NCBI RefSeq assembly: GCF_029937755.1 | Contig: NZ_JAPYPG010000008.1 | Span: forward strand, 1-64,000 | DNA from: Henriciella sp. | GTDB lineage: Bacteria > Pseudomonadota > Alphaproteobacteria > Caulobacterales > Hyphomonadaceae | Direction: 5' to 3' | Length of the DNA: 64,000 nucleotides | Part shown: one piece after another, positions 1-64,000 of the stretch | Layout of the letters: the number at the start of each line of letters is the position of its first letter | Position numbering within the stretch: the first letter of the stretch is position 1 | Position numbers and translations under genes: made by a program | The notes under the pieces: model-generated | Told to the model about the DNA's origin: nothing | The model's database searches: none | Seen by the model: only the letters and a program-made list of their open reading frames with translations

Positions 1-57
1 ATGTGTTAAGCCTGCCGCCAGCGTTCGTTCTGAGCCAGAATCAAACTCTCAGGTTGA
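1..57 (-). rRNA. rrs: 16S ribosomal RNA, 5' end only (gene continues off the left edge)
   Basis: Read on the minus strand, the segment contains the universal 16S 5' signature AGAGTTTGATTCTGGCTCAG followed directly by the conserved ACGAACGCTGGCGGCAGGC block typical of Alphaproteobacteria. The mature 5' end is placed near position 56-57 by comparison with the usual start of 16S molecules; the exact processing site cannot be read. Only about 57 bases are inside the window. The tandem promoters at 349-856 point into this gene. Confidence 0.95.
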
Positions 58-348
58 GTGTCCGATCTCTGACGAAAATCTGTCCGGGGAAAACCGGACA
101 GGAATTGCTGATTGCAATTTGCGTTTTGACGGGAAACCCTAATCACAAACTGACCGGCCGAAACCGGACACATTATGAAAAGGTATTTCCTTGAAACGCA
201 TTCGTCATGATCGTCGTGGAGCCTGAGGCTCCGCAAGCAATTCATGCCGCCTGCGTTTCTCTTCCTAATTCCTGCGATGTCAAACAGCCGGGCCGGAGCC
301 CTTAAAATCTCGTCAGCGGAACCGTGTGCCCCGCGTCGGAAGTGGCGG
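58..348 (-). other. rRNA operon leader between the proximal promoter and 16S
   Basis: About 290 bases separate the most proximal promoter from the 16S 5' end. The leader holds a perfect hairpin, CTGTCCGG (80-87) with CCGGACAG (94-101), and further CCGGACA-type repeats near 57-66 and 155-171 that could pair to form an RNase III processing stem. A TTGACA-like hexamer occurs near 279-284 on the minus strand without a good -10. I see no clear boxA antitermination motif. No convincing protein gene is present. Confidence 0.5.
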
Positions 349-377
349 CTTATATGGGCCACCGTTTTCCTCGTCAA
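349..377 (-). promoter_or_regulatory. rRNA promoter P1 (closest to 16S)
   Basis: On the minus strand: TTGACG (372-377), 17-bp spacer, TATAAG (349-354). The discriminator just downstream is GC-rich (CCGCC), as in stringently controlled rRNA promoters. A run of A upstream of the -35 could act as a proximal UP element. Confidence 0.8.
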
Positions 378-509
378 CACCCTTTTTTGCGCTTTCTGCA
401 GAACATCGCAGCGAACCGCGAAACCTGCAATTTTCAGCGCAGAACCGGGCTTTCGAATAGTGCCTCAAGGCACTCTCTCAACCAGGTGAGCGTCTCAGAA
501 GAGGGGCGG

Positions 510-538
510 CATATATGAGGCCGTCCGATCTTCGTCAA
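510..538 (-). promoter_or_regulatory. rRNA promoter P2
   Basis: Minus strand TTGACG (533-538), exactly 17 bp, TATATG (510-515), followed by a GC-rich CCGCC discriminator. Same arrangement as P1, one repeat unit upstream. Confidence 0.8.
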
Positions 539-668
539 CACCCTTTTCTGCACCTTCTGCAGCAGCCGGCGGGAAGCCGAAAATACCGCAGAATATAGAA
601 GCGCAAACCGTCACTCCGGGACACTTAAGATCCCTTCGCTCTGGCGGGTCGTTTCCAAGAAGAGGCGG

Positions 669-697
669 CTTTTATGGGCCACGCTCTGTCCCGTCAA
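669..697 (-). promoter_or_regulatory. rRNA promoter P3
   Basis: Minus strand TTGACG (692-697), 17 bp, TAAAAG (669-674), then CCGCC. It lies 159 bases upstream of P2. Confidence 0.78.
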
Positions 698-827
698 CAA
701 CCCTTCTGCACTTCCCTGCAGCTCTTGGGCAGAAGCCCCGAAACCGCAGTTTTAAAAGCACAAACCGGATCGGCGAGGTTTGTTATAAACCCCGTTTTTC
801 CGGTGGGTCTCTCCAGAAGGAGTGCGG

Positions 828-856
828 CTTCTATTCGCCGCCCTGCCCTCCGTCAA
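828..856 (-). promoter_or_regulatory. rRNA promoter P4
   Basis: Minus strand TTGACG (851-856), 17 bp, TAGAAG (828-833), then CCGCA. It lies 159 bases upstream of P3 and is the most distal copy that keeps both hexamers. Confidence 0.75.
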
Positions 857-987
857 CAACCCTTCTGCACTTCCTTGCAGAACAATGGCACAAAGGCCCT
901 ATCCCACAATTTACGCGCAAAACGCTGCCTTACCGAGCCGATACTTGTCGGCCCCGTGCAGACAGAGGCGTTTCAGATGGAAACGAC

Positions 988-1017
988 CATATAGAATCTG
1001 TTCGGGGTCTTTGGCAA
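988..1017 (-). promoter_or_regulatory. Possible degenerate fifth rRNA promoter
   Basis: Minus strand TTGCCA (1012-1017), 18-bp spacer, TATATG (988-993). The -10 is exactly 160 bases beyond that of P4, so it falls on the repeat register, but flanking similarity to the other units is poor and the -35 has drifted. Confidence 0.4.
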
Positions 1018-1044
1018 GCGGAAATGTCGCCTGAGCGGGGATTT

Positions 1045-1479
1045 TTAGCCGCCCTTGATGTACTCCGCCATGGCATCGGCCTCTGCCTTGTGTTCCTCGA
1101 TCTTCCATTTGACGAGGTCGCCAATGGAGATGATGCCCGCCAAACTCCCGTCACGTATGACCGGCAGGTGCCGGACCCGGCGATCGGTCATCCGCCCGAG
1201 GCACTGGTCGATCGTCTCCTGCGGGTTGGCCGTGATCACGCCACGCGTCATTGAATTTTCGACAGTCATCTGAAGCGCATCCGCGCCGTGGCGGGCCACC
1301 TGGCGCAAGATGTCCCTTTCGGAGAGCACGCCGGCAAGCCCGTCGCCATTCACGGCCACGACTGCGCCAATCTTGGCTTCATCCAGCAAACGGGCCGCTT
1401 CTGCCAGCGTCTTCGTGGCATCGATGGTGGTCACCTCACCGCCCTTGGTCTTCAGGATCTGCTCAATCAGCATCGACAT
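1045..1479 (-). CDS. CBS-domain pair protein
   Basis: A 144-residue protein made almost entirely of two CBS motifs (about residues 10-65 and 75-135), a Bateman module that usually binds adenine nucleotides or S-adenosyl ligands. The phrases LSERDILRQVA and GIISIGDLVKWKI mark the ends of the first and second CBS motif. There is no fused catalytic domain, so a regulatory or ligand-sensing role is likely but the target is unknown. It reads toward the rRNA operon on the same strand, and its stop lies just upstream of the promoter array. The start was chosen at the first ATG, preceded by an AGGGAGGAT-type ribosome binding site. Confidence 0.85.
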   Translation of the reverse strand: MSMLIEQILKTKGGEVTTIDATKTLAEAARLLDEAKIGAVVAVNGDGLAGVLSERDILRQVARHGADALQMTVENSMTRGVITANPQETIDQCLGRMTDRRVRHLPVIRDGSLAGIISIGDLVKWKIEEHKAEADAMAEYIKGG

Positions 1480-1667
1480 CCTCCCTGTTTATCATTGTTG
1501 CGGCACTCTATCACACGTGTGCGCGTGAGCGAAGGCGTGGCGAAAACAGGCCAAAGGCCGTCTCGTTTCGAAACATTACCGGCACGGCTTGGCTGCTGAA
1601 GCCGCAGCCGGGGGGCGGATGCCTGTTCCCCATACGCGCGAAAATGGGTCAGCGCGCTCTCCTGATC

Positions 1668-1683
1668 TGGCATGCGCATTGCA
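1668..1683 (+). promoter_or_regulatory. Sigma-54 (RpoN) type promoter upstream of hfaABD
   Basis: The sequence TGGCATGCGCATTGCA matches the -24/-12 consensus TGGCAC-N5-TTGCA with one mismatch and correct spacing (GG, 10 bases, GC). It lies 37 bases before the hfaA ATG, giving a predicted start near 1695. An enhancer-binding regulator would be expected; none is encoded here. Confidence 0.6.
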
Positions 1684-1719
1684 AACACCTCCTGCAACAA
1701 CCCCAAAAGGGATCGGCAG

Positions 1720-2139
1720 ATGAAACTTAGAACTGACATTCTTATAGGACTCGGCGGCCTGGCAGCCCTGACCGCGGTCGCGGTTACGCCTCCGGCCAAT
1801 GCGCAGGCAGCGTCCAGCGTCTCGGAGTTCGAACGTCCTTATGGCTTTGGTTATGGCCAGGAGCAGCAGCCCTACTCCGCCAGCGGTGGACGTGATGCCA
1901 ATGGCAACCGCGTCATCATCAACGGCCTGATCGAAGGCGGCACGGGCCTCGACACCAGCCTCTATACCGGCTGGGGTCAGACTGACGGCGCTTCCGGCAT
2001 GATCGGCACAGGCACTGCCATCGGCAACCAGCTCAATGTGATCACCAACGGCAACTACAACACGGTGATCATCGATTCCACGCAGATCAACAATGGCAAC
2101 CAGGACGTCGTCCTGAATGGGGAGCTCGACCTCCAATGA
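1720..2139 (+). CDS. hfaA: Holdfast anchoring protein HfaA
   Basis: A 139-residue exported protein with a signal peptide ending near the ANAQA site (about residue 30). The C-terminal half is rich in Asn, Gly and Gln with curlin-like phrases such as GNQLNVITNGNYNTVI. In Caulobacter, HfaA works with HfaB and HfaD to fix the polysaccharide holdfast to the cell pole and behaves like an amyloid subunit. The internal ATG at 1720 is preferred to an earlier ATG at 1672 because it begins the signal peptide and follows AAAGGGA. Its stop overlaps the hfaB start (ATGA), so the two are translationally coupled. The gene order hfaA-hfaB-hfaD strongly supports the call. Confidence 0.88.
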   Translation: MKLRTDILIGLGGLAALTAVAVTPPANAQAASSVSEFERPYGFGYGQEQQPYSASGGRDANGNRVIINGLIEGGTGLDTSLYTGWGQTDGASGMIGTGTAIGNQLNVITNGNYNTVIIDSTQINNGNQDVVLNGELDLQ

Positions 2140-3134
2140 AGACCTTTGCAACCCAGAAAAAAGCAAAGCGTAACGGCGCTATCGCTTTCGCGCTTTCGGC
2201 CGCTTTCCTCGCAGCTGGCTGTGTGACCCCGGTCGCCGGGCCGAGCGGACAGTACGCAAAGCCGATCGGCAACGCTCCGGTGACCCCCAACCCGACGCCT
2301 TATTCCGAAGGCCTGGTCTGCATGGGTCACTATGCCCGGACCTCCGGCTACCGCGCTCCGAAGATCGCTGTTGGTCGCATCCTCGACTATACCGGCAAGG
2401 CTGACCTCGAAGGTGGCCGCCGCGTCACACAGGGCGCCTCGCTGATGGCCATCTCCGCTTTCGCAAAGTCGGGAGCCCGTCTTGTCGAACGTTTTGACAC
2501 GTCCGTTTCCGAGCTTGAGCTGAAATATGCCAACAACAAGCTGATCGGCGACGAGCAGCCGGACAATTTCCGCAAGATCACGGCCGGCTCCATTCCGGGC
2601 TCCGACTTCTACCTCGTCGGCGGCATCACGGAGCTGAACTACAATATTCGCTCTATCGGCGCCGATGTCTTCGCTGGCGATCTCGATCCACTGGACACCA
2701 AGGGCTCCATTGGCGGCAAGATGTACGTCATCAATGTCGGCCTGGACCTTCGCCTCGTCGATACCGAATCGCTCGAGGTCGTCGACGTGATCTCCTACCA
2801 GAAGCAGATCATCGGCCGCGAAATCTCGCTTGGTGTCTTCGACTTCGCCAATGGCAACGTTTTCGACGTTGGTGTGGGGGGACGCGCGCAGGAGCCAATC
2901 CAGCTCGCGATTCGCTCCGTCGTCGAACGCGCGGTTCTGGAAATGATGGCGAATCTCTATGCCGTCCCGTCCAGCGATGTTTGCGACGCCACCAGGGGCG
3001 CCATCTCGACGAATGGCACGACCGGTGACTTCGAACCGTTCGGCGGCTCCCTCGAGGACTATAATGGCCCTTCGCGTGAGCAGGTCGCCGCCTGGCACGA
3101 CAAGCGCGACCCCGTCCTGCGCGGCCGCAACTAG
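2136..3134 (+). CDS. hfaB: Holdfast anchor outer-membrane lipoprotein HfaB (CsgG family)
   Basis: A 332-residue CsgG-type secretion channel subunit. The N terminus is a lipoprotein signal with lipobox LAAGC, placing Cys near residue 29. The body carries CsgG-like segments: KIAVGRILDYTGK, a central SGARLVERFD block and a RLVDTESLEVVDV strand near residue 215. CsgG family members form the outer-membrane pore through which curli, or HfaA and HfaD, reach the surface. It sits between hfaA (4-base overlap) and hfaD (39-base gap). Identification as HfaB rather than a generic CsgG rests on this operon order. Confidence 0.9.
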   Translation: MKTFATQKKAKRNGAIAFALSAAFLAAGCVTPVAGPSGQYAKPIGNAPVTPNPTPYSEGLVCMGHYARTSGYRAPKIAVGRILDYTGKADLEGGRRVTQGASLMAISAFAKSGARLVERFDTSVSELELKYANNKLIGDEQPDNFRKITAGSIPGSDFYLVGGITELNYNIRSIGADVFAGDLDPLDTKGSIGGKMYVINVGLDLRLVDTESLEVVDVISYQKQIIGREISLGVFDFANGNVFDVGVGGRAQEPIQLAIRSVVERAVLEMMANLYAVPSSDVCDATRGAISTNGTTGDFEPFGGSLEDYNGPSREQVAAWHDKRDPVLRGRN

Positions 3135-3173
3135 GCCGCCCTTCAGGCCCGTCCCACATCACAGGAGTTTGAC

Positions 3174-4415
3174 ATGATCAGGTCCACTTCGAAAATCGCC
3201 CTCCTCGCCTCGTTTTCCGTTGCCGTCTCCGGCGCGGTGGCGGCAGCCCAGGACAGCGATCCGAATGCCGGTACGATCGACCAGGTCCAGCTCAACGATG
3301 TCTGGGCCGAGATGGACGTCTATGTCCCGGCATATACCGGACAGGCCGCTTCGACCTCGACCGCTGTCGGTAACAATGCAGCTGCGCTTCGCATCTCCGG
3401 TGACGTATCCAGCGAGATTTCGCAGGACTTCGATGCCAGTGCATCTGCCGTAAACGGCCTGCGCGGCTATGCAGCCGGCACGGCCCTCGCCACGACGACG
3501 GCCTATGGTAACGCATCTTCCGGCGGCACCGATTACGGCAACAATACCTACCGCGCGCAGCAGAACGCCGCCGGTAGCATCGATGCGCAGACAAGAGTCG
3601 AACTCGCCGGTGCCTATGACGGCGCCGCCGCAACGACCGCCATCGCGAACGTCTCAAGCACCGATAACAATTTCGGCGAGAGCGACACCGACCAGGTCCA
3701 GCAGAGCGCCGCCAATGTCAGCGCCGAGACCGATGCCGACATGGCGATCAACGGTTATTATGCCAGCTTCGCAACGACTGCCGGCGCAAATGCGACCTCG
3801 GCCACCGGCTATACCAGCACCAGCACGAATCGCGCCCGTCAGACGACAGCCGCCGGCTCGACCGTCCAGGCATCAACCGATGTCTATATGCAGGACGGCA
3901 CGAATGTCAGCTCGGTGACCAATGCCTTCGGCAATTCCGCGACGGTCAACAATGAGTGGGGCTATGCCACGCTCGGCCAGGAAGGCGCGCCGACCGAGCA
4001 GACCAATGGAGCCGATGTGGACGCCCAGAGCTGGGTGACGCTCGACCAGTGGTCGGGCTATGCGACCTCCTCGGCTTATGGCGTCGGCAACTCCGCGCTC
4101 ATCTCCAATGTCGGTTCCGACACAGTCATGTATGCCAACCAGACCAATGATGGCACGGTGGGCAGCCAGGCGAGCTTCAGCGGCCAGTCATGGACGGGCG
4201 GCACCGGCAGCGTCGCGGCAACCTCCATCGGCAACGCCGCCACAGCGACCGTCTGCAATTATTGTAGCGATGCGGCTGTCGGCGGCCGGGTCAACCAGAC
4301 GAACAATGGCCAGGTCTATGCCTACGGCCAGGCCAGCAGCACCTATGGCAACGCGATCACAGGATCGGCGACAGCTATCGGTAACGCGGCCACCATCCAA
4401 TCAGCCGGGGATTAG
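3174..4415 (+). CDS. hfaD: Holdfast anchoring protein HfaD, repeat-rich surface adhesin
   Basis: A 413-residue secreted protein with a signal peptide (about residues 1-25, AVAAA). The mature chain is nearly all Ala, Gly, Ser, Thr, Asn and Gln, built from imperfect repeats of about 50 residues. A Q-x-N/A-x-G-x-V-x-A type core recurs near residues 38, 129, 176, 223, 276, 323 and 375, alternating with T-A-x-G-N-A segments. This pattern suggests a stacked beta fold, as in curli subunits. Only two Cys (CNYC) occur, near residue 361. The start follows CAGGAG by eight bases. It is the last hfa gene, and a strong terminator follows at 4450. Confidence 0.88.
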   Translation: MIRSTSKIALLASFSVAVSGAVAAAQDSDPNAGTIDQVQLNDVWAEMDVYVPAYTGQAASTSTAVGNNAAALRISGDVSSEISQDFDASASAVNGLRGYAAGTALATTTAYGNASSGGTDYGNNTYRAQQNAAGSIDAQTRVELAGAYDGAAATTAIANVSSTDNNFGESDTDQVQQSAANVSAETDADMAINGYYASFATTAGANATSATGYTSTSTNRARQTTAAGSTVQASTDVYMQDGTNVSSVTNAFGNSATVNNEWGYATLGQEGAPTEQTNGADVDAQSWVTLDQWSGYATSSAYGVGNSALISNVGSDTVMYANQTNDGTVGSQASFSGQSWTGGTGSVAATSIGNAATATVCNYCSDAAVGGRVNQTNNGQVYAYGQASSTYGNAITGSATAIGNAATIQSAGD

Positions 4416-4449
4416 TCAGCCCTCCGGTTGTGGATCTGCCGATCCAGGA

Positions 4450-4487
4450 AAGCCCCTGCCCCCTCGCAAGCGGCAGGGGCTTTTTTT
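4450..4487 (+). terminator. Intrinsic terminator of the hfaABD operon
   Basis: An 11-bp perfect stem, AAGCCCCTGCC (4450-4460) with GGCAGGGGCTT (4472-4482), followed by a T run to 4487. Confidence 0.9.
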
Positions 4488-4515
4488 GTCTCTGGACCTC
4501 TGCAGGCTGCGGTTT

Positions 4516-4917
4516 ATGTCCATCAGCATGTTGATACGACTTTTCCTTGCTTTGATTGCCATCCTCTTTGTTGCCTTCGGCCTGTGGTCGATTTCCGATC
4601 CGATTGGGATGACAAGCCAGCTCGGCGTTACCGTCGGCGGGCCAAGTGCGGCGTTCGAGATGCGCGGTGTTTTCGGTGGCGTCAGTCTGGGCGCGGCTAC
4701 GCTGACCGCTGCCGGGGCGATCAACCCGTCCCGTTTCCAGCGTCCGGCGCTCTATTTTCTACTGGCGTATATGGGCGGGTATACTCTCTCGCGGCTGATC
4801 TCGCTCATCCTCGGCGACAGCGCCACATCCAGCGGCTGGATCTTCGCCGGGTTTGAAGTGCTGAGCTTCCTGCTCGCCGGCCTCGCGCTTCGCGCCAGCA
4901 ACCGCCCGCAAGCCTGA
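4516..4917 (+). CDS. Small four-helix membrane protein, DUF4345-like
   Basis: A 133-residue protein with about four hydrophobic segments: residues 5-25, about 40-62, 73-95 and 105-125. The opening (helix, then FGLWSISDPIGM) resembles DUF4345 proteins, which have no assigned function. The start is the ATG at 4516; a second ATG four codons later (4528) is equally possible. An intrinsic terminator separates it from hfaD, so it is probably a separate unit, and it converges on the TonB receptor. The family call is tentative. Confidence 0.6.
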   Translation: MSISMLIRLFLALIAILFVAFGLWSISDPIGMTSQLGVTVGGPSAAFEMRGVFGGVSLGAATLTAAGAINPSRFQRPALYFLLAYMGGYTLSRLISLILGDSATSSGWIFAGFEVLSFLLAGLALRASNRPQA

Positions 4918-4925
4918 CAAAGAAA

Positions 4926-4949
4926 AAGCCCCGCCGGCTGGCGGGGCTT
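4926..4949. terminator. Shared terminator between convergent genes
   Basis: Stem AAGCCCCGCC (4926-4935) with GGCGGGGCTT (4940-4949), four-base loop. The minus-strand transcript has the better U tract, so it probably serves the TonB receptor as well as the small membrane protein. Confidence 0.8.
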
Positions 4950-4973
4950 CTCCGTTCAGACGTGTTGCAAGGT

Positions 4974-7511
4974 CTAGAAATTGACCTTGAGTTCAGCGCC
5001 ATACATGGCCGGCATTCCCGGATAGACGGCATTGGTGCCCGTCTGCTCCGGCACGCCAAAGGCAGCCATGTTGTAGTTTTCATCCGTGATGTTCTCACCG
5101 AAGATGGAGAACTCCCAGCGGCCATCCGCCGACTGGACACCTGCACGCGCACCGACGAGCACGTAGCCGTCATTATCGGTCACGCCACGCGAAGTCTCCG
5201 AAAGAGCGGCCTCGGAGTTATAGCGCGCATTAAGGTGAAAGAGACCATCAAGGGAATCGGTGATCCCGAACAGATAGGTCCCGGTCCCCGTCACGACATG
5301 CTCAGGCACGTTGACCAGCTGGACACCGCCAGCGGCAAGTTCGCTGAAGCCACCGACACCATCCGGCGCCAGGATCGCCTCTTTCCGTTCTGCCTTCGTA
5401 TAGGCGTAACCCGCCTGAAGGGTCAGACCCTCGATCGGCGAAACGGAACTGTCGAGTTCGAGACCGTAGCTTTCAACATCGGAGTTGAAGGTCCGGAAGT
5501 TGGAGCCACTGAACAGGTTCTCCTGGAAGTCGGAAACTTCCTGATAGAAGATTGCGCCGTTCAGGGTTGCGCTAAGATCCGGGAAGCTGGCCTTCCAGCC
5601 AAGTTCGTAGGCATCGACGGTCTCACCCTCGAACTGAAGATCCGACGGTTGCGCACCATCACCCCCGAACAGGACACTGTCGAAGCCCTGACGGTCGAGG
5701 TTGTAACCGCCAGCCTTGTAGCCCCGCGAATAGGACGCATAGCTCATGAAGTCCGGCGTGAACTCATAGGCGAGCTTGGCCGTACCGGTGAGCTGCGTGT
5801 CGTCGAAGCTGCCGGTGTCCGTACCGTTGAACTCGGTATTGATCGCCGGGTTACAGACGAGCAGCGCCAGCTGGCCAAGGGCCTGGGCGACGCCGGGCTG
5901 GGCAGCGAAGAAACTGCACGGCGTGACCGTGCCGTTGAGATCGTACTGGACTTCCTTCTCTTCATAGTTGCCACGAAGACCGAGCGTGGCCGTAAGACGG
6001 TCCGTGAGCGCGATCTCATTGTGGGTGAAAACAGCGAAGGCATTCGTCGTCTGCTCCCAGTTATCGCTGTTCTGGCCTTGCCCATCCTGGAAACCGGGGA
6101 TGAAGAAGGGCACAGATCCCGGCGTTCCGGGCGGCACGGGCGTACCGGTCAGCGGATTGATATTGCCGAGCAGGGACGGAACGGCCGTACCGGTCGGGTC
6201 GAGGCTGCCAAACACCTGGCCGCCGGCCGCGCCGAAGGCGACAAGGTCGGTGTAGAGATTTGCCTGCGTGCCAACGCGGATCGTGTCGGTATAGGTCGTC
6301 TCCTGGTTCATGTAGAAGGCACCGACGAGCCAGTCGACCATGCCATAGGTGTCCTGCAGACGGACTTCCTGGGTGAAGGTCTTGTCGCCGATGGTCGTAC
6401 CGTCGCGATAAGCGCGGTCGATACCGGAGAAGTCGATATCCTGGTCGCGAAGGGCATCCCAGTCACGATAGGATGTGATGGACACGAAGTTCGCGCCGCC
6501 GAAGAATTCGTTGCGGTACTCGGCGGACACGCCCCACTCCTCGACATCGTCGGAAACGTCACGGTTGGGCGAAATCGCGACCTTGAGGTCTTCAGGGTCA
6601 GCATCGGCAATACCGATCAGGCCGGCCATGCCCGCACCCGCATTCACTGCGGCACCGAGAGGGCCCGGATTGAAGTTCACGCCGACACAGCAATCCTCAT
6701 TGGTCTTCGCAAAGTCGCCGATCAGGCGCAGGCTGGCCTCGTCCTTTTCGAAGAGAAGCTGGCCACGCATCAGGAAGCGGTCGAGATTGTTGAACTCGCG
6801 GTCGGAATTCACGTCGTCGATGTAACCATCACGCGCGCGACGAAGCACATCCACCCGCGCGGCGACATTGTCGGCGATCGGGCCGGTTACCATCGCCTCG
6901 ACATCATACATGTTGTAGTTGCCGGCGCCGACCTTCACGTAACCTTCTGGCGAGAATTGCGGCTTTGCGGTGTTGATCGAGACCACACCGGCCGACGTGT
7001 TGCGCCCAAACAGCGTGCCCTGCGGACCACGCAGGACTTCGAGGCTCTGCAGCTCCGGCATTTCAGCAAGCGCGATACCGGTCTTGGTGCGGAAGACACC
7101 ATCGATCACAACGCCGACAGCCGGCTCAAAGCCTGGATTGTTGGACCCTGTCCCGACACCGCGAATGGAAATGCTCGTGCCGGATGCCGCCGACTCGGTC
7201 TGTGAAATCTGCACAGACGGGGCGAGCTGTTCGATATCGTTGAGCCGGGTTACGCCGGAATCTTCCAGCAATGCCGAATCAAACGCGGTTACCGAAACGG
7301 GAACGTCCTGAACGGTGACGCCTTCGCGGCGGGTCGCCTCGACGACGACAGAGTTCAGGCGGCGCTGGGTTTCCTGGCCTTCCTCATCCTGGGCCTGAGC
7401 GATCGCAGCCGGTGCAGCAGCGATGACGGCACTCAGGCCGACACTGAGGCACAAGGCGGTTTTCAGCGAACAAAAAGGGTTCGCAGCTCTGGGAGCTAAC
7501 TTCATTCTCAC
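4974..7511 (-). CDS. TonB-dependent outer-membrane receptor
   Basis: An 845-residue receptor. It has a signal peptide (about residues 1-40), a TonB-box-like VVVEA near residue 54, a plug domain (about 60-165, with the LRGPQGTLFGRN and GVVSINT motifs typical of the family) and a beta-barrel ending in a terminal aromatic residue (ELKVNF), as expected for BAM-dependent insertion. It would take up a siderophore, vitamin B12, a carbohydrate or another scarce substrate using the proton motive force. No neighbouring transport or catabolic genes reveal the ligand. The barrel has two Cys-containing loop stretches (DCCVG near residue 274, and around residues 525-545). Confidence 0.92.
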   Translation of the reverse strand: MRMKLAPRAANPFCSLKTALCLSVGLSAVIAAAPAAIAQAQDEEGQETQRRLNSVVVEATRREGVTVQDVPVSVTAFDSALLEDSGVTRLNDIEQLAPSVQISQTESAASGTSISIRGVGTGSNNPGFEPAVGVVIDGVFRTKTGIALAEMPELQSLEVLRGPQGTLFGRNTSAGVVSINTAKPQFSPEGYVKVGAGNYNMYDVEAMVTGPIADNVAARVDVLRRARDGYIDDVNSDREFNNLDRFLMRGQLLFEKDEASLRLIGDFAKTNEDCCVGVNFNPGPLGAAVNAGAGMAGLIGIADADPEDLKVAISPNRDVSDDVEEWGVSAEYRNEFFGGANFVSITSYRDWDALRDQDIDFSGIDRAYRDGTTIGDKTFTQEVRLQDTYGMVDWLVGAFYMNQETTYTDTIRVGTQANLYTDLVAFGAAGGQVFGSLDPTGTAVPSLLGNINPLTGTPVPPGTPGSVPFFIPGFQDGQGQNSDNWEQTTNAFAVFTHNEIALTDRLTATLGLRGNYEEKEVQYDLNGTVTPCSFFAAQPGVAQALGQLALLVCNPAINTEFNGTDTGSFDDTQLTGTAKLAYEFTPDFMSYASYSRGYKAGGYNLDRQGFDSVLFGGDGAQPSDLQFEGETVDAYELGWKASFPDLSATLNGAIFYQEVSDFQENLFSGSNFRTFNSDVESYGLELDSSVSPIEGLTLQAGYAYTKAERKEAILAPDGVGGFSELAAGGVQLVNVPEHVVTGTGTYLFGITDSLDGLFHLNARYNSEAALSETSRGVTDNDGYVLVGARAGVQSADGRWEFSIFGENITDENYNMAAFGVPEQTGTNAVYPGMPAMYGAELKVNF

Positions 7512-7650
7512 GTCTCCTAATGTGTATATTTTGTTATTATTCGAGTCTTTGACATACTCTCGTTGAGGTGTAACAAAGCCATGCAGTTACGCAAGACGGA
7601 TAAGTTGTCACACAGCAAATAGGCACAATCCCTATCAACGTTAGACATTG

Positions 7651-7685
7651 AAAAGCCCCCACCTTTCGGCAGGGGCTTTTTGTGT
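7651..7685 (-). terminator. Intrinsic terminator downstream of the Gly/Cys-rich protein gene
   Basis: Stem AAAAGCCCC (7651-7659) with GGGGCTTTT (7672-7680). It is symmetric, with A/T runs on both sides. The only gene reading into it is the minus-strand gene ending at 7726. Confidence 0.75.
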
Positions 7686-7725
7686 TTTCGGTTACTGAAG
7701 AAAGACTTGGTCGTCCCTTGCTGGA

Positions 7726-8682
7726 TCAGTAGACGCCCTGGCCTACGCCGCCATCGAATACCATCGGTTTGGATTTGCTCTCCTTCACCCGTTCGACTTG
7801 ACGCGTGACAGATGTCATGACCGTGCGCTGTTGCGGGATGCAAACCTTCTTTGCGGCCTTGGTCTTGATGACTTTGATACCTGGCCCATAACGACGCAGC
7901 AGCGACCGCTCGTTACAATTGCGTTGCGGCGTCTGCGGCTCGCAGACGAGGTCGCCGCCCGCCCCGTGGACAAGCGCTTCCCCTTTCGCACATGCCATGG
8001 TCTGGCCGTGATCGAAATTGGGCTCGCCATTTTCCACCTGACCAAGCGTGACCTGCATGCGAGTGCCGGCCATGCAGCGGAAGAGTTCGCCGCGATAATC
8101 GCCGGCAACCGACTGGCCGGGTTGAACCTGCGACGCCGGGTGCGGTGAACCGCTATCATCAAGGCACACGGCCTGCACTGCTTCATAGACGGTATGATAG
8201 CTGATCTCGTCCACACAGTATTCTTCTATGGTCGGGACCTCTTCGGTCACAGTCTCGGTATAGGTCTCCCCGCCGCCCACGACATTGAGGCCCTGGATCG
8301 ACGTCGTCGCCACAGGGGCCGGTCCCGAGAAACCGCCCCCGCCGCCAGCATAGGCAAAGACCTCACTGGAAGCCGAGGCACCTGCCGCGACATTGAGATA
8401 GGTCTCGCCTGAGAAGTTCAGCCGGCCGCCACCCACATTTACATTGGCGCCGGTGATCGAGATGTTCGGCCCGGCGATATTCACGCCCGGCACGATAACG
8501 CCGTGGCTCTTGCCGCGATTGCAGCAGCCCGAATTGTCCTTGGGGGTGTAGCTGGGCGGTGGCGGGGGCGTGTTGCAGGTATTGCAGCCACTGCCGCCAC
8601 CTGCAAAGGCCGCACCGGCCACTGTCGCCAGAGCAGCCAGGCCTGCACCGGCGGCCAGAATGTTCCGTGTTGAAACGCGCAT
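7726..8682 (-). CDS. Secreted Gly/Cys-rich protein of unknown function
   Basis: A 318-residue exported protein; I do not recognise the family. The signal peptide is clear (residues 1-27, cleaved after AGAAFA). The mature N terminus has CNTC, a five-proline run and a CC pair, followed by short beta-like repeats (GVNIAGPNISITGANVNVG) and a glycine tract. The C-terminal half has six or more further Cys and a basic tail containing RQVERVKESKSK. The alternating I/V-N-G pattern recalls surface beta-solenoid or amyloid-forming proteins. The start was placed at the ATG at 8682 because upstream codons in frame do not resemble coding sequence. Its proximity to hfaABD makes a surface or adhesion role possible, but that is inference. 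Confidence 0.7.
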   Translation of the reverse strand: MRVSTRNILAAGAGLAALATVAGAAFAGGGSGCNTCNTPPPPPSYTPKDNSGCCNRGKSHGVIVPGVNIAGPNISITGANVNVGGGRLNFSGETYLNVAAGASASSEVFAYAGGGGGFSGPAPVATTSIQGLNVVGGGETYTETVTEEVPTIEEYCVDEISYHTVYEAVQAVCLDDSGSPHPASQVQPGQSVAGDYRGELFRCMAGTRMQVTLGQVENGEPNFDHGQTMACAKGEALVHGAGGDLVCEPQTPQRNCNERSLLRRYGPGIKVIKTKAAKKVCIPQQRTVMTSVTRQVERVKESKSKPMVFDGGVGQGVY

Positions 8683-8884
8683 GAGAAGTCTCCGTGGCTC
8701 TTCGCCTGTCAGGATGCATCTTCCGTGCCGTTTCTCCCTTGAGCCGGGAAAAATGATTTGTGGAAAGGGAGATCGTCTCGCCTCACAGGAGAAGCCAGCT
8801 GGCCCGGGGCTTGCGAAGGTGCTGGAACGCCAGCGGAGGGGCCGTCGGCAAAACGGAATATGCAAGTAACAAGAGTACGACCGA

Positions 8885-9433
8885 ATGCTGGACACCACAC
8901 TACATCCTAACAGCCAAACACTGCTATCGGCGTGGCAACGCATGCACGCGGTCTCGAACGACACGATTCCGGGTCCGCAGACGCGGGACCACCCCGACCT
9001 GATTGCGCGGCTGTTCGTTATACAGGATGCAGGGTCGAATGACTGGGCCTTTCGCACCGCCGGCGCCCAGATCGAAACGTGTCTCGGCCGCCAGTTGGCC
9101 GACTACAATTTCCTGGGTTTCTGGACAGGTCCGGATCGGGACATGCTTGGCATGCTGCTGAAATCCGTCCAGTCGGAGCGCAAGCCGGCCATTGTGCGGG
9201 CCTGCGCGGAAAACCTGACGGGCGAACGCGTGGATGTCGAGATCATCCTCGCCCCGCTCGTGCAGCCTGCCCATATGGAAGGCGGCGCCCGCATGCTCGG
9301 CCTCTACCAGACGCTGGGCGGCGACTATCATCTGAAAGGCCGCCCCGTGTGGCGCCACCGGCTCACCGCCATCTTCCCGCCCGACGTCCGCGAGGCTGAA
9401 CCACGCGTGAAACTGGTCGCCAGCAACGACTAG
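8885..9433 (+). CDS. Single-domain PAS protein (PAS_5 type)
   Basis: A 182-residue protein with one PAS_5-like domain spanning most of its length (about residues 8-165): LLSAWQRMHAV at the start, a DHPDLIARLFVIQDAG segment and a central WAFRTAGAQIETCLGRQL strand-helix unit. There is no kinase, GGDEF or other output domain. Stand-alone PAS_5 proteins are common in stalked alphaproteobacteria; Caulobacter MopJ, which tunes CtrA signalling, is a single-domain PAS protein, but orthology cannot be claimed from this reading. The ribosome binding site is weak, so a later start is possible. Confidence 0.65.
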   Translation: MLDTTLHPNSQTLLSAWQRMHAVSNDTIPGPQTRDHPDLIARLFVIQDAGSNDWAFRTAGAQIETCLGRQLADYNFLGFWTGPDRDMLGMLLKSVQSERKPAIVRACAENLTGERVDVEIILAPLVQPAHMEGGARMLGLYQTLGGDYHLKGRPVWRHRLTAIFPPDVREAEPRVKLVASND

Positions 9434-9436
9434 GCC

Positions 9437-9967
9437 CTAGGCGATCGGCTTCAGGCCCTTCTTGAAGCGCTTCCAGTTTTCGACATAGACCTGCGCCGAG
9501 CCCTTGATGAGCTGGACCTGTTCAGGCTTGAGCTCCTTCACGACCTTGCCGGGCGCGCCCATGACAAGCGAATTGTCCGGGATTTCCTTGCCCTCGGGGA
9601 TCAGCGAATGCGCCCCGATGATGCAGTTCTTGCCGATCTTCGCGCGGTTGAGGATGGTCGAACCAATACCGATCAGCGTCTCGTCGCCAATCGTGCAGCC
9701 ATGCAGCATAACCATGTGACCGACGGTGACATCCTTGCCGATGGTCAGCGGCACGCCGTGGTCGGTGTGCAGCACACTGCCATCCTGGATGTTCGAATTC
9801 TCGCCGATCTCGATCGGATCATTGTCACCGCGCAGGACCGCATTGAACCACACGCTCGCATTTTCCTTGAGTATCACCCGCCCGAGCACGGTCGCATTGT
9901 CAGCGACCCAGAAATTTCCGCTGTCCGGCGTGACCGGTTTGACGCCATCGAGTTCATAAAGTGCCAT
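9437..9967 (-). CDS. Gamma-class carbonic anhydrase-like hexapeptide-repeat protein
   Basis: A 176-residue left-handed beta-helix protein of the gamma-carbonic anhydrase/YrdA family. Hexapeptide repeats run through residues 20-140. The three metal-binding His candidates are visible in LHTDHG and [10 protein letters not shown], and RGD (VLRGDNDPI) is in its usual place. Family members bind zinc or iron; many bacterial homologues have weak or no measured CO2 hydration activity, so the reaction is uncertain. It converges on the PAS gene with three bases between them. The CtrA box at 10017 lies about 50 bases before its start and could affect this gene too. Confidence 0.85.
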
Positions 9968-10016
9968 GTTTCAAATCTCTCCCTGTCACAAATATTTCGC
10001 AAGCGGAATTATCTGG

Positions 10017-10032
10017 TTAATCCACGCTTAAC
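10017..10032 (+). promoter_or_regulatory. CtrA box (TTAA-N7-TTAAC)
   Basis: TTAA (10017-10020), seven bases, TTAAC (10028-10032): an exact match to the Caulobacter CtrA consensus. The reverse strand also reads TTAA-N7-TTAAC, so the site is symmetric. On the plus strand a TATCCT (10038-10043) or TCTAAT (10043-10048) follows as a possible -10; on the minus strand GATAAT (10013-10008) does. It could control the candidate small RNA, the carbonic anhydrase gene, or both. Confidence 0.6.
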
Positions 10033-10049
10033 CCTGCTATCCTCTAATG

Positions 10050-10190
10050 GTTGAGAGATTCGGGAGGCAAGTGCCGATGGTCCCAAGACCGTCTCTGCCA
10101 GGAACACCGCCCGGCCCCATGACCGGGCCCGAAGCCTCCTCTTCCCGTTTTCCCGCCACCGCCGCGCGCTTTCGCCCGGCGGTTTTTTTG
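10050..10190 (+). ncRNA. Candidate CtrA-associated small RNA or leader RNA ending in a terminator
   Basis: About 140 bases between the CtrA box and a terminator contain no protein gene but several helices: GATGGTC/GACCGTC (10076-10082 with 10087-10093, one G-U pair), GCCCGG/CCGGGC (10109-10114 with 10123-10128), and two mutually exclusive long-range pairings, GGAGGC/GCCTCC (10063-10068 with 10134-10139) and TTCGGG/CCCGAA (10059-10064 with 10128-10133). A CCTCCT anti-Shine-Dalgarno motif sits at 10135-10140, a feature of many alphaproteobacterial trans-acting sRNAs. It ends at the terminator 10158-10189, only 24 bases before the phoH-like start, so it could instead be an attenuated leader. The 5' end is a guess. 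Confidence 0.5.
10158..10189 (+). terminator. Intrinsic terminator of the candidate small RNA
   Basis: Stem ACCGCCG (10158-10164) with CGGCGGT (10177-10183), then seven T (10183-10189). It ends about 24 bases before the downstream start codon. Confidence 0.8.
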
Positions 10191-10212
10191 TACCCAAAAT
10201 GGAGATCCACAC

Positions 10213-11013
10213 ATGGGTAAAAGAGCCTCTGCCAAGCGTCAGAAAGCCACTGCAGAAATGGAAGCCATGGGCTTCTTCGAGGAAATGGGAGGAAAATCGC
10301 GCAACGAGGCTCGGCTATATGCCATTCAGGGGGGATGGCATCCAGACGATGCCGACAAGATCCGTAACCCCAACACACCCCGCGACCAGCGCTACCAGAA
10401 AAACATCAAGCCCCGCTCGGAAAACCAGGCCCGGCTGATGAACGCGCTCGAGACCAAGTCGCTGGTCTGCGCGCTCGGCCCGGCCGGTACGGGCAAGACC
10501 TATCTGGCCATCTGCAAGGCAGTGGAAGCCCTCCAGAAAGGCAAGGTCGCGCGCATCATTCTCTCCCGCCCGGCTGTCGAGGCCGGTGAGCAGATTGGCT
10601 TCCTGCCCGGCGCAATGGAAGACAAGCTCGCCCCCTATCTCCGCCCGCTCTACGATGCGCTGGCTGACCGGCTTTCGCCACAGCAGCTCAAGCACATGAT
10701 GGGCGAAGGCCTGATCGAGATTGCCCCGATCGGCTTCATGCGCGGGCGCACGCTCAATAACGCCTTCGTGGTCATCGATGAGGCGCAGAATTGCACCTAT
10801 ACGCAGCTGAAGATGCTGCTGACACGGCTTGGCTGGCACTCGACCATGGCGGTGACCGGCGACCCGGCGCAAACCGACCTCCTGCCGGAACTCTCCGGCC
10901 TTGGGCAGGCAGCCTCGAAGCTCGAAAGCCTAGCAGATGCGGAAGTCGTCTACCTGGAAGGCAAGGACATCGTCCGCCATCCGCTCGTCGCGCAGATGCT
11001 CGACGTTCTCTAA
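10213..11013 (+). CDS. PhoH-like P-loop ATPase
   Basis: A 266-residue cytoplasmic ATPase of the PhoH family. Walker A GPAGTGKT lies near residue 93, the family segment SRPAVEAGEQIGFLPG near 117, Walker B FVVIDEAQNC near 185 and the sensor-like VTGDPAQTD near 216. PhoH proteins are linked to RNA metabolism and phosphate stress, but their reaction is poorly defined. The N-terminal 75 residues are basic and hydrophilic, as in the short PhoH2-like forms without KH or PIN domains. The gene lies just behind the terminator at 10158, so either it has a promoter inside that region or its expression depends on read-through. It converges with the next gene by four bases. Confidence 0.88.
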   Translation: MGKRASAKRQKATAEMEAMGFFEEMGGKSRNEARLYAIQGGWHPDDADKIRNPNTPRDQRYQKNIKPRSENQARLMNALETKSLVCALGPAGTGKTYLAICKAVEALQKGKVARIILSRPAVEAGEQIGFLPGAMEDKLAPYLRPLYDALADRLSPQQLKHMMGEGLIEIAPIGFMRGRTLNNAFVVIDEAQNCTYTQLKMLLTRLGWHSTMAVTGDPAQTDLLPELSGLGQAASKLESLADAEVVYLEGKDIVRHPLVAQMLDVL

Positions 11014-11240
11014 TTACCCGACCATCTGTAGACCCGGCCGCGACCCTGTTTGCGGCCGGTGTCTTCCACGCCGGTCACCTCGCCAGCACGAACCGCTTCC
11101 ATGAAATTCCGGCCTGCCTTCACCTTGTCGCCGATGAAGAGATCGTCCCATCCTGAGCCGTAGAGGTCCGGGAAATAGAATTCGCCGGGCTCTCGCCTGT
11201 TCAGACGCTCGAGAAGGCGGTTGATGTCGATCTTGTCCAT
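11010..11240 (-). CDS. Small DUF1413-like protein
   Basis: A 76-residue acidic/basic mixed protein with no signal peptide or membrane segment. The FPDLYGSGWDDLFIGDKVKAG stretch, shortened here to its core DLYGSGWDDL, resembles DUF1413 proteins of unknown function. ATG at 11240 was preferred to a TTG at 11273 because it begins the conserved-looking part and avoids extra residues. Function unknown. Confidence 0.5.
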   Translation of the reverse strand: MDKIDINRLLERLNRREPGEFYFPDLYGSGWDDLFIGDKVKAGRNFMEAVRAGEVTGVEDTGRKQGRGRVYRWSGN

Positions 11241-11287
11241 CTCTGAAACGTAGGAAGCACCGTGGCCCTGCAAAACCGCCCGGCCTG

Positions 11288-12847
11288 CTACTCGCTCGGG
11301 TCCAGCACCTGCTCATAAAGCCACGCGCCCGCTTCACCGACACTCTGGCGCTCAATATCCACTTTCGAATTCGCAGCCCGCATCAGCGCGGTATCGATCG
11401 CGCCCTGCAGGGGCTCGAGCGCATTGAGCAGCGCGGTGTTTTCACTGGCTTCCGGAGACACAAGCAGGAAAGCGTCATACGGCGGCAGAACAGAGCGCGT
11501 GTCCTCCAGCAGGACAAGGTCAAAGGCATCGATACGCCCATCGGTCGTGTAAGCCGTGATCAACCCGACCTCCCCGGCCTTCACCGCATCGTACATGAAG
11601 GCGGAATCCATGCTGCGGGTGCGGAGAGACTGCAGGCCATAGGCATCGCGGGTGCGGGTCCATTCCGACCGCCCGAAGAATTCCGGATCGCTGGAAATGG
11701 ACAAGTCGAGACCTGAGAGATCACCAATGGTCCCAAGCCCGTACTCTTCCGCCGTTTCAGGACTCGTCGCAAAAGCATAGGCATTCTCGAAGCCGAGTTT
11801 GCCAGCGGCCAGCACGCCCCGCTCATTCATCAGCCAAGCGGTGACTTTCGCATACATGGCTGAGCGTTGCGCCGGATCTTCGCGCTTCATCAAGGCCGCC
11901 CAGATCGTGCCGGTATAGTCAACATAGACGTCTATCGATCCGTTTGCGAGCGCATCGAAGGCGACCGTCGTGCCGAGGCCATCCCGGATCTCGACCCGCG
12001 CGCCTTTCGCTTCCAGCGTGCGCTTCAGCAGGTCAGCCAGGATGTATTGCTCGGTGAACCCCTTGGATCCGACGACAATGGTCTGGCCCTCGAGCGATTC
12101 GACTGCGGCTGGGCCCTCGCCCCCTGATGTCCCGCCCTGCCCGCCTGCCCCGGACGCAAACACCGTCAGGGCGGGCAGCATGACAAGAACCAGTCCGGCC
12201 ACACCCGCAAAGGCATGCAGGCGCGAGCGCTTCTGCGCGGATTTCTCGAACTGCGCGATGACCTGGTCGAGCGCCAGCGCCAGGGCCGCGGAAATCAGGC
12301 AGCCAAACAGCACCATCGCCCAGTTTCGCGTCTGCAGTCCCTGAAAGATGTAATTGCCAAGGCTTCTCGCTCCGACCGGCGTCGAGAGCGTTGCGGTACC
12401 GACAACCCAGGCGGAAGCGGTGCGCAGGCCCGCCACGATGACCGGTGCAGCAAGCGGCAGGTCGACCTGACGCAGCCGCTGATTGGCGGTCATCCCGACG
12501 GCAAGCGCCGCTTCGCGAACATCCGGCGCAACGCCCTGCAGGCCAACAATCGTATTTCTGAGAATGGGGAGGATGGAATAGAGAGACAGCGCCGCAAAGG
12601 CCGGCCAGAAGCCGATCATACCGCCCATCAGCGGGACCATCAGAGCCAGAAGGGCAAGCCCCGGAATAGTCTGCACAACGCTTGCCGTCGCAAGCGCCGG
12701 TCCGGCCAGGCTGCGCCGCCGGGCGGCAAGGATGCCGAGCGGGACCGAGACGAGCAACCCCATGAGCAGGGCACCCAGGGCCAGTCTCAGGTGCCCGGCA
12801 TAGTGGCCGGGAAAGACTGCCCATTCCTCTGCAAACAGCCCGCTCAC
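11288..12847 (-). CDS. Osmoprotectant ABC transporter, permease fused to substrate-binding protein
   Basis: A 519-residue fusion. Residues 1-210 form a membrane permease of the ProW/OpuCB type with five or six helices and the EAA-like loop REAALAVGMTANQRLRQV. After a further membrane segment (about 215-235) and a Gly-rich linker, residues 255-515 form an OpuCC/ProX-like binding domain (IVVGSKGFTEQYILADL start). Fusion tethers the receptor to the permease. Likely substrates are glycine betaine, choline or carnitine. It overlaps the ATPase gene by four bases, making a two-gene transporter operon. Confidence 0.88.
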   Translation of the reverse strand: MSGLFAEEWAVFPGHYAGHLRLALGALLMGLLVSVPLGILAARRRSLAGPALATASVVQTIPGLALLALMVPLMGGMIGFWPAFAALSLYSILPILRNTIVGLQGVAPDVREAALAVGMTANQRLRQVDLPLAAPVIVAGLRTASAWVVGTATLSTPVGARSLGNYIFQGLQTRNWAMVLFGCLISAALALALDQVIAQFEKSAQKRSRLHAFAGVAGLVLVMLPALTVFASGAGGQGGTSGGEGPAAVESLEGQTIVVGSKGFTEQYILADLLKRTLEAKGARVEIRDGLGTTVAFDALANGSIDVYVDYTGTIWAALMKREDPAQRSAMYAKVTAWLMNERGVLAAGKLGFENAYAFATSPETAEEYGLGTIGDLSGLDLSISSDPEFFGRSEWTRTRDAYGLQSLRTRSMDSAFMYDAVKAGEVGLITAYTTDGRIDAFDLVLLEDTRSVLPPYDAFLLVSPEASENTALLNALEPLQGAIDTALMRAANSKVDIERQSVGEAGAWLYEQVLDPSE

Positions 12848-13614
12848 GACCAGCCCTTTCCGAACGCCCCACGGATCCTGTCAGCCATGGCCTTTGGAGC
12901 CTTCAGCAGCTCCTCGACAATGGGACCGGCAGGCGACTGGATCAGCTCTTCTGCCGGTCCGATCTGGACGATTTGTCCAGCGTCCATCACGGCAATACGG
13001 TCGGCAAGGCGCAAGGCTTCCGAGAATTCATGCGTCACGAGCACAGAAGCAAAGCCGAGCTCGCTTTTCAGCCGTTTTATATCTTCGATCAGTCCATCCT
13101 TGGTCAGCGGGTCGAGCGCGGCGAAGGGCTCGTCCATGAGGACGATTTCAGGTTCGCCCGCCAGCGCACGCGCAAGGCCTATGCGCTGACGCTGGCCGCC
13201 CGAGAGCTCGGACGGGTAGCGCCCGGCATAATCGGATGCCGGCAAGCCGACCATATCCAGCAGGCTGTTGAGCTTCTCCGCTTGCCGCGCCTTGTCCCAG
13301 CCAAGCAAGGCGGGGGTAACGAGCACGTTCTCGCCGACCGTCATGTGCGGAAAAAGCCCGGCATGCTGGATGACAAAGCCGATCCGGCGGCGCCATTCAT
13401 GGCCGGGCATGTCAAACGCGCTCATACCCCCCAGAACAACCTCACCCTCGTCGGGTTCGATCAGGCGGTTCAGCATTTTCAGGGTCGTGGTCTTGCCGCA
13501 ACCGGAGTGACCGATAAGGGCGATGGTCTCATGCGCAGCAAGGCTGAAACTCACCCGGTCGACGGCAAGGGTTTCGCCGAAGCTCTTTGTCAGCCGTTCG
13601 GCGCGTAGCAACAT
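12844..13614 (-). CDS. Osmoprotectant ABC transporter ATP-binding protein
   Basis: A 256-residue ABC ATPase of the ProV/OpuCA family. Walker A GHSGCGKTTTLKMLNRL is near residue 35, the Q-loop in IGFVIQHAGLFPHMT, the signature LSGGQRQRIGLARAL near 138, Walker B IVLMDEPFAALDP and the switch His in LVTHEFSEAL. It lacks the C-terminal CBS pair that osmosensing OpuA/OpuCA proteins carry, so direct ionic-strength sensing is less likely. It is the first gene of the transporter pair. Confidence 0.88.
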   Translation of the reverse strand: MLLRAERLTKSFGETLAVDRVSFSLAAHETIALIGHSGCGKTTTLKMLNRLIEPDEGEVVLGGMSAFDMPGHEWRRRIGFVIQHAGLFPHMTVGENVLVTPALLGWDKARQAEKLNSLLDMVGLPASDYAGRYPSELSGGQRQRIGLARALAGEPEIVLMDEPFAALDPLTKDGLIEDIKRLKSELGFASVLVTHEFSEALRLADRIAVMDAGQIVQIGPAEELIQSPAGPIVEELLKAPKAMADRIRGAFGKGWS

Positions 13615-13633
13615 GAAGCAAACGCTAGCGCGA

Positions 13634-13843
13634 TTAGCCTCTGATGTCTTCCGAAAGAACCGTCATCTGGAACTGGTAGGACACCTCGCCTTCATCGACG
13701 TCCTTGTAGATGACCGCGATGAATTCCGCACCAAGATAGACTTCGACGGAATCGTCAGTCTGGGTGCGCGCCACGAGCCGGATACCGGGATTGAGCTTTT
13801 CCTTGAGATAGGACTCCAGACGCAGTGTTTCTTCTTTTTCCAT
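13634..13843 (-). CDS. DUF3126 family protein
   Basis: A 69-residue protein matching the short alphaproteobacterial DUF3126 family: an N-terminal helix (LRLESYLKEKLNP) followed by a beta-rich part (VEVYLGAEFIAVIYKD). It has no signal peptide. These genes are often found beside cysE, as here (cysE begins about 1.3 kb upstream on the same strand, with one gene between). Function unknown. It is preceded by an AGGAGAG ribosome binding site. Confidence 0.75.
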   Translation of the reverse strand: MEKEETLRLESYLKEKLNPGIRLVARTQTDDSVEVYLGAEFIAVIYKDVDEGEVSYQFQMTVLSEDIRG

Positions 13844-13917
13844 GAATCTCTCCTGTCAGTTCCGGTCGGCCTTACGGCAATTGATGCGCGGCTTAAATGC
13901 CGGGACGGAAAAATTCC

Positions 13918-14295
13918 TCAGTTGCCGTAATAAGTGGGCGGGGCATCGGCCACCGGCTGGGGTGGCGCTTCCTGCGTCTTCTCTTCCGGCGGATTGACCA
14001 GTCGCCACAGCACAGCGCAGATCCAGAAGATGAATTCGATCACCGCCCGGGCGATCAGCGTCATGACAATACCGAAGATAGTGTTCTCATTGACCAGTGT
14101 GCGAAACAGGAATTTCCCGCGCTCATCCATGTTCGGATCGCGGATCTGGCCTTCGATCCAGTTGGTGAAGTCCTGCATCCTGTTGAGCTGGTCCGGGAAG
14201 AAGGCAAAGCCGAGCAGCATCAGGAAGATGACCATAAAAAAGGTCGCGACGATCTTCGACGAGACGAGCGTAAACCCGCCAAGCAGTTTCCACAT
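13918..14295 (-). CDS. Two-helix membrane protein of unknown function
   Basis: A 125-residue protein with hydrophobic helices at about residues 12-33 and 75-100, an intervening hydrophilic segment with several charged residues (DFTNWIEGQIRDPNMDERGK), and a Pro/Glu-rich tail. I do not recognise the family. It lies between cysE and the DUF3126 gene on the same strand, so the three may be co-transcribed. Confidence 0.6.
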   Translation of the reverse strand: MWKLLGGFTLVSSKIVATFFMVIFLMLLGFAFFPDQLNRMQDFTNWIEGQIRDPNMDERGKFLFRTLVNENTIFGIVMTLIARAVIEFIFWICAVLWRLVNPPEEKTQEAPPQPVADAPPTYYGN

Positions 14296-14359
14296 GGCTA
14301 TACCCCTTTTGCGACCGGGGAGACCTTAGTCGAAAGGCGCGCCCCAAGCCAAGGCGGGA

Positions 14360-15163
14360 CTATTTTGCCTCGGGGATCGTCTGGTCCATGTTGCGCGCGG
14401 GCTGGCTGCCTTCGCCGCCGACGGCCTTCGCAGGAACGCCAGCGACTGTCGTGCGCGCCGGGACATCCTTGAGAACGACACTGCCGGCCGCGATCTTGAC
14501 CTCGTCGCCAATGGTAATGTTGCCCAGCACCTTCGCACCGACCGAGACGAGCACGCCCTTGCCGATCTTCGGATGACGGTCGCCGACTTCCTTGCCAGTA
14601 CCGCCAAGCGTCACGCCCTGCAGGATGGAGCAGCCATCCCCCACCACAGCGGTCTCGCCAATGGTGATACCGGACGCATGGTCGAGCATGACGCTCTTGC
14701 CCATCTTCACGGCTGGATGGATGTCGACGCCGAAGAGTTCGCTGGCACGTGACTGGAAGTGGAAAGCCAGCGTTTCCCGCCCCTCGCGCCAGAGCCGGTT
14801 GGCGACGCGGTGGGTCTGCAACGCAAGGAAGCCCTTGAAGAAGAGGAAGGGCTGCAACATCCCGCGGCAGGCCGGATCGCGTTCGAGGACAGCCTGCATG
14901 TCGAGCTCTGCCGCCTCGACCATCTCGTGCTCATGATCATAGACCGTCGCAATGATGTGGCGGATCTGCTGGGCGCCCATTTCCGGGCCCGCCAGTTTTT
15001 CGGCCAGGTGAAAGGCCAGTGCCTGACAGATCGTGTCGTGCGACAGGATCGCGGCGTCCATATAGCTGGCAAGCGCCGGCTCGTCGGCGGCAGCCGCCTT
15101 GGCCTCAAACCGCAGCCGTTTCCATGGCGGCGGCGGTGCGCCGATGTCCGGATTGTCGACCAT
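14360..15163 (-). CDS. cysE: Serine O-acetyltransferase
   Basis: A 267-residue CysE, catalysing acetyl transfer from acetyl-CoA to L-serine, the first step of cysteine synthesis. The N-terminal helical SATase domain (about 15-140) precedes a left-handed beta-helix. Visible landmarks are GVDIHPAVKMGKSVMLDHASG (catalytic Asp/His region; key part HPAVKMG) and GVTLGGTGKEVGDRHPKIG (CoA loop; key part GGTGK). The C-terminal tail ends in acidic residues and lacks the terminal Ile that CysE uses to dock onto CysK, so formation of the cysteine synthase complex may differ. A GGAGACC site precedes the start. Confidence 0.92.
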   Translation of the reverse strand: MVDNPDIGAPPPPWKRLRFEAKAAAADEPALASYMDAAILSHDTICQALAFHLAEKLAGPEMGAQQIRHIIATVYDHEHEMVEAAELDMQAVLERDPACRGMLQPFLFFKGFLALQTHRVANRLWREGRETLAFHFQSRASELFGVDIHPAVKMGKSVMLDHASGITIGETAVVGDGCSILQGVTLGGTGKEVGDRHPKIGKGVLVSVGAKVLGNITIGDEVKIAAGSVVLKDVPARTTVAGVPAKAVGGEGSQPARNMDQTIPEAK

Positions 15164-15238
15164 GAGGGCGGTCTCCTTGTCGCCAGGAAGGCTGAAATGG
15201 CAAGCCGCCCTGCGCGGATCAAGGCGCTTTCGATATTT

Positions 15239-15853
15239 TCAGGACGCTTCACCCCGGGGAATATAGCGGATCGCGAAGCCATTACGTAGCGTGCGCACGA
15301 CTTCTCCTCGCAAGTTCCCGACCGTCACAATCTCGCCCAAAGGGGGTGGTGGGCCGTCGGCCTCGAAAGCGGCGCCGGCAAGAGAGATGTCGATCGTCCG
15401 GCATTGAAGCACACGCCCGTCTGCGCGGCTCACAAGCGCAGGGCCGCCTCCGGCGTAACGGGGCGCCTCGCGTTCATCACTCAACCCGAGTTGCTTGTAA
15501 TTGAGCAGCCATGTCAGCCGGTCTGCGATCTTGTCACGCTTTCGCGGTGTGAGCTTGAACCTGACTGCAAAGCCTTGCGGGGTCCGGCGGACCACCTCGG
15601 CTTCCAGCCGCCCGAGATCATCGAGATAACAGATCAGCTGCGCATCCACTTCCGGCTGGACATGCGCGACGATTTCCGCGCCGCCACAGGAAATGTTGCG
15701 AGTCAGCAAGCCGTGATCTTCGGCACCATCAAAAAGAAAACGGCCGTTCAGCGCTAGATCGACGCGAACATTGGACCGCCTGTCCTTACGCAGATCGAAC
15801 CGCGGGGACACCTGCTCTTTGAGCTTCAAGCGAGTCTGCACGTCGCTCTCCAT
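15239..15853 (-). CDS. Tandem PilZ-domain protein, likely c-di-GMP receptor
   Basis: A 204-residue cytoplasmic protein with two PilZ-like domains. The first (about 18-110) has RKDRRSNVRV and NISCGGAEI, matching the RxxxR and (D/N)xSxxG c-di-GMP-binding motifs. The second (about 125-200) keeps a DISLAGAAFE motif but its arginine motif (EREAPRYAGG) is degenerate, so it may be structural. PilZ proteins couple c-di-GMP to motility, adhesion or polysaccharide output, fitting a holdfast-forming bacterium. It stands alone on the minus strand with a divergent GMC oxidoreductase. Confidence 0.8.
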   Translation of the reverse strand: MESDVQTRLKLKEQVSPRFDLRKDRRSNVRVDLALNGRFLFDGAEDHGLLTRNISCGGAEIVAHVQPEVDAQLICYLDDLGRLEAEVVRRTPQGFAVRFKLTPRKRDKIADRLTWLLNYKQLGLSDEREAPRYAGGGPALVSRADGRVLQCRTIDISLAGAAFEADGPPPPLGEIVTVGNLRGEVVRTLRNGFAIRYIPRGEAS

Positions 15854-15996
15854 TCTTGGCTCCTGGCCTGGCTTCGGAGGATCCGCCAGTCTGCGACGTT
15901 ATGGCGGGCTTGTTCATAAATGGTTGAAGCTTTGTGCAAAACTGACACTATCGTCACGAATGCAAATGCCGAATATCCGGGGAGGAAGCAGCGGCC

Positions 15997-17640
15997 ATGT
16001 CAGGGAATGAGAGTTATGATTACGTCATTGTGGGCGCGGGCAGCGCGGGCTGCGTCCTGGCCAACAGGCTGAGTGCCGATCCGGGCGTATCTGTCTGCCT
16101 GATCGAGGCAGGCGGCAAGGACAAGAGCCTTATGGTCCGGATGCCGGCCGGTGTGGGCAGCCTTATCAAGGATGTGAACCCGCACAATTGGGGCTTCTAC
16201 ACCACGCCCCAGGAGCACATGAACAATCGCAAGCTCTGGTGGCCGCGCGGCAAGGGCTGGGGCGGCTCCTCCTCGATCAATGGCATGATCTATATTCGCG
16301 GCCATGCCCGTGACTATGACCAGTGGCGCCAGTCCGGCCTGACAGGCTGGGGCTATGGCGACGTGCTTCCCTATTTCCGCCGCTCGGAAGGCTACCGTGG
16401 CGATGCCTCCATCCATCATGGCACGGATGGTCCGCTTGCTGTGGAAGAAAGCCCCCTCGATTCAGTGTCCTACGACGCCTTTATCAAGGCCGGTGAACAG
16501 GCCGGCCATGCCGTCACCAGCGATTTTAACGGCGCCCAGCAGGAAGGGATGGGCCCCTACCAGCGCACCATCAATGACGGCGAGCGCTGGAGCGCCTCCT
16601 TTGCTTTCCTCCGCCCGATCGTGGACGAACGCAGCAATCTGACGGTGCGCTCCACGGCCCTTGTCAGCAAGGTGACCTTCAGGGGTGGCCGGGCAAGCGG
16701 TGTTGAAATCGTGCCGAAAAAGGGCGCCGAGCCGGAACGGATCGGGGCGCGCAAGGAGGTCATCCTCTGTGCAGGCGCCGTCCAGTCGCCGCAGATCCTG
16801 AAACTCTCCGGCATCGGCCCGGCCGATGAACTTCGCCAGCACGGTATTGCGCTCATCGCCGATCGCCCGGAAGTCGGACGTAACCTGCAGGACCATCTCG
16901 ACGTCACCGTCGTCCACAAGATGACTCAGAAATTGTCGGCCTATTCCCAGCAGGCGGGGCTGAAGAAGATCGGCGTCGGGCTCAATTACCTGCTGCGCAA
17001 GAAAGGCCCCGGCCGGGACAACTTCCTTCAGGCGGGCGCCTTCCTGAAATCCCGCGAGGGCCTCGACCGGCCCGATCTGCAGCTCCACTATGTGAATGCG
17101 ATCATGGTCGAGCATGGCCGCCAGGAGTTCAAATCCGACGGCTTCACAATCCACTCCTGCCAGCTTCGCCCGGAAAGCCGGGGTACGGTCTCGCTGGCAA
17201 GCGCCGATCCGTTCGACCATCCCCTGATCGACCCGAATTATCTCGCGACCGAGGAAGACCGCCGGGCCATGCGCGAGGGCGTGAAAATCTGCCGCGAGAT
17301 TGCCGGGCAGGATGCCTTCTCCCCCATGCGCGGCGATGAGATCATGCCCGGCGCCGAGGTGAAGACAGACGAGCAGATCGATGCCTTCATTCGCGAGACC
17401 GGGGAAACGATCTATCACCCGGTCGGCACGGTCCGCATGGGCATTGACGATGCCGCTCCCCTCGATGGGGACCTCAAGGTTCGCGGCGTCGAGGGCCTGC
17501 GCGTGGTGGATGCCTCCGTGATGCCGACCCTGATCGGTGGCAATACGAATGCTCCAACCATCATGATTGCGGAAAAGGCCGCTGATCTCATCCTCGGCAA
17601 GGCAGCGCCTGCACCTGAAGAAATCGCCGAACCCGCCTGA
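15997..17640 (+). CDS. GMC-family FAD-dependent alcohol/choline dehydrogenase
   Basis: A 547-residue GMC oxidoreductase. The N terminus has the dinucleotide fold YVIVGAGSAGCVLANRLS. GMC signature 1 is in WPRGKGWGGSSSINGMIYIRG (core GGSSSING) and signature 2 in GAVQSPQILKLSGIGP. The active-site His is in YHPVGTVRMG, and the C terminus closes with GGNTNAPTIMIAEKAA. Candidate substrates are choline, medium-chain alcohols or polyethylene glycol; with an osmoprotectant importer 2-5 kb away choline is attractive but unproven. It converges on the GYF_2 gene, the two stops being three bases apart. Confidence 0.88.
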   Translation: MSGNESYDYVIVGAGSAGCVLANRLSADPGVSVCLIEAGGKDKSLMVRMPAGVGSLIKDVNPHNWGFYTTPQEHMNNRKLWWPRGKGWGGSSSINGMIYIRGHARDYDQWRQSGLTGWGYGDVLPYFRRSEGYRGDASIHHGTDGPLAVEESPLDSVSYDAFIKAGEQAGHAVTSDFNGAQQEGMGPYQRTINDGERWSASFAFLRPIVDERSNLTVRSTALVSKVTFRGGRASGVEIVPKKGAEPERIGARKEVILCAGAVQSPQILKLSGIGPADELRQHGIALIADRPEVGRNLQDHLDVTVVHKMTQKLSAYSQQAGLKKIGVGLNYLLRKKGPGRDNFLQAGAFLKSREGLDRPDLQLHYVNAIMVEHGRQEFKSDGFTIHSCQLRPESRGTVSLASADPFDHPLIDPNYLATEEDRRAMREGVKICREIAGQDAFSPMRGDEIMPGAEVKTDEQIDAFIRETGETIYHPVGTVRMGIDDAAPLDGDLKVRGVEGLRVVDASVMPTLIGGNTNAPTIMIAEKAADLILGKAAPAPEEIAEPA

Positions 17641-17643
17641 TAA

Positions 17644-18183
17644 TCAGGCCGTCTCGTCGAGCTCGGCATCCCAGATACGGCGGATATGGACATCCGCCTC
17701 GGGGCCGAGGTTGAGCCAGGCGAGACGGCCAGTCGTTGCATTGGCGATCATCACCTGATCGCCGGATGTGATCGTCGCCTGCAAGCGGTCGCGCACCCTC
17801 GCCTGACGTGCTTTCGAGCGCAGCGCCCAGACGCCCGGCATGACCTCGGCAAAGCGGCCAAGCCGGTTAAGCGCACCGATGAGTTGCATCTGCCCTGTTC
17901 CGGCCAGTTTCGCGATGATGAGATAGTTGGTCGGTTCGGCGACCGCATCCTCTTGTGACTTGCCCGCTGTTTCGAACATGGCCCGAAGAGGTGAATGATC
18001 AGCTGCGGGAAGAAACGGCGCGGTCTCGCCTTCCGCTACGAGACTGTTAGCACTCACGCGGTGTTCATGGACAAAGGTCTTCATCTGGCCGAGCGTATAG
18101 GGACCGTAATCCGCCCCGCTGACGCGCACCCGCCAGACGGGCGGGTCGATGTCGGAAAGGTTCAGGGCGTCATCGGTGGACAT
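17644..18183 (-). CDS. GYF_2-domain protein
   Basis: A 179-residue soluble protein. Residues 14-70 match the bacterial GYF_2 domain (WRVRVSGADYGPYTLGQM, with the Y-GPY core). The C-terminal half (about 85-179) is an unrecognised alpha/beta unit (YLIIAKLAGTGQMQLIGAL). The ATG at 18183 was preferred to upstream in-frame starts, which would add 59 residues of low-complexity basic sequence. Proteins with GYF_2 domains often accompany membrane or secretion systems, but its partner is unknown. Confidence 0.65.
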   Translation of the reverse strand: MSTDDALNLSDIDPPVWRVRVSGADYGPYTLGQMKTFVHEHRVSANSLVAEGETAPFLPAADHSPLRAMFETAGKSQEDAVAEPTNYLIIAKLAGTGQMQLIGALNRLGRFAEVMPGVWALRSKARQARVRDRLQATITSGDQVMIANATTGRLAWLNLGPEADVHIRRIWDAELDETA

Positions 18184-18375
18184 GCGCAAAGGCTCCGGCC
18201 GCAAAAACATGCGAATGCCTACCCTTACCGAAATTGTTGAGCAGCCGGTTAAGAACTCACATCGCCGCTGTGCATGAACAATTGAATTTGAAGGAAATTT
18301 CCCACTTCCCCTTTCCCTCCCATTAGAGGCCCGGCCATAGCTTGCCATGAGTTCCAGCACTCAGGGGGAGCTGCC

Positions 18376-19632
18376 ATGTCACCCATATTCTCAAAGTCCG
18401 TTCCGAGTCTGTCTTCAGTCCTGTCACGCAGTGGCCGCGCCCTGGCACAATGTCAGGCCGGCGGGACGATGATGATCTTTGCCCTGCTGACCGTTCCCGT
18501 TGTCGGCATGGTCGGTTTCTCGATCGATATGGTTCGCACGTCCAATGCGAAATCGGCGCTGCGCGCGACGCTCGACGCAACCCTGCTGTCTGCGGCCAAG
18601 GCCGGCGAGGATGATTTTCTGACGGCGGCGAATGCCTATTTCGACTCGAACCTCAACGAATTGTCGAAGCTCGAGCCGAGCGCCCGGTTTTCCACCAGCA
18701 AGACAAGTGCTGGCACCGTCTACAAGGGCACCGCGACCGCCGAGGTCGGCACCACATTCGCTTCCGTACTCGGCATCAACAGCATTCCGCTGTCGATGAC
18801 CGCCTCAGTGACCGAACCGAGGGAAATCGGCGACACCTGCATCTGGGTCCTAGATGAGAGCGCCAACCACGCCCTCACCTTCAACTCGGAAGCCAAGGTC
18901 GTGGCCCCGGATTGCGCCGTCCAGGTCAATTCCATGAACAATGCCGCAGCCGTCTTCAACTCGAACATCGACATCTACTTCTCGGATATCTGCATCGCAG
19001 GTCCGGGCGTCACGAACAATTACGGGCCGATCGACAATCTGCGTACCTCATGCGAGCCGAAGCAGGAACCGTTTACCGCCAGCATGCCCGCCGTCGCTCC
19101 GGGCGATTGCGACTATGGCAGCAAGAATTTCAATGGCGGCAATGTCACCCTGCATCCCGGCACCTATTGCGGCGGCATCAACTTCAACAACAATACCAAT
19201 GTGACCTTCCTGCCCGGCCTCTATGTGCTCAACGGGTCGAAGTGGAATGTGAATGGCGGTGAATGGGACGGCGAAGGGGTGAGCTTCTACTTCCACACCC
19301 GATCCTCCGGCATCCAGTTCAATAGCGCGGTGACCTCGGTGCTCACCCCGCCTGCCAGCGGGCCATATCAGGACATCATGTTCTTCGAAGCCCCGGGTCT
19401 CGCCAAATCGAACTTCATCTTCAACGATTCCGAAGATTTCCAGATCGAAGGCCTGGTCTACCTCCCCAGCCGCGACACGACCTACAATGCCAACTCCATC
19501 TGGCGGGCCCGCGAGTTTACCTTCGTGGTCAATACGCTGAAGCTGAACCAGACAAACTGGGATCTGACGCCCGGCGTGGAATCGAAGGCCAATTGGGGCA
19601 ACGATACCGGCGAGCTGCGGATTTCCAGCTAA
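18376..19632 (+). CDS. TadE/TadG-like surface protein with Asn-rich beta domain
   Basis: A 418-residue protein opening with the TadE/G signature: a short cytoplasmic part, then GGTMMIFALLTVPVVGMVGF as the membrane helix (about residues 30-52) and a polar helix (DMVRTSNAKSALRATLDA). TadG proteins normally carry a vWA domain with a MIDAS motif; I see none. Instead residues 150-400 are beta-rich and Asn-rich, with short phrases such as NFNGGNVTLHPGTYCGGINF (core NVTLHPGTYCGG) that look like a right-handed beta-helix. Six or so Cys could form disulfides. No other tad genes are nearby. It may be an isolated pseudopilin-like adhesin. Confidence 0.7.
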   Translation: MSPIFSKSVPSLSSVLSRSGRALAQCQAGGTMMIFALLTVPVVGMVGFSIDMVRTSNAKSALRATLDATLLSAAKAGEDDFLTAANAYFDSNLNELSKLEPSARFSTSKTSAGTVYKGTATAEVGTTFASVLGINSIPLSMTASVTEPREIGDTCIWVLDESANHALTFNSEAKVVAPDCAVQVNSMNNAAAVFNSNIDIYFSDICIAGPGVTNNYGPIDNLRTSCEPKQEPFTASMPAVAPGDCDYGSKNFNGGNVTLHPGTYCGGINFNNNTNVTFLPGLYVLNGSKWNVNGGEWDGEGVSFYFHTRSSGIQFNSAVTSVLTPPASGPYQDIMFFEAPGLAKSNFIFNDSEDFQIEGLVYLPSRDTTYNANSIWRAREFTFVVNTLKLNQTNWDLTPGVESKANWGNDTGELRISS

Positions 19633-19646
19633 GGCCGGACCGCTGC

Positions 19647-22600
19647 CTACTCAGCGGGCTGGGCGTGCGGGTGGCGCCAGCCGCGTCCGGTCATCATCCG
19701 CCATGAGCGAACCACGGGCTTCATTGTCATGATCCGGTAGACCGCTGGCGTGAAATAGAGTGCGAGGATCGCTGATCCGCCGACTCCTCCAGCAATCGCC
19801 GTCGCCAGCGGCAACCAGAAGACATCGCCTGTCAGAATGATCGGCACGAAGCCGCCCATGGTGGTCAGCGTTGTCGCCACGATGTGCCGGGTGGCCGCCA
19901 CGACGACCTCGCGTTGCGCGATCACATCATCGCGGCGCGCCGCCTCATTCCCCTGCAGCAGCGACAGGACCACGATCGAACTGTTGATCGAGATGCCAAG
20001 CAGGCCTAGCGCACCAACGATCGCGTTGAAGCCCATCGGCAGGTTGAACATCCACACGCCGCCAAAGGCGAGCCCGACCGACATTCCGCCTGTCAGCAGG
20101 ATAAGCAGCGCCATCCGGAAGGAATTGAAGACCAGGGCCACTGCGCCCGCCATGATCAGGATCAGCGGCACCGCGAGCGAGGCGAGATTGGTCAGGGCTT
20201 CACTGCGGGTTTCGGCTTCGCCGGCAATGATGATGTCGTATCCGGGGGGCGCCTCAAAACCGGACTCTTCCAGCGCCGCCTGGAATTTCGCCATGACGGG
20301 CGGCGGCAGCGAATAGGGTTCGGTGAAGCCATAGATCTGGTTCACCCGTCTGCCATCGAGCCGTGTAATAACGGCGGTCTGCGGATCGAGCGTGATCTCT
20401 CCAAGCGAGGCGATAGGCGCGCCTGTGCCCGCTGGCCCATTGCCAATCGTCTTGGCGCGCAAGTCCGCAAGTTGCGAACGCCGCTCCGGCGGGGCGATGA
20501 CACGCACCGGCACTTCCTCGATGCCCTCGAGGATCGAGCCGGCCGGCACCCCTTCCAGTTCAGCCCGCAGATCGTTGGCAAGCTGGGCCAGGCGTTCGCC
20601 AGACATGGCGGCTGCGGCTTCGTCGGCGCGGATGGTGATGACAGGGGCCCCGAGCTGCAGGCTCGCCTGGGTATAGGTGATGCCCGGCACACCGGAGAGG
20701 GTCTGGCGGGTTTCGTTTCCAAGCTCGTTCAGCGTTTGCAGATTGTTGCCGCGGATGAAGAATTCGATCGGTGCATCAACCGGCGGGCCCTGCTCGAAAG
20801 GCAGGGCGAGGAATTGCGCTTCAGGAAATTCCTGACGCAGGGAATCCTGGATGTCGCGCACCATGATCCGCGTCGACTGAGTGTCCTTGAGTTGAACCCA
20901 GCCGGCAGCAAAGCCCGGCACGCCCTGCGTGTTGTTGAAGGCGTTGTAATAGACGCGCGGTGCGGACTCCCCGAGCGTGAAATTCACCAGCTCGACGTTG
21001 GGGTATGAGTAGAGCAGCTCTGTTGCCCGTGCGCTCGCGCGGCGCGCTTCATGGATCGTTGCCGTCGGCGGCAGCGTAATCTCCACCTGGAACTGGTCGC
21101 GCTCTGTCTGCGGGAAGAATTGCAGCGGCAGGCTACCCCCCAGGACGAAACCGGCGACGGTGGGCACGAGACCGATCAGGATGCCGAGCAGCGGAAAGCG
21201 CAACACGGCCCCGACAGTCCAGCGATAGCCGTCTGTCACCGCATCGATCGAGATGCCGTCCCGGAACCAGTTCTTCTTCTCATGCGGCTTGCGCTTGCGG
21301 TCGAGGCGGCCGGCCATGAAAGGCGTGATGGTCATGGCGAGCAGGAAGGATGTGCAGACCGAGAAGATCACCGACACCCCGATCATCCCGATGAACTCGC
21401 CCGCAGACCCCGGCATGAAGGCAATCGGCGCAAAGGCCAGCGCCGTCGTCAGGGTCGAGGCGAACAGGGGCCCGAAGAGCTTGCCGATGGAGATGTCGAT
21501 CGCATCGATGATGGAATGGCCGCGCGCACGCTCCTGATCGTACTCGTCAAAAACAACGATGGAGTTGTCGATCAGCAGGCCGAGCGAAATGACGAGGCCT
21601 GTGACCGACATCTGGTGAAGCGGGTAGCCGAACAAGTTGAACAGGATCAGTACAAGCGCCACGGTCAGCGGCAGGGCTGAGCCAACGACAAAGGCCGCCC
21701 GCCACCCCATGACAAGAAACAGGACAAGGAAGACGATCAGCGCGGAGAAACCGAGATTCTGCGCCAGGCCGTTAAGCCGGGCTTCCGTGTACTGGCTCTG
21801 GTCGAAAACGATGCGGACATCGATCTCATCCGGTGAGTTCGCTTCGAACTCAGCCACCAGGCCACGCGCGGTTTCTGCCCATTTGTCGACACGCTGATTG
21901 GGCTGGATGAAGGCGCCGACGAGGATCGAGCGTTTGTTGTCGGTGAAGTTCATCACCGAGGCCGGGTCCTCTATCCCCTTCTGAACCTCGGCGATGTCAC
22001 CGACGCGAAGCGCCGTCCCGTCATCACGCTGCACGAGGGGGACCGACCGGATTCGGGCAATGCCGTCAAACGCGCCGCCAACCTCAAGCCCGACATTCGA
22101 CCGTTCGCCACGCACCTGCCCGGCTGGCGCCTTGGCATCGGCCGAGGAGATGAGCTGGGCGGCCTCCGCCATGGACAGCCCTGCGGCGGCAAGGGATTGC
22201 GGATCCATGACCACCCGCACTTCTTCCTGCGGCAGGCCGAACGTCTCTGTTTCTTCCGTGCCGGCAAGGTTCTGGAACCGGTCTGACAGGTTGCGCGCAT
22301 AGCGCGACATGACGGCCAGTTCCGGCTCGCCCTCCCCTTCCCAGACAAGCCCGACCAGCATGGTGGAGGCCCCGATATACTGTCGCGTGACCTCCGGCGT
22401 GCTGGTTCCTGACGGCAGGTCGGATCTCGCACTGTCGACCTTTGCCCGGACCAGGGTCCAGGCATCGTCCACCTCGGCTTCGGTAAGATTCTCGTCGATC
22501 CGGATGGAGACCTGGGAGACATTGGACCGCGAGACCGACTGGACCTCTTCCACCTCCGGCAATTCCAGGATGGCGGATTCGATCGGGTCGGTAACCGTCG

Positions 22601-22775
22601 CCTCGATCCGTTCGGCATCGGCGCCCGGCAAGGTGGTCAGGACGAAGCCGAACCGTTCGACAAGGGTCGGATCTTCCTGCCGGCCAAGCGTCAGGATGGA
22701 GCCAATCCCGCCAGCAATGACGACGAGAATGAAGAGGATGCTGAGCCGCGGGAGCCTGTAGAAAAGCGACTTCAT
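19647..22775 (-). CDS. RND-family efflux permease
   Basis: A 1042-residue RND pump with 12 predicted membrane helices and two large periplasmic loops. The opening helix and GGIGSILTLGRQEDPTLVER resemble the AcrB/MexB-like HAE branch. The relay-helix acidic residues appear in LGLLIDNSIVVFDEYDQER. The C-terminal half has LGLLGISINSSIVVLSLLQGN in the matching position, with the acidic residue absent, as is usual there. It exports drugs, detergents or fatty compounds with the upstream adaptor; no outer-membrane factor gene is present, so a TolC from elsewhere is needed. It is the last gene of tetR-mfp-rnd, six bases after the adaptor gene. Confidence 0.9.
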   Translation of the reverse strand: MKSLFYRLPRLSILFILVVIAGGIGSILTLGRQEDPTLVERFGFVLTTLPGADAERIEATVTDPIESAILELPEVEEVQSVSRSNVSQVSIRIDENLTEAEVDDAWTLVRAKVDSARSDLPSGTSTPEVTRQYIGASTMLVGLVWEGEGEPELAVMSRYARNLSDRFQNLAGTEETETFGLPQEEVRVVMDPQSLAAAGLSMAEAAQLISSADAKAPAGQVRGERSNVGLEVGGAFDGIARIRSVPLVQRDDGTALRVGDIAEVQKGIEDPASVMNFTDNKRSILVGAFIQPNQRVDKWAETARGLVAEFEANSPDEIDVRIVFDQSQYTEARLNGLAQNLGFSALIVFLVLFLVMGWRAAFVVGSALPLTVALVLILFNLFGYPLHQMSVTGLVISLGLLIDNSIVVFDEYDQERARGHSIIDAIDISIGKLFGPLFASTLTTALAFAPIAFMPGSAGEFIGMIGVSVIFSVCTSFLLAMTITPFMAGRLDRKRKPHEKKNWFRDGISIDAVTDGYRWTVGAVLRFPLLGILIGLVPTVAGFVLGGSLPLQFFPQTERDQFQVEITLPPTATIHEARRASARATELLYSYPNVELVNFTLGESAPRVYYNAFNNTQGVPGFAAGWVQLKDTQSTRIMVRDIQDSLRQEFPEAQFLALPFEQGPPVDAPIEFFIRGNNLQTLNELGNETRQTLSGVPGITYTQASLQLGAPVITIRADEAAAAMSGERLAQLANDLRAELEGVPAGSILEGIEEVPVRVIAPPERRSQLADLRAKTIGNGPAGTGAPIASLGEITLDPQTAVITRLDGRRVNQIYGFTEPYSLPPPVMAKFQAALEESGFEAPPGYDIIIAGEAETRSEALTNLASLAVPLILIMAGAVALVFNSFRMALLILLTGGMSVGLAFGGVWMFNLPMGFNAIVGALGLLGISINSSIVVLSLLQGNEAARRDDVIAQREVVVAATRHIVATTLTTMGGFVPIILTGDVFWLPLATAIAGGVGGSAILALYFTPAVYRIMTMKPVVRSWRMMTGRGWRHPHAQPAE

Positions 22776-22781
22776 GGCGTG

Positions 22782-23957
22782 TCAGCCTTCATCCGCAGCG
22801 GCTGCCGTCTGGTCGAGCCGCGGGCTGACACGCTGGCCCGGCGCGATGCGCTGCAGACCGTCAACGATGATCCGGTCGCCGTCCGAGACCGCGCCGCGCA
22901 CATAGGCCCGGTCCCCTTCGCTCTGGATAATCTCGACCAGGCCGGGGCGCACCCGCCAGCCGTCGCTCTCCTGCTTTGCAATATACAGCGACCAGAGCCC
23001 GCGTTGGCCTTCCGACAGCGCCGAGACCGGTATCCAGAGCCCTGGTTCATTGACCTCGCGCGCCATTTGCAGACGGACAACAGCCCCTACCGACACGGCG
23101 GCAGGATCCAGAATATCGAAGACACTTGTGACCGTGCGCCGCCCGGCGTTGATGACACCGGTGACCGACCGCAGCCGCGCATCAACCGGCCCACGATCAC
23201 CGCTCAGCGTATAGGTCTCGCCTGTTTCAAGTTCGGCGGCGAGCGTGGACGGCAGCCCGATACGAGCCTCCAGAGCGCCCGTCTCGACCAGTTCGAAAAC
23301 CGGGGCGCCCGGTGCAGCGATCGCGCCTTCATCATAGCTGCGCTCGGTGATCACACCGGCAAAGGGCGCCGCGATGCGCGAAAGGTCGATCTGGACACGC
23401 AGCGATTCCGCCTGCGCCCTTGCCGCATCGATCCGGGCCTGCGCTGTCGAGGCCTGAGCGACGGCCTCATCCAGGCGTTGCGGCGCAACGTGGCCCTTGT
23501 TCAGGAGTGTCTGCTGGCGCTCGACCGTCGACATGGCGAGCGAGTGATTTGCCACCGCCTCCGCCACCTGCGCCTCCGCCGAGACAAGCTGCGAGCGAAG
23601 TGACCGTGTATCGAGAACGGCTAGCGTCTGGCCACCCGTCACCCGGTCTCCGACGTCAGCATTCAGCGCCGCGATCCGTCCACCGCTCTGGAAACCGAGC
23701 TGGCTGGTGCGCTTGGCGGCGACGAGACCACTGAACTTCTCATCGAGATCGAGCGAAGGCTGAAGGTGCGCCTCGATCACATCAACGCTGAGCGGAGCCG
23801 GCGCTTCGGAGATGACAAGCGGCCCTTCGCTGGACCGCTGTGACAGGACAAAGGCAGCCAGCCCTGTCACGGCGAGGGCAAGCACGATCAGGAAGAGCAC
23901 CCCCTTAAGGAAGCTCGGTCGCGGCATTCTCTGCTCTTCGACATACGGGTCCGACAT
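22782..23957 (-). CDS. RND efflux periplasmic adaptor (MFP/HlyD family)
   Basis: A 391-residue membrane-fusion protein: N-terminal membrane anchor (about residues 12-35), a lipoyl/barrel-sandwich half (KFSGLVAAKRTSQLGFQSGGRI), an alpha-hairpin (about 90-165) and beta-barrel and MP domains. It bridges the RND pump and an outer-membrane channel. The ATG at 23957, six bases after CAGGAG, was chosen over an in-frame GTG at 23975 that would overlap tetR. It lies between tetR and the pump gene. Confidence 0.88.
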   Translation of the reverse strand: MSDPYVEEQRMPRPSFLKGVLFLIVLALAVTGLAAFVLSQRSSEGPLVISEAPAPLSVDVIEAHLQPSLDLDEKFSGLVAAKRTSQLGFQSGGRIAALNADVGDRVTGGQTLAVLDTRSLRSQLVSAEAQVAEAVANHSLAMSTVERQQTLLNKGHVAPQRLDEAVAQASTAQARIDAARAQAESLRVQIDLSRIAAPFAGVITERSYDEGAIAAPGAPVFELVETGALEARIGLPSTLAAELETGETYTLSGDRGPVDARLRSVTGVINAGRRTVTSVFDILDPAAVSVGAVVRLQMAREVNEPGLWIPVSALSEGQRGLWSLYIAKQESDGWRVRPGLVEIIQSEGDRAYVRGAVSDGDRIIVDGLQRIAPGQRVSPRLDQTAAAADEG

Positions 23958-23971
23958 GGGCGGCTCCTGAC

Positions 23972-24634
23972 TCACGTCCTGTCACCCGGAGTTTTCTCCA
24001 GGCTTCGAATGACAAGGTCTGCGTGAAAAGTAATGAATTCGTCCTGGCTCATGCCGCTCGGCATGGTGGCCATGGACGGGAAATCGTTGAAATGGGCAAT
24101 CATCATGGCGAGCCCGTGCATCGAGGCCCACACGGACTTGGCCGCATTATCCCTGCCAAGGTTAGCGCGAAAACAGCCGGCCTCCAGGCCCTCGGCCACC
24201 ATATCAGTCAGGATGGCGAAGGCGCGTGCGCGGTTGGAGTCACTGAAATCACCACTCTCGGGCAGGGCCGGCTCAGCTGGCGCGATGCCGGAGAAAGCTG
24301 CAACATAGTGGTGAGGTTTCTGCAGGGCTGTGCGGATGTAGCCGGCCACGCATTTGCGGGCACGCCCCGGGAACGGTTCGCTGCGATCGGCAATCTCGTT
24401 GACGCTTTCGAGGATGCGCCCGAAGAACGCCTCTTTCAGCTCATCGATGAGCTCATCCTTTGAGCCAAAGTACTTGTAGATCGCGGCCGGTGAATAATCG
24501 ATCTCGTCGGCAATCCGGCGAATGGAAAGCCCTGCCTCCCCCTCAACCGCGAACACACGCTCGGCAGCTTCAAGGATGGCCCCACGCACGCGTATACGCC
24601 GGCGCTCTGCAGGGGTGTGAAGATCGTCTTCCAT
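23972..24634 (-). CDS. TetR-family transcriptional repressor of the efflux operon
   Basis: A 220-residue TetR protein. The N-terminal HTH (about residues 12-60) shows RGAILEAAERVFAVEGEAGL, IRRIADEIDYSPAAIYKYFG and a DELIDEL helix, all typical. The C-terminal ligand domain (TetR_C, about 85-205) is variable. It is the first gene of the operon and probably represses its own transcription through the palindrome at 24696-24716, releasing the pump genes when a substrate binds. Confidence 0.88.
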   Translation of the reverse strand: MEDDLHTPAERRRIRVRGAILEAAERVFAVEGEAGLSIRRIADEIDYSPAAIYKYFGSKDELIDELKEAFFGRILESVNEIADRSEPFPGRARKCVAGYIRTALQKPHHYVAAFSGIAPAEPALPESGDFSDSNRARAFAILTDMVAEGLEAGCFRANLGRDNAAKSVWASMHGLAMMIAHFNDFPSMATMPSGMSQDEFITFHADLVIRSLEKTPGDRT

Positions 24635-24695
24635 GGGGACTTCATGCGCTCCCGAACCAGCCGCTCGTATACAGCGAATCAGACTCGAAGAAAAG

Positions 24696-24716
24696 GGTGT
24701 TCATTTTGTGAACACC
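24696..24716. promoter_or_regulatory. Predicted TetR operator
   Basis: A perfect inverted repeat, GGTGTTCA-N5-TGAACACC, 62 bases upstream of the tetR start. Arm length, spacing and position fit a TetR dimer site governing the tetR-mfp-rnd operon; the divergent nitroreductase gene could share it. Confidence 0.6.
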
Positions 24717-24740
24717 GTTTACTTATTCTCTTCATTCCGC

Positions 24741-24755
24741 CTTATTGCGAATAAG
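24741..24755. promoter_or_regulatory. Second palindrome in the tetR-nitroreductase intergenic region
   Basis: A perfect palindrome CTTATT-N3-AATAAG, with an additional half site ACTTATT at 24721-24727. It lies in the A/T-rich part between divergent genes, 65 bases before the nitroreductase start. It could be an operator for an unidentified regulator; the binding protein is unknown. Confidence 0.4.
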
Positions 24756-24819
24756 TCTTATATGCAAAATCTGGAAATTCATGGTGTAATTTCGCCGAAA
24801 CCCGGCCTATCTAGCGGAC

Positions 24820-25449
24820 ATGACACAGAATTTTCCAAACGCGCCAGCCGTTGGCGAGCCCATGGTGGCGGTCCGTCCGTCTACAGAGGTCCGCGAGTTC
24901 CTTTCGCTGCGCCGGTCTGCCAACAAGGCCGCGATAGGCGCCCCGGGTCCTGACGCAGACAAGCTGGACGAAATCCTCGCCGCCGCCACCCGTGTTCCAG
25001 ACCACCGCCGCCTGTCTCCCTGGCGCTTCATCGTATTCGAAGGCGAGGCCCGCCAGCGCTTTGGCGAAGCAGCCGCCCAGGTCCAGAAAGACGAAGCCCC
25101 CCTGGTTGACGACAAGGCCCTCGAGACAACCAAGGGCCTGCTGATGCGGGCGCCTGTCGTCGTGGCGGTCATTTCCAGCCCGAAGGACGACAACAAGACA
25201 CCGGTCTGGGAGCAAGAGCTGTCGGCAGGGGCCCTTTGCTACAATCTGCTGCTGACTGCCAATGCAGCTGGCTGGGCCGGCTGCTGGCTGACGGAATGGA
25301 TCAGCTTTTCAGACGGCATCAACAAGGTGCTGGGGCTTGAACATGGTGAACGCGTGGCCGGCTTCCTCTATCTCGGCACTGCGACAATGGACCCGCAGGA
25401 GCGGGCCCGTTCCGATGCAGGATCGCTCATCTCCCGCTGGGAGGGTTAG
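24820..25449 (+). CDS. Nitroreductase family protein (YdjA-like)
   Basis: A 209-residue FMN-dependent flavoprotein. RRSANK near residue 30, PDHRRLSPWRFIVFEG near 60 and the C-terminal GWAGCWLTEW/LGLEHGERVAGFLYLG segments match the YdjA branch of nitroreductases. It would reduce nitro compounds or quinones with NAD(P)H. It is divergent from the tetR operon with palindromes between them, and its last codons overlap the convergent acyl-CoA ligase by four bases. Confidence 0.85.
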   Translation: MTQNFPNAPAVGEPMVAVRPSTEVREFLSLRRSANKAAIGAPGPDADKLDEILAAATRVPDHRRLSPWRFIVFEGEARQRFGEAAAQVQKDEAPLVDDKALETTKGLLMRAPVVVAVISSPKDDNKTPVWEQELSAGALCYNLLLTANAAGWAGCWLTEWISFSDGINKVLGLEHGERVAGFLYLGTATMDPQERARSDAGSLISRWEG

Positions 25450-26966
25450 TCCCGGCTGTTCAGCTGGTCGCGGACGGCCTTGCGATTGATCTTGCCGACG
25501 GCGGTCTTCGGGATGGCCTCGGCGAAGACGATGGACCGCGGGCGCTTGTAAGAAGCGATCCGCTCACCAACGAATGCGATCAGCGTGTCGGCATCCACGG
25601 CTTCGCCCGGCTTCACCGCGACAACCCCCGTCACGGCCTCGACCCATTTCTCGTCCTTCACGCCGACCACGGCGCATTCAGCAACAGCCGGATGCGCCAT
25701 CAGAACGTCCTCGATCTCGCGCGGATAGACATTGTAACCGCCGGTGATGATCATGTCTGAGGTACGGTCCTTCAAGTGAAGCAGGCCGCGCGCATCGAAC
25801 TGACCGACATCACGCGTGCGCATCCAGCCATCCTCAAGGAACATCTGCGCATTGAGGGCCGGCGCATTGTGATAGCCGAGCATTCGTGATGGCGCCTTGA
25901 CCGCGATTTCCCCCATTTCGCCGGGAGCGACATCCTTGCCGTCATCGTCGACCAGCCGGATACCGATATCCAGCGAGGGCCGCCCGCACGCCCCAAGCGC
26001 GTCTCCTTCGTGGTCCTCAGGGCGAAGCACGGCGACGGCGAGCGGGCATTCTGTCTGGCCGTAATACTGCCAGAAGCGGTGCTGCCCCCACGCGGCCATG
26101 GCCTGCTTGATCACGGGGCGCGGCATCGGCGAGGCGCCATAGATGACCTGTTTCAGCTTCGAGTTGGCCACCGCTTCGAAACCCGGCTGGCCGAGCAGCA
26201 TCTGGAGCATGGTCGGCACGAGATTGATCGCCGTCACATCATGCGCGTGGATCATGTCGAGATAGGTGGCCGGCTCGAAATGGCTCATGATCACGGTCCT
26301 GGCATCGCGCAGCCAGAAGGGCAGGACGAACACCCCGCTCGCATGGATGAGCGAGGCGGCGTGCAACATCACATCATCCGGCTCCACGCTAATCAGGTTG
26401 AGCAGCACATTCCGGCAAATCGCAGCATAAGAGGCCTGTGTGTGCTGGGCCGCCTTCAGCGTGCCGGTCGTGCCTGAGGTAAACAGCGTGAGCACGACAT
26501 CATCATTAGCAACAGTCACACCCGGATCGGCATCGCTTGCAGACGCCGCCTCTGCGAGCAGGCCCGTCCCTGCGTCGCCGAGCGGCAGGCAGGTCAGCCC
26601 GGGCACCTCTTCCTTCAGCGCCATGGCCGACCCCTCAAGATCCGGTCCGTAGATCAGCGTCTCGCACCCGGTATCGGCCAGCATCCGGGCGTGCTCCGGC
26701 ACCGAGAGGCGCGCATTCAGCGGCACGCGATTGATACCGGCCTTGGCGCAGGCAAAGTCGAGCGGCACGCTGTAGAGGCTGTTATTGACCAGCAGGCTCA
26801 GCCGGTCGCCGCGCGAAAGCCCTTGGGCGGCCATGGTATTGGCAAGCTGATTGGTGACCTTGCGGACCTCGCGAAAGCTGAGACTCTCCTCGCCGAAGAC
26901 GATCGCCGTCTTCTCCGGCGCGGTCAGGCCGCCGCGATTGATCAGGTCCACATATGTTGTCGCCAT
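25446..26966 (-). CDS. AMP-binding acyl-CoA ligase
   Basis: A 506-residue ANL-superfamily enzyme, activating a carboxylic acid with ATP and CoA. The AMP-binding loop reads LFTSGTTGTLKAAQHT; the usual TSGTTGxPKG is changed after TTG, so Pro is Leu and Gly is Ala. The A5 motif YYGQTE, A7 GWMRTRDVG, A8 region RTSDMIITGGYNVYPREIE and the catalytic Lys in PKTAVGKINRKAV are intact. Substrate (fatty or aromatic acid) is unknown. It fits with the acyl-CoA dehydrogenase 2 kb away in a fatty acid catabolism theme. Confidence 0.88.
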   Translation of the reverse strand: MATTYVDLINRGGLTAPEKTAIVFGEESLSFREVRKVTNQLANTMAAQGLSRGDRLSLLVNNSLYSVPLDFACAKAGINRVPLNARLSVPEHARMLADTGCETLIYGPDLEGSAMALKEEVPGLTCLPLGDAGTGLLAEAASASDADPGVTVANDDVVLTLFTSGTTGTLKAAQHTQASYAAICRNVLLNLISVEPDDVMLHAASLIHASGVFVLPFWLRDARTVIMSHFEPATYLDMIHAHDVTAINLVPTMLQMLLGQPGFEAVANSKLKQVIYGASPMPRPVIKQAMAAWGQHRFWQYYGQTECPLAVAVLRPEDHEGDALGACGRPSLDIGIRLVDDDGKDVAPGEMGEIAVKAPSRMLGYHNAPALNAQMFLEDGWMRTRDVGQFDARGLLHLKDRTSDMIITGGYNVYPREIEDVLMAHPAVAECAVVGVKDEKWVEAVTGVVAVKPGEAVDADTLIAFVGERIASYKRPRSIVFAEAIPKTAVGKINRKAVRDQLNSRD

Positions 26967-27072
26967 TCAGGCCTCCTTGGTGTGCTCATTCTTTGGGCGA
27001 GCTGCTATCGCGTGCAGGACGTATGCGCAAATACGCCTTTCACCGCAGCGCATTTCGGGTCATGACGCGCCC

Positions 27073-28293
27073 ATGCTCCGTTTCCTTCGCGCCAATATCC
27101 GCTGGATCGCCGGCGGCTTCCTGCTCACCTTCTTCTCATCGTTCGGGCAGACCTTCTTCATCGGCCTGTCGGGTGAGGAGCTGCGCGCGAAGTTCTCCCT
27201 TACCGATGGTGAGTTCGGACTGACTTACATGTTCGCAACGCTGGCGAGTGCGGCGACCCTGCCCTTCATCGGGCGCATCCTCGACAGGATGCCGGGCCGC
27301 AACGTTGCCTGGTTCGTGATCCCGTGCCTCTCGGCGGCCTGCCTGCTGATTGCCTATGCGCCGAATGTCGCCGTCATGGTGGTTGCGCTCTACCTGCTGC
27401 GCCTGTTCGGCCAGGGGATGATGACACATATTGCGCTGACTGAGACAGGCCGCTGGTTTGCCGCCAATCGGGGCCGGGCGACCTCCATGGTCGTGCCGGG
27501 CCATCAGGCTGGTGAGGCCCTGTTGCCGGTAACCTTCGCGCTCGTGGCGGCGCTGGCCGGATGGCAGATGGCCTGGATCGGCGCGATTGTCGCCCTGATG
27601 CTCGTCGCCTTGCCCGCAATCCATGTGCTCTGGCGCGTTGAGCGCGTGCCCGGCGAGAATGCCGAGGACGGCCCGTCCGAGCGCACCGCCCGCGACTGGA
27701 CGCGCGGCGAGGTGCTGCGCGACCCGATCTTCTACGCGCTGCTCGCCTGCGTACTCGCGCCGCCCTTCATCGGAACGACCATCTTCTTCCATCAGGATTA
27801 TCTGGTCGAGCTGCGCGGCTACACACCGCTGGCTTTCGCAGCCGCCTTCCCGATCAAGGCGGCCACAACCGTTGTCTTTGCCCTGGTCTGCGGACAGCTG
27901 GTCGACCGTTTCGGCGCCTCACGGCTGCTGCCCTGGTTCCTGCTGCCGCTCGCGGTCGCGAGTGCAACGGCGGCTTTCCTGACGCCGGTCTGGGGCGTCT
28001 ACGCCTTCATGTTCCTGATCGGGATAAGCTACGGCTTCACCTCGACGCTCGTCGGTGCGCTGTGGCCGGAGATTTACGGGATCAAGCATCTCGGCGCGAT
28101 CCGGGCCGTGATCGTGGCCGCGATGGTGTTCTCGACGGCGCTTGGGCCTGGCGTCACAGGTGCGCTGATCGACCTTGGCATTGAGCTGCCAGTCCAGCTG
28201 GCCTGGATGAGCGTCTGGTGCCTGGCCGCCTGTGTCCTGCTCGGTTTCATCTCGCCCCGGCTCGTCGCGCGCACCACGGCACACAGCACCTAG
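27073..28293 (+). CDS. MFS transporter
   Basis: A 406-residue protein with 12 predicted membrane helices. The loop-2 motif reads GRILDRMPGRNVAW (a variant of G-x3-D-R-x-GR-R). It resembles MFS members of the NNP/OFA-like branch but the substrate cannot be read. ATG at 27073 was selected because the first helix follows immediately (RANIRWIAGGFLLTFF); earlier in-frame ATG codons add non-hydrophobic sequence. Its stop overlaps the next convergent gene by four bases. Confidence 0.8.
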   Translation: MLRFLRANIRWIAGGFLLTFFSSFGQTFFIGLSGEELRAKFSLTDGEFGLTYMFATLASAATLPFIGRILDRMPGRNVAWFVIPCLSAACLLIAYAPNVAVMVVALYLLRLFGQGMMTHIALTETGRWFAANRGRATSMVVPGHQAGEALLPVTFALVAALAGWQMAWIGAIVALMLVALPAIHVLWRVERVPGENAEDGPSERTARDWTRGEVLRDPIFYALLACVLAPPFIGTTIFFHQDYLVELRGYTPLAFAAAFPIKAATTVVFALVCGQLVDRFGASRLLPWFLLPLAVASATAAFLTPVWGVYAFMFLIGISYGFTSTLVGALWPEIYGIKHLGAIRAVIVAAMVFSTALGPGVTGALIDLGIELPVQLAWMSVWCLAACVLLGFISPRLVARTTAHST

Positions 28294-28772
28294 CGTAGCT
28301 GGTCTTCCGGCACGCGCTGCAGGTCGATGGACAGCTCCTGCAGCCAGCGGTTCTCGCGCCCGTCTGCATGGTCGCGCAAGCGCTCTTCCACGGCAGCGGC
28401 CGACCAGACGGTGGCACACTCCAGACCAATACACTCTTTCAGGGTCGCCTGCTTTTCGCCGCCCGGCAGGTCCGGATGCTGCACGCTGAGCCGCCCGGTG
28501 CTTGCGTCCTGGCGGAACATCAGCGGATGCCCCTTGAGATCATCCGGCACATCCAGATGCCCGATCACCGGCCACCGCCCGCGTTTCAGGTCATCTTCGC
28601 GGACACGCACAGCAAAGACCACGTCCAGGTCTTTCAGCACGTCCGGCGCCAGGTCTGCCGTCGTCACGAAGTCGAACGTGATCAGCAGGCCATCGTCGGA
28701 AAGCTGGCCATAGCCCTTCCGGCCTTCGCCAAGGTCCAGCTGCAGGATGTCGCCGGGCTTCGGTCTACTCAT
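28290..28772 (-). CDS. Imm26-like small protein of unknown function
   Basis: A 160-residue soluble protein. The N terminus (PKPGDILQLDLGEGRKGYG) resembles Imm26-type domains (PGD-x-F-x-I-x-L-x-D-G-x-x-G-Y-G), found as immunity proteins and as house-keeping beta-barrel proteins. No toxin gene is nearby, so a role in immunity is not supported. It lies 19 bases downstream of the acyl-CoA dehydrogenase on the same strand. Function unknown. Confidence 0.5.
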   Translation of the reverse strand: MSRPKPGDILQLDLGEGRKGYGQLSDDGLLITFDFVTTADLAPDVLKDLDVVFAVRVREDDLKRGRWPVIGHLDVPDDLKGHPLMFRQDASTGRLSVQHPDLPGGEKQATLKECIGLECATVWSAAAVEERLRDHADGRENRWLQELSIDLQRVPEDQLR

Positions 28773-28791
28773 CTCACTCCCGTCGTTTTAA

Positions 28792-30555
28792 TCAGGACAG
28801 CCCGAACAGGGCTTCGCTTTCACTCATGAAGCTGTCGCCACCCCGGGTAATGCCCGAGACGCGACCCGGTGCCTCCGCCAGGGCCGTTTCGGCGAAATAG
28901 CCCGCAAGCGCCGTCATCCGGCCTCGAATGACGCCGCCATCAGCACGCGCCGCGATGGCGCCCTGCGTCAGGAAATGGCCGCCAATGACATCACCGGCAA
29001 GCTTGAGATAGGCCGTCGCACTGGCAAGGCCCTTTTCCCGCTTCGTTTTCATCGCTTCGCTCATCCAGACCGTCGCTTCGTCGAGCGCCTCGGCGGCGGC
29101 CTTCAGGCGGTCGGCGATGTAGACGAGCTGGGGATCATTCGTCTCGCGGGCCGACTGGGCCGTCTCGCGCACGTCCGTGATCATGTCGGCCATGGCCTTG
29201 CCATCAGCCATACCAAGCTTGCGCCCGACAAGGTCGATTGCCTGGATACCGTTGGTGCCTTCATAGATCGGCGCGATACGGGCATCGCGATAAAGCTGGG
29301 CGGCCAATGTCTCGTTCATGAAGCCCATGCCACCGTGAATCTGGACGCCAAGGCTTGCCACCTCAACCCCCATATCGGTCGACCAGGCCTTGGCGATCGG
29401 TGTCAGCAGATCCTCGCGCAGCCGGGCTGCTTCGCGCGTATCCCCCTCCGCCGTGTCTGCCAGATCGGCAGCAACACCGCAGGCGTAGCAGATCGCCCGG
29501 GCCGCCATGACATTGGCCCGCATCGTAGTGAGGGTCCGGCGGACATCGGCATGGTGGAGGATCGGCGCAGGCCCATCCACGCCTTCCACGCGGCCCTGTT
29601 TGCGCTCCTGCGCGTATTCATACGCCGTTTGGTAGGCCGCCTCACCGACCCCGACACCTTCATGGCCGACATTCAGGCGGGCGGAGTTCATCATCGTGAA
29701 CATGCAGGCCAGCCCCTTATTTTCCTCGCCAACGAGCCAGCCTTTCGCGCCATCATATTCCATCACGCAGGTGGGCGAGGCGTGGATACCGATCTTCTTC
29801 TCCAGCCCGATGCAGTGGACCCCGTTGCGGTCGCCTAGCGAGCCGTCCTCATTCACCAGAACCTTCGGGACCACGAACAGGGATATGCCCTTCGATCCGG
29901 CCGGTGCATCCGGAAGGCGGGCCAGGACAAGGTGGATGATATTGTCCGCCATGTCGTGGTCGCCCCAGGTGATGTAGATTTTCTGGCCGCTGATGGCGTA
30001 GCTGCCGTCACCGTTCGGCACGGCCTTCGTCTTCAGCGCTCCGACATCCGAGCCGGCCTGGGGCTCCGTCAGGTTCATCGTGCCTGTCCATTCACCGGAG
30101 ACGAGCTTCGGAAGGTAGCGCGCCTGCTGGTCCGGCGTGCCATGGGCGACCAGCGCCTCGATCGCTGCGAGGCTGAGCATCGGGCAGAGGCCAAAACTCA
30201 TATTCGCCCCGTGGATGATTTCGAGCACGACATTGGCAAGTGTCTTGGGCAGACCCTGACCACCCCATTCAGTCGGCGCGGCAAGCCCCATCCAGCCACC
30301 TTCGGCAAATGCCTGATAGGCCTCGCGGAAGCCATGCGGGGCGACGACGCCCTGTCCGGTCAGCTGCGCGCCCTGCTCGTCTCCTGGCTGGTTTAGCGGC
30401 GCGAGAACCTCGTTGGCGAGCTTGCCGGCTTCTTCAAGGATCGGGCGGACCAGATCCATGTCGAATTCGGGAAACCCGCTGCCTTCGATCCGGGCGAGCT
30501 CTGCCACCTCTCTCAGCGCAAATTCCATTTCCTCGACGGGGGCGTGGTAGGCCAT
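28792..30555 (-). CDS. Acyl-CoA dehydrogenase (FAD-dependent, three-domain with C-terminal extension)
   Basis: A 587-residue acyl-CoA dehydrogenase. The FAD-binding signature is in GTMNLTEPQAGSDVGALKT, the middle domain in YAISGQKIYITWGDHDMADN (core GQKIYIT), and the C-terminal helices hold QIHGGMGFMNE and YRDARIAPIYEGTNGIQAIDL. The catalytic Glu would be in YEGTNG. Length and the C-terminal extra domain (about 470-587) match the bacterial long-chain/DmdC-like subfamily. It catalyses the first oxidation of beta-oxidation, feeding electrons to ETF. Confidence 0.9.
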   Translation of the reverse strand: MAYHAPVEEMEFALREVAELARIEGSGFPEFDMDLVRPILEEAGKLANEVLAPLNQPGDEQGAQLTGQGVVAPHGFREAYQAFAEGGWMGLAAPTEWGGQGLPKTLANVVLEIIHGANMSFGLCPMLSLAAIEALVAHGTPDQQARYLPKLVSGEWTGTMNLTEPQAGSDVGALKTKAVPNGDGSYAISGQKIYITWGDHDMADNIIHLVLARLPDAPAGSKGISLFVVPKVLVNEDGSLGDRNGVHCIGLEKKIGIHASPTCVMEYDGAKGWLVGEENKGLACMFTMMNSARLNVGHEGVGVGEAAYQTAYEYAQERKQGRVEGVDGPAPILHHADVRRTLTTMRANVMAARAICYACGVAADLADTAEGDTREAARLREDLLTPIAKAWSTDMGVEVASLGVQIHGGMGFMNETLAAQLYRDARIAPIYEGTNGIQAIDLVGRKLGMADGKAMADMITDVRETAQSARETNDPQLVYIADRLKAAAEALDEATVWMSEAMKTKREKGLASATAYLKLAGDVIGGHFLTQGAIAARADGGVIRGRMTALAGYFAETALAEAPGRVSGITRGGDSFMSESEALFGLS

Positions 30556-30672
30556 ATCATGTGGCTCCGGGATATGTGCTATGTAACAGTCGTTCCAAGG
30601 TGCTACTGGATCGCTTACGAATAGGATCTAGTTTGTCGTCTGAAAACATCGGTTATTCAAAGGAGTTCGTCC

Positions 30673-31311
30673 ATGCGTTCCATCATCGCGCCCGCAGCGG
30701 CCATTGCCATTCTTGCTGCGCCTGCAGCTGCCCAGTCTCTCGAGGATGTGGCTGCCGGCTCCTACTCGCTTGATAACAACCACGCCTTCCTGACCTGGAC
30801 CGTGGTTCATAATGGCCTCTCCGACTATACGGTCAACTTCACCGATTTCGACGCGAACCTGGATTTCAATCCGGAAGACCCGGCCAGTTCCTCCATCGAG
30901 GTCACCATTGATCCGATGGAAGTGGAAACGAACTATCCGGGCGACTACAAGGCTGGCCATCCCGACAGCGGCTTCGAAAGCTGGAACGAGGCGCTGGCCA
31001 AGGATGACCGGTTCCTCAATGGCGACGAATATGGCGAGATCAAATTCGTCTCCACCGGCGCCGAGACGACCGGGGACACGACCGGCACCGTTACCGGCGA
31101 TCTGACCTTCCTCGGCGTCACAAAGCCGGTCACCATGGACGTCACCTATAATGGCGTCACCAATTATCCCTGGTATGATGGCCGCGACACGATCGGCTTC
31201 ACGGCAACGACCACGATCAGCCGTTCGGAATTCGGTCAGGAATCGCTTGCCGGCATGATTTCAGACGAGGTCATGATCGAATTTTCCGGCGAATTCCTTC
31301 AGGACCAATAA
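30673..31311 (+). CDS. YceI-family periplasmic lipocalin-like protein
   Basis: A 212-residue secreted protein: signal peptide (residues 1-21, PAAAQ) then a single YceI domain. The motifs LDNNHAFLTWTVVHNGLS, DFDANLDFNPEDP and GDLTFLGVTKPVTMDVTYNG (core GVTKPV) match the isoprenoid-binding beta-barrel family. The FGQESLAGMISDEVMIEFSGEF ending (core SDEV) is conserved in the next gene. It is the first of three consecutive YceI genes, 32 bases before the second. Confidence 0.88.
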   Translation: MRSIIAPAAAIAILAAPAAAQSLEDVAAGSYSLDNNHAFLTWTVVHNGLSDYTVNFTDFDANLDFNPEDPASSSIEVTIDPMEVETNYPGDYKAGHPDSGFESWNEALAKDDRFLNGDEYGEIKFVSTGAETTGDTTGTVTGDLTFLGVTKPVTMDVTYNGVTNYPWYDGRDTIGFTATTTISRSEFGQESLAGMISDEVMIEFSGEFLQDQ

Positions 31312-31343
31312 GCAGACAACCAGTTCAAAAGGGGCTGACCACC

Positions 31344-32093
31344 ATGAAACTGACCCAGATCCTTCTCGTCGGCGCCAGTGCGCTGTTTATCACCGCCTGT
31401 GACCCGGCGACCGGCAGCGACGACACCGACGTCGATACGGCGGTCGACGAGGCAGAGACTACGCCGGAGGGCGAAGCAACCGACGTTGCCGAAGAGTCCG
31501 ACCGCGCGGAAAAACTCCAGGGCGTCGCAACCGCCACTTACGAGCTCGAACCGACACACGCCTTCCTGTCCTTCACCGTCACCCATGGCGGCGTGTCGGA
31601 ATACACGGTCGACTTCACCGATTTCGACGCAACTCTGGACTTCAATCCCGATGAGCCCGCAACGTCTTCTATCGAGGTCATGATCGACCCGATGGGCCTG
31701 AACGTGAACTATCCCTCCGACTTCAAGGCTGGCCACCCTGACAGCCCCTATTCCACCTGGCCGGAAGCACTCTCAAAAGATGAACGTTTCCTGCAGGCGG
31801 GCGAGTATCCGGAGATCACCTTCGTTTCCACCAGCGCCGAACGCACAGGCGACTATACAGGCACCGTCACCGGCGACCTGACCTTCCTTGGCGTGACGAA
31901 ACCCGTCACCATGGATGTCACCTATAACGGCACGGCCAACACGCCCTGGACAGGAGAGCGTGACCTGATCGGCTTCAACGCCACGACGACATTCAACCGG
32001 TCCGAATTCGGCCAGGAGTCGATGGCTGGTGTCATTTCCGACGAGGTTACCGTGGCATTTTCGGGAGAATTCATTCAGGAAGAAGCGGAGTAA
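31344..32093 (+). CDS. YceI-family lipoprotein
   Basis: A 249-residue YceI protein with a lipoprotein signal (lipobox near ITAC, Cys at about residue 16) and an acidic Asp/Glu/Thr-rich linker of about 40 residues before the YceI domain. The domain is highly similar to that of the preceding gene (DFDATLDFNPDEP, GDLTFLGVTKPVTMDV and FGQESMAGVISDEV), so the two look like a tandem duplication with different tethering: one free in the periplasm, one lipid-anchored. A ribosome binding site AAAGGGG precedes the ATG. Confidence 0.88.
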   Translation: MKLTQILLVGASALFITACDPATGSDDTDVDTAVDEAETTPEGEATDVAEESDRAEKLQGVATATYELEPTHAFLSFTVTHGGVSEYTVDFTDFDATLDFNPDEPATSSIEVMIDPMGLNVNYPSDFKAGHPDSPYSTWPEALSKDERFLQAGEYPEITFVSTSAERTGDYTGTVTGDLTFLGVTKPVTMDVTYNGTANTPWTGERDLIGFNATTTFNRSEFGQESMAGVISDEVTVAFSGEFIQEEAE

Positions 32094-32111
32094 GTTCCAG
32101 GACACCGCACC

Positions 32112-33323
32112 ATGCCCTATTCCCATCGTTACGCCGCTGTGGCGATCGCCCTTCACTGGCTGATCGCCGCAGGCATCATCTTCATGATCCTGCTCGGCTG
32201 GAACATGGAGGACAGCGAAAGCCTGTTCCAGCTGCACAAATCCGTCGGCATCACCATCTTGCTGCTGACGGTCGCGCGTATCGTGTGGCGTCTGCTGAAC
32301 CCGCCACCGGCCCTGCCAGCGGGCATGAACCCATGGGAAAAAATGGCGAGCCACGCCGTGCACCTGGCCTTCTACGGCCTGATGCTGCTGATGCCGCTCA
32401 CTGGCTGGCTGCTGGTCTCGACCGCCTACAATTTCGACATTCCGACGGTGCTCTACGGCCTTGTGAGCTGGCCGGACATTCCGGGTGTCGGCTTTCTCGC
32501 CAATGAAGGCGGCCATGAGGCCGTCGAGTTCGTCCATTCCAAACTGGCCTGGGTCGCGATTGTCCTGCTTGGTCTGCACGTCGCAGGCGCGGTCAAGCAT
32601 GAGATCTCTGCGGAGGAAGGCGTGCTGAAGCGAATGATCCCGGGCCTGTTCGGCAAGACTGGCCGGCCCAGCCCGCCCCCCATGGCCTTTATCGCTTCCT
32701 TCGGCGCGGCGCTTGGTGTGTTTGTGCTGATCGCCGGTGCGCCGGTTATCTTCGGCGGCAGCGGCCCGGCGCGTCCTGCACCAGAAGCAGCAAGCGGCGG
32801 CGGCACGTCCGGCGAGTCGATTACGGCAAACTGGGAGGTTGAGCAGGACGCCTCCAGTATCGAATTTTCAGGGTCCCATGATGGCAGCGAGTATCGCGGC
32901 GAGTTTGAAGACTGGTCGGCGGATATCCGTTTCGATCCTGAAAATCTCGACAATGCCCGCGTGCAGGTTTCCATCCGCACCGGCTCGGCGGAGGCCAGCA
33001 AGAAGCTCTATACCGACAGCCTCAAGTCTGATGAATGGCTTGCACCGTCTCAATATCCCGAAGCCACGGTCGACCTCACCAACTTCCGCCAGACCGGCGA
33101 GGAGAGCTACACAGCCGACGCAACGCTGAACCTGAAGGATAGCTCCGTCACCGTTCCCTTCGACTTCGACCTTGAGATCGATGGTGATGAAGCCCGCATG
33201 GAAGGCGCGACAACCGTGGAGCGCACGCCGCTCAATCTCGGCCAGAAATCCGATCCGTCCGGAGACTGGGTCGGCGAGCAGGTCTCGATCGAGGTTGAAG
33301 TCCGGGCCTCGCGCGCGGACTGA
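32112..33323 (+). CDS. Cytochrome b561-YceI fusion protein
   Basis: A 403-residue fusion. Residues 1-185 form a four-helix di-heme cytochrome b561: HRYAAVAIALHWLIA gives His near 5 and 14, and HKSVGITILLLTVARIVWR and LHVAGAVKHE give the remaining His ligands. A fifth hydrophobic segment (about 195-215) leads to a linker and a YceI domain (about 235-400, ANWEVEQDASSIEFSGSH onward). Such fusions place an electron-transfer heme domain next to a quinone/isoprenoid binder. The final YceI repeat keeps the family core but is more diverged. Stop overlaps the next start. Confidence 0.88.
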   Translation: MPYSHRYAAVAIALHWLIAAGIIFMILLGWNMEDSESLFQLHKSVGITILLLTVARIVWRLLNPPPALPAGMNPWEKMASHAVHLAFYGLMLLMPLTGWLLVSTAYNFDIPTVLYGLVSWPDIPGVGFLANEGGHEAVEFVHSKLAWVAIVLLGLHVAGAVKHEISAEEGVLKRMIPGLFGKTGRPSPPPMAFIASFGAALGVFVLIAGAPVIFGGSGPARPAPEAASGGGTSGESITANWEVEQDASSIEFSGSHDGSEYRGEFEDWSADIRFDPENLDNARVQVSIRTGSAEASKKLYTDSLKSDEWLAPSQYPEATVDLTNFRQTGEESYTADATLNLKDSSVTVPFDFDLEIDGDEARMEGATTVERTPLNLGQKSDPSGDWVGEQVSIEVEVRASRAD

Positions 33324-34280
33324 ATGGGTGCTAACCGGGCGGCCATGACGGCCCCTGTCCTGTTCCCCGTCCCCGAGGCGATTGAAAACGCAGTGTCCAT
33401 TCTGCGGGCCGGCGGGCTTGTGGCCATGCCGACCGAGACGGTTTACGGGCTGGCGGCTGACGCGGCCAATCCTGACGCTGTCGCCGCCATATATACGGTA
33501 AAGGAACGCCCCGTTTTCAACCCGCTGATCGCGCATGTCGCCTCACAGGATGCCGCGTTCGCGCAGGGCGACTTCTCTGATAAGGCCAGGACGCTTGCCG
33601 CAGCCTTCTGGCCCGGCCCGCTCACGCTCGTGGTGAATGCAACCGCGCAGACGACCGTCTGCGATCTCGCCCGGGCAGGTCTGGAGACGCTGGCGCTCAG
33701 GGTTCCCGCGCATCCCATCGCACGGGCCCTGCTGGAAGCGTTCGGCGGCCCGCTGGTCGCGCCCTCCGCCAACCCGTCAGGCCGGATCAGCCCGACCCGC
33801 GCCGAACACGTCGCCACTGACATGGGCGAGAAAATCGACCTCATCCTGGATGGCGGAGCCTGTGAGCAGGGCATTGAATCCACCGTCATAGATGCCCGCG
33901 GAGAGACGCCCGTCCTCCTTCGCCGCGGGACCATCACGCCCGATCAGATCGAAACCGTCTGGCCAGGGCTCGCCGAGGGCGGTGATGAGGGCCGGCCCGT
34001 CTCACCCGGCCAGCTGCTACGCCACTATGCGCCCGACGCCGCACTGCGCCTGAATGCCGATGCGCCGGAGCCGGGCGAAGCCTTTCTCGGCTTCGGTCCC
34101 GGCGAAGCGACGGCCAACCTCTCGGCAACCGGCGACCTGGCCGAGGCGGCTGCCAACCTCTTTGCCATGCTCCGCGCACTCGACCGCACCCATGACCGGA
34201 TCGCGGTGGCTCCCATCCCGATGGAAGGGCTCGGCGCGGCGATAAACGACCGTCTGGTCCGCGCCGCCAATCGACGTTAA
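33324..34280 (+). CDS. tsaC: L-threonylcarbamoyladenylate synthase
   Basis: A 318-residue Sua5/YciO/YrdC family enzyme making threonylcarbamoyl-AMP from threonine, bicarbonate and ATP for the tRNA t6A37 modification. The synthase domain (about 20-205) shows PTETVYGLAADA and the KxR/SxN ligand region VFNPLIAH, with APSANPSGRISPT and the following GIESTVID segment. The remaining C-terminal part with SPGQLLRHYAPDAAL is the Sua5 linker and partial domain, so the protein is of the longer Sua5 type. The ATG at 33324 follows the previous stop directly; a second ATG at 33345 is equally likely. Confidence 0.9.
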   Translation: MGANRAAMTAPVLFPVPEAIENAVSILRAGGLVAMPTETVYGLAADAANPDAVAAIYTVKERPVFNPLIAHVASQDAAFAQGDFSDKARTLAAAFWPGPLTLVVNATAQTTVCDLARAGLETLALRVPAHPIARALLEAFGGPLVAPSANPSGRISPTRAEHVATDMGEKIDLILDGGACEQGIESTVIDARGETPVLLRRGTITPDQIETVWPGLAEGGDEGRPVSPGQLLRHYAPDAALRLNADAPEPGEAFLGFGPGEATANLSATGDLAEAAANLFAMLRALDRTHDRIAVAPIPMEGLGAAINDRLVRAANRR

Positions 34281-34290
34281 AACAGCAGGC

Positions 34291-34896
34291 ATGCACCCGG
34301 CCCCGGCCTTTCTGGACACTGATCGCGACCGGCTCCTGAGGCGGATCGAAGCCTGGCCCTTTGCGCTGATCGTTGGTGTGATGGATGCCCGCGCCCATGT
34401 CGCCCATACGCCGGTCATCCGTGGTGAAGGCGGCACCCTTCTTTTCCATCTTGCACGCGCCAACCCCGCCTGCCGCGCCATCTCGGAGACCGGACGCGCG
34501 CTCATCGTCTTTTCCGGTCCACACGACTATATCTCACCGGACTGGTATGGTCAGGCCGATCAGGTGCCGACCTGGAATTACCTGTCGGTGGAGGCCGAAG
34601 GGGCCGTCACGGCGCTCGACAATACCGGTGCCGCAGACGTTCTTGACCGGCTTTCGGCGCGCTTCGAGGAAGAACTCCTGCCCAAGCCGGAATGGACGCG
34701 GGCCAAGATGTCGCCCGGGAAATTCGAGACCATGCTGAACGGCATTACGGCGTTTTCCCTATTGCCCGAACGTCTGGAAGGGACCACCAAAATCGGCCAG
34801 AACAAGCCTGCCGAGGTCCGAAAACGTGCGGGCGCAGCCTTGAAAGCAAGAGGCGGAGACCCGACCATTTCAGCCATGATGGAGCGCGACACATGA
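34291..34896 (+). CDS. PaiB-type FMN-binding split-barrel protein
   Basis: A 201-residue protein of the FMN-binding negative transcriptional regulator (PaiB) family. Landmarks: PFALIVGVMDARAHVAHTPVI at the start (core AHTPV), FSGPHDYISPDWYGQADQVPTWNY (core YISP-WY) and the C-terminal FSLLPERLEGTTKIGQNK. In Bacillus the family affects protease and sporulation gene expression, but a flavin-dependent enzyme is as plausible. It overlaps the next gene by four bases (ATGA). Confidence 0.85.
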   Translation: MHPAPAFLDTDRDRLLRRIEAWPFALIVGVMDARAHVAHTPVIRGEGGTLLFHLARANPACRAISETGRALIVFSGPHDYISPDWYGQADQVPTWNYLSVEAEGAVTALDNTGAADVLDRLSARFEEELLPKPEWTRAKMSPGKFETMLNGITAFSLLPERLEGTTKIGQNKPAEVRKRAGAALKARGGDPTISAMMERDT

Positions 34897-36302
34897 CCCG
34901 CCCGAGCGATGATTTCCTGACAGACGCCAAGGCCCTCCTTGGTGACAAAGGCTGGAGCGAGGACGCCGACAAGCTGAAAGAAGCCGCCACGCCCTGGCGC
35001 GGCACCTGGCCCGGTGAGACCCCCCTTCTCGCCATGCCCGGCTCAACCGAAGACGCCGCAGGACTGGTAAAGCTCTGCGCGAAACACAAGGTCGCGCTGG
35101 TTCCGCAAGGCGGGAATACAGGCCTTGTCGATGGTGGCACGCCACATGGCGAAATCACCGTCTCAATGCGCCGGATGAAGCAGGTCCGCAATGTCGACAC
35201 GCGCAACAATTCGCTGACCATCGAGGCCGGCGCGCCGCTGGTCGATGCGCAGGCGGCCGCCGAAGAGGCCAACCGCCTCTTCCCGCTCTCGCTCGGCTCG
35301 GAAGGCCAGGCGACGATTGGCGGGCTGATCTCGACCAATGCCGGGGGCGTGGCCGTGCTGCGCTATGGCATGATGCGGGACCTGATCCTCGGCCTGGAAG
35401 TCATTCTGCCCTCGGGCGAGATCTGGGACGGGCTCTCGGGCCTGCGCAAGAACAATACAGGCTATGACCTGAAACACCTTTTCGCCGGTGCGGAAGGTAC
35501 ACTCGGCCTGATCACGGCGGCGACACTGAAGCTCTTCCCGAAAGTGGCGAAGGCCACGGGCTGGGTGATCTGCAAGTCTGCCAGCGATGTCGTCGATCTG
35601 CTTGCGCTGGTGCGCGACCATGCCGGCGACACGGTAACAAGCTTCGAGATCATTCCCGCGCGCGCCATCGAAATGGTCCAGGCGGATGTGCCCGACACGC
35701 GTGACCCGGCGCCCTCCGGCCTGCCCTGGCGGGTGCTGGTCGAGGTCTCCATGTCGCGCGAGGACCAGGCCCGCGAGACCTTGATGGAGGCGCTCGGTGA
35801 AGCGATCGAGAAAGAGCTCGCCGACAATGTCATCATTGCCGAAAGTCAGGCCCAGGCCGACAGTTTCTGGCACATTCGCGAGACCATCCCGCTGTCGAAA
35901 CGCGCCTTCGGGACCGCGATCAATCACGACATCTCGGTGCCCGTCTCGGCCATTCCGGAGTTCCTCGATGTGACCGAAGCGGAGATCCACAAGGTCGCCG
36001 CGCAGGCGGAGATCGTGGCCTTCGGCCATGTCGGCGACGGCAATCTCCATTATTCGGCCTGCGAGCCGGTCGATGTCGACCAGCCGATCCTGTCCAACCA
36101 TGCTGGCGAGATCACCCGCATCGTACACGAACAGGCGATGAAGTTTGGCGGCTCGATCAGTGCCGAGCATGGCGTTGGCCGGCTGAAGCGCGACGAGCTG
36201 GCCGGCATCCGCCCGAAGGCTGCGACCGAGACGATGCGCGCCATAAAGACCGCGCTCGACCCGCTCGGCATCATGAATCCGGGCCGGGTCGTCAGCGTCT
36301 AG
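34893..36302 (+). CDS. FAD-linked oxidoreductase (D-2-hydroxyglutarate/D-lactate dehydrogenase-like)
   Basis: A 469-residue VAO/PCMH-type flavoenzyme. The FAD-binding PCMH domain spans about 35-215: VPQGGNTGLVDGG, GSEGQATIGGLISTNAGG (core GGLISTNAGG) and GAEGTLGLIT. The FAD-oxidase C domain covers 235-469 and includes FGHVGDGNLHYS (metal-binding His) and the closing EHGVGRLKRDEL. It oxidises a D-2-hydroxy acid, such as 2-hydroxyglutarate. ATG at 34893 overlaps the PaiB stop; longer in-frame extensions into that gene are rejected. It is convergent by four bases with the next gene. Confidence 0.88.
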   Translation: MTRPSDDFLTDAKALLGDKGWSEDADKLKEAATPWRGTWPGETPLLAMPGSTEDAAGLVKLCAKHKVALVPQGGNTGLVDGGTPHGEITVSMRRMKQVRNVDTRNNSLTIEAGAPLVDAQAAAEEANRLFPLSLGSEGQATIGGLISTNAGGVAVLRYGMMRDLILGLEVILPSGEIWDGLSGLRKNNTGYDLKHLFAGAEGTLGLITAATLKLFPKVAKATGWVICKSASDVVDLLALVRDHAGDTVTSFEIIPARAIEMVQADVPDTRDPAPSGLPWRVLVEVSMSREDQARETLMEALGEAIEKELADNVIIAESQAQADSFWHIRETIPLSKRAFGTAINHDISVPVSAIPEFLDVTEAEIHKVAAQAEIVAFGHVGDGNLHYSACEPVDVDQPILSNHAGEITRIVHEQAMKFGGSISAEHGVGRLKRDELAGIRPKAATETMRAIKTALDPLGIMNPGRVVSV

Positions 36303-37522
36303 GCGGCAGCTGGCACACCATCGCCGCGCAATCGGCCCCGCCCGCGTCCGGCGGCAAGCACGAGCAGGGCCACAAGCGCGATGCTGGTTGCCTGGGAGGA
36401 AAAGACTTCCAGCATCACCGCGAAAAACCAGGCCGGCAGGCCGCGTGACGGCCCGTCCGCATTTAGAACCTCTGGTCCCCCTTCACCGAGCAGGCTCAGC
36501 CGCGCGGTCTCGATCCGCGCTTCCAGCTCGGCACGGCGCTTGGCCAAGCCAAGCTCATTCTGGGCATCTCGATAGGGTTTCTGGTGCGTGCGCCCGACTT
36601 CCTCGACCCCGCGCAGATAGGCTTTCAGCCCTTCGACCGAACGCGTTTCGGGCGGGATGCCATCGAGCTGGCGCTGATAGTCCGCGATCTGAGATTCGAT
36701 CACCGAGCGGGCATCTGCGGCGGCTTCGGCAGAGCTGGTCCGCGCATCCTGATTGGTCTGCATGAACATGGCCGTGCCGAGTACGCTGGTCGCCGCGCCA
36801 GCCAAGGCAAAAGCCAGTGATCGCGCGCCTTCTTTCCGGCGCCCGCCGGAGACGTGCCACCAGAAGAAGGTGAACCCGCCAAAGGAGCAGACCGAGGCGA
36901 TCACACCGGCCCAGCCCCAGATCTGTCCCTGGACATCCTCTGTCACGCTTGCGCTGAAAGCCTGGTAGTTCGCAAAGGCCGACAGGCCGGCCGCCGCCAG
37001 CCCCGCGCCCAGAAAGATGAACGACAGAAGAATGATGATCAGCGCCTCGAAGACACCGCGGCTGCGCGGCGCATTCGCCAGGGTATCGGGCTGTTCCGCC
37101 TGAGGCGCCTCACCCGGCAACGGCCTGTTCGTCTCAAACGGCGTTGCAGTCTCTGCCAGCGGTTCATCCACGAGTTCGGCCCGCCAGGTCTCAACCTCTT
37201 CCTCACTCGCAGGACAGACGTCGTGCCGCACAGCCGGCAGTGTCTCCCTGCGCAATGGGATGATCTCGGCTTCGGTATAGACATCCGGCTCAGCCTGTAT
37301 TTCGGCCCCATCAAGCTCACTCAGATAGGTGCGGATCGGCGCGGAGACGCCGCAACTCGTGCACCGCGCCTGACCGTTCGCCAGGCTGAGCTTCAGCGCT
37401 CTTGGCGCATTGCAGGCGGGGCACTCGACGCGCGCAACATCCCCCTCCCCGAAGGCCTCCTCGAACCCATGGGCGACAAGCAGCGCCCACAGCTCACCTG
37501 TACGTTGCTGAATAGCTTCCAT
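36299..37522 (-). CDS. Zinc-ribbon membrane protein with an internal coiled coil, unknown function
   Basis: A 407-residue protein; family not recognised. An N-terminal four-Cys zinc ribbon (CPAC and CTSC, about residues 34-60) is followed by a long acidic, Pro-rich linker (about 75-155). Hydrophobic helices lie near 158-185, 205-225, 240-260 and 360-390. Between the third and fourth is a charged alpha-helical segment (about 265-345) with heptad-like spacing and several Glu/Arg/Lys (AKRRAELEARIETARLSLLG). The architecture suggests a cytoplasmic zinc-binding head on a membrane anchor with a coiled-coil loop. Function unknown. Confidence 0.65.
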   Translation of the reverse strand: MEAIQQRTGELWALLVAHGFEEAFGEGDVARVECPACNAPRALKLSLANGQARCTSCGVSAPIRTYLSELDGAEIQAEPDVYTEAEIIPLRRETLPAVRHDVCPASEEEVETWRAELVDEPLAETATPFETNRPLPGEAPQAEQPDTLANAPRSRGVFEALIIILLSFIFLGAGLAAAGLSAFANYQAFSASVTEDVQGQIWGWAGVIASVCSFGGFTFFWWHVSGGRRKEGARSLAFALAGAATSVLGTAMFMQTNQDARTSSAEAAADARSVIESQIADYQRQLDGIPPETRSVEGLKAYLRGVEEVGRTHQKPYRDAQNELGLAKRRAELEARIETARLSLLGEGGPEVLNADGPSRGLPAWFFAVMLEVFSSQATSIALVALLVLAAGRGRGRLRGDGVPAAA

Positions 37523-37592
37523 GAAATTGCGCCCTGCTCATTGAAATTCATGATCACCAGCAGAACACTAACAGAACAAAACAGGAATTAAG

Positions 37593-38132
37593 TCAAGACC
37601 TGTCGACGAGAACGGCGACGAAAAGCGCTGGCTGGTTACCTTCTACGACCCAGGCATGGTTCGTCGCGCGCTGCACGACGACATCGCCTGGCTCGATCAC
37701 GGTCTCGTCCTCATCAAGAAGCAGGCGCACCCGCCCCTTCACCAGGATGATGGCGTCCAGCGTATCGGTCTTGTGCATGGCGGGATGGCGCGATGTGTCC
37801 GGCTGGTGATCGCCCGCGCCCATTTCGACAAACGCCGCCCGCGTGATCTCACGCATTTTTTCCGGCGGCACGCCTTCCGGCGCCGGCTCAATGGCGAACC
37901 AGCGGATCTTCACCCCACCCTTCGGCGGCGAGAGCTGCGGCTTGCCTGCGCCGCGGTCGGTCTCGTCTCCAGTGTCGATTTCGCCAGACGTCGTATCGGT
38001 CCAGATCTCGAACAGACCGCCCAGATCGCCGGTGCGGAACTCGGCGGCTTGCGCGCCATCAAGCACGATCTTCGACTGGCCCTCCCCAGTCTCTCCGGTC
38101 ACCACCCTGCGCAATTCAAATCCTGCTGACAT
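37593..38132 (-). CDS. Cupin-domain protein
   Basis: A 179-residue single-domain cupin. The C-terminal half carries cupin motif 1/2 elements: HKTDTLDAIILVKGRVRLLLDEDE and EPGDVVVQRATNHAWVVEG (core PGD-x-V-x-Q-x-x-x-x-H). The first motif has H-x-T-x-T-x-D instead of the usual H-x-H, so metal binding may be altered. No enzymatic role can be assigned. ATG at 38132 is preceded by GGAGGAAAG; longer in-frame upstream readings into the next intergenic and coding region are rejected. Preceded by a 195-base gap to a divergent desaturase. Confidence 0.75.
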   Translation of the reverse strand: MSAGFELRRVVTGETGEGQSKIVLDGAQAAEFRTGDLGGLFEIWTDTTSGEIDTGDETDRGAGKPQLSPPKGGVKIRWFAIEPAPEGVPPEKMREITRAAFVEMGAGDHQPDTSRHPAMHKTDTLDAIILVKGRVRLLLDEDETVIEPGDVVVQRATNHAWVVEGNQPALFVAVLVDRS

Positions 38133-38327
38133 TCTCTTTCCTCCCGTTTTTACGTTTCCGCGCAGGATAGACGTGAGCGGACGCCAAACGCCACCGAAAG
38201 CGGCAAAAACGCGACGAATGCAGCGGCGCGGGCAGAATGCCTCTTTTCCGACATGAAAATCGTTCTTAATAGTCTGATAGGCAGAGCCATCCAGAATGGT
38301 TCCGGCTGCCTGTTTCCGGAGGACTTG

Positions 38328-39224
38328 ATGCCTAAAATCCCGCGCTCGCTTGCGATTCCCAAAACCTGGAAAACGTTCAACTTTGCGAGCTTCTTCGCCG
38401 CAATCCTGTATCCCGCCCTCGGGCTGGCCCTTCTGATCACCATGGTCGCGCTCGGCTTCGCGCTGACCCATATCGAACTCAAACTCTGGTACCTGCCGCT
38501 GTCGCTTGGCGTGATCGCGCTGACCATCTTCGTCTGCAATGCCGGGATCGGCCCGCTCCACCGGCTCATCCAGCACCGCGCCGGCGAGATGCGCTGGCCC
38601 GCCCAGGTGCTGACCATGCTCAACCTGATGATCGCCATGCAGGGCAATGTGAAGGACTGGGTGAACTATCACTCCCAGCATCACCGCTTTGCAGACGGCC
38701 CGGGCGACCCGCACAACCCGTTCGAGTCCAAGCGCTGGGCCTGGGTTGGCTGGATCCTCTTCCGCGACCGCAAGGATTTGATGCGTCCGGTCCCGATGTG
38801 GATGAAAACCCATCCGATCGTGGTCTGGATGGATGGCTTCTACAATTCCATCTCGCTGGTCATTCACCTGGTCATCCCGACTGCGATCTACCTGATCGTC
38901 TGGGCTGCCGGTGGCTCACTCGTGCTCACCGCCATCATCCATGCCAGCGTCGTGATCGGCCGCGCCATCCAGTTCCACGCGACGAATTACGGCATCAACG
39001 TCCTCGGGCACCTGCCGACGCCGAAATGGGTCGACCATCTGATCGCCCTTCTGACCGGTGGTGAGGCTTTCCACGATCACCACCATGATCAGCCTGTCTC
39101 CGCCCTTCACCGTCCGCGCAAGGGCGTCTGGAACCGTATCGTGGACTATAACGGCACCATGCTGCTCATCTATGAGAAGCTTGGCTGGGTGCGGAACCTG
39201 AAGATCGCTCCGCAATTCGCGTGA
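38328..39224 (+). CDS. Fatty acid (acyl-CoA) desaturase
   Basis: A 298-residue membrane desaturase. All three histidine boxes are present: HRLIQH near residue 85 (H-x4-H), HSQHH near 120 (H-x2-HH) and HDHHH near 250. Membrane helices flank them (about 25-70 and 175-215). It introduces a cis double bond into acyl chains, using an electron donor such as ferredoxin or cytochrome. The ATG at 38328, nine bases after CCGGAGG, was chosen over an ATG at 38253 that adds 25 residues of non-family sequence. The stop overlaps the GTG start of the Nudix gene. Confidence 0.88.
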   Translation: MPKIPRSLAIPKTWKTFNFASFFAAILYPALGLALLITMVALGFALTHIELKLWYLPLSLGVIALTIFVCNAGIGPLHRLIQHRAGEMRWPAQVLTMLNLMIAMQGNVKDWVNYHSQHHRFADGPGDPHNPFESKRWAWVGWILFRDRKDLMRPVPMWMKTHPIVVWMDGFYNSISLVIHLVIPTAIYLIVWAAGGSLVLTAIIHASVVIGRAIQFHATNYGINVLGHLPTPKWVDHLIALLTGGEAFHDHHHDQPVSALHRPRKGVWNRIVDYNGTMLLIYEKLGWVRNLKIAPQFA

Positions 39225-39808
39225 CGGACGGGCCTGAGAAAGACAAGGTTCGCAATCTCGAAGGCACGGTTCTGTCTGACGCCTGGGCCAGGCTGACGCG
39301 GTATAGTTTCGATCTCCGCCAGTCAGACGGCCAGTGGGACAGCCAGACCCGCGAAATCTATGACCGGCAGGATGGTGTGGCTGTCCTACCCTATGATGCC
39401 GGACGCGGCACAGTATTGCTGGTGCGTCAGTTCCGTCTGCCGGGCTATCTGAAAGGCGGGGAGACGGCTCTCATCGAAGCATGCGCGGGTATGCTGGACG
39501 AGACCGATCCGGCAGACCGCATCCGCCTGGAAGCCGAAGAAGAACTCGGCTACCGCCTCCACGCCCTGGAACGCGCCTTCGGTTTCTATGTCAGCCCCGG
39601 TAGCGTGACCGAGCGTATCACCTGTTTCACAGCCCGCTACACGCCTGCCGACCAGGTTTCGGACGGCGGCGGCAAAGCCGATGAGGGCGAGGATATCGAG
39701 GTGCTCGAAATGCCGCTCGACGAGGCCCTTGGCCTCGTGAGATCAGGCGATATCCGCGACGCAAAGACCATCGCCCTCATCCAGCACGTGAAACTGTCTC
39801 TCGGCTAA
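39221..39808 (+). CDS. Nudix hydrolase, NudK/ADP-ribose pyrophosphatase-like
   Basis: A 195-residue Nudix protein starting with GTG overlapping the previous stop (GTGA), so translation is coupled. The Nudix box lies near residues 88-110, ending RLEAEEELGY; the usual R-E-x-x-E-E shows Arg, Leu, Glu at the first positions, a variant seen in NudK-like members. Flanking VAVLPYDAGRGTVLLVRQFRLPGYLKGG matches the ADP-sugar/GDP-mannose pyrophosphatase branch. It would hydrolyse a nucleoside-diphosphate sugar; the coupling to a desaturase is probably only genomic economy. Confidence 0.85.
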   Translation: MTDGPEKDKVRNLEGTVLSDAWARLTRYSFDLRQSDGQWDSQTREIYDRQDGVAVLPYDAGRGTVLLVRQFRLPGYLKGGETALIEACAGMLDETDPADRIRLEAEEELGYRLHALERAFGFYVSPGSVTERITCFTARYTPADQVSDGGGKADEGEDIEVLEMPLDEALGLVRSGDIRDAKTIALIQHVKLSLG

Positions 39809-39817
39809 GCGACAGCG

Positions 39818-40153
39818 TTATTCCGTGAGGTCGACCACGGTCGCATCCGGCGCGTTCTTCTTCACTGACTCCACGCCATTATCGCGGCCGGATTCGCTCT
39901 TGTAGCTCTGCGATGTGCCGATCACCTGGCCGTTGGTGGATTTCAGATTGAACATGAAATTGCCTGCAGAGGTTTCCTTCTTCTCGTAGCGGGAGTCCTT
40001 GGGCGCATTCTTCTTGACGGACTCGACGCCGTTCTTCGCGCTGGCCATCTGCTTGTAGCCTTCACTGCTCAGAATGGTCTCGCCATTACCAGCCTTGAGG
40101 CGGAACCGGATTTCACCGGCCTTGTCATTATAGAGTTCGAATTTGGCGGCCAT
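39818..40153 (-). CDS. YegP family protein with two DUF1508 repeats
   Basis: A 111-residue protein composed of two 45-50 residue DUF1508 repeats: FELYNDKAGEIRFRLKAGNGE...VESVKKNAP and FMFNLKSTNGQVIGTSQSY...VESVKKNAP. The exact VESVKKNAP ending of both repeats and the GYKQ/QSYKS segments are diagnostic. YegP proteins are small beta-rich proteins of unknown function, sometimes reported as stress-associated. It stands alone on the minus strand beside the Nudix gene. Confidence 0.88.
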   Translation of the reverse strand: MAAKFELYNDKAGEIRFRLKAGNGETILSSEGYKQMASAKNGVESVKKNAPKDSRYEKKETSAGNFMFNLKSTNGQVIGTSQSYKSESGRDNGVESVKKNAPDATVVDLTE

Positions 40154-40247
40154 ATCCTGTCCCTTTTGCTACAGTCGCGAAGAATTCAGCGACCCTTTCT
40201 TGGTTGCCTCGCGAGGCCCCAATGTCAAGCAGATGAGCGATCTGTCG

Positions 40248-40406
40248 CTATCCCACGAACAGCAATGCGCGCAACGCGTAAGCGAAGACGGCGACGACGG
40301 CGAGGCTCATCAGGGCCAGACCGGCAAACCAGGCCAGGCGCCGCCATACGGGGCCGGCACCGCGCCCCGTCTCGTCCGGGCCTTCCGGCTCGAAAAGGTC
40401 AGTCAT
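40248..40406 (-). CDS. Small membrane protein, DUF2474-like, companion of cytochrome bd
   Basis: A 52-residue protein with one transmembrane helix (about residues 24-48) preceded by WRRL and followed by R-ALLF, resembling DUF2474 proteins found beside cydAB. Its ATG at 40406 overlaps the end of cydB by eight bases, so it is translated with it. It may be a third subunit like CydX that stabilises the heme site, but this is inferred from position and size. A longer reading from 40454 is entirely inside cydB and unlikely. Confidence 0.7.
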   Translation of the reverse strand: MTDLFEPEGPDETGRGAGPVWRRLAWFAGLALMSLAVVAVFAYALRALLFVG

Positions 40407-41433
40407 GATAAGCCTCATCCGGGTCCACCTTGCCCCAGAAGAGCGAGTAGACATAACCGGTATAGATCAGGATGACCGGCAGCATGATCACCGCACCGAC
40501 AAGCATCAGCATCAGGGCATTGTCGCGCGCGGCCGCTTCCCAGATATCGATATCGAACGGCACAAGGACCGGGAAAAGGCTGACGGCGAGGCCGAGATAA
40601 CCGGTCAGGAAGATGCCGGCCGAAAAGACGTAAGGCCGCCACTCGGGCGCGCCGACCTTCATCATGAGATCCCGCGCGGTCAAAACCACGAGCGCCATGC
40701 CAATCAGCGGGATGGGCGATAGCGGCAGGAGCTTGGCCGGATTGACCGATGTCATGGTAAAGCCCCAGCGTTCGGTCACTCGCGGATCGATCGACAGGGT
40801 GGCGAGGCTGACAGCGGCAAAGCAGATGGCGACCCCGACGAGCGCCAGCAGCGCCCGCTTGCGGGCACGTTCCTGCACCTCGCCTTCGGTCTTCAGCACG
40901 AGCCAGCAAGCCCCGAGCAGCGTGTAGCCGATGGCCACCGAGATCGCCACGAGGATGGTAAAGGGTGAGAGCCAGTCGAAGGCACCGCCTGCAAAGCTGC
41001 GGCCCTCCACCTCTACGCCCTGAATGAAGCCGCCAAGGATCAGCCCCTGCGACAGCGCGGCCACGAGTGAGCCGCCGAAGAAGGCTCCGTTCCAGAACAG
41101 TTTTGTCGGCTTGCGCACCGCCTTGTGGCGGAACTCGAAGGCGACACCCCGGAAGATCAGCGCTGCCAGCATCATCAGCACGGGCAGGTAGAAGGCGGGC
41201 ATCAGGATCGCATAGGCAAGCGGAAAGGCCGCGAAGAGGCCGCCCCCGCCAAGGATGAGCCAGGTTTCGTTGCCATCCCAGACCGGCTCGATGGAGGCGG
41301 TCATCAGGTTGCGTTCCTCGTCGGTCTTGGCCAGCCCGGTCAGGATGCCGACACCAAGGTCCATGCCGTCAAGCAGGACATAGAGCATGACCGCGGTTGC
41401 GATCAGGACAGACCAGATAAGCGGCAGATCCAT
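40399..41433 (-). CDS. cydB: Cytochrome bd ubiquinol oxidase subunit II
   Basis: A 344-residue integral membrane protein. The opening LPLIWSVLIATAVMLYVLLDGMDLGVGIL is typical of CydB (core DGMDLGVG, with the conserved acidic residue). Eight or nine membrane helices follow. The short subunit length and its partner suggest a cyanide-insensitive (CIO) or bd-type quinol oxidase. It begins 11 bases after cydA and is followed at once by the 52-residue companion. Confidence 0.92.
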   Translation of the reverse strand: MDLPLIWSVLIATAVMLYVLLDGMDLGVGILTGLAKTDEERNLMTASIEPVWDGNETWLILGGGGLFAAFPLAYAILMPAFYLPVLMMLAALIFRGVAFEFRHKAVRKPTKLFWNGAFFGGSLVAALSQGLILGGFIQGVEVEGRSFAGGAFDWLSPFTILVAISVAIGYTLLGACWLVLKTEGEVQERARKRALLALVGVAICFAAVSLATLSIDPRVTERWGFTMTSVNPAKLLPLSPIPLIGMALVVLTARDLMMKVGAPEWRPYVFSAGIFLTGYLGLAVSLFPVLVPFDIDIWEAAARDNALMLMLVGAVIMLPVILIYTGYVYSLFWGKVDPDEAYHD

Positions 41434-41444
41434 AGTCCCCTCCT

Positions 41445-42875
41445 CTATTCGGCTGGTTTCGGTTTGCTGGACGGTACCTCAGCCGGCTCATCGACGGCGC
41501 CGAGTGACCAGCCTGGCGGGCGATGCTCGTACTCTGGCGGCTCTGGCGCATCATCCTCGAAGCCGCGCGTGGCGATCCGGGCCATGTAGATCGTGCCTGC
41601 TGTGAAGATGATCGCATAGACGATCATGAAGACCAGCAGCGAGGTGGCGACCTGGCCATAGGCGACAGGCGCGACACTGTCCTCAGTCCGCAGGCCCGGC
41701 ACGCCCTCGGTGACATAGACCGTATAGGGCTGGCGGCCGACTTCGGCGACGACCCACCCGGTTACCACCGAGATGAAACCAAGCGCACCGGCCGGAACAG
41801 AGATCCAGTGGAAGAAACCCGGCTTGTCGATACGCCCGCGCCACCACAGCACACAGCCCCAGACACCGAGCGCCAGCATCACAAGCCCTGCGCCGACCAT
41901 GATGCGGAACGCCCAGAAGACAATCCAGACCGGCGGGCGGTCTTCCTCGGCAAATGCCTTCAGCCCCTGCAGCGGCTCCTTGCTGGAGAACAGGTACGGG
42001 CTCGTACCAGGAAGGGTGACCTCGGCAATGTTGCGCTCATTCTCCTCGTCGGGCAGCGCAAACAGGACGGTGCCCTGCACGTCCGCCGTCTCCCACCAGC
42101 CCTCGATCGCAGCGACCTTGGCAGGCTGATGCTTGTGCGCGATTTCGCCAGACCAGTGACCGGCCCAGATCTGCAACGGCATCAAGACAGCAAGCGTGCC
42201 GGCGGCCATACGGATCTGCCAGCGTGTCGGCTCCGTGGAATGCCCGCGGATCACCTGCCAGGCCCCGGCTGCCAGAATGACGGCCGCCGTCGTGATGAAG
42301 GCAGCCAGCATCATGTGGACATAGCGGGCCGGGAAGCTCGGATTGAAGATCACCTCCCAGAAATTGGTCGCATAGTAGTTGCCGGTTTCAGCATCAATCG
42401 CGTGCCCGGCCGGCGTCTGCATCCAGCTGTTTGCCGACAGGATCCAGAAAGCGGAAATCGTCGTGCCGATGGCGACCGCCAGCGTCGAGATGAAGTGCAG
42501 CTTGTTGCCGACCCGCTTCCAGCCGAACAGCATCACGCCAAGGAAGGTCGCTTCGAGGAAAAAGGCGGTCAGCACTTCATAGCCGAGCAACGGCCCGATC
42601 ACGCTGCCGGCCTTGTCGGAGAAGACCGACCAGTTGGTGCCGAACTGGTAGGACATGACGACGCCGGAAACGACGCCCATCGCAAAGGCCAGCGCGAAGA
42701 TCTTGATCCAGTGCAGGTAGAGCCGTTTGAACACATCCCGCTTCGTCCATAGCCAAAGGCCCTCGCAAACAGCGAGAAAGGCCGCGAGACCAATCGTGAA
42801 AGCGGGAAACAGGATATGAAACGCAACGACAAACGCGAACTGAAGCCGCGACAGGATCAATGCGTCGAGTTCCAT
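41445..42875 (-). CDS. cydA: Cytochrome bd ubiquinol oxidase subunit I
   Basis: A 476-residue subunit carrying heme b558, b595 and d. The N-terminal heme ligand His is at residue 20 (AFHILFPAFTIG). Family landmarks include GWKRVGNKLHF, NSWMQTPAG and the quinol-loop region with VVAEVGRQPYTVY. The Q-loop is short, as in the CIO/short-loop group. The enzyme reduces O2 to water with ubiquinol, without proton pumping, at low O2 or under respiratory stress. The operon is cydA-cydB-DUF2474, and I see no FNR box upstream. Confidence 0.92.
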   Translation of the reverse strand: MELDALILSRLQFAFVVAFHILFPAFTIGLAAFLAVCEGLWLWTKRDVFKRLYLHWIKIFALAFAMGVVSGVVMSYQFGTNWSVFSDKAGSVIGPLLGYEVLTAFFLEATFLGVMLFGWKRVGNKLHFISTLAVAIGTTISAFWILSANSWMQTPAGHAIDAETGNYYATNFWEVIFNPSFPARYVHMMLAAFITTAAVILAAGAWQVIRGHSTEPTRWQIRMAAGTLAVLMPLQIWAGHWSGEIAHKHQPAKVAAIEGWWETADVQGTVLFALPDEENERNIAEVTLPGTSPYLFSSKEPLQGLKAFAEEDRPPVWIVFWAFRIMVGAGLVMLALGVWGCVLWWRGRIDKPGFFHWISVPAGALGFISVVTGWVVAEVGRQPYTVYVTEGVPGLRTEDSVAPVAYGQVATSLLVFMIVYAIIFTAGTIYMARIATRGFEDDAPEPPEYEHRPPGWSLGAVDEPAEVPSSKPKPAE

Positions 42876-43026
42876 CAGTCACTCTCCTGAATAATTTCTA
42901 AGGGCAGCTTATAGATTCCTTACGCAACATTCAAAACATTCCAATCCGCCGCGCGTCAGTTTGGCAAGGAGATGAGGATCGCGATTTCGCAGGTGACGTG
43001 GCTCGAAAATCAGGTATTGAAACCTC

Positions 43027-43755
43027 ATGGAAAAACTACCCTGGTTCAGGCTGACGCTGGGCGCGCTGGTCATCTGGATCCTGTTCGGACTCGTGCCCAT
43101 CGCGCTCGGCATCTTCGGTGTTTTCAGTGACGAGGCCACGACCCGTTTTTCTCACTTCGGGGGCATGTTTGGCGCCGCCAGCGCCTTTTTCTCGGGGTTT
43201 GCGCTGATCGGCATCCTGCTCAGCACGCGTGCCCAGATGGAAGCGCTTCGGCTTCAGAAACACGAACTCTCCCGTATGCAGGAAAACCAGCGACAGGCCC
43301 TGACGCTGCAGATCGTCATGCCTTTCATGGATGATATCGCCTCGGAAGAGTTCCGGCAGGCCTCGAACATCCTGGCGGAATATGAGCGCGCCGGGACGCT
43401 CGGGCGCTATCGCGACTTGCGCCACAATCCTGACCGCACGCACGAGGAACAGGAAGAATTCGAGCGCCTCGATTCAGCGCGCCGCCGCTTCGTGCACGTC
43501 TTTCACAAGATGGCGCGGCTTGCGCGGAATGATGCCGTGGACAGCGAGACCGTGAAAACGGTCTTCAGCCCCGACCTCGTCTGGACGCTGCTTTATGTCG
43601 ACGAGCCCATGGAGGAAGCGATCCGCGCCAATTACAGCCATCGCACCTTCGAATATTTCCAGTCTCTCTACGACCCCGAGGAGATCATCGGCCAGTGGCC
43701 GAGGACGCCCGGCAATCCCTTGGCCACCCGGCTGAAAGACAGCGCTTTCGCGTAG
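43027..43755 (+). CDS. DUF4760-like membrane protein
   Basis: A 242-residue protein with two N-terminal membrane helices (about residues 8-32 and 42-66), then a helical cytoplasmic domain (EALRLQKHELSRMQENQRQ near 75, possibly a coiled coil) and a C-terminal part with RRRFVHVFHKMARLARND. The layout resembles DUF4760 proteins. Function unknown. It starts 151 bases from the divergent cydA and precedes a HAD gene by 71 bases on the same strand. Confidence 0.6.
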   Translation: MEKLPWFRLTLGALVIWILFGLVPIALGIFGVFSDEATTRFSHFGGMFGAASAFFSGFALIGILLSTRAQMEALRLQKHELSRMQENQRQALTLQIVMPFMDDIASEEFRQASNILAEYERAGTLGRYRDLRHNPDRTHEEQEEFERLDSARRRFVHVFHKMARLARNDAVDSETVKTVFSPDLVWTLLYVDEPMEEAIRANYSHRTFEYFQSLYDPEEIIGQWPRTPGNPLATRLKDSAFA

Positions 43756-43826
43756 CGTCACGGCTGGAAACCCGTCCCGATCCAGCTAGGCTTTTATCTC
43801 TACAGGCCGGAAAGGAGTGCCCGGAT

Positions 43827-44441
43827 ATGCCGCAACTCAAGCACAAGGTCATCGCCTGGGATTTTGACGGTGTGCTCAACGCCAATGTGCGCGATGGCAT
43901 CTTTCTCTGGATGACCACTTTCGAGGAAGATACCGGCCTCTCGATAAAGTCGCTGGCCTCATACCTCTTTTCCGGGCGCTTTCAGCAAGCCATGGTCGGC
44001 GAGGCGGACTTGCACGAGCTTGTCGGCAGCTGGGCCGAGGCCGAAGGCGTCCCGCACCGGGCCGGCGAAGTGCTCGATTACTGGTTCGACAAGGATCACA
44101 TCCCCGACGAGAAAACCCTCTCCCTGGTCCGGCACGCCCGTGAGGCGGGGGCAATCAACGTCATCGCCACCAATAACGAAGTCTACCGTGCCGACTGGAT
44201 CGAGGAGATGGGATTTGGCGAACACATGCACGATGTGTTCGCCGCCGGTCGCATGTGCCTGGCCAAGCCGGACCTTGCCTACTTCCGCCATATCGAGGAG
44301 GCGCTCGGATATCGCGGCCGTGACGTCATCCTGATCGACGACATGGAGGAGAATGTCGAAGCCGCCCGCCGCCACGGCTGGGATGCACATCTCTTCACCC
44401 CTGACAATCACGACGAGGTTGCCAAGGCGATCGGCCTCTGA
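43827..44441 (+). CDS. HAD-family hydrolase
   Basis: A 204-residue haloacid dehalogenase superfamily phosphatase. Motif I is WDFDGVLN (nucleophile Asp near residue 12, second Asp two on), motif II is IATNNEVYR, the conserved Lys is in LAKPDLAYF and motif IV is ILIDDMEENV. A small helical cap separates motifs I and II. Substrate unknown. The ATG at 43827 follows AAAGGAG; an earlier in-frame start in the previous gene is rejected. Confidence 0.85.
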   Translation: MPQLKHKVIAWDFDGVLNANVRDGIFLWMTTFEEDTGLSIKSLASYLFSGRFQQAMVGEADLHELVGSWAEAEGVPHRAGEVLDYWFDKDHIPDEKTLSLVRHAREAGAINVIATNNEVYRADWIEEMGFGEHMHDVFAAGRMCLAKPDLAYFRHIEEALGYRGRDVILIDDMEENVEAARRHGWDAHLFTPDNHDEVAKAIGL

Positions 44442-44516
44442 CCTCCAGCCGCTTGTCTCCGCCCGTCTGGACGCGATAGGCTCGCCCGGCTCTCAGCGCG
44501 GAAGGGGACGTCTGCC

Positions 44517-45926
44517 ATGATCATCAGAGCGTTTGCACTTGCCATTCTTGCCACTTGCCTGCCCATGAGCGCAGCCGCACAGACCGCGCCGATTTCCGAA
44601 AGTGTGGATACGCGGCTCGACGAGGCGGCCGCCGCCGGCAATGCCGGGCGCTATGCCGACGCCATGGCCCTCTTCCGCCCAATCGCAGAAACCGGCAATG
44701 CGCGTGCCCAGTACAATATGGCTATATTCCACGCCAATGGCTTCGGCGTACCGATGTCGAAGGAGACCGCGCTTGCCTGGTTCGAGAAAGCGGCCGCCCA
44801 AGGCCATGCCAGGGCGCTCTATCATGTCGCCCTCTATAACGACCGCGGACTCGGCACAGTGCAGGACCGTCCCGTAGCGCTTTCCTATTACAAGCGCGCG
44901 GCCAACGCCGGCGATACGCAGTCGGCCTACAATGCCGCCCACCTCCTTCTGACTGGCGACGGTGTCACCGCTGATGAGACCGTAGGCGCGCGCTATCTGC
45001 TGATGGCCGCTGAAGCTAACGACGCGCCGCCAGAGGCCCTGCTGGGGGCTGGCTGGATTCATGAAAAAGGGATCGGCGTCTCTCCCAGCATCACCACAGC
45101 CTCGCACTATTACGCAAAGGCCTATCAGGCCGGCCTGCCCTATGCCCGCGATTTCAACTATGACCTCTACAAAACGAATAGCGAACGCGCCGCAGCCGCT
45201 TTCGAAGCTGGCGACACGGCGACCGGCATCGCCATCCTCGATGAGCTGTGCGGTCTCACCGTCTTTCGCGCCTGCTATCATGCCGGCACCTACCGCCTGC
45301 GCGGCAAGTATGGCGTTGCCCGCGATCCGCAGCGCGCGATGGCAGATCTCCGCTTGCCGTGCGAGCATAGTTACAAGCACGCCTGCAGCTACCTCGCTGA
45401 GGCCGTGATCTTTTCGCCAGGCCCATTCGCACCAGGCGACGTGCAAATGGCCGCCAATCGCTACAAGGATGGCTGCGACGCTGGCGACCAGGCACTCTGC
45501 TACAATCTCGCCTACATGAAATACTACTCCCGCTTCGATATGGGCGATTATGAAGGCGCCAAGAAACTGCTGGCACAGGCCTGCTTCAATCATGGCTACC
45601 AGAAGGCCTGCGGGCCCTTCACCGACATGTTCAATGCCGAGGGCCGCGCAAAGGGCTGGATTCGCGAGCCGGAGAAGAAGACGATCTGGGGCGCCATCGA
45701 CAAGGCCTTGGCCCCGCTCGCCGACGCCATGGTCGGCTATGGCCAGATCGTTTCGAGTGGGGGCTATTCCACGAGCTATGGCAGCTACTCACCGCCATCG
45801 ACGAGCTACAATCAGGTCTCGCAGAGCAATGCCTATCGCGACAATCTGCAATTCAACGAGATGATCAGCCGCATCGAAACGTATGGCTCGGCAACCAATT
45901 GCTCCGCTGGCAACAGGTATTGCTGA
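44517..45926 (+). CDS. Secreted Sel1-like repeat protein
   Basis: A 469-residue exported protein. A signal peptide (about residues 1-21, SAAAQ) precedes at least four Sel1-like repeats (about 40-190), with G-N/H-x-x-A-x-Y-x-x-A phrases such as GNARAQYNMAIFHANGFGV and GHARALYHVALYNDRGLG. A second, Cys-containing repeat-like region follows (about 225-380). The C terminus is Ser/Tyr/Gly-rich and ends with two Cys. Sel1 proteins scaffold protein interactions. Candidate partners are not evident. Confidence 0.8.
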   Translation: MIIRAFALAILATCLPMSAAAQTAPISESVDTRLDEAAAAGNAGRYADAMALFRPIAETGNARAQYNMAIFHANGFGVPMSKETALAWFEKAAAQGHARALYHVALYNDRGLGTVQDRPVALSYYKRAANAGDTQSAYNAAHLLLTGDGVTADETVGARYLLMAAEANDAPPEALLGAGWIHEKGIGVSPSITTASHYYAKAYQAGLPYARDFNYDLYKTNSERAAAAFEAGDTATGIAILDELCGLTVFRACYHAGTYRLRGKYGVARDPQRAMADLRLPCEHSYKHACSYLAEAVIFSPGPFAPGDVQMAANRYKDGCDAGDQALCYNLAYMKYYSRFDMGDYEGAKKLLAQACFNHGYQKACGPFTDMFNAEGRAKGWIREPEKKTIWGAIDKALAPLADAMVGYGQIVSSGGYSTSYGSYSPPSTSYNQVSQSNAYRDNLQFNEMISRIETYGSATNCSAGNRYC

Positions 45927-46018
45927 ACACCCACTCCTGACATTCTGCGCGCAATCGACTATGTAGCGCGCTTCACAAAGCTTTCTGCTTCGGGCCTTGA
46001 ACCCGCTGGAGGACGAAA

Positions 46019-47197
46019 ATGACTGACCTGAAGACCGCCAGCCGTGGCGGGCTGAACTCGCTTGGATTTGCCAAGCCCCCATCCGAAACCCGTGTCGTGG
46101 CTGCGATGTCCGGTGGCGTCGACAGCTCCGTCGTAGCCGCCATGCTCGCTGATGAAGGCTATGAGGTGATCGGCATCACGCTGCAGCTCTACGATCATGG
46201 CGCCGCCATCGAGAAGAAGGGCGCCTGCTGTGCGGGTCAGGACATCCATGATGCGCGCAATGTCGCCGACCGGATCGGCATCCCGCATTACGTCCTCGAC
46301 TATGAGAGCCGCTTCAAGGAGCAGGTGATGGAGGATTTTGCCGACACCTATATGTCCGGCTCGACGCCCATCCCCTGCATCCGCTGCAATCAGACGGTCA
46401 AGTTCTCCGACCTCCTCGCCACCGCAAAGGAGCTTGGCGCCGATTGCCTGGCGACCGGCCACTATATCCAGCGCACCGAAGGCGACAGCGGACCGGAGCT
46501 TCACCGCGCGGCCGATCATTCACGCGACCAGTCCTACTTCCTTTTCGCCACGACGCGCGAGCAGCTCGATTATATTCGCTTCCCGCTCGGCGGCCTGCCG
46601 AAGACGGACGTCCGTGAGCTGGCGGAGAAGTACAACCTGCCTGTGGCGGCCAAGCCCGACAGCCAGGACATCTGCTTCGTGCCAAGCGGCTCCTATGCCG
46701 ACGTGGTCAAGAAACTGCGCCCGGGGGCCGGGCGCGGCGGCGAGATCGTGCATCTCGATGGCCGGGTGCTGGGCGAGCACAATGGCGTTATCCATTATAC
46801 GATCGGCCAGCGCCGCGGCCTCGGCATCGCGACGGGTGAGCCCCTGTTCGTCGTGAAGATCGATGCCGCCACCCGCCGGGTCATTGTCGGCCCGCGCGAA
46901 GCGCTGCTGACAGCCGGGTTGACAATGGAAGAGCTGAACTGGCTGGGAGACGGTTCGCTGGAAGCCGCCTGCGATGAAGGCCGGGCCGTTCTGGCGCGCG
47001 TCCGCTCGACCCGCGAGCCGCTTCCCGCAACGCTTGGCTGGCTCGAAAATCAACCCGCGGTGTATTTCTCCATACCAGAGGAAGGCGTCGCAAAGGGGCA
47101 AGCCTGTGTCCTGTACGAAAGTTCACATGAAACTCGTGTAATGGGGGGCGGATTTATTTCGTCGACGATTCCCGCCGATGAGCGCATTTCCGCCTGA
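46019..47197 (+). CDS. mnmA: tRNA-specific 2-thiouridylase
   Basis: A 392-residue MnmA, placing sulfur on U34 of tRNA-Lys, -Glu and -Gln. The PP-loop [16 protein letters not shown] is near residue 30; the first catalytic Cys lies in [11 protein letters not shown] near 120 and the second in [13 protein letters not shown] near 220. The C-terminal beta-barrel domain has [13 protein letters not shown] and ends with the GGGFI strand. Alphaproteobacterial MnmA has this length. The start follows a strong GGAGGACGAAA. Confidence 0.92.
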
Positions 47198-47406
47198 AAT
47201 CGCAGAAAAATGTGCAGTTTCAGAACAGTTTGACCCATGCCGGGACAGGTTCACGAACACCGGCTTAACAGCGCTGGGGAGAACGTTTTCAATTTTCATG
47301 AAAACTCACAGGTGCCGCTGAAAGCTGATTTAAGATGCCTGCTGTAGACATGGTTCCACGGACGCAGAAGCGTTCAATGCATCAACCGCTAATAATGGTG
47401 GATCTC

Positions 47407-47682
47407 ATGGCGCAGCAGAATGCGAAGACATTGAGTATAAAAGGCCCGGATGGCCGACCGATGACTCGGGACGACCTTCCTCCCCCCGGTATCAGCCGTT
47501 GGGTGACCCGCCGAAAGGCTGAGGTCGTCGCAGCGGTCCGGGGGGGCCTGCTATCCCGAAGAGAGGCTTGCGACCGCTATTCGCTCACGGAAGAAGAGCT
47601 GAATGGCTGGGACAAGCTCTACGACCAGCATGGTACAAAGGGACTGCGCACCACGCGCCTCCAGCAGTACCGCGCCAACTGA
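47407..47682 (+). CDS. sciP: CtrA inhibitor SciP
   Basis: A 91-residue protein of the DUF1153/SciP family. The core runs GPDGRPMTRDDLPPPGISRWVTRRKAEVVAAVRGGLLS (key part RRKAEVVAAVRGGLLS), then EACDRYSLTEEEL and the closing GLRTTRLQQYR, nearly the same as the Caulobacter protein. In Caulobacter SciP binds CtrA at its target promoters and blocks CtrA-driven transcription in newborn swarmer cells. The ATG at 47407, seven bases after GGTGGA, was selected; the earlier ATG at 47335 adds 24 residues absent from the family. It lies just ahead of the fliF operon, as in Caulobacter. Confidence 0.92.
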   Translation: MAQQNAKTLSIKGPDGRPMTRDDLPPPGISRWVTRRKAEVVAAVRGGLLSRREACDRYSLTEEELNGWDKLYDQHGTKGLRTTRLQQYRAN

Positions 47683-47731
47683 CAGAACTCGGCATCTGGC
47701 ACTCCATCATCGGCGCCCCTGACCACCATCG

Positions 47732-47747
47732 TTAAAGCGCCGTTTAC
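47732..47747 (+). promoter_or_regulatory. Near-consensus CtrA box upstream of the fliF operon
   Basis: TTAA (47732-47735), seven bases, TTTAC (47743-47747): one mismatch from TTAA-N7-TTAAC. It lies 71 bases before the fliF start used here. Early flagellar operons are direct CtrA targets in Caulobacter, which supports the call. Confidence 0.5.
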
Positions 47748-47817
47748 GCTGACCAGCCTATCCAGCTGAGGTCTGCGCCATGCATTTCACATGGCGTTCC
47801 TGAAGCAAGGCGAGGCG

Positions 47818-48495
47818 ATGTCAGCACCCAAGTCCAATATGCCTAGGGGCACGCGGCAGGCGGCGCTAATTGCGTTTGCACTGGCCGCGTGCCTGTTGGC
47901 CTGGCGGGGCATGACCCTCCTTTCCAGTGAAACACCGGCCGACGCCGCCGCCAAAGGCGACCCTGCGCTTCACGCTCTGCTCGATCCCGTGCTCGGCAAG
48001 AATTCCTTCCGTCTTGCCTCTCATACTGGCGATGACGGTGCTCGTAGCGTCCTCATTCTCGTCGATACGCCTGAAGCCCGCTTTCATCTTGATACCGAGA
48101 CCAGCGATCGCATCGAGACGATCCTCAGCGCCGCGACCGGTTTCGATCCTTCGCGCGACAGCCTGCAGATCCAGCCCTTTGCCTTTGCGCCCGGGACGAC
48201 AGGCGGTCTCGCGCAGGCAGACATGCTGGAACTCGGTGCCATGGTGCTGCTGACGGGCCTTCTCGGCTTCCTCGCCTTTGCGCCGGCGGCCGCTCAACCG
48301 CTTCCCGCCCAATCGGGCACAACGGAACCGTTTCCGCTGCCGAAAGCCCCCGCTGCGCCGACGCACCTGCGCGCCGTGCCGGATGAAGCGCCTGTCCCGG
48401 CCAGTCAGGCCGATGCCCAGCGTCTTGCCAGCGAAAATCCGAAACAGACCGCCCAGATCATCCGCAGCTGGATGAATGATGGAGGTTCATCATGA
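47818..48495 (+). CDS. fliF: Minimal FliF-like MS-ring protein lacking RBM1, RBM2 and the beta-collar
   Basis: A 225-residue protein recognised as FliF by its parts and by direct linkage to fliG. Residues 14-36 form a membrane helix; 49-122 fit the RBM3 core (LLDPVLGKNSFRL, then ILVDTPEARFHLDTE, ATGFDPSRDSLQIQPFAF); 136-155 form the second helix; 196-220 (LASENPKQTAQIIRSWM) match the FliF C-terminal helices that bind FliG. Ordinary FliF is about 530-570 residues. RBM1 and RBM2, the first 200 or so residues, are absent, and the beta-collar insert inside RBM3 is missing. No frameshifted remnant is visible in the 100 bases upstream. ATG 47791 is an alternative start nine codons earlier. Confidence 0.75.
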   Translation: MSAPKSNMPRGTRQAALIAFALAACLLAWRGMTLLSSETPADAAAKGDPALHALLDPVLGKNSFRLASHTGDDGARSVLILVDTPEARFHLDTETSDRIETILSAATGFDPSRDSLQIQPFAFAPGTTGGLAQADMLELGAMVLLTGLLGFLAFAPAAAQPLPAQSGTTEPFPLPKAPAAPTHLRAVPDEAPVPASQADAQRLASENPKQTAQIIRSWMNDGGSS

Positions 48496-49436
48496 GCCTC
48501 CCTGCCCTCGCTCAACAGCCCATGGTCGAGGCCACGCCCGGCACGCGCCGCGCCGCCCGGCTGATGCGCTCTCTCGGATCCGCCGGCGCAGCCGTGTGGG
48601 CAGAGCTCAGCCCTGACGAAGCCGACCGCCTCGCCCAGGTGATGGACAGCCCTGAGCCGGATGTCACACCCGCCAGGGCTGACGACGAGACATCTGCCTT
48701 CCTGTCCGACTTTCATCGGCCGGATCAGGGCGGACATCAGAAGACCGCCTCCATCTGGACGCAGCTGGACGTTCTCGAACCCGCCATGCTTGCCCGTGCG
48801 ATCACGTGCGAGCACCCACAGCTCATCGCCGTCATTCTCTCGCGGTTGTCTCCGGAGGTCGCCGCCCAGACCGTTCGCGCCCTGCCGCGCGAGCTGGCCA
48901 CCCAGGCCCTGAAGCGGCTGATGACGCTTGGCCGGATCCGGCCTGATACGCTCAGCCTCATCGAGACCGCCATGCAGGACCTGGTCGCCTCCAAGGCTGG
49001 CCGTCAGTCCGGCGATGGCCTGGAATCGGTCGCCCGCATTTTCGACCAGCTCGACCCCCGCCTGGAGCAGGGCCTGATGTCCTCCCTCGACCAGGACGAC
49101 CCGGGATCTGCCGCCCGCATCCGGGCGCTGATGTTTACCTTTGACGACCTCGCCGCCCTCGGTCCGGCCGCGATCCAGACCATCCTCTCACGCGTCGATC
49201 GGGCCGATCTGGCGGTCGCGCTCAAGGGGGCGAAAGCATCCGTTCGCCAGGTCTTCCTCGACAATATGACGAAGCGTGCCGGCGAGATGCTGGTCGCCGA
49301 AACCAGCGGTCTCGGCCCCGTGCGCCGGTCCGAAATCGAGAAGGCGCGCCAGCAGGTCATTACGATCGCTCGCACCCTTGCGCGGCGAGGTGACATCCTC
49401 GCCCAGGACGATCCGGAAGACGAGTTGATCGAATGA
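48492..49436 (+). CDS. fliG: Flagellar motor switch protein FliG
   Basis: A 314-residue FliG. The N-terminal domain (about 15-60, RAARLMRSLGSAGAAVWAEL) binds the FliF tail. The middle domain has the EHPQ motif (residues 107-110) followed by LIAVILSRLSPEVAAQ. The C-terminal torque domain holds MFTFDDLAALGPAAIQTILSRVD (core FDDLA) and closes with RRSEIEKARQQVI. It is slightly shorter than Caulobacter FliG, mostly in the linker after the N domain. The start overlaps the fliF stop (ATGA), and its own stop overlaps fliH the same way. Confidence 0.92.
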   Translation: MSLPALAQQPMVEATPGTRRAARLMRSLGSAGAAVWAELSPDEADRLAQVMDSPEPDVTPARADDETSAFLSDFHRPDQGGHQKTASIWTQLDVLEPAMLARAITCEHPQLIAVILSRLSPEVAAQTVRALPRELATQALKRLMTLGRIRPDTLSLIETAMQDLVASKAGRQSGDGLESVARIFDQLDPRLEQGLMSSLDQDDPGSAARIRALMFTFDDLAALGPAAIQTILSRVDRADLAVALKGAKASVRQVFLDNMTKRAGEMLVAETSGLGPVRRSEIEKARQQVITIARTLARRGDILAQDDPEDELIE

Positions 49437-49786
49437 GCCGCAAGCCTGTCAGTTCGGTTACACCCTTCGACTTCCGCAGCGATTTCGATACACCAGCACC
49501 GAATGAGAGCCAGGTCACGATGACCGTCAGCGAGCTGGCCGCCCTGCTCGACGATGCGCGCCGTTCCACCGCAGAGATGCTCCGTGACGAGCAGGTCAAG
49601 CTGCAGGCCGACGCCATGCGCGACTCCGCGGAATCGCTTAAGGCAGCGCTTCGGCAGATCGTTGAACTGGCCGAACTCCTTGAATCTTCCACCCTTTCCG
49701 AAGAGACCCGGGACGAAGCTGTGGACCGTGTCCGCGCGGTTGCCGCAGAACTCATTGACGGACAGGGCAATCTCTTCCAGAGCTAG
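49433..49786 (+). CDS. fliH: Short FliH/FlbE-like protein
   Basis: A 117-residue protein called FliH from position between fliG and fliN and from an N-terminal segment (FDFRSDFDTP, then a charged helix ELAALLDDARRST) like alphaproteobacterial FliH/FlbE, which binds FliN. Normal FliH is about 200-240 residues with a long coiled coil and a C-terminal domain for FliI. Here only about half remains: a helix to residue 90 and an acidic end, so the FliI-binding part appears to be missing. The identity is by synteny and should be treated with caution. Confidence 0.6.
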   Translation: MSRKPVSSVTPFDFRSDFDTPAPNESQVTMTVSELAALLDDARRSTAEMLRDEQVKLQADAMRDSAESLKAALRQIVELAELLESSTLSEETRDEAVDRVRAVAAELIDGQGNLFQS

Positions 49787-49881
49787 AGGCTCGCAGCCGA
49801 CCCCCGCCCCGCGCGTTCATTTCTCGGAAACCAATCCGGGTGAGGTTGCTGATTCGCCACCCGATTCGTGGAGTAGACCTG

Positions 49882-50142
49882 ATGGCCGACAATCGCACGC
49901 CCGACACCGGACTCTTCGATGTGCCCGTCCGCGTGGACGTTGTTCTGGGCGAGGCCCGCATGCCGGTGGAAGAGCTGCTGAACCTCAGCGAAGGCGAGAT
50001 TGTCGAGCTCCAGAAGCGCACAAACGAGCCGATCGACATCTATGTTTCCGACCGCCTCATGGCACGCGGACGCCTCGTCGTGGCCGATGGCCAGCTGGGC
50101 GTAAAGCTTTCGGAAATCGTCGACGAGAAGCGCGCCGCCTGA
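49882..50142 (+). CDS. fliN: Flagellar motor switch protein FliN
   Basis: An 86-residue FliN consisting of one SpoA/FliN domain: LFDVPVRVDVVLGEARMPVEELLNLSEG (core VPVRVDVVLG) at the start, then NEPIDIYVSDRLMARGRLVV and the family ending KLSEIVD. It forms the C-ring with FliG and FliM. The ATG at 49882 follows GTGGAG and was chosen over a GTG/ATG reading beginning at 49840. A 95-base gap separates it from fliH. Confidence 0.9.
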   Translation: MADNRTPDTGLFDVPVRVDVVLGEARMPVEELLNLSEGEIVELQKRTNEPIDIYVSDRLMARGRLVVADGQLGVKLSEIVDEKRAA

Positions 50143-50176
50143 GCGCCACCGCTGCCGCAGGCAGGGCTAACCGGCA

Positions 50177-50237
50177 TTAACCGCAATCATTCACAAGGGA
50201 TTTCTCAATCCCTAACAGATTAACAGATTTCGTTAAC
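50177..50237 (+). promoter_or_regulatory. TTAAC cluster upstream of flhF
   Basis: TTAAC occurs at 50177-50181, 50220-50224 and 50233-50237, with a related CTAAC at 50212-50216. Spacings (13 and 8 bases between starts) are not the canonical 11, so these are possible CtrA half sites at best. A small GGGATT/AATCCC hairpin lies between them. Confidence 0.3.
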
Positions 50238-50281
50238 CTTTTCGCGCGAGGGTGTGATTCCGGAAGTGGAGTGAATTGCCC

Positions 50282-51289
50282 ATGCGCATGAAAATGTTCG
50301 CAGCTGAGACGTTCGAGGCCGCCAAGGCGATGATTTTTGCCGAGATGGGTGAGGATGCTATTATCCTCTCCGAGCGGGAAGTTCCGGGTGGTGTCGAGGT
50401 TCGCGCTGCGACTGACAAGCTTGGCGGGGGCATGGTCCCGAGTGAGCCGCGCTTTGTCGCTCGCCTGAACCGCAATACCGGCCCCGCCCGTCCGCAGGAT
50501 AATCCCCTGCGCAATCGCGTCCGCGACGCCCTGATCTGGCATGGCGCGCCCGAGCGCTTCGCCGAACGCGTCGCCGACGCCGGCATGCCGATAAGTTCAA
50601 GAACACAAGACCCGGCTGAGATCATGGCCTCCGGTCTCGATGCCCTGATTACCTGCGATCCGATCCCGGCCATGCCGACGCGCGACGTGCTGCTTGTCGG
50701 TCCGCCCGGACATGGCCGCACGGCCACCGCCGCCAAGATGACGCGCAGGGCCGCCGTGACCGGACACGAAATCCTGCCCGTCGCCGCTGACCTCGATTCG
50801 ACCGCCGGCGGCGCCCAGCTTGCAGCCTATCTCGAGCTCGAGCAGCGCCAGATCCGCGCGGCGAGCACACCTGACGATCTCTTCTCCCTTCTCAAGCAAT
50901 CCCGGACCGATGGCTATCGCTGCGTAATCGACCTTCCGGCGATTGTTCCCTTCGATGAGGAAGACATGGCCAGCCTCAAGGATCTGATCGCGGTGATTGA
51001 CGCCGAACCGGTCCTGGTGATGTCTGCAGAAGGCCATCCCGACGACCTTGCCGAAGCCGCGCGCGCCTTTGCCTCTGTTGGCGTGCGCCGGGCCATCGTC
51101 ACCAAACTCGATGTTACGCGACGGCGCGGAGGTGTCGTGTCCGCCCTCTCGGCGGCTGGCATTGCCTTCGCCCACCTCGCCGTCACACCCTTCATTGGCG
51201 GCGGTCTCGTTCCGGCTGCACCGGGGCGTCTCTCCAGAATTTTGCTGGAAGAAGCTCCAGCAGATATCGCGCTGAAAGGAGCTGCCTGA
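50282..51289 (+). CDS. flhF: FlhF-like SRP-type GTPase with degenerate nucleotide site
   Basis: A 335-residue protein. The FlhF N-terminal B-domain start MRMKMFAAETFEAAKAMIFA is clear. The G domain (about 130-335) is altered: the P-loop GPPGHGRT has Arg146 in place of the essential Lys; the DTYR motif reads DLDS; DTAGR reads DLPAI; only the G4 motif TKLD (274-277) is intact. FlhF normally sets flagellar number and polar location by GTP-driven dimerisation. Here GTP hydrolysis is doubtful. ATG 50282, following GGAAGTGGAG, was used instead of a TTG two codons earlier. One base separates it from flhG. Confidence 0.78.
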   Translation: MRMKMFAAETFEAAKAMIFAEMGEDAIILSEREVPGGVEVRAATDKLGGGMVPSEPRFVARLNRNTGPARPQDNPLRNRVRDALIWHGAPERFAERVADAGMPISSRTQDPAEIMASGLDALITCDPIPAMPTRDVLLVGPPGHGRTATAAKMTRRAAVTGHEILPVAADLDSTAGGAQLAAYLELEQRQIRAASTPDDLFSLLKQSRTDGYRCVIDLPAIVPFDEEDMASLKDLIAVIDAEPVLVMSAEGHPDDLAEAARAFASVGVRRAIVTKLDVTRRRGGVVSALSAAGIAFAHLAVTPFIGGGLVPAAPGRLSRILLEEAPADIALKGAA

Positions 51290-51290
51290 T

Positions 51291-52142
51291 ATGAGCTTCA
51301 TGCTCCCCAAATCCATGGACCGGCCCACCGGCTCGCAGGGAAAAGTCCCGCGCCGGCGTGTTGAGCCTGGTCAGATTATTGCTGTCGCGTCCGGAAAGGG
51401 CGGCGTCGGCAAGACCTTTATGTCAATCACTCTCGCCAGCGCCTTCGCGCAGGCCGGGCAGCGGACACTCCTTGTCGACGGGGACCTTGGTCTCGCAAAT
51501 GTCGACGTCCAGCTTGGCATCGCCCCCGAGACCGACCTGGCGGCCGTTATCGCCGGCTGGATCGAGCTTGAGGACGCGGTCATCAACGTCGATGGCGGCG
51601 CCGGACAGGGCGGCTTTGACGTCTTGCCGGGCCGGTCTGGCTCCGGTGCACTGGCCGAACTCTCATCTGAAGAAGTTGCCCGCCTCGCTGCGGGGCTTTC
51701 TGCACTTGCCCTGCAATATGACAAGGTCGTCCTCGACCTCGGGGCCGGAATCGAGGCCAACTGCATGCGACTGGCACGTGCAGCGGACAAGGCCATGATG
51801 GTGATTACCGATGACCCGTCCTCGATGACCGACGGCTACGCCTTCATCAAGGTGCTGCGCGGTTATGCGCCGGATGTCGAACAGGGCATCATCATCAACC
51901 AGGCCAATACCCGCGCCATGGGCCAGCAGACCTATGAGGCGATTGCACGGGCCTGCAAGCAGTTCCTGGGCTTCCGCCCGAACCTCGCCGGGATTGTCAT
52001 GCGCGACGAAAAGGTCCGTGAAGCGATCCGTAGCCAGCGCACACTGATTTCGACGGATCCGTCGGCTCAGCCGGTTCAGGATGCCATTGCCATCGCCCAG
52101 ACTCTTATCGGATCGGGACGCAGCGAAGACCTGCACTGTTAA
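51291..52142 (+). CDS. flhG: FlhG/MinD-like ATPase controlling flagellum number
   Basis: A 283-residue deviant Walker-A ATPase. The KGGVGKT motif is at about residue 35, followed by the switch LLVDGDLGLANVDVQLG and the second switch in VVLDLGAGIE. It lacks a recognisable C-terminal amphipathic membrane-targeting helix of the MinD type but has the FlhG-like R/K-rich region near the end. In polar flagellates FlhG limits flagellar number by acting on FlhF and the switch complex. It directly follows flhF, and ctrA begins 124 bases later on the same strand. Confidence 0.85.
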   Translation: MSFMLPKSMDRPTGSQGKVPRRRVEPGQIIAVASGKGGVGKTFMSITLASAFAQAGQRTLLVDGDLGLANVDVQLGIAPETDLAAVIAGWIELEDAVINVDGGAGQGGFDVLPGRSGSGALAELSSEEVARLAAGLSALALQYDKVVLDLGAGIEANCMRLARAADKAMMVITDDPSSMTDGYAFIKVLRGYAPDVEQGIIINQANTRAMGQQTYEAIARACKQFLGFRPNLAGIVMRDEKVREAIRSQRTLISTDPSAQPVQDAIAIAQTLIGSGRSEDLHC

Positions 52143-52169
52143 GAGGTATGAACAAAAATGGCCGCAGAG

Positions 52170-52178
52170 TTATCCACG
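52170..52178 (+). promoter_or_regulatory. DnaA-box-like site upstream of ctrA
   Basis: TTATCCACG differs from the DnaA consensus TTATCCACA by one base. It lies 89 bases before the ctrA start. Confidence 0.4.
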
Positions 52179-52193
52179 TTAAACTCTTGGTAA

Positions 52194-52254
52194 TTAACGG
52201 CCCGTAGATTCACATTGGTTAACGGGGCGGCTAGGTTTGTCGCTAGAGTGATTC
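52194..52254 (+). promoter_or_regulatory. ctrA promoter region with TTAACGG motifs and two GANTC sites
   Basis: Two TTAACGG elements (52194-52200 and 52219-52225) could be CtrA half sites for autoregulation. GATTC (CcrM GANTC methylation sites) occurs at 52207-52211 and 52250-52254. In Caulobacter, ctrA P1 is silenced while its GANTC site is fully methylated, so a similar methylation-dependent control is plausible here. Confidence 0.5.
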
Positions 52255-52266
52255 GGGAGCAAAGAC

Positions 52267-52986
52267 ATGCGAGTTCTTCTAATCGAAGACGACAACTCGG
52301 TCGCCCGCAGCATAGAGCTCATGCTCAAAGCGGCCGGCTTCAATATCTACACCACCGATCTCGGTGAAGAGGGCGTCGACCTCGGCAAAGTGTACGAGTA
52401 CGACATCATCATCCTCGACCTTTCGCTGCCCGATATCTCCGGCTACGAAGTGCTGAAGCAGCTGCGCATGGCGCGTATCAACACCCCGGTGCTGATCCTG
52501 TCCGGCAATCCGGACATCGAGGCGAAAGTTAAGACACTCGGTTATGGTGCTGACGATTACCTCACCAAGCCGTTTAACAAGGACGAGCTGATTGCACGGA
52601 TTACCGCAATCGTTCGCCGCTCCAAGGGTCATGCCGAGAGCGTCATCCGCACCGGCGAGATCCTGGTCAACCTGGATGCCAAGACTGTCGAAGTGGAAGG
52701 CGATCGCGTCCACCTCACCGGCAAGGAATACCAGATGTTCGAGCTGCTTTCGCTTCGGAAGGGCACGACGCTGACCAAGGAAATGTTCCTCAACCACCTT
52801 TATGGCGGCATGGACGAGCCGGAACTGAAGATCATCGACGTCTTCATCTGCAAGCTCCGCAAGAAGCTCGCCAAGGCGACGGCTACTGCCGACAACCCCG
52901 GTGGCGACCACTATATCGAAACCGTCTGGGGCCGAGGCTATGTGCTGCGTGACCCGAAGAAAAAGGAAGATGCGATCGCTGCCTGA
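52267..52986 (+). CDS. ctrA: Cell-cycle response regulator CtrA
   Basis: A 239-residue OmpR/PhoB-family regulator nearly identical in layout to Caulobacter CtrA. The receiver (1-120) has the acidic pair EDD (7-9), phospho-acceptor Asp51 ([10 protein letters not shown]) and the Lys in DDYLTKPF. The DNA-binding domain (about 128-235) contains [31 protein letters not shown] and [11 protein letters not shown], which is the CtrA recognition helix. The C terminus ends in AA, as needed for ClpXP degradation in Caulobacter. It controls flagellar, division, methylation and replication functions. A terminator follows at 53019. Confidence 0.95.
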
Positions 52987-53018
52987 TCCGCTTCAACCGA
53001 CCGAACACTCATGGAAAG

Positions 53019-53043
53019 CCCCGGCCCTCGTGCCGGGGTTTTT
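53019..53043 (+). terminator. Intrinsic terminator of ctrA
   Basis: Stem CCCCGGC (53019-53025) with GCCGGGG (53032-53038), then five T with further T-rich sequence. Confidence 0.85.
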
Positions 53044-53057
53044 CTTTGGCCCACGTC

Positions 53058-53669
53058 TCAGGCCTTCGAGATCGGGAGCTTCAGGCCAAAGATGATTGCC
53101 ATTCCGCGCAGGATGAAAGCGGTGGCCAGTCCGGCGAGGAAGCAGACCGGTTCGGGCGCTGCCAGCCAGGACAGGCCCCAATAGGCCAGCGTGCCGGCAA
53201 AGGCCGCTGTGGCGTAGAGCTCGCCCTCCTTCAGGACAAGCGGCTCTTCATTGGCGACAACATCGCGCATCAGGCCACCCGCGCTTGCCGTCATGACGCC
53301 CATGATGACGACGACCATCACGCCATAATCGAGCGCAGCGGCTTTCGCGGCCCCGGACACCGCAAAGAGCGACATCCCGAAGGCGTCTGCCCAGCGTAGT
53401 GGCTTGAACTCATTGAGCGGGCGGGAAAACCAGAAAGCCGTCAGGCCACCCGCAATGGCGAGCAGGATGGCCGGCGCATCATCAAGCCAGAACACCGGCT
53501 GGTCGAGCAGCAGGTCCCGCAGCGTTCCCCCGCCAAAGGCCGGAAGGAAGGCGAGTACGATCACGCCGAACATGTCCATCTGCTTGCGCACAGCAAGGAC
53601 GCCGCCCGAAATGGCGAAGACAAACACGCCGATGCGGTCTGCGAAGAAGAGGAGGAATTCGAGCGACAT
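53058..53669 (-). CDS. UPF0126/TRIC-family membrane channel
   Basis: A 203-residue protein with two copies of the UPF0126 (YadS) unit: FADRIGVFVFAISGGVLAVRKQMDMFG with GGGTLRDLLLDQPVFWL, then WADAFGMSLFAVSGAAKA with AGGLMRDVVANEEPLVL. The GGG-x-x-RD motifs and seven helices match bacterial TRIC-type trimeric cation channels. It converges with ctrA across the terminator and lies 46 bases downstream of the MscS gene. Confidence 0.88.
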   Translation of the reverse strand: MSLEFLLFFADRIGVFVFAISGGVLAVRKQMDMFGVIVLAFLPAFGGGTLRDLLLDQPVFWLDDAPAILLAIAGGLTAFWFSRPLNEFKPLRWADAFGMSLFAVSGAAKAAALDYGVMVVVIMGVMTASAGGLMRDVVANEEPLVLKEGELYATAAFAGTLAYWGLSWLAAPEPVCFLAGLATAFILRGMAIIFGLKLPISKA

Positions 53670-53714
53670 CAGACGCCTTGATGCGACAGGTCAGGTGGCT
53701 TGACCAGTGCCGCG

Positions 53715-55067
53715 TTACTCCCCTTCCCCGTCTCCGGCTTCGGTCCCTTTGTCGCCCCCTTCGGCTTCCTGACCGCGGCCATGCGGATGTGGTCCGCGCT
53801 GACCGGTCGCGCCGCGTTTCCTGGAAGCCTCTGTGCTGGCACTTTCATGCTTGTCAGGAATATCGCCCTGATCGACCTCGTCAGCGCCCTCTTCATCGTC
53901 CTCGCCGTCATTGGCAGGCGGCTGGAAGTCTTCCGGCGCAAAGCCGTCCGGCATCTTCTCGAAATAGAGCGAGCGGCTCGGGAAGGCGAAGCTTGCCCCC
54001 TCTTCCTCGACCGTCTTCTTCACGAAGAAGGCGAGCTGCTCCTTGATGGCCAGCCATTCGCCCCAGGTCGTGGTCTTGGTGAAGCAGTAGACCATGATGG
54101 TGACCGAGCTGTCGGAGAACTCGTCGATATGCACGAAGGTCGAGACATCGGCGGCAGGCGCGAAATCGTCGTTTCCGGCGATGTAGTCCTCGATCGCCTT
54201 GCGGACATTGGTCAGCTGCTCGTCGGTCGTGCGGTATTCCAGACCGATCTTCCAGTAAATCCGGCGATGCGTCATGCGCGAGAAGTTGACCAGCGGGTTG
54301 TCGGCGAGCTTGGCGTTCGGGACGTAGACCGGCGACTTGTCGAACCGGCGCACCGTGGTCGAGCGGAAGCTCACATCCTCGACAATACCTTCCACGACAC
54401 CATCGACGAACACCCAGTCACCCTTGGAGAGGCGGCGCTCGCCAATGATCGTCATGCCCGCAATGAGGTTCTTGAACAGGTCCTGCGCGCCGAGCGCCAC
54501 AGCCACAGAGAGCAGAGACAGCGAAGCCAGGAAGGGCAGGACCGGCACGCCCCAGACATCCAGGACCGCTGCGCCGCCGATGAAGAAGACGACCGCCTTC
54601 AGGATACGCGTCATCCAGTCGAGAAAGGTCTCACCCCAGACCCGGCGCATGCGCTTCAGCAGGCCAAGCAAGGGCCGGATGATCCTGAACAGGGCCCAGA
54701 ACACTGCAATGATCAGGATGGAGCGGGTAATGTTCGCGACAATGTCATCGACCTCGCCCGAAGCTCCGAGCGCCTGGGCGGCGAAGAAGAAGCCGGCAGC
54801 AATCGGCAGCAGAGTCAGCGGCTTCTTGAGCGCTTCGACAAGCTGGTCATCGAAGTCGGTTTCCGTCTTGCCCGCCAGCTTGCCGATGGAGACCGCGATC
54901 AGTTTCGCGATCAGCCCGCGCAGCAGGAAGGCGATGACAAGAATGCCAAGCGCCAGAACGCCCTTGCCAATGGGCTGGCCGAGAAAGCCCGTGGTGAAAA
55001 CGCTTTCCATCTGCGCCCAGAAATCGCGCAGGGATGAGACGATCCCGAATTCCTGAAGTGAGTCCAT
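53715..55067 (-). CDS. MscS-family mechanosensitive ion channel
   Basis: A 450-residue channel. About four N-terminal membrane helices precede the conserved MscS pore helix and beta domain: SLLSVAVALGAQDLFKNLIAG, then ITIIGERRLSKGDWVFVDGVVEG (core KGDWV) and VPNAKLADNPLVNFSR. The C-terminal cage domain (about 280-380) is followed by an acidic, Asp/Glu and Gly-rich tail of about 70 residues (ending GEGE), probably disordered. It protects against hypo-osmotic shock, balancing the osmoprotectant importer. It is downstream of dnaK on the same strand but separated by a hairpin. Confidence 0.88.
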   Translation of the reverse strand: MDSLQEFGIVSSLRDFWAQMESVFTTGFLGQPIGKGVLALGILVIAFLLRGLIAKLIAVSIGKLAGKTETDFDDQLVEALKKPLTLLPIAAGFFFAAQALGASGEVDDIVANITRSILIIAVFWALFRIIRPLLGLLKRMRRVWGETFLDWMTRILKAVVFFIGGAAVLDVWGVPVLPFLASLSLLSVAVALGAQDLFKNLIAGMTIIGERRLSKGDWVFVDGVVEGIVEDVSFRSTTVRRFDKSPVYVPNAKLADNPLVNFSRMTHRRIYWKIGLEYRTTDEQLTNVRKAIEDYIAGNDDFAPAADVSTFVHIDEFSDSSVTIMVYCFTKTTTWGEWLAIKEQLAFFVKKTVEEEGASFAFPSRSLYFEKMPDGFAPEDFQPPANDGEDDEEGADEVDQGDIPDKHESASTEASRKRGATGQRGPHPHGRGQEAEGGDKGTEAGDGEGE

Positions 55068-55120
55068 GACCAGCCCCTAAATCTGATGGCCCGGATCAGG
55101 AATGGCCCGGGCTGATAGCA

Positions 55121-55151
55121 AGGCGCCCCGCAAGGTCGTTGCGGGGCGCCT
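55121..55151 (-). terminator. Long perfect inverted repeat downstream of dnaK
   Basis: AGGCGCCCCGCAA (55121-55133) pairs over all 13 bases with TTGCGGGGCGCCT (55139-55151), five-base loop. There is no strong T run on the minus strand, so it may act as a transcript-end stabiliser or a weak terminator between dnaK and the MscS gene. Confidence 0.55.
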
Positions 55152-55174
55152 GATTTTGATTTGTGCGGACTGTC

Positions 55175-57088
<1,914 letters not shown>

Positions 57089-57434
57089 TTTCGTTCACTC
57101 TCTCTTTCTGTAGCCGCCGCCGCCTCGTTTTTCTTGGCCTGTCCGGCAGCACCCCGAAACAGCGGCTCTATGGATTGTGAATGTCGCGCCCGATTGTGCG
57201 AACGCGGCTTCAGGCAGCGATATGGGTAGGCCTTTCGCAGGCTCAAGAGGCGGTCTCACATTTGAGTGATCGCAAGCGCAGGGAATGGGCGCAGCATCTG
57301 AGGGCAATACGAAATCATCCCTATAGGCACGCAGCGCATGTCCGGCCCTTTTTCATTGGGAAAGTTTATGGAAGCGCAAATAACGATTAATTTGAAAATG
57401 GTTCGCAATTGCATATTTATGGTGAGGACGAAAC
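57089..57434. other. Intergenic region upstream of dnaK
   Basis: About 350 bases between divergent dnaK and the DUF2061 gene. It holds the heat-shock promoter at 57220-57247 and an A/T-rich segment (57345-57425). I see no RNA gene or CIRCE element; the small open frames overlap the promoter and lack ribosome binding sites. Confidence 0.5.
57220..57247 (-). promoter_or_regulatory. Heat-shock (RpoH, sigma-32 type) promoter of dnaK
   Basis: On the minus strand CTTGAGC (57241-57247), 14 bases, CCCATAT (57220-57226). This fits the sigma-32 pattern (CTTGAAA-N13-15-CCCCAT). It lies about 130 bases before the dnaK ATG. Confidence 0.6.
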
Positions 57435-57752
57435 ATGAAGGACATCCCGATGCCACGCGGCCTGCTCAAAACCATGACCTACAGCCTGATGCACCTGACG
57501 GTCGCAATGGCAGTGGCGTATGCCCTGACAGGCAACTGGGCCGTGGCGTTCAGCATCGGCCTGATCGAACCCCTCGTGCAGACCATTGCCTACACGGTGC
57601 ATGAGCGGCTCTGGGAGAAATGGATCCCGGGCGGCGACAAGCCGGTGGAGTCGGTTCATGCCTGCTCACACACGCTGATCCGTATTCGGGAGGATGCCCC
57701 CAACCGGGCCAGACCCGATGACGCCGGTCAGCCGCTTCCCAGCCCGGCATAA
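57435..57752 (+). CDS. DUF2061 family membrane protein
   Basis: A 105-residue protein with two membrane helices (about residues 14-30 and 38-55). The block KTMTYSLMHLTVAMAVAYALTG followed by AVAFSIGLIEPLVQTIAYTVHERLWEK (cores YSLMHLTVA and YTVHERLW) is the DUF2061 signature. The last 40 residues are hydrophilic and not part of the family. Function unknown; it is divergent from dnaK. Confidence 0.85.
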   Translation: MKDIPMPRGLLKTMTYSLMHLTVAMAVAYALTGNWAVAFSIGLIEPLVQTIAYTVHERLWEKWIPGGDKPVESVHACSHTLIRIREDAPNRARPDDAGQPLPSPA

Positions 57753-57833
57753 ATTTTTTTCATCCGCCTCGCCTTCCGGCTGCCGCATCCCCACATGCCG
57801 TGCCCGGACCAGACAAGCAGGAAGGTCACTCCC

Positions 57834-58928
57834 ATGAAATATACGAAACTCGGCCGCACAGGCCTCGTCGTCTCGAAACTCTGCCTCGGCACCATGACCT
57901 TTGGCGGCCAGACCGGTTTCTGGAAATACATTGGCAAGCAGCAGCAGGACGAAGCCGATGAGCTTGTCCGCACGGCCTTCAACGCCGGTATCAACTTCTT
58001 CGACACAGCCGACGTCTATTCCGCAGGCATCTCCGAAAAGATGCTCGGAGAGGCGATCCGCAACAACAATCTCCCGCGCGACGAAATCGTCGTGGCCACC
58101 AAGGTCTTCGGCCGCGTCTCCATGCCGGTCGCCGACGATGCTGCCGATGCGATAAAGGCGGAAGCCGAGCGGCGCGAAAAAGAGGCGCGCAACATCTCCG
58201 GCCTGTCGCGCAAGCACATCATGGATGGGGTGGAAAAGAGCCTCGACCGGCTTGGTCTCGATTATATCGACCTCTACCAGGTCCACGGCACCGACCCGCT
58301 GACCCCGATCGAGGAGACGGTCGAAGCCCTCGACCTGCTCATCCGGCACAACAAGGTGCGCTATGTCGGCCTCTGCAACATGCCGGCCTGGCTGATCATG
58401 AAGGCCATCGCCTATGCCCGCGAGAAGGGCCTGCACCGGTTTGAGTCCTGCCAGATGTACTATTCCATTGCTGGCCGCGACCTAGAGCGCGAGGTCGTCC
58501 CGCTCGCCAAGGATCAGGATCTCGCCATCCTGCCCTGGAGCCCGCTGGCCGGTGGCTTCCTGTCCGGCAAGTTCACCCGTGACAGCGAAGGCCCGAACGA
58601 TGCGCGCCGCACGGTGTTCGACTTCCCGCCCATCGACAAGGAAAAGGGCTACGACATCGTCGATGTGATGCGTGAGCTTGCCGAGGCCAAGGGCATTACC
58701 GTGCCGCAGGTCGCGCTCGGCTGGCTGCTGCATCAGCCGCACGTGACCAGCGTCATCATCGGGGCGCGCACGCTCGATCAGCTGAAAGACAATCTCGGCT
58801 CTGTGGATGTCGAGTTCAGCTTCGACGAACTGCAGAAGCTCAACGAGATCTCGGCGCTGACCCAGGAATATCCCGGCTGGATGCTGGAGCGCCAGCAGAC
58901 CGACCGGCAATCCCAGATCGACGACTGA
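57834..58928 (+). CDS. Aldo-keto reductase
   Basis: A 364-residue NADP-dependent aldo-keto reductase. The start LGRTGLVVSKLCLGTMTFGG, the catalytic Tyr in FFDTADVYSAGISEKMLGEA (core DTADVYS), Lys in IVVATKVF and His in YQVHGTDP match the family. The C terminus carries the NADP-binding ALGWLLHQPHVTSVIIGARTLDQL. It resembles the Tas/YhdN-type branch of larger AKRs. Substrate unknown. ATG 57834 follows AGGAAGG. Confidence 0.9.
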   Translation: MKYTKLGRTGLVVSKLCLGTMTFGGQTGFWKYIGKQQQDEADELVRTAFNAGINFFDTADVYSAGISEKMLGEAIRNNNLPRDEIVVATKVFGRVSMPVADDAADAIKAEAERREKEARNISGLSRKHIMDGVEKSLDRLGLDYIDLYQVHGTDPLTPIEETVEALDLLIRHNKVRYVGLCNMPAWLIMKAIAYAREKGLHRFESCQMYYSIAGRDLEREVVPLAKDQDLAILPWSPLAGGFLSGKFTRDSEGPNDARRTVFDFPPIDKEKGYDIVDVMRELAEAKGITVPQVALGWLLHQPHVTSVIIGARTLDQLKDNLGSVDVEFSFDELQKLNEISALTQEYPGWMLERQQTDRQSQIDD

Positions 58929-58949
58929 CACGCCCCCCAGACCAGAAAG

Positions 58950-58975
58950 CCCGGAGCCATCGCTTCGGGTTTTTT
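58950..58975 (+). terminator. Intrinsic terminator of the aldo-keto reductase gene
   Basis: Stem CCCGGAGC (58950-58957) with GCTTCGGG (58962-58969) including one G-U pair, then six T. Confidence 0.75.
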
Positions 58976-58998
58976 ACCGTCGGACTGGTCAATATGCG

Positions 58999-59006
58999 TT
59001 AACCAT
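58999..59006 (+). promoter_or_regulatory. TTAACCAT half-site upstream of the OmpA-family gene
   Basis: TTAACCAT is a common CtrA half-site form in stalked alphaproteobacteria. No TTAA lies seven bases before it, so it is a weak candidate, about 38 bases before the next start. Confidence 0.3.
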
Positions 59007-59043
59007 AGCAATATGCGTCCCTGTTCTGTGGGAGGGACGCAAA

Positions 59044-60030
59044 ATGAAGACATTCATCCGCGCTGCCATTGTGGCCGCTGCCTTTATCGCCGCACCGGCA
59101 AGCCTCTACGCGCAAGACGCAGACGGTGTCGTCGAACATCCGATGATCGAGCGCTATCCGGGCCAGGTCATCGCCTGGCAGCACATCGAGAACTACCAGC
59201 CCGTCAAGATTCCCATCGGGCCGGTCACGGGCTATCGCCAGATCGAGGAGGTGATCGAGACTGAAGGCCGCGTGACGCGCACATTCTACAAATATGAGGG
59301 CGAAGACCGCAGCTTCTCGGAAGTCTACAAGAACTATCTCGACGCACTCGAAGCAGAAGACTTCGAAATTCTCGGCAAGGGCATGTCAGCCGACCGTAAG
59401 GGAAATGATGTCGGCTCCCGAAACTGGACGGGCGTCTATTTTATCTACAATCCGTTTTCCCGCGGCGGGGAAGCCAATACCATGGTCTCCGGGACATCCA
59501 CTTCCGGCGGTGCGGGCGCCATCGTCGCCCGGAAGGACCGCGCCTCCGGGACTGCCTATGTCACCATTCATGTCGAGCAGCACTCCAAAAACTATGTCGG
59601 CACGCTGATCGACATCGTCGAGGTCGAAGCCGCCGAGACAGGCCTCGTCGTGGTCGATGCCGAGGCGATGGGCTCCGATATCGAGGAATATGGCCGCGTC
59701 GTGCTCGACGGCGTTGTGTTCGATTTCGACAAGGCGACGCTGAAGCCGGAATCGAAAGCCGCCCTCGACGAGATCGCGAAATATCTGCAAGCCAATCCAG
59801 ACAAGAGCTTCTATGTCGTCGGCCATACCGACTCCAAGGGAACGTTCGCCTATAACAACAAGCTCTCGTCTGATCGCGCGCTGACCGTGGCCGATGCCCT
59901 CAAACAGGACTATGACATCGCCTCTGAGCGCCTTGAGCCACACGGGATCGGCCCGCTTTCTCCGGTCTTTTCAAACACGCAGGACGCTGGCAGGGAAAAG
60001 AACAGACGCGTCGAACTTGTCGAGAAATAG
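59044..60030 (+). CDS. OmpA-family outer-membrane/periplasmic protein
   Basis: A 328-residue exported protein. A signal peptide (about residues 1-23, ASLYA) precedes an N-terminal domain of unknown type (about 35-205, DUF4892-like: RTFYKYEGEDRSFSEVYKNY). The C-terminal OmpA/MotB peptidoglycan-binding domain (about 215-328) is clear: LDGVVFDFDKATLKPESKAALDE, VVGHTDSKGTFAYNNKLSSDRA (core GHTDSKGT-x5-N-x3-S-x-DRA) and the closing GREKNRRVEL. It links the envelope to peptidoglycan. Nine bases separate it from the next gene. Confidence 0.85.
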   Translation: MKTFIRAAIVAAAFIAAPASLYAQDADGVVEHPMIERYPGQVIAWQHIENYQPVKIPIGPVTGYRQIEEVIETEGRVTRTFYKYEGEDRSFSEVYKNYLDALEAEDFEILGKGMSADRKGNDVGSRNWTGVYFIYNPFSRGGEANTMVSGTSTSGGAGAIVARKDRASGTAYVTIHVEQHSKNYVGTLIDIVEVEAAETGLVVVDAEAMGSDIEEYGRVVLDGVVFDFDKATLKPESKAALDEIAKYLQANPDKSFYVVGHTDSKGTFAYNNKLSSDRALTVADALKQDYDIASERLEPHGIGPLSPVFSNTQDAGREKNRRVELVEK

Positions 60031-60039
60031 GACCTCTCC

Positions 60040-60948
60040 ATGAAGCCTGCCGCCTTTCTGCCCGCCCTTTTCCTTCTGACTCTGGCCGCCTGCCAGCCGG
60101 CCGAGGAGACCGGCGCTCCTGCCGCCACTGCCGAACGCGAGGCAAGCGAGACGGTCGAAGCCCCTGCCCCGGCCGATGCGCCGGTCCGCCTGGTCGAGCA
60201 ATGGAAAGCGGAAGGCTTCAACGCACCGGAAGGCGTCGCCGCCGCGCCGGGCGGGGGCTATTTCATCTCCAACGTGGCGGGCAACGGAAACGACAAGGAC
60301 GGCGCCGGCTGGGTCTCGAAAATCTCGGAGACCGGCGAGGTGCTGGAGGCGCAGTTCGGCCCCACGACGATGAACGCGCCAAAAGGCATGGTAGTCGATC
60401 GCGGCATTCTCTACGTCGCCGACCTCGACCGCATCCACCTGATCAATCCCGATGACGGCACGCTGCTCAAGACGATGGAGATCGATGGCGCTGAGGCCCT
60501 CAACGACATGACGGCCTGGAACGCCACGCTGCTCGCCTCCGACAGCCAGGGCAGCAAGATCTGGCGCATCTCCGGCGACGAGTCCGGTATCTGGCTTGAG
60601 GATGAGCGCCTCTCCGGCGTCAACGGCCTCACCCCCGATGGAGACCGCCTGCTGGTCGCGACCATGGCCTCAGGCACGCTCTATGAGGTGAACGAGGCCG
60701 GCGACCTTACCGAGATCGCCACTGGCATGGAGAATGCCGACGGCATCGGCCTCATCGAGGGCGGCTATCTCGTCTCCAGCTGGCCGGGACAGGTCTGGTT
60801 CGTGAGCGAAGAGGGCAAGGTCTCTGAAGTCCTGAACACGCAGGAACAGGGCATTCTCCAGAACGACCTCACCGTCTTCGGCAACACCGTCATCATCCCG
60901 AACTGGATGCCGGGAACCGTGACGGCGTGGACGGTTGAGGAGAAATAG
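60040..60948 (+). CDS. SMP-30/gluconolactonase-like beta-propeller lipoprotein
   Basis: A 302-residue lipoprotein (lipobox LTLAAC, Cys at about residue 18) with an Ala/Glu/Pro-rich linker to about residue 50. A beta-propeller of SMP-30 type follows: FNAPEGVAAAPGGGYFISNV, APKGMVVDRGILYVADLDRI and GLTPDGDRLLVATMASGTLYEVN (core DGDRLLV). Metal-binding Glu and Asn appear at plausible positions (PEGV, VNGLT). The substrate is unknown; it could be a lactonase or a sugar-binding propeller. Confidence 0.8.
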   Translation: MKPAAFLPALFLLTLAACQPAEETGAPAATAEREASETVEAPAPADAPVRLVEQWKAEGFNAPEGVAAAPGGGYFISNVAGNGNDKDGAGWVSKISETGEVLEAQFGPTTMNAPKGMVVDRGILYVADLDRIHLINPDDGTLLKTMEIDGAEALNDMTAWNATLLASDSQGSKIWRISGDESGIWLEDERLSGVNGLTPDGDRLLVATMASGTLYEVNEAGDLTEIATGMENADGIGLIEGGYLVSSWPGQVWFVSEEGKVSEVLNTQEQGILQNDLTVFGNTVIIPNWMPGTVTAWTVEEK

Positions 60949-60950
60949 CC

Positions 60951-61550
60951 CTAATTCACCTTCCCCGAACTCACCGCCACCATCGCTGCCCTCAACACAC
61001 GCTCACCGATCTTCCAGCCGGTCTGGAAGGTTTCGGCGATAGCGCCGGAGGGCTGGTCTGACGGGATCTGGCTGACAGCCTGGTGCTGGTTCGGATCGAA
61101 GGTCGCGCCGGGCGCTGCGTCGATGGCCGTGACGCCATGACGGGCGAGCACGGTGTGCAGCTCCTTCTGCGTCATCTCGATCCCGCCAAGCAGGTTCTGG
61201 CCGGCTTCAGTCAGCTGCGCGCGTTCGTCATCCGGCAGCGCCGCGAGCGCGCGCGAGAGATTGTCCGACACATTCAGCAGGTCGCCCGCAAATTTCTCCA
61301 CGGCGTAGACGCGCGTATCCGCGACCTCCTTGGCCGCGCGCTTGCGGATATTGTCCATCTCCGCATGGGCGCGCAGCACCTGGTCCTTCAGCGCCATGGC
61401 CTCGCCTTCAAGCTCGGCAATGCGGGTTTCGGCGTCGGGCTCTTCATTGTCAGCGACCGCTGCCTGTTCAAGCTCTTCGGACTCCGGCGAACCGGCATCC
61501 AGTGTTTCGGTTTCGACGGCCTCTTCGGGCCTCTTCTGGTCTTCGCTCAT
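60951..61550 (-). CDS. grpE: DnaK nucleotide-exchange factor GrpE
   Basis: A 199-residue GrpE. An acidic N-terminal tail (about 1-45) leads to the long coiled coil (KDQVLRAHAEMDNIRKRAAKE) and a C-terminal beta-wing domain ending TFDPNQHQAVSQIPSDQPSG, the family signature (core NQHQAVSQ). It releases ADP from DnaK. It is 15 bases downstream of hrcA, forming the classic alphaproteobacterial hrcA-grpE operon, and it stops just before the convergent propeller gene. Confidence 0.93.
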   Translation of the reverse strand: MSEDQKRPEEAVETETLDAGSPESEELEQAAVADNEEPDAETRIAELEGEAMALKDQVLRAHAEMDNIRKRAAKEVADTRVYAVEKFAGDLLNVSDNLSRALAALPDDERAQLTEAGQNLLGGIEMTQKELHTVLARHGVTAIDAAPGATFDPNQHQAVSQIPSDQPSGAIAETFQTGWKIGERVLRAAMVAVSSGKVN

Positions 61551-61565
61551 GCTGTTCGTCTACTC

Positions 61566-62645
61566 TCAGTTTTTCTGTCGCTCGCCGAGGATCTGCCCGA
61601 CCATGCGTGCGGTATAGTCCACCATCGGGATCACCCGGGCATAGTTCAACCGGGTCGGACCGATCACGCCGAGCGCGCCTATAACCTGTCTCGTGGCGTT
61701 CATATAGGGAGCCACAATCAGGCTTGAACCAGATAACGGAAAAAGCCTGTTCTCAGACCCGATGAAAAGCCGCACGCCTTCGGCCTCTCGTGTCGAGTCG
61801 AGAACGTCCAGCAGGCCCTGCTGGCGCTCGAGGATATCGAAGAGCTGACGCACCTGCTCCATGTTTTCCGCCGCGTGCGGATCGTTCAGCAGATTGGCGC
61901 GGCCATGCACGATAAGGGCGCGCTCCTCGCCGGGCACTTCGCCAGCCCACTCGGCCAGCCCCTGCTCCACCAGCCCGGCAGCGGCCTGATCCAGCTGCGC
62001 GCGGCGTTCCTGAATTTCCTCACGCACCGAGAGAGACGCTTCACGCAGCGTCTTGCCCTTCATCCGCGCGGCGAGATAGTTCCCCGCCTCGATCAGCGCC
62101 GTGGCTGGCAGGCCGGGCGGGATGCGGACCAGGCGGTTTTCAACGTCGCCCATCTCGTCGACGAGGATGCAGAGCGCCTCGCCGGTGGCCAGCGGCACGA
62201 ACTCGACATGGCGGACCGGGCGCTCCCGTGTCGGTGAGCTGACCAGACCGGCCCCGCCAGCGAGCCCGGACAGGATAGAAGACGCCTCGTTCAGCACCCC
62301 TTGCATGTCGCGCCCGCCGGAGCGCAGACGATCCTCGATCTCGGCGCGGTCATTCTCGGATGGCTCGCCGATCTCGAGGAAGCCATCCACGAAGAGGCGC
62401 AGGCCGACATGCGTCGGCATACGTCCAGCCGAGACATGCGGGCTGTCGAGCAGGCCGAGATCGGTCAGGTCGGCCATCACATTCCGGATGGAGGCCGGCG
62501 AGAGGCTGATCCCGCTTTTCGCCAGTGTCCGCGAACCGACCGGCTCGCCGGTTTCCAGATACGTCTCGACAATCTCGCGGAAGATTGTCCGCGAGCGGTC
62601 ATCAAGGCTCTGCAGCAGGCCGCGGAGGGGTGTGTTTTCGGTCAT
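61566..62645 (-). CDS. hrcA: Heat-inducible transcription repressor HrcA
   Basis: A 359-residue HrcA. The N-terminal winged helix (about 15-75) reads GRTIFREIVETYLETGEPVGSRTL in its usual form (core YLETGEPVGSRTL), then SISPASIRNVMADLTDLGLL. The dimerisation domain follows with RIPPGLPATALIEAGNYL, and the C-terminal domain closes with GVIGPTRLNYARVIPMVDYTA. HrcA binds CIRCE to repress groESL; no CIRCE (TTAGCACTC-N9-GAGTGCTAA) is present upstream of this gene or dnaK in the window, so its targets are elsewhere. It is divergent from a transporter. Confidence 0.93.
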   Translation of the reverse strand: MTENTPLRGLLQSLDDRSRTIFREIVETYLETGEPVGSRTLAKSGISLSPASIRNVMADLTDLGLLDSPHVSAGRMPTHVGLRLFVDGFLEIGEPSENDRAEIEDRLRSGGRDMQGVLNEASSILSGLAGGAGLVSSPTRERPVRHVEFVPLATGEALCILVDEMGDVENRLVRIPPGLPATALIEAGNYLAARMKGKTLREASLSVREEIQERRAQLDQAAAGLVEQGLAEWAGEVPGEERALIVHGRANLLNDPHAAENMEQVRQLFDILERQQGLLDVLDSTREAEGVRLFIGSENRLFPLSGSSLIVAPYMNATRQVIGALGVIGPTRLNYARVIPMVDYTARMVGQILGERQKN

Positions 62646-62724
62646 TCCGTTGAATTTCCAGGAATTGCAATCACCAGTTTCAATTAGTCTTTTTCTCTTG
62701 GACGCAGATTACAAATCGGCTTCC

Positions 62725-64000
62725 ATGCACGCCATGACAAGCGTGCCAGTAAAGTTGCCCTTGCGGCAAGTAATAGCATACGGTTCAGTGGGAATTCCCT
62801 TCGGCGCCGTCGGCCTTCCCATGGCGGTCTTCATCGCCCCATTCTACGCAGAACAGATGGGGCTGGGCACCGCAATGGTCGGCATCATTTTCATGATGCT
62901 GCGCTTCTGGGACCTGTTCTCCGACCCGGTCATGGGATGGCTTGTCGATACCAAGCCTTCGCGTCTCGGCAAGATCAAGCACTGGCTGTTGATGGCGGTC
63001 CCGATCCTGCTGCCGGCCGTCTGGTTTCTCTACAATCCTGTGGGACCACCTGTCTCGCCCGTCTTTCTCGCGGTCATCCTTTTCCTCTTCTATATCGGCA
63101 CGACGATGATCGTGACGCCGCACCAGGCCTGGGCGCCATCCATCGCACTCAATTATGACGAGCGCTCGCGCCTGTTCATGTGGCGCGAACTCTTCACCAT
63201 CTCGACCATGCTGGTGATGCTCGCCCTGCCCTCGATCCTCTCCCGGGCCGGCGATGTCAGCTTTGCCCAGCAGATCTCGATCATGGGCTGGTTCCTGATC
63301 ATCGCCTTGCCCGTCACAGTCGGCGCCGCCGTCTGGCTCGTGCCGGACCCGAAGCCGGATGCCGATGCCCCGCGCGCCAGCTTCCACCCCAAGGCCATCC
63401 TCGAAGCCCTGAAACAGCAGACGCTATGGCGCCTGCTTGCGACGGAAATATTCATCGGGATCGCAATCGCAGGCACAGCCGGCACCTTCCTGTTTGCAGC
63501 CCAGTGGGGCTTCGGCGTCGGCCATGGCCTCGCCTCGCTCATCCTGATGGCCCACTTCATCGCCGGCTTTGCCGCGATGCCGGTCTGGGTGGCGATCTCC
63601 AAGCGCAGCGAGAAGTACATCGCCATGCGCTCGGTCTGCCTGTGGTCGGCGGTGACCTATGTTTCCTATATGCCGCTTGCGCTGATGGGCGGCGGGACCG
63701 TCTCGCTCTTCATTGCTGCCATCATTTCAGGCTTCGGCTATGGCTCACCCTTTATCCTGGTCCGCTCGATGATGGCTGATCTCGTCGAGGCGGAAGAAGC
63801 CCGCGGCGGCGGCAATCGCGCCGGGCTTTTCTATTCGCTGATGTCGGGCGCCTACAAGACGGGCGCGAGCTTCGCCATCGGCATTCCCTATATCCTGCTC
63901 GGCGTACTGGTCGGCTTCAATCCGGCGACCGACAACTCACCGGAAACCGTGCGCGGACTGATGGCGGTCTTCGTCGGCGTCCCTGTCGTCTCCTATGCAT
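62725..64000 (+). CDS. GPH/MFS-type sodium-sugar symporter, incomplete at the window edge
   Basis: The reading frame opens at ATG 62725 (or 62734) and stays open to the window end, giving 425 residues with no stop. It is a polytopic protein resembling the melibiose/glycoside-pentoside-hexuronide family: IAYGSVGIPFGAVGLPM in the first helix and the loop FWDLFSDPVMGWLVDTKPSRLGKIKHW (core DPVMGWLVD, matching D-P-x-x-G-x-x-x-D). Seven or more helices are visible before the edge. Substrate is unknown, probably a sugar or glycoside. It is divergent from hrcA with 79 bases between. Confidence 0.85.
   Translation, partial: MHAMTSVPVKLPLRQVIAYGSVGIPFGAVGLPMAVFIAPFYAEQMGLGTAMVGIIFMMLRFWDLFSDPVMGWLVDTKPSRLGKIKHWLLMAVPILLPAVWFLYNPVGPPVSPVFLAVILFLFYIGTTMIVTPHQAWAPSIALNYDERSRLFMWRELFTISTMLVMLALPSILSRAGDVSFAQQISIMGWFLIIALPVTVGAAVWLVPDPKPDADAPRASFHPKAILEALKQQTLWRLLATEIFIGIAIAGTAGTFLFAAQWGFGVGHGLASLILMAHFIAGFAAMPVWVAISKRSEKYIAMRSVCLWSAVTYVSYMPLALMGGGTVSLFIAAIISGFGYGSPFILVRSMMADLVEAEEARGGGNRAGLFYSLMSGAYKTGASFAIGIPYILLGVLVGFNPATDNSPETVRGLMAVFVGVPVVSYA

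Follow-up and report, generated by a model that had tools for sequence, protein, structure and literature searches.

A collarless mini-FliF and a second set of motor genes in Henriciella: a candidate orphan rotor–stator unit derived from a flagellum

In the window, i.e., the whole 64,000-nucleotide stretch of Henriciella sp. DNA analysed here, the gene directly upstream of fliG encodes a 225-residue protein that we call mini-FliF. On sequence grounds the gene is real and homologous to FliF, and, as judged from profile matches and a structural model, its product is composed of RBM3, TM2 and a FliG-binding-type tail behind one N-terminal helix. In these marine bacteria the protein is accompanied by a second set of motor components (MotA2, MotB2, FliG2, FliM2, and FliN2), which is probably an orphan rotor–stator unit derived from an A-type flagellum, with mini-FliF as its shrunken membrane anchor. 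Here, A-type denotes the ancestral CtrA-linked system and B-type the motility island on contig C1 of the same genome. We consider this the simplest reading because the stator has been kept in step with mini-FliF, and because the locus has lost flhA together with the parts of FliF that house the export gate and the rod.

Results

Architecture of mini-FliF

The mini-FliF stop codon overlaps the start of fliG at position 48492 (Table 1), as the first-pass annotation had pointed out. An alternative ATG at 47791 would add nine residues; homologues such as L010, L011, L013, and L015 have an ATG at the place equivalent to 47818, the starts in the homologue alignment having been picked by the analyst. 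A Pfam scan up to E 1 returned a single, weak match, to YscJ_FliF_C (PF08345; E 0.032, 15.1 bits, cut-off 23.8), and none to PF01514, and for the orthologue in genome G022 Pfam gives nothing at E ≤ 0.001. A profile of 19 family members matches full-length FliF with a probability of 97% (E 5e-11 for A-type and 1e-11 for B-type FliF), and the match covers the C-terminal third of FliF.

The AlphaFold model contains a helix (residues 10–35), an alpha-beta-beta-alpha-beta core (residues 49–121), a second helix (residues 133–154) and two tail helices, at a confidence that is low overall (mean pLDDT 63.4) and 73–88 per ten-residue block in residues 51–120. Foldseek alone returned no match to this model at E ≤ 0.001. 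In a second look at the PDB, the seven best rows are FliF RBM3 rings, with FliF ranked first but unrelated KH-like folds close behind, and SctJ-type structures (EscJ, PrgK, and the Shigella inner ring) are among the weaker matches. In the seven best rows, 74–78 residues align across 180–194 FliF residues, which implies that mini-FliF is without the beta-collar, and the model has no residues for one. The RBM3 fold is thus present by profile, model and fold matches, the RBM1–RBM2 pair (PF01514) is absent, with a single RBM-type core in the model, and the tail has a sequence match to A-type FliF tails. The first-pass annotation had proposed this anatomy (helix, RBM3-like core, helix, and FliG-binding-type tail), and the profile, the fold matches and the model of the 225-residue protein alone, which it had suggested predicting, bear it out; its reading that RBM1, RBM2 and the beta-collar are missing agrees with Pfam, the model and the PDB alignment.

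Like FliF of Salmonella, Vibrio and the A-type systems, mini-FliF combines an RBM3 fold, TM2 and a FliG-binding-type tail with a position upstream of fliG, but it is without RBM1, RBM2 and the beta-collar, and has 225 residues as against 536–593 in the 22 A-type FliF proteins collected. The B-type FliF shares the homologous C-terminal third with mini-FliF, but is full length and lies in the motility island. Type III secretion proteins of the SctJ/PrgK kind have the RBM1–RBM2 pair that is absent from mini-FliF.

Distribution

Mini-FliF occurs in 28 of the 61 genomes searched, namely the window's own, 24 of 28 same-genus relatives, G032, G035, and G036; the 29th match of that search, in G045, is a full-length FliF. 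A further same-genus relative, G023, carries a shorter form. Conservation of the short form among relatives, which the first-pass annotation had proposed checking, leads us to reject a frameshift or sequencing error hiding a longer frame, an option that it had left open, and occurrence in four genera upholds its view that the gene is not a recent truncation.

Among the matches listed for 398 genomes of the order, 66 genomes score >100 bits, and every one of them belongs to genus g1, g5, g8, or g9 of a single family. The other matches listed are FliF frames from about 500 aa upwards, matched at model positions of about 73–221, with a few short frames outside that family (G203, G212, and G315). 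Mini-FliF outside the family was rejected as a candidate finding, the other matches listed being mainly full FliF frames of that length. A search of named genomes with a six-row profile retrieved six Henriciella records, and a single-protein scan of named genomes with mini-FliF found nothing.

Gene order and origin of the locus

Table 1. Features of the mini-FliF locus (positions in the window)
Feature	Position	Strand	Basis or remark
SciP-like DUF1153 protein	47335..47682	+	Pfam PF06627 E 5e-37; marks ancestral sciP-fliF-fliG locus
CtrA-like box TTAA-N7-TTTA	47732..47746	+	86 nt 5' of mini-FliF start
Mini-FliF, 225 aa	47818..48495	+	ORF, profile, predicted fold, alignment
N-terminal helix taken as TM1, residues 10–35	47845..47922	+	AlphaFold secondary structure
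RBM3-like core without beta-collar, residues 47–124	47956..48189	+	
TM2 helix, residues 133–154	48214..48279	+	AlphaFold model; aligns with FliF region after RBM3
Putative FliG-binding-type tail, residues 194–220, NPKQTAQIIRSWM	48397..48477	+	Model, profile, A-type tail match
FliG2, 314 aa; FliG_N shortened, middle and C-terminal domains present	48492..49436	+	Pfam, tree, alignment
FlbE2-like protein, 117 aa	49433..49786	+	Position and homologues
FliN2	49840..50142	+	PF01052 E 1.3e-23
FlhF-like SRP-type GTPase	50276..51289	+	PF00448 E 1.7e-13
FlhG/MinD-like ATPase	51291..52142	+	PF01656 E 1.5e-17
CtrA-like box 5' of ctrA	52179..52193	+	One mismatch
CtrA-like response regulator	52267..52986	+	PF00072 and PF00486

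The names SciP (for the product of 47335..47682), FlbE2-like (from gene position) and CtrA-like (for the response regulator at 52267..52986) are our assumptions. The SciP-like gene holds the same position next to a full FliF in five A-type loci; an FlhF homologue lies downstream in four of these five, and an FlhG homologue lies downstream in two A-type loci. The complete A-type order, found in G030 and G031, is SciP-like, FliF, FliG, one gene, FliN, FlhA, FlhF, FlhG. It is kept in part in G040, G045, and G052, whose stretches gave no FlhF or no FlhG; G048 has a different order. In the window genome and in G006, G010, G012, G013, G018, G022, G028 (with a 1.7-kb gap before FlhF), and G032, the order is SciP-like, mini-FliF, FliG2, FlbE2-like, FliN2, FlhF, FlhG, CtrA. 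FlhA is missing from the mini-FliF locus, and no A-type FlhA is found in the window genome. The FlbE2-like protein has no Pfam match above cut-off; it is far shorter than its island counterpart (186 aa), which is likewise without one.

In a tree of 73 FliG proteins, which has several long branches, the 28 FliG2 rows form one clade (100/100) on the A-type side, very distant from FliG1, and the 23 B-type rows form another. MotA2 (9 of 45 rows) and MotB2 (9 of 25) each form a single clade (100/100), also on the A-type side; in all three trees the root was placed by the analyst on the B-type rows, and the A-type side is set off by a supported branch. One very divergent G052 row, labelled B by the analyst, also falls on the A-type side of the MotB tree. 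FliM2 matches A-type FliM at only about 20 bits.

From its locus, neighbours and tail, we infer that mini-FliF is the ancestral A-type fliF in reduced form, and not a copy of the island fliF; the trees took in FliG, MotA and MotB, and the descent of mini-FliF itself rests on those three features. Counter to A-type descent, the mini-FliF profile fits B-type FliF slightly better (E 1e-11 versus 5e-11).

We note three further observations. G048 and G052 (L102, L103, L104, and L108), which belong to another family, have two FliF and two FlhA each, one A-type and one B-type, so an ancestor may have possessed A-type and B-type systems side by side. Another MotA/MotB-like pair, very divergent in sequence, is present at L203 8030–9698 (G052) and on C12 of G040. 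In G012, a third, sub-threshold FliG_C match lies in a 467-aa frame at C4:128177 (L107).

The full-length FliF and the B-type island

A search of the genome for a second FliF, proposed in the first-pass annotation, succeeded: PF01514 detects a single FliF, of 508 aa, on contig C1, which matches PF08345 as well. The same 20 kb of C1 encode FliG, FliP, FliN, a FliM-type protein, FlgE, FlgK, FlgI, a presumed FlgL carrying a flagellin C-terminal domain, and MotA and MotB of B-type. The only FlhA of the genome lies ~12 kb before this stretch, on the same contig and with rod-type proteins between; the B-type genes cluster on C1 at about 135–164 kb. FlhF and FlhG homologues were not found in the 20 kb of the island, and are found in the mini-FliF locus.

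These findings bear on the first-pass suggestion that the flagellar base is built on a stripped-down M-ring. Mini-FliF does lie directly upstream of fliG, but the full-length FliF belongs to an island that also encodes hook, rod, P-ring, filament-type and export proteins. FlhA is encoded once in the genome, on the island contig, and mini-FliF is without the parts that house the export gate. A mini-FliF ring that itself carries a flagellum is hardly credible, and was rejected as the base of the working flagellum.

A second rotor and stator

A second MotA and a second MotB are present in all 28 mini-FliF genomes among the 61 searched; they were told from the B-type copies by place and lower score, and nine of each were read and aligned. 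FliG2 is present in 27 of the 28, and in the remaining one, G036, the contig breaks off next to mini-FliF. The FliM2 sequence was obtained from ten genomes; four of them (G007, G011, G023, and G027) have no mini-FliF match, G023 having the reduced form. The window genome spreads the set over four places: the window, C16 (FliM2), C18 (MotA2), and C34 (MotB2).

In the window genome (G000) and in G022, the Pfam families MotB_plug, OmpA, MotA_N and MotA_ExbB score above cut-off, as do FliG_N (first half only), FliG_M and FliG_C in FliG2 (in the window, FliG_C 6.6e-36, FliG_M 5e-16, and FliG_N over profile positions 4–51 of 104). FliM2 of these two genomes matches only FliMN_C, the FliN-like domain, at E ≤ 0.001, and the island FliM is likewise matched only by its FliN-like domain. 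In neither of the FliM-type proteins of the window genome (L002 2446–3381 and L187 9559–10608) does Pfam detect the FliM middle domain.

The MotB aspartate, the MotA glutamate and prolines, the residues of the FliG torque helix and the CheY-binding motif of FliM have established roles in flagellar motors. The stator aspartate and the OmpA-like domain of MotB2 are kept in nine of nine aligned sequences, with a shorter linker, and the loop glutamate and two prolines of MotA2 are likewise kept in nine of nine, flagellum-less genomes included. In the torque helix of FliG2 (eight sequences aligned), the lysine is conserved in seven, the first arginine in all eight and the second arginine, as arginine or lysine, in seven; the first aspartate position is acidic in two, and the second is glutamate in all eight. 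The row that departs most in the FliG2 alignment is that of G023. The N-terminal stretch of FliM2 resembles the CheY-binding motif.

CtrA-like boxes

We searched for TTAA-N7-TTAA, which we take to be the CtrA consensus, with at most one mismatch. A box lies 61–91 nt before mini-FliF in nine of nine genomes and 5' of FliM2 in six of six. For A-type FliF, all five cases tried have a box within 400 nt, a feature in common with mini-FliF, and B-type FliF of the window genome has one (1/1). Boxes are found for MotA2 in two of seven cases, and for A-type FliM (0/4), MotB2 (0/7) and FlhF (0/1) in none. Altogether, 19 of the 32 upstream stretches tried have a box, compared with 5.6% of random 300-nt stretches of the same loci, whereas the window as a whole holds four boxes versus 2.1 expected, not clearly above chance. 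The conserved boxes would be candidate binding sites for CtrA. The sole exact box of the window is at 10017–10031.

Genomes without flagellar markers

Three mini-FliF genomes, G006, G013, and G022 (95, 100, and 99% complete), gave no match to another FliF, to FlhA or to rod and hook proteins in genome profile searches. The rod and hook search gave 4–5 matches in G000, G018, G028, G031, and G032 and none in G006, G007, G013, G022, G023, G027, and G029. Each of the three has one FliG, one MotA, one MotB and two FliM/N, all of the second kind, and mini-FliF, FliG2, FliM2, FliN2, MotA2, MotB2, FlhF, and FlhG are open genes. Such cells would be flagellum-less, as judged from draft genomes, and motor parts kept without a flagellum suggest a rotary motor that has been put to another use. 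Since the B-type genes are clustered, absence of the island alone would take away all B-type markers; if the island had been missed in three draft assemblies, a single gap in a region such as that on C1 would hide all of it. Such an artefact is quite improbable given the completeness of the assemblies, and given that the three genomes group in the FliG2 tree (99/84), so that one deletion explains all three.

In all 24 comparisons of these eight genes (three pairs of genomes), differences are fewer at codon position 2 than at position 3: third positions differ at 52–67% of codons and second positions at 2–42%, in a simple count in which third positions approach saturation. Of the eight, mini-FliF is under the weakest constraint (position 2/3 ratio 0.54–0.71), with 37–39% identity among the three genomes. 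Its fast evolution, together with its loss in G007 and reduction in G023, would fit a decaying relic without function, but this is very improbable, as the operon is intact and its order unchanged in nine loci of two genera, the codon-position bias holds in all eight genes (strong in most, weak in mini-FliF) and the CtrA-like box is conserved.

The first-pass annotation had also offered mini-FliF as a paralogue or an adaptor. The former stands; the latter does not account for the three relatives without FliF, FlhA, rod and hook matches, although in flagellated species mini-FliF may act as an adaptor of the B-type flagellum. In a wider version, the second set as a whole would place or tune the B-type flagellum, or mix with its rotor or stator. 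A full-length FliF and FlhA accompany mini-FliF in 25 of its 28 genomes (among 61), and FlhF and FlhG homologues were found near mini-FliF but nowhere in the 20 kb of the island, both of which would agree with such an accessory; we nevertheless regard it as distinctly unlikely, as none of the B-type markers tested is found in G006, G013, and G022, which retain the set, FliG2 is very distant from FliG1, and the B-type FliF comes with a tail and a FliG of its own.

Six same-genus genomes are without B-type markers, i.e., the three above and G007, G023, and G027; G011 is fragmented, but its B-type genes are present. G007 has no mini-FliF, FliG, MotA or MotB match, and other genes occupy the place of mini-FliF, but it retains FliN2, FliM2, FlhF, FlhG, and CtrA. 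The fliF gene of G023 (L264 4013–4487) encodes 126 aa, with two hydrophobic stretches and a FliG-binding-type tail and without RBM3, and that genome gave no MotB match. In G027, MotA2, MotB2 and FliM2 are present, and no mini-FliF, FliG or FliN was found. Loss of mini-FliF in G007 and G027 and its reduction in G023 imply that the unit is dispensable.

The genes left in G007, which has no match to a stator, are among the points in favour of a polar scaffold that is not a motor, in which mini-FliF, FliG2 and FliN2, with FlhF and FlhG, would serve as a pole marker or pass information to the CtrA cell-cycle circuit, MotA2 and MotB2 having a separate role. The locus joins FlhF, FlhG and ctrA, the torque residues of FliG2 are altered in part, and Shewanella FlhF binds FliG and brings FliF–FliG to the pole, according to the part of PMC11236974 consulted. 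A scaffold has no need of a proton-driven stator, however, and the presence of MotA2 and MotB2 in 28 of 28 mini-FliF genomes, with key residues kept in the nine of each aligned, makes it unlikely.

Discussion

The RBM1, RBM2 and collar regions of FliF house the export gate and the rod, and the FliF ring has about 33–34 subunits. In the orphan rotor–stator unit that we favour, mini-FliF would be a remnant of the FliF of an ancestral CtrA-linked A-type flagellum, and the full-length FliF and other flagellar genes would represent a second, distant B-type island. The A-type export gate and axial parts would have been lost, and RBM1, RBM2 and the collar with them, whereas the parts able to hold a C-ring in the membrane would have been retained. 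Mini-FliF, through its membrane helices, RBM3 and tail, would anchor FliG2–FliM2–FliN2, MotA2 and MotB2 would supply torque, FlhF and FlhG would position the unit, perhaps at a pole, and CtrA would time mini-FliF and FliM2. Against it stand the first aspartate position of FliG2, non-acidic in six of eight sequences, the shortened FliG_N, the lone FliN-like domain that Pfam detects in FliM2, the dispensability of the unit, and the uneven occurrence of CtrA-like boxes. A more far-reaching form of this reading, which we put forward tentatively as possible but short of likely, is a free-standing rotary motor, with the C-ring on a collarless mini M-ring and its own MotA/MotB, in cells perhaps without a flagellum; such a motor may assemble and turn, or sense a non-flagellar load, without an export gate, rod or hook.

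In the partial flagella that are best known, that of Buchnera among them, the export side remains and the motor has gone. If the reading is correct, the lineage described here would have done the reverse, retaining rotor and stator and discarding export and axle; the flagellar motor would then be a module that can be detached and is useful by itself, mini-FliF would offer a minimal M-ring for structural work, and it would become testable whether a flagellar motor acts without a filament, e.g., as a sensor.

In 2017, Hug et al. reportedly described the Caulobacter flagellar motor as a surface sensor. By analogy with such work, where contact with a surface is signalled by engagement of the stator, the unit could be a proton-driven sensor (e.g., of surface contact or load) and not a propeller, a guess that we consider rather doubtful. 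The Caulobacter work is cited in PMC7885107 and PMC6581867, as far as the accessible portions go; the accessible portion of the former argues for load on a filament and rejects a sensor without a tether, and the guess is the weaker for it. Caulobacter surface sensing likewise has a stator–rotor unit with a signal as its output, but with an ordinary flagellum.

In the sections of PMC9927559 consulted, Lysobacter enzymogenes, which is without flagella, has kept the export apparatus and lost fliG, fliM, motA, and motB; it is the inverse of the mini-FliF case, and also an example of part of a flagellum kept after flagellum loss. A survey, in the part available (PMC12199754), finds MotA, MotB and FliA together in 20% of genomes scored as non-motile, with some C-ring hits, so the persistence of motor genes is in itself already known; that part describes no reduced FliF and no rotor–stator set kept together at one ancestral locus. 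In the open-licence literature, parts of PMC12700997, PMC12826062, PMC8116508, PMC7693769, PMC13023049, and PMC11870540 included, we recognised no earlier report of a reduced FliF with a second stator, and an earlier report elsewhere is possible. The terms fliF, motA and motB are absent from the main text, as accessed, of a study of CtrA in Hyphomonas neptunium (PMC7200025). Rhodobacter (Cereibacter) sphaeroides has two flagellar gene sets, fla1 and fla2, of which fla2 is under CtrA, according to the portion of PMC6180460 available; both sets make flagella there, whereas the CtrA-linked set described here appears reduced to motor parts.
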